From positions 1 to 6,707 of the forward strand of contig JACMRP010000079.1 of the NCBI GenBank assembly GCA_014376325.1: a stretch of DNA of 6,707 bases, read 5' to 3'. Origin of the DNA: Pseudobdellovibrionaceae bacterium. Its GTDB lineage: Bacteria; Bdellovibrionota; Bdellovibrionia; Bdellovibrionales; Bdellovibrionaceae. The notes beneath the pieces were generated by a model that saw nothing but the letters and a program-made list of their open reading frames with translations, was not told the DNA's origin and did no database searches. The position numbers and the translations under genes are program-made. Within the stretch, counting starts at the first letter, position 1. Every line of letters begins with the position of its first letter. Below, piece after piece: positions 1 through 6,707 of this stretch.

Positions 1-14
1 TAAATTCCGATCAT
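1..14 (-). CDS. Start of a downstream gene, probably an RND-type inner-membrane transporter (cut by window edge)
   Basis: On the minus strand an ATG at 14-12 overlaps the adaptor's TGA stop (13-11) as ATGA, and reading continues Met-Ile-Gly-Ile to the edge of the window. Only four codons are visible, so the product cannot be identified from its own sequence. The 4-base ATGA overlap is a common form of translational coupling. Periplasmic adaptors of the RND family are usually followed by the gene for their inner-membrane permease, so that is the inference. It could equally be an ABC-type partner, or the overlap could be chance. The upstream bases (GAG about 9-11 bases before the ATG) give only a weak ribosome binding site, which would fit coupling to adaptor translation. 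Confidence 0.4.
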
Positions 15-883
15 CGTGTTTTCTCGGCCCATGTGGATTCAACATCGAAGAGATGGCCTTCTTTGAGCGGGCGACTGGATCTAACGACGATTTTGTCGCC
101 ACTGACAATACCGCCCTTTATGACGTAATTGCCGTCGCGCTGTTCGCCGAGTTCAACCAGTTTTTTGTCGAAGCCGTCTTTGCCCTTAAGCACTCGAACC
201 ATCGGTTTGCCGTTTTGAAAAACCAACGAAGCCTCTGGCAGCATCATGATTTTACCTTGATCAATTTCGAAAGTCGCTTGGCCAATGCTGCCGATAGGTG
301 GCAATACATCTTTGGAATTTACAAATTCTAACTCTGCCGATGCGGTGCCGGTTCTGGCATCGACGAGCGGACTGATCCCGATGACCCGTATCGACAGGGG
401 CGCAGGGGTTTGGGATTCGGACTTAAATTTCCCCGTTTGGCCATTTTTAATCGCGTTCATGTCCGAGCTTGGAAACTCTGCTGAAATTTTTAGCGTCTTC
501 GGATCAATCACGGTAAACAATTTGTCGCCCCGGTTGACCTTCGTCATTTGGCTCGTGTGATACTGACTGATGACACCCGCGACGGGGGATCGCACGGGGA
601 CCGCAGCGTATGTATAACCAGGATCCTTATTTTCTAGGTACATCACGATTTCGCCACTTTTCACGACCGAGCCCAATGGCTTCGTAATGCGGGTGACGTG
701 GCCTTCAATATCGGCGCTGACTAAGGACTGAATCTTTGCTTCGACTTTGACCGGGACGATGATGCGCTTTGTGTCTGGTTGAAGCTTGATCTCTTCTAGA
801 AGGACTTTCGCACGGTCAACGGTCGGTGCTGCGTTAGCGCTCCCAAACAGGCAAATCAGGCCGGCGGCAAAGACAAATTTCAT
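11..883 (-). CDS. Periplasmic adaptor (membrane fusion) subunit of an RND-type efflux system, lacking the alpha-hairpin
   Basis: This 290-residue exported protein probably bridges an inner-membrane transporter and an outer-membrane channel. The start is the ATG at 883-881. It has AAAGGA seven bases upstream, and a typical Sec signal follows (residues 1-18, charged Lys2, hydrophobic core, ANA before the cut). The frame stays open to an ATG at 943, but that start would add a non-signal-like 20 residues and overlaps the promoter. The two halves of a lipoyl-like domain are visible at about residues 49-88 (SADIEGHVTRI, then a GSVVKSGE turn) and 97-131 (RSPVAGVIS, then a VNRGDKLF turn). A beta-barrel domain (about 132-208) and a membrane-proximal domain (about 209-290) follow. 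Only about ten residues separate the lipoyl halves, where AcrA/MexA-type proteins carry a long alpha-helical hairpin. The substrate is not evident. Confidence 0.85.
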   Translation of the reverse strand: MKFVFAAGLICLFGSANAAPTVDRAKVLLEEIKLQPDTKRIIVPVKVEAKIQSLVSADIEGHVTRITKPLGSVVKSGEIVMYLENKDPGYTYAAVPVRSPVAGVISQYHTSQMTKVNRGDKLFTVIDPKTLKISAEFPSSDMNAIKNGQTGKFKSESQTPAPLSIRVIGISPLVDARTGTASAELEFVNSKDVLPPIGSIGQATFEIDQGKIMMLPEASLVFQNGKPMVRVLKGKDGFDKKLVELGEQRDGNYVIKGGIVSGDKIVVRSSRPLKEGHLFDVESTWAEKTR

Positions 884-913
884 TCGGTAGTCCTTTGGTG
901 GATGAGAGCTGGG

Positions 914-943
914 ACTATAAGCGAAATCGAACATTTCGTGCAA
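914..943 (-). promoter_or_regulatory. Candidate sigma70-like promoter of the adaptor operon
   Basis: Reading the minus strand, TTGCAC (943-938) is separated by 18 bases from TATAGT (919-914). The -10 box matches the consensus at 5 of 6 positions and the -35 box at 3 of 6. Transcription would begin near 907, giving a leader of about 25 bases with the AAAGGA ribosome site ahead of the ATG at 883. This placement also argues against the longer start at 943. The rest of the gap up to 1063 carries the ribosome site of the LysM gene. I found no convincing plus-strand promoter in it. Confidence 0.5.
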
Positions 944-1063
944 AAAATGTGAGCATCCGTGAAATCATTTTATGGACCTACCAGGCTTTGGCCAGGTTGA
1001 AACGGCTTCCAAATCCTCTGAACCTGTGAGAGCCTTTTACATCACTTCAGCTGAGGAGTTCCC

Positions 1064-2155
1064 ATGATGGTTCGTTCGAGAGTACACATTGCGTCCGCTA
1101 TTATTTTTGCAGCGGTTTCGGTTCGGTTTGCGGCGGCAGAAGCAAAAACTTACGTACTTAAAAAAGGCGAAACTTTAGCGAGCGTGGCCCGGAGCTACTA
1201 CGGTGAGCCCGTTTTTGGACCGAAGGGCAGCATTCTGAAAATCTACAAGCTGAACGCGTGGGCAAAAACCAATCCATCGCTCGTACAGCCCGGCCAAGAA
1301 GTGATCCTGGAAGATAAAGAAAATAAAACCGTTCAAGAATCCGTCGCCGCAATTCAAGCGGTTGCTGAAACGCACGCTCCGGCAGAAGCTCCGCCATTGC
1401 CACCCCCTCTAGTACCCCCGATCGAAGTCGCGCACGCACCGGCACTTCCACCGCCACCGCCTGCGGCGCCGGCATTACCACCGCACATGCCCGAACATCA
1501 TTTGCCGAACAGTTATTTCTCTATCATTCCGAGCTATTCGCAAATCAAACAGACCGCCACCGAAGATGCGAGTGGTGCAAGCTACAAGCTGGAATCTAGT
1601 TCAGCTTACGGATTAGAACTCGCGTGGGATCATTGGTGGAACCCGTCGTTTTCGACGATTTTTTCCTACAGCGGAACTCAGTTAAAATCCGATGCCGTCA
1701 ATGCGGTGAGCGGCGCTCCCGTTTTAGATACGACGACCCTATATCGAGGGGAAATTATTTTCCTGAACCGCATTTTGCCAAGCTTACGATTCGGATTCGG
1801 CGCAAGTTACGGAGATCATATATTTCTGGAAAACATTGGCGGCACTCCGGTGGATCCGCTGATCATCAAGAGCAGTTTCTGGAACCCGCTCGCCATGGCA
1901 GAATGGTCCGCTTATGAGGGTGAGCATTTTGAAGTTTTACTAAACGCGAAAGCGTCCGCATTGCCGGCACAATTAACGGTCTCCTCCCGCGGCCTTAAAA
2001 ATGGTATGGAGTACGTTGCGCAATTTTCACTGCTGCAAAAACTCGAGAGCGTCTCGATCCTTTATGGTGTTAGCTATTCCACGGACGATCAAAGCTTAAA
2101 GGCCGCAAGCGAAACCCGGACCGAAACCGCCGCAAAGATCGGTCTGTTGTTTTAG
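1064..2155 (+). CDS. Exported LysM domain protein with proline-rich linker and C-terminal outer-membrane beta-barrel
   Basis: The protein has 363 residues. GAGGAG at 1053-1058 precedes two adjacent ATGs (1064 and 1067) and either could be used. Residues 1-25 form a Sec signal ending RFAAA. Residues 28-82 are a LysM peptidoglycan-binding module (TYVLKKGETLASVARSYYG at its start, LVQPGQEVIL at its end). Residues 104-149 are an Ala/Pro-rich linker with several poly-Pro runs. Residues 150-363 alternate polar and hydrophobic residues, are rich in aromatics and Ser/Gly, and end IGLLF. A terminal Phe after alternating hydrophobics is the classic outer-membrane beta-barrel insertion signal. The inferred role is a barrel that tethers the outer membrane to the cell wall. 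I do not recognise a named family for the whole architecture. It is monocistronic as far as seen, and its TAG stop interlocks with the stop of the convergent methyltransferase gene. Confidence 0.8.
   Translation: MMVRSRVHIASAIIFAAVSVRFAAAEAKTYVLKKGETLASVARSYYGEPVFGPKGSILKIYKLNAWAKTNPSLVQPGQEVILEDKENKTVQESVAAIQAVAETHAPAEAPPLPPPLVPPIEVAHAPALPPPPPAAPALPPHMPEHHLPNSYFSIIPSYSQIKQTATEDASGASYKLESSSAYGLELAWDHWWNPSFSTIFSYSGTQLKSDAVNAVSGAPVLDTTTLYRGEIIFLNRILPSLRFGFGASYGDHIFLENIGGTPVDPLIIKSSFWNPLAMAEWSAYEGEHFEVLLNAKASALPAQLTVSSRGLKNGMEYVAQFSLLQKLESVSILYGVSYSTDDQSLKAASETRTETAAKIGLLF
2036..2057 (-). terminator. Candidate intrinsic terminator of the polyketide operon, inside the LysM gene
   Basis: On the minus strand a perfect 6-bp stem (TCGAGA at 2057-2052 and TCTCGA at 2048-2043) closes a 3-base loop. 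It is followed by one G and then five T residues (2041-2037). It lies about 95 bases beyond the methyltransferase stop codon. The stem is short and only half GC, so it may be modest in strength. No better terminator is visible nearer the stop. Confidence 0.4.
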
Positions 2156-2160
2156 TTATT
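2119..2160 (+). terminator. Possible weak plus-strand terminator at the end of the LysM gene
   Basis: GACCGA (2119-2124) and TCGGTC (2139-2144) form a perfect 6-bp inverted repeat with a 14-base loop. A T-rich stretch that contains the LysM stop codon follows (TGTTGTTTTAG, then TTATTTTT). The loop is large and the T-tract is interrupted, so this is only a weak candidate for ending the LysM transcript. Confidence 0.25.
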
Positions 2161-2889
2161 TTTGATAGCGTAGCCGATGTAGGATAATTTCAACGAAGGC
2201 GTCATTTCGAAGCGCAAACTTTCAGGAACGACGCCGGAAAAAATTTTGGACACCGGAATAGATCTAAAAACCGGTTTAATGCCGCTCATTTCTTGAACCT
2301 TGAGTCCCGCCTTTGCGCAGTACTCCGTTACTTCCGATGGTTTGATAAATAACCGCAAGACGTGCATGTGGCGGGGAGTATTTTTTACCAGCCATTCCAC
2401 CGCTTTGATAATCACCAAGTAGGCGAGCCAATTGCGATTGAAAGTGTGAAACACAAATATTCCGCCGGGCCGAAGAACCCGCGAAAATTCTTTGATAACG
2501 CCTTCAGGATCTTCCACGTGTTCCAAAAAATCCATCGCAGTCACGACGTCAAAACTTTGATCCGCGAAAGGCAAATGAAAGGCGTCGGCCGTGACGTAAC
2601 GGACATTGCCGGTGTGGTCGTGACGGTGGGCGGTTTCTAAACTGCTCTCGGACAAATCAACGCCGGTCACCCGGAAATTTTCGCGGGCAAGGGCGTTGCT
2701 CAAAAAGCCGGCGCCGCAGCCGACGTCCAACACTTCGCCATCGGGAAAGTGTTTTTTTAGTCTTTCGATAATCCACGGAGTTTTGACTTTGGATTCTGCC
2801 CGCAACAACGCGATCGGATCGTCAAAGGCCGTGTACCAGCGATCACCGTAAAGATCATAAATAGAATTGTCTACTTGGTTTTGACCCAT
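2152..2889 (-). CDS. UbiG-like class I SAM-dependent O-methyltransferase
   Basis: This 245-residue protein matches the usual length of UbiG (about 240). I chose the ATG at 2889-2887 because TGGAG lies six bases upstream, and because UbiG-like conserved sequence begins right after it. The frame stays open to 2982 but overlaps the preceding gene. SAM-binding motif I is VLDVGCGAG (53-61), with the acidic ribose-binding residue at Asp78. Motif II is FDVVTAMDFLEHVEDP (113-128) and motif III is VLRPGGIFVF (138-147). UbiG-specific features follow: TFNRN at 149-153, FIKPSE at 181-186, and a C-terminal YIGYAIKN. UbiG methylates ring hydroxyls of polyprenylated aromatics at the membrane. Here the gene is last in an operon with a type III polyketide synthase, so its substrate is more likely that pathway's phenolic lipid than ubiquinone. 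It overlaps the upstream membrane-protein gene by 19 bases. Confidence 0.88.
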   Translation of the reverse strand: MGQNQVDNSIYDLYGDRWYTAFDDPIALLRAESKVKTPWIIERLKKHFPDGEVLDVGCGAGFLSNALARENFRVTGVDLSESSLETAHRHDHTGNVRYVTADAFHLPFADQSFDVVTAMDFLEHVEDPEGVIKEFSRVLRPGGIFVFHTFNRNWLAYLVIIKAVEWLVKNTPRHMHVLRLFIKPSEVTEYCAKAGLKVQEMSGIKPVFRSIPVSKIFSGVVPESLRFEMTPSLKLSYIGYAIKNN

Positions 2890-3323
2890 CGGGGACTCCA
2901 ATACAAAATTTGGTAAATCAGAAATGCCGAAATCAAAGCGGTCTGCATCTGCAGCATCTCGATGCCAAAATTTCCGTGCCATAAAAAGCCGGCGCTAACG
3001 AAGGACAGCGGATGCAAAATAAATAAAACTGCGTGAAGCCAGCTTTCAGTTTTTGTGCAAATTTCTTGATGCACAAATTCGTCCTTGGTCACCAGCAAAC
3101 AAGAAACCGCGCAAAGCGCGATGTAGCCCACTAGCGCGGACTCCGAATACGGAACAAGTAAAACGAAGCCGAAACAGAGCAAAACCGACAGTGTGTCCAT
3201 CGGGTGCCCGATTCGCTCCCAGCGTGGCAGACCGCGTTTTCGATGAAAGTAAAACTCATCCACGGCAATCGCTAAGCCCTGCGCAACGAATGGAAAGTAC
3301 AAAAACAAATCAAATGATTTCAA
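2871..3323 (-). CDS. Small polytopic membrane protein with a duplicated Asp-Glu/His motif; function unknown
   Basis: The protein has 150 residues and belongs to no family I can name. About five membrane segments are visible (roughly residues 5-21, 43-59, 62-79, 97-115 and 121-142). Charged and histidine residues cluster at their edges. DEFYFH (22-27) and a GHP (39-41) reappear as DEFVH (81-85) and an LHP (103-105), suggesting an internal two-fold repeat that could bind metal. The start is TTG at 3323-3321, supported by GGAG (3333-3330) six bases upstream. No ATG is available near the N-terminus. The gene overlaps the polyketide synthase by 14 bases and the methyltransferase by 19, so the three are almost certainly co-translated. 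From context it may carry out a membrane step, such as ring oxidation or transport, on the polyketide lipid. That is inference. A purely structural role is also possible. Confidence 0.75.
   Translation of the reverse strand: MKSFDLFLYFPFVAQGLAIAVDEFYFHRKRGLPRWERIGHPMDTLSVLLCFGFVLLVPYSESALVGYIALCAVSCLLVTKDEFVHQEICTKTESWLHAVLFILHPLSFVSAGFLWHGNFGIEMLQMQTALISAFLIYQILYWSPRWVKTK
2896..2900 (-). promoter_or_regulatory. Ribosome binding site that decides the start of the methyltransferase gene
   Basis: TGGAG on the minus strand, six bases before the ATG at 2889. It is embedded in the final codons of the membrane-protein gene. It argues against the longer frame that opens at 2982. Confidence 0.6.
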
Positions 3324-4431
3324 ACAAGGCTCCGAACATCGTCAGTCCCGGACCGAAAGCAAGGCTCACGACCTTCGTGCCCGATTTCGGATTTGATTCC
3401 AAAATTTCTTTCCAAATATGAGGAAGGGTTGCGGAAGACATATTCCCACGTTCGCGTAAGATCTTTTGGCTGACCGAAACTTGCTCGTGAGAGAGCTCTA
3501 AAGTCTCCCGTACCGAATCGATAATTTTTGGCCCACCCGGATGGACCGCGAAGGTAGAATTTTTTAATAATTCAGAAACATTTTGACCGCTGTCTTGCGC
3601 AAGCTTTTGAATAAACGGCCTTAAGTGGGCCGCGATCTTCGCTGGAACCTCGCGGGAAAGCGTCATCTGCATTCCCCAAGGGGCGGGCACCCAGCTCATA
3701 TCGTCTGAGGAATCGGGCAAGATCCACTCTTGAAATTTTAGCATCCGAAAACCAGATTTAGCTTTGCTTTCGCTGACTGCAGAGTACTTGACGTGACCAT
3801 CGGCGAAAAGACTCTGTACGACCATTTGTTCCGGAGTGTGATTTGCGGGATTCATGTGCAGGCTGCACATTTCGGTATGAACGATATCCACGCGCGTATT
3901 TTGATCACCCGTATTCGCAAAGGCCAGCGCCATCCGTGAAGCGGGCAGGGCCGCATAACATCCCATATGGTAAGCGTGAGTCACCGCGGTTTGCTGACTC
4001 CAATCACGCGCACGCATTTGGGCGGCACTCGGTGCCACGTAGCCCGTGCACGTCACGTGAATCAAATGGTCGGGGGCCGCGATCGCTGCTGGATAAAATT
4101 CGGCAAAGATTTGGTTTGCTCGGTGCTGAAAAAACTGGGCTCGCTGGTCAATGCCAGCGCCTTCTGGGTGTGATTCGCTGTGCTGGTACATCAGTTGATT
4201 TCTTAAGCTTTCGTCGACGACGGAGGGTGAATGAAGAGCGTCGACACATTCGAAGTACCGTTCGTTGATCTTCTCCGAAGGGACCGCGTACCGGTGAAAT
4301 ATTTTTTCGAAGCGCTGTCCGTCGATGAGCCCGTGGCGCTGAGCACTCCATTCAATCAGGCTTGCTTGATCGAGGTGGTGGAGGGGAAGAATCGTCTGAA
4401 AATCGGTCAAGACCACTGGATTTGGATTCAT
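3310..4431 (-). CDS. Type III polyketide synthase (chalcone/stilbene synthase superfamily)
   Basis: This 373-residue protein has the usual length of bacterial type III synthases. These homodimers condense a CoA- or carrier-linked starter, often a long fatty acyl, with malonyl-CoA into resorcinols, pyrones or related rings. All three catalytic residues are visible: Cys158 in HMGCYAALPA, His297 in FAVHPGGPKII, and Asn330 in RERGNMSSATLP. Further family signs are HVTCTGYVAPSAAQ (125-138), VDIVHTEMCSLH (181-192) and the C-terminal loop AFGPGLTMFG, which has Ala where plant enzymes have the first Gly of GFGPG. The ATG at 4431 is the only ATG after an in-frame TAG ten bases upstream. It lacks a clear ribosome site, since a GGAG lies more than 20 bases away. 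It is first in an operon with a membrane protein and a UbiG-like methyltransferase, pointing to an alkylresorcinol, alkylpyrone or phenolic-lipid product. The starter unit cannot be read from the sequence. Confidence 0.92.
   Translation of the reverse strand: MNPNPVVLTDFQTILPLHHLDQASLIEWSAQRHGLIDGQRFEKIFHRYAVPSEKINERYFECVDALHSPSVVDESLRNQLMYQHSESHPEGAGIDQRAQFFQHRANQIFAEFYPAAIAAPDHLIHVTCTGYVAPSAAQMRARDWSQQTAVTHAYHMGCYAALPASRMALAFANTGDQNTRVDIVHTEMCSLHMNPANHTPEQMVVQSLFADGHVKYSAVSESKAKSGFRMLKFQEWILPDSSDDMSWVPAPWGMQMTLSREVPAKIAAHLRPFIQKLAQDSGQNVSELLKNSTFAVHPGGPKIIDSVRETLELSHEQVSVSQKILRERGNMSSATLPHIWKEILESNPKSGTKVVSLAFGPGLTMFGALFEII
3330..3333 (-). promoter_or_regulatory. Ribosome binding site that decides the TTG start of the membrane-protein gene
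   Basis: GGAG on the minus strand, six bases before the TTG at 3323. It lies inside the last codons of the polyketide synthase gene. It supports a non-ATG start and tight translational coupling between the two genes. Confidence 0.55.
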
Positions 4432-4462
4432 GCCGGCAATCTAACCGCGACGTCTCCAAGTG

Positions 4463-4489
4463 TGAAGTGACATTGCCGTCATGACTTCA
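4463..4489. repeat. Inverted repeat upstream of the polyketide operon, possible operator or leader hairpin
   Basis: TGAAGT (4463-4468) and ACTTCA (4484-4489) are perfect inverted arms around a 15-base spacer. The spacer itself contains TGAC/GTCA-type complementarity, so a longer bulged hairpin is possible. The element sits 32-58 bases before the polyketide synthase start. It could be a regulator binding site or a structure in the mRNA leader. No regulator gene is in the window to pair with it. Confidence 0.3.
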
Positions 4490-4518
4490 ACAATTGTCTC
4501 GGGGGCGTCTCTAACGAT

Positions 4519-4546
4519 TTGAAGTAGACCTTCAGGGGTTTATATA
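4519..4546 (+). promoter_or_regulatory. Candidate sigma70-like promoter for the GT39 gene
   Basis: TTGAAG (4519-4524), a 16-base spacer and TATATA (4541-4546) match the consensus at 4 of 6 positions each. Transcription would start near 4552. The AT island TTTATATAG is the most promoter-like stretch of the 209-base divergent gap. Read on the minus strand, its TATATAA could also serve the polyketide operon, with GGGACA 18 bases upstream. A second plus-strand candidate is TTGACC (4631-4636) with TACGAT (4655-4660), but it would start within the predicted gene. Apart from these, the inverted repeat and a short ORF, I see nothing else in the gap. Confidence 0.35.
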
Positions 4547-4550
4547 GCGA

Positions 4551-4634
4551 ATGAAATACACGTTTGTCCCCAGTGCCCTTAATCATGAAGGTCGACCAGA
4601 TCGTGAAAGCCAAATTACGGAAGCTAAGAATTGA
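4551..4634 (+). CDS. Possible 27-codon upstream ORF, in frame with the GT39 gene
   Basis: An ATG at 4551 opens 27 codons (hydrophilic, beginning MKYTFVPSAL and ending ITEAKN) and stops at TGA 4632-4634. That is six bases before, and in the same frame as, the TTG of the glycosyltransferase gene. An AGGGG lies 12 bases upstream of the ATG, which is a poor spacing. It may be a leader ORF whose termination aids the weak TTG start, the original N-terminus split off by a stop codon, or chance. If the promoter at 4519-4546 is right, transcription would start almost on this ATG, making translation less likely. I recognise no homologue. Confidence 0.2.
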   Translation: MKYTFVPSALNHEGRPDRESQITEAKN

Positions 4635-4640
4635 CCCGCA

Positions 4641-5864
4641 TTGCAGGACGCAACTACGATAAAGGCATTGAAAAATAAAAACCCGCTTATCGTATTTTTG
4701 GTGACCCTGACGCTGCTGCTATTTTATCTGGAGCGGCCCGCGCGGCAGGTCTATGATGAAAAATTCTACGTACCAGCGGCGATGGATATATTGCACGCGC
4801 GGCCCGATCCGAATTATCAGCATCCACCAGTCGCTAAAGAAATCATCGCCATCGGAATCGGCAGCTTTGGCGACGGTCCGCTCGGATGGCGGATCGGTAG
4901 CGCCGTCATGGGAGCAGCAACCCTGACTTCGTTGTACCTCATGGCTTTGTTTTTTTTCGAATCTTCCATGCTGGCTTTACTGACGATCCTTTTGATTTTT
5001 GCGAATGGATTGTTCTACCCCCTGTCCAGACTGGCTTTTCTGGACATATACAGCTTTGGCTTTTCGGTATTTGGGATCACGACGGTCCTTTACCTGTTGC
5101 GCGGTAAGATGCACGCACGAACAAACGCGATCCTGGGTGCTGCGGGTCTGTTTTTTGGTTTGGCGATGGCATCGAAGTGGTCAGCGATTGTGCTTTTCGG
5201 AATTGCGGTCGCGGCTATGCTGCATTCGAAGCGCTTCGGTGCGCGAAACTGGCTGTCTTTTATGACGGCAGCGTTAGCTTATTATTTTTTGCCGTTTTTC
5301 TTCTTAACCAATATGCACTGGGCGGATTTGCAAAGTATTTTTCAGCTGCAGTTTTCGATGTGGGACTTTCATCATCCCGCGGTTATGTCAGCGGAGTTAT
5401 CTTTAGAGAACACTTCTGCCTGGTGGCAGTGGCCCATGCGTTTGCAACCAATGTGGCTTGCGGTATTTCCGCCGGATAATCGGGACGCGACAAAGTTTTT
5501 AACCGTGGTCCTATTCGGAAACCCGTTTGTACTGATCGCCGGAATAGCGGCCCTGATTGCGGGAGAGTTTAAAAAGTCCTGGCAATTTTTGTGGATATTA
5601 GCACTGTGTCTTATGCCCTGGTTATTTTGGGCCGTTCAGGCAAGGCCCGTCACTTATTATACTTACTATTTACCGACGTCGGTGTTTTTAAGTTTTGCCA
5701 TCGTGTACCGACTGAAAACAAAAAAAACGGCCCTCAAAGTTTTGACGGCCGTTGCGATGATCTGGTTTATATGCCATTGGCCCCTGATGTCGGGGATGGA
5801 AATGAGCGAGTCGCATTTCCGCACCTTCTACCCCCATGTGCAAATGTGGGGGGAAGTGAACTAA
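4641..5864 (+). CDS. GT39 (protein O-mannosyltransferase-like) membrane glycosyltransferase
   Basis: This 407-residue polytopic protein should transfer a sugar from a polyprenyl-phosphate donor at the periplasmic face of the inner membrane. An acidic pair, Asp39-Glu40 in QVYDEKFYV, follows the first membrane segment, as in the PMT/ArnT superfamily, where this loop is catalytic. QHPPVAKE (60-67), SRLAFLD (129-135) and GLAMASKWSA (173-182) are further PMT signatures. The C-terminal part has WWQWPMRLQPMWL (261-273), FGNPF (292-296) and ARPVTYYTYYLP (334-345), typical of the four-helix C-terminal region of bacterial PMTs. It is shorter than actinobacterial PMTs (about 500 residues). No MIR domain is seen. 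The start is uncertain: an in-frame TGA at 4632 limits it, TTG 4641 and TTG 4668 both lack good ribosome sites, and the first internal ATG would delete the Asp-Glu motif. The acceptor is unknown. Confidence 0.85.
   Translation: MQDATTIKALKNKNPLIVFLVTLTLLLFYLERPARQVYDEKFYVPAAMDILHARPDPNYQHPPVAKEIIAIGIGSFGDGPLGWRIGSAVMGAATLTSLYLMALFFFESSMLALLTILLIFANGLFYPLSRLAFLDIYSFGFSVFGITTVLYLLRGKMHARTNAILGAAGLFFGLAMASKWSAIVLFGIAVAAMLHSKRFGARNWLSFMTAALAYYFLPFFFLTNMHWADLQSIFQLQFSMWDFHHPAVMSAELSLENTSAWWQWPMRLQPMWLAVFPPDNRDATKFLTVVLFGNPFVLIAGIAALIAGEFKKSWQFLWILALCLMPWLFWAVQARPVTYYTYYLPTSVFLSFAIVYRLKTKKTALKVLTAVAMIWFICHWPLMSGMEMSESHFRTFYPHVQMWGEVN
5715..5753 (-). terminator. Intrinsic terminator of the DEAD-box helicase gene, inside the GT39 gene
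   Basis: On the minus strand AACGGCC (5753-5747) and GGCCGTT (5732-5726) form a perfect 7-bp GC-rich stem. One mismatch follows, then a further inner stem (TCAA/TTGA) around a four-base loop. The 3' side runs straight into eight T residues (5727-5720), then G and four more T. This is a textbook rho-independent terminator for leftward transcription, about 110 bases beyond the helicase stop. It lies within codons for the Lys/Thr-rich loop near residue 360 of the glycosyltransferase. Confidence 0.75.
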
Positions 5865-6707
5865 GCCCGCTGAAATCCCAGCTTCTTCGCTTTTTTCTTT
5901 TTAACGGCCGAGTGTTTTCGTCCGGGCAAAGTCGGTGACGCTTTTGTCGCCGCCGTCGTGCGCATTTCGCCTTTGTTCGGATCCACCTTCGGCGTCTTCG
6001 CGTTGAGCTGACTGATCAGACGTTGATCACGTTCGGTGACCAGATTAATGACCACGCCCGGTTTGCCGGCACGTGCCGTTCGACCAGCACGGTGAAGGTA
6101 GTTCACCATCTGTCGTGGTAAGTGGAAATTCACCACGCGACCCACGTGTTCTAGATCCAGACCACGGGCCGCTAGATCGGTCGACACCAGGATATCAATT
6201 TTGCCTTCGCGGAATTTTTTAAGATTCGCCCGACGATCATTTTTGTCCATCTCCCCGCGGTAAACGGCGCAATTGTAACCCTTTTCAACAATTTCTTTCG
6301 CGAGCTTGTCGCACTGTTCGCGCGTATTCACAAAAACCAAAGTGCCACCCGCGATCGGCTTCGCCAAGATCGTTTCGAAAACTTCCCAGCGGACTCCGTC
6401 TTTGACGGTTCGGTTGTGCGTTGTTAATGAAGTCACGGTCTTGCCGGCACCGGACGTGCGGATCACTTCTGCGGAAGTGAATTGCATGTTAATTAGATCT
6501 TGAACCGATGCCGATAAGGTCGCCGTAAACATCGCCATCTGAACGTCTTTCGGACAGGCGCTCGTGATGGTGTCAGAGTCCGGCAAAAATCCTTGATCGA
6601 GCATTTCGTCAGCCTCGTCAAAGATCAGCATGCGAACATCGCTCATATTCAGTAAATCTTTTTGCAGTAACTGAAGCAATCGACCAGGAGTTGCCAACAG
6701 TATTTCA
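5861..6707 (-). CDS. DEAD-box ATP-dependent RNA helicase, C-terminal part (5' end beyond the window)
   Basis: About 281 codons are visible and the frame is open through the window edge, where the coding sequence reads EILLATPGRL. The N-terminal Q-motif, Walker A and PTREL segments therefore lie outside. Visible motifs in order are TPGR (Ib), FDEADEMLD (motif II, Asp-Glu-Ala-Asp), FTATLS (motif III, usually SAT), TLVFVNT (IV), ILVSTDLAARGLD (V) and HRAGRTARAG (VI). A short lysine-rich tail (AVKKKKAKKLG) ends the protein. Such enzymes use ATP to remodel RNA in ribosome assembly or mRNA decay. The tail is too short and generic to tell RhlE-, RhlB- or SrmB-like roles apart. The TAG stop interlocks over four bases with the TAA of the convergent glycosyltransferase gene, and its terminator lies inside that gene. 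Confidence 0.93.
   Translation of the reverse strand, partial: EILLATPGRLLQLLQKDLLNMSDVRMLIFDEADEMLDQGFLPDSDTITSACPKDVQMAMFTATLSASVQDLINMQFTSAEVIRTSGAGKTVTSLTTHNRTVKDGVRWEVFETILAKPIAGGTLVFVNTREQCDKLAKEIVEKGYNCAVYRGEMDKNDRRANLKKFREGKIDILVSTDLAARGLDLEHVGRVVNFHLPRQMVNYLHRAGRTARAGKPGVVINLVTERDQRLISQLNAKTPKVDPNKGEMRTTAATKASPTLPGRKHSAVKKKKAKKLGFQRA

Follow-up and report, generated by a model that had tools for sequence, protein, structure and literature searches.

A stretch of 6,707 nucleotides from a Pseudobdellovibrionaceae bacterium (assembly GCA_014376325.1, contig JACMRP010000079.1; hereafter the window) contains three overlapping genes, which encode a type III polyketide synthase (PKS), a small membrane protein and a methyltransferase (MT). 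The question raised by this locus is what the three proteins could make together and which step is performed by the membrane protein.

Organization of the unit and its two recognizable enzymes

All three genes are located on the reverse strand. The first gene (positions 3310–4431) encodes an ArsB/ArsC-like PKS of 373 aa, the second one (2871–3323, TTG start) encodes the undescribed membrane protein of 150 aa, and the third one (2152–2889) encodes a UbiG-like SAM-dependent MT of 245 aa, counted from the ATG at 2889; an alternative earlier ATG is present at 2982 in the ORF listing. The preliminary description of the locus had reported gene overlaps of 14 bases (PKS and membrane gene) and 19 bases (membrane gene and MT), and the open reading frames agree with this. 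The GGAG-type sites that it assigned to both downstream starts were also found, each within the preceding gene: at 3330–3333 (ctcc on the forward strand), 6 nt before the TTG, and at 2896–2899 (ctcc on the forward strand), 6 nt before the ATG. No GGAG-type site was seen at the PKS start.

The family assignments of the preliminary description were borne out as well. The PKS scored 73 bits with PF02797 (Chal_sti_synt_C; cut-off 27) and 25.8 bits with PF00195, just below the cut-off of 27, and its best matches in the PDB were 3vs9 (231 bits) and 3vs8 (225 bits), followed by a match of 77 bits. The Cys158-His297-Asn330 triad described earlier is intact in this chalcone-synthase-type protein, as is expected of a type III PKS. 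In an alignment of 199 homologues, Cys158 (codon at 3958–3960) and His297 (3541–3543) are kept in all sequences, and Asn330 (3442–3444) in 198, with one gap. Trp247 (3691–3693), which is Trp in 199/199 homologues, aligns with Gly of 3vs8 and Trp of 3vs9 (ArsC position 284 and ArsB Trp281, respectively). According to the part of the literature consulted, Trp at this position is tied to alkylresorcinol synthesis by ArsB (PMC6274091). The PKS of the window, with W247 at the ArsB 281 position, thus looks like an alkylresorcinol synthase.

The MT scored 146.9 bits with TIGR01983 (cut-off 102.95), which places it in the UbiG family, and matched PDB entry 4kdc at 104.7 bits. The possibility that such an MT serves ubiquinone synthesis, which the preliminary description named as a finding that would speak against its proposal, appears unlikely, because none of 36 genomes of relatives with the cassette contained a UbiH-type hydroxylase above the cut-off and each of them contained exactly one UbiG-like protein above the cut-off.

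The membrane protein and its invariant residues

In contrast to its neighbors, the membrane protein could not be assigned to any Pfam or NCBIfam family, and nothing was found in Pfam at an E-value of 0.1; the preliminary description had likewise left it unrecognised. A PDB search with the profile of the protein gave zero matches, that is, no clear relative of known structure. The only weak Pfam match of the window protein was EBP (E-value 0.25). Membership in EXPERA/EBP (PF05241), a family of membrane isomerases, was rejected since the window protein reached 12.1 bits against a cut-off of 25.7. Fatty acid hydroxylases, desaturases, COQ7 and AOX were absent among the 25 listed of 36 weak Pfam families obtained in a scan of 102 members, and no clear likeness to known oxygenases was seen by sequence or fold. 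The membrane protein is a member of an undescribed protein family, located within a known kind of operon.

A search for homologues of the 150-aa protein revealed 1419 sequences. Five long helices were predicted, and the AlphaFold2 model had a pLDDT of 94.7. The 102-row alignment (A2) contains twelve invariant Asp/Glu/His residues, among which the spacings E-x2-H and E-x3-H occur. The invariant positions are concentrated in two segments, namely residues 22–43 (3195–3260; D22, E23, H27, R30, W35, E36, G39, H40, P41 and D43) and residues 79–105 (3009–3089; T79, K80, D81, E82, H85, E93, L96, H97, L100, F101 and H104); C89, W95 and P105 are found in at least 90% of the rows. The side of the protein that carries the Asp/Glu/His residues has 6.28 Lys and Arg per protein (29 positions) versus 0.5 on the opposite side (17 positions), and we place the invariant residues on what is probably the cytoplasmic side. 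A bias of conservation toward one helix face was detected in three of the six helices tested (p = 0.0005, 0.036 and 0.002) and was not found in the other three. No duplication between the two helix pairs was detectable. A subfamily that does not adjoin a PKS retains most of the acidic residues, so that these residues alone do not indicate a resorcinol substrate.

Distribution of the unit and the exchange with a flavin enzyme

Loci of relatives were collected through the membrane protein, and the order PKS–membrane protein–MT was complete in 76 of 80 of them. The three families are therefore neighbors in relatives, contrary to the other outcome that the preliminary description had considered damaging. 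Since the same order recurs across phyla, the arrangement is not due to chance. PKS and MT genes without an intact membrane gene alongside were found in loci L106, L111 and L114, and one partner each was missing from the expected place in L008 and L063. The membrane protein was fused to the MT in five genomes (L067, L060, L148, L162 and L123).

The membrane gene and its PKS class occur almost only together in both Bdellovibrionota and Chlamydiota. In counts that ignore kinship, 71 of 290 Bdellovibrionota genomes contained both genes, two the membrane gene only and three the PKS only; for 190 Chlamydiota genomes, the corresponding numbers, also without regard to kinship, were 53, two and one. 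The linkage of the MT is looser. The main membrane type was present in 73 Bdellovibrionota genomes. The complete order was found in 49 of them, and no MT adjoined the PKS–membrane protein pair in 19, in one of which (G160) the contig ends soon after the pair. A UbiG-like MT above the cut-off was encoded elsewhere in 17 of these 19 genomes. In this respect, the preliminary description has to be amended: the MT does not always adjoin the other two genes. Of the 55 Chlamydiota genomes that carry the membrane gene, 54 have a terminal oxidase (none was found in the remaining one, G375), versus 116 of the 135 that lack the gene.

Chlamydiota also carry a second operon of this kind. It resembles the unit of the window in having a type III PKS and a similar size, and the PKS has the same Trp in 10/10 cases; it differs in that the PKS belongs to another subclass, the MT is a different one, and an FAD-dependent protein is present instead of the membrane protein. 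The FAD oxidoreductase was found in all 23 genomes with the second PKS class, none of which encodes the membrane protein, and genes for PKS, MT and FAD protein were contiguous in eight of ten loci inspected. The FAD protein was matched in 24 genomes, none of them among the 55 with the membrane protein, so the two never occurred together in the 190 Chlamydiota genomes. As the two types did not share a genome in this phylum, we suggest that the membrane protein does the job of the flavin enzyme. The earlier suggestion that it replaces or adds a step is strengthened by its location, as it occupies the place of the oxidoreductase in related operons.

Proposed pathway, alternatives and known systems

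Taken together, the data suggest that the three enzymes make a modified alkylresorcinol membrane lipid by means of the PKS, a membrane di-metal hydroxylase and the MT, and on the sequence evidence we give this reading a probability of about one half. It is very probable that the PKS would join a long fatty acyl-CoA or acyl-ACP with three malonyl units and close the ring to form a 5-alkylresorcinol. With moderate confidence, the membrane protein could then act on the membrane-held resorcinol through the invariant Asp/Glu/His residues of its cytoplasmic face; it would most likely be a di-metal, probably diiron, hydroxylase that uses O2 and replaces the FAD oxidoreductase of the HidB/SrsC type, and the ring would probably be hydroxylated before the MT methylates it. 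The UbiG-like MT would, with fairly good confidence, methylate a phenolic OH to give a methoxy-alkylphenol or -quinol, which may serve the cell as a membrane or redox lipid. The compact pathway to a methylated phenolic lipid assumed in the preliminary description agrees with the neighborhood of the genes, the alkylresorcinol-type PKS and the membrane protein at the oxidoreductase position; the product itself is at the level of a proposal. Note that hydroxylation by the flavin enzyme is itself weakly grounded, since the passages of PMC10896814 on co-expression of the planctomycete MT and oxidoreductase list methylated but no hydroxylated alkylresorcinols.

The invariant polar residues suggest some catalysis, which need not be oxygenation: the membrane protein could be a metal hydrolase-like enzyme, or an aromatase, decarboxylase or isomerase whose substrate is the tetraketide or the resorcylate. 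PF05241 was indeed touched by three of the 102 members (best E-value 0.016), but the window protein itself scores well below the cut-off, other type III PKSs are described in the sources consulted in part as making the resorcinol ring unaided (PMC6274091, PMC10896814), and the two operon types, never found in one genome, differ in exactly the membrane protein versus the FAD oxidoreductase. We consider this reading unlikely. Slightly less probable still is a role as an anchor, channel or flippase, in which the protein would bring the PKS and MT together at the membrane or move the lipid and would have no chemistry of its own. The five long helices, the fusions to the MT and the presence of the membrane protein almost wherever its PKS class occurs would fit such a role; however, an anchor would not need as many as twelve invariant Asp/Glu/His residues on a single side, E-x2-H and E-x3-H spacings among them, and in the 19 genomes that lack an adjacent MT the PKS still has the membrane gene next to it.

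Acyl chains are the substrates of most integral-membrane diiron enzymes known so far, and the membrane protein could accordingly desaturate or hydroxylate the acyl tail, with the MT methylating the plain resorcinol. This appears improbable, as the protein does not have the pattern of eight or more His of that superfamily, no such family was among the 25 listed of the 36 weak Pfam matches of the 102 members, and the enzyme being replaced seems to have ring-acting relatives. Least probable is a pyrone or a ubiquinone-related product. Some type III PKSs make pyrones, as stated in the part of PMC6274091 consulted, and the MT is of UbiG type, but Trp247 is as in ArsB and not Gly as in ArsC, and the lack of UbiH-type hydroxylases above the cut-off in the 36 cassette genomes also argues against it.

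We return to the di-metal hydroxylase reading. A bolder version, which we regard as tentative and less likely than not, is that the 150-aa protein is the founding member of a new family of small integral-membrane di-metal aromatic hydroxylases with five long helices, unrelated to known oxygenases, that replace the flavin hydroxylase in predatory bacteria, environmental chlamydiae, myxobacteria and others, the product being an undescribed methoxylated alkyl-quinol lipid even in the well-studied Bdellovibrio. If the protein is an oxygenase, it would hydroxylate the ring within the membrane in a novel way. A family of 1419 homologues with no assigned function gains a defined set of partners and a testable reaction, and the clean exchange with the flavin enzyme inside a single phylum offers a direct way of testing the question. 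The distribution suggests that a quarter of the sampled Bdellovibrionota (73/290) and more than a quarter of the sampled Chlamydiota (55/190) are makers of phenolic lipids. Type III PKS clusters were reported for B. bacteriovorus LR3 (PMC12843806) and for chlamydiae (PMC9666466, PMC13229535), and the passages concerned do not name the products.

A comparison with known systems indicated several partial likenesses. In Bacillus subtilis BpsA-BpsB, a type III PKS also adjoins a small membrane protein; BpsB is a membrane methyltransferase, whereas the window has a separate UbiG-like MT and a membrane protein that falls into none of the families of Pfam or NCBIfam. Ubiquinone synthesis by COQ7/UbiF and then UbiG follows the same logic of ring hydroxylation and subsequent O-methylation, and COQ7 is a membrane-bound diiron protein; however, it is not among the weak families listed for the membrane protein, and its UbiH-type partners are absent, at the cut-off, from 36/36 genomes. 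The srsABC cluster of Streptomyces griseus includes an MT and gives a methylated product; SrsC is a flavoprotein, unlike the membrane protein of the window, and to our knowledge the cluster has no membrane protein of this family. Like the unit of the window, it is built around a PKS; it has a stand-alone hydroxylase and, according to the part of PMC8086630 consulted, yields alkylresorcinols. ArsB and ArsC of Azotobacter vinelandii are the closest PKSs of known structure, ArsB having the same Trp at the ring-closure position as the PKS of the window, and differ in that acyl chains are described as available from the fatty acid synthase ArsA (PMC6274091, consulted in part), for which the window has no gene. 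In hidABC of cyanobacteria (hierridin B) and in the planctomycete MT–oxidoreductase–PKS operons, the gene order is different and the third protein is an oxidoreductase, which is FAD-dependent in Gimesia maris (PMC10896814, in part), whereas the MT of the window is UbiG-like and its third member has no FAD domain by Pfam and NCBIfam. The planctomycete PKSs make alkylresorcinols, as stated in the same part of that source, and both systems combine, as the window does, a type III PKS and an MT in one small operon with a third tailoring protein (PMC10896814, PMC8086630, both in part).

Gene layout and the expected synthase product

The unit is located on the minus strand of the window and contains genes encoding a type III polyketide synthase (PKS; 3310–4431, 373 aa), a membrane protein (2871–3323, 150 aa, TTG start) and a UbiG-like methyltransferase (MT; 2152–2889, 245 aa), the coordinates in the preliminary description being correct. 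The genes overlap by 14 and 19 bases, and GGAG was found 6 nt ahead of the membrane gene and MT starts, in each case within the preceding gene. A convergent gene on the opposite strand (1064–2155, plus), the stop codon of which overlaps that of MT, encodes a LysM-like N-terminus (20.0 bits; cut-off 20.9) followed by a proline-rich linker and perhaps by an outer-membrane barrel. The other neighbours encode an RND-type periplasmic adaptor (11–943, minus; TIGR01730 over cut-off), a PMT_2-type glycosyltransferase (4641–5864, plus; 34.3 bits, cut-off 26.1) and, by motif, a DEAD-box helicase (5861–6706, minus).

The PKS was attributed to the chalcone/stilbene-like synthase group (Pfam, NCBIfam). The intact catalytic triad already described for it was confirmed, and its residues are kept in 199, 199 and 198 (one gap) of 199 aligned homologues (79 from the loci and the window, 120 from a protein search). 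The nearest solved structures are 3vs9 (231 bits) and 3vs8 (225 bits), the next match reaching 77 bits. In PMC6274091, 3VS8 is identified as ArsC of Azotobacter vinelandii and 3VS9 as the G284W mutant of this enzyme; an important role in the choice between alkylresorcinol and alkylpyrone is ascribed there to ArsB Trp281 versus ArsC Gly284. W247 of the window PKS occupies the ArsB Trp281 position, and Trp is found there in 199/199 homologues. The Trp at the ring-closure position and the conserved triad allow us to expect, from the sequence, an alkylresorcinol as the PKS product; an alkylresorcinol-derived lipid is the most likely predicted product of the operon. By contrast, Tyr replaces this Trp in a PKS of this class that stands alone at locus L107 (2581–3702), with neither a membrane protein nor an MT.

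Conservation of the three-gene unit

The three-gene operon is real and widely conserved. Genome contigs were scanned with the membrane-protein alignment and the best 80 of 155 stretches encoding a relative were taken; PKS, membrane protein and MT genes follow in this order in 76 of these 80 loci. The contig ends after the membrane gene in L009 and L031, no MT was found within 2.7 kb downstream in L063, and L008 contains the membrane gene and MT with no PKS in the 436 bases preceding them. By record label, the 80 loci belong to Bdellovibrionota, Chlamydiota, Myxococcota, Acidobacteriota, Verrucomicrobia and one Proteobacterium. Several of the labels Verrucomicrobia and Acidobacteria are doubtful, since the records concerned group with Chlamydiota in the tree and also turn up in the genome sample of that phylum (G011, G013, G017, G023).

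Because these loci were selected via the membrane gene, samples of 290 Bdellovibrionota and 190 Chlamydiota genomes were added and searched over the best candidates per genome. Among the Bdellovibrionota, the main membrane type was found in 73 genomes, the main PKS class in 74 and both in 71; 16 more genomes with only weaker membrane matches (56–80 bits) were excluded from the 73. In the membrane-only genomes (G276, G155) the gene lies at the contig start or at most 155 bases from it, and the PKS-only genomes are G171, G284 and G132; in G132 a fragment of the membrane gene separates PKS from MT. The three genes are contiguous in 49 of the 73 genomes (17 from the 80-locus set, 32 from the phylum sample), 19 have PKS and membrane protein only, four have membrane protein and MT (three near contig ends; G273 with the PKS elsewhere) and one (G165) has a solitary membrane gene with PKS-MT elsewhere. 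The Chlamydiota counts were 55 (membrane gene), 54 (PKS class) and 53 (both). The membrane gene lies near the contig start in G423 and in G472, where a cut PKS adjoins it; in G398 its pieces are split over two contigs. Chlamydial loci fetched around full-length matches contained the three genes in 13 cases, and the fourteenth (G435) ends at the contig end. Fisher p-values for membrane gene–PKS co-occurrence, which ignore kinship, were 2e-61 (Bdellovibrionota) and 2e-43 (Chlamydiota). The distances of the three proteins correlate over 76 sets (Mantel r 0.66, 0.59 and 0.78; 0/999 permutations as high), and in the joint tree the window forms a group (support 99) with 20 rows from Bdellovibrionota, in which no further phylum is represented by a label; the source of the window would thus belong to Bdellovibrionota.

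PKS and membrane protein form a tighter pair than the pairings with MT, since an adjacent MT is missing in 19 Bdellovibrionota genomes. Eleven of these 19 loci lie on contigs longer than 3.3 Mb; a UbiG-like protein over the cut-off is encoded elsewhere in 17 of the genomes and was not found elsewhere in G281 and G160, the G160 locus stopping 196 bases past the membrane gene. Membrane protein and MT share one reading frame in five genomes (L067, L060, L148, L162, L123).

Other arrangements were also observed. At L106 (5583–8348), the membrane gene is absent and the PKS and MT genes precede one for a UbiA-type prenyltransferase (60.5 bits; cut-off 34.2); the product is possibly a prenylated alkylresorcinol. 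At L108 (6701–9947), the PKS gene lies apart from its membrane protein–MT pair and is convergent with a gene resembling, by eye, a cytochrome P450-reductase fusion. In 21 of the 80 loci, MT is followed on its own strand by a gene that by eye resembles a thiol peroxidase; its matched part begins at most 25 bases from the MT end in L008, L011, L012, L013, L017, L026, L035, L040, L054 and L056, which hints at a link between peroxide stress and the predicted lipid.

The preliminary description had also considered a lipoquinone-like product. Exactly one protein passed the UbiG cut-off in each of 36 cassette genomes, and it adjoins the membrane gene in the 26 checked by coordinates. UbiH-type hydroxylases over the cut-off were found in 0/36 cassette genomes versus 3/14 control genomes, and this comparison of UbiG- and UbiH-type genes makes a ubiquinone role for the unit unlikely.

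The membrane protein as a putative ring hydroxylase

The membrane protein had no match in Pfam or NCBIfam, and none in PDB when used as a profile; as a single sequence it matched two PDB chains only (E 0.036 and 0.32). A database search gave 1419 homologues, and the 120 of them that were listed contained no Pfam domains. One database protein of the family (P0080) bears the source name 'phosphatidylserine synthase', for which no support was found here. In an alignment of 102 rows, drawn from 51 database proteins and 51 loci, 23 columns are invariant, and 12 of these are Asp, Glu or His (D22, E23, H27, E36, H40, D43, D81, E82, H85, E93, H97, H104). Modeling using AlphaFold2 (pLDDT 94.7, pTM 0.89) gave, with high confidence, five long and two short helices, and by helix order the invariant D/E/H residues would lie on one membrane side. 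This side is predicted to be cytoplasmic, since it carries 6.28 Lys+Arg per protein (29 positions) versus 0.5 on the opposite side (17 positions). Of six helices, three showed conservation that favours one face (p 0.0005, 0.036, 0.002) and the other three did not (p 0.15, 0.21, 0.68); no duplication between helix pairs was detectable.

The E-x3-H, E-x3-H, E-x2-H and E-x3-H spacings resemble, at the level of sequence, a di-metal carboxylate site, and the best reading of the protein is a putative di-metal ring hydroxylase, at about even odds. One of the observations against this reading is that most acidic residues are conserved in a distant subfamily of the protein unlinked to this PKS class (17 loci, L086–L102), where D22, E36, D43, E82, E93 and H97 are kept in 17/17, H104 in 16/17, H27 in 5/17, H85 in 2/17 and H40 in 1/17. 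In addition, PKS-MT loci without an intact neighbouring membrane gene exist (L106, L111 in G165 and L114 in G132). Among the Chlamydiota, a COX1 or cytochrome bd gene was found in 54 of the 55 genomes that carry the membrane gene (G375 being the sole exception) versus 116 of the 135 that lack it (Fisher p 0.009), a pattern that weakly fits an O2-using enzyme, genome incompleteness and kinship being uncontrolled.

A flavin protein as the alternative third member

A second PKS class (160–190 bits with the same PKS model) was found in 23 further Chlamydiota genomes, the G472 PKS (182 bits, cut at the contig end beside the membrane gene) being excluded. The ring-closure Trp cannot separate the two classes, since the second also has it (10/10). 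In 8 of 10 fetched loci, genes for a different MT and an FAD-dependent oxidoreductase come after the second-class PKS. The oxidoreductase was identified by a Pfam scan on four of the eight, and its nearest NCBIfam model is the geranylgeranyl reductase family, below cut-off. The PKS of L197 and L199 lacks MT-FAD neighbours, and the FAD gene is elsewhere in both genomes. A search of the 190 Chlamydiota (E 1e-20, at most 10 candidates per genome) matched the FAD protein in 24, namely all 23 second-class genomes and G466; it gave no match in any of the 55 genomes that carry the membrane protein, and the membrane protein was absent from the candidates of all 23 second-class genomes. A PKS-MT-FAD kind of set was also found in one Bdellovibrionota genome (G227, L120).

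Since the two proteins were not found together in any of these Chlamydiota genomes, the set of PKS, MT and a third member exists in two forms, the third being the FAD protein in one and the membrane protein in the other. This swap is the best evidence for oxidative tailoring by the membrane protein, although it is limited, because the reaction of the flavin protein is only putative here and the co-expression passages of PMC10896814 list methylated products and no hydroxylated ones. The PKS-MT-tailoring layout is already known: as outlined in PMC8086630 and PMC10896814, it is that of the cyanobacterial hierridin B operon hidABC and of a planctomycete MT-oxidoreductase-PKS operon, and the variant described here centres on an undescribed membrane protein family.
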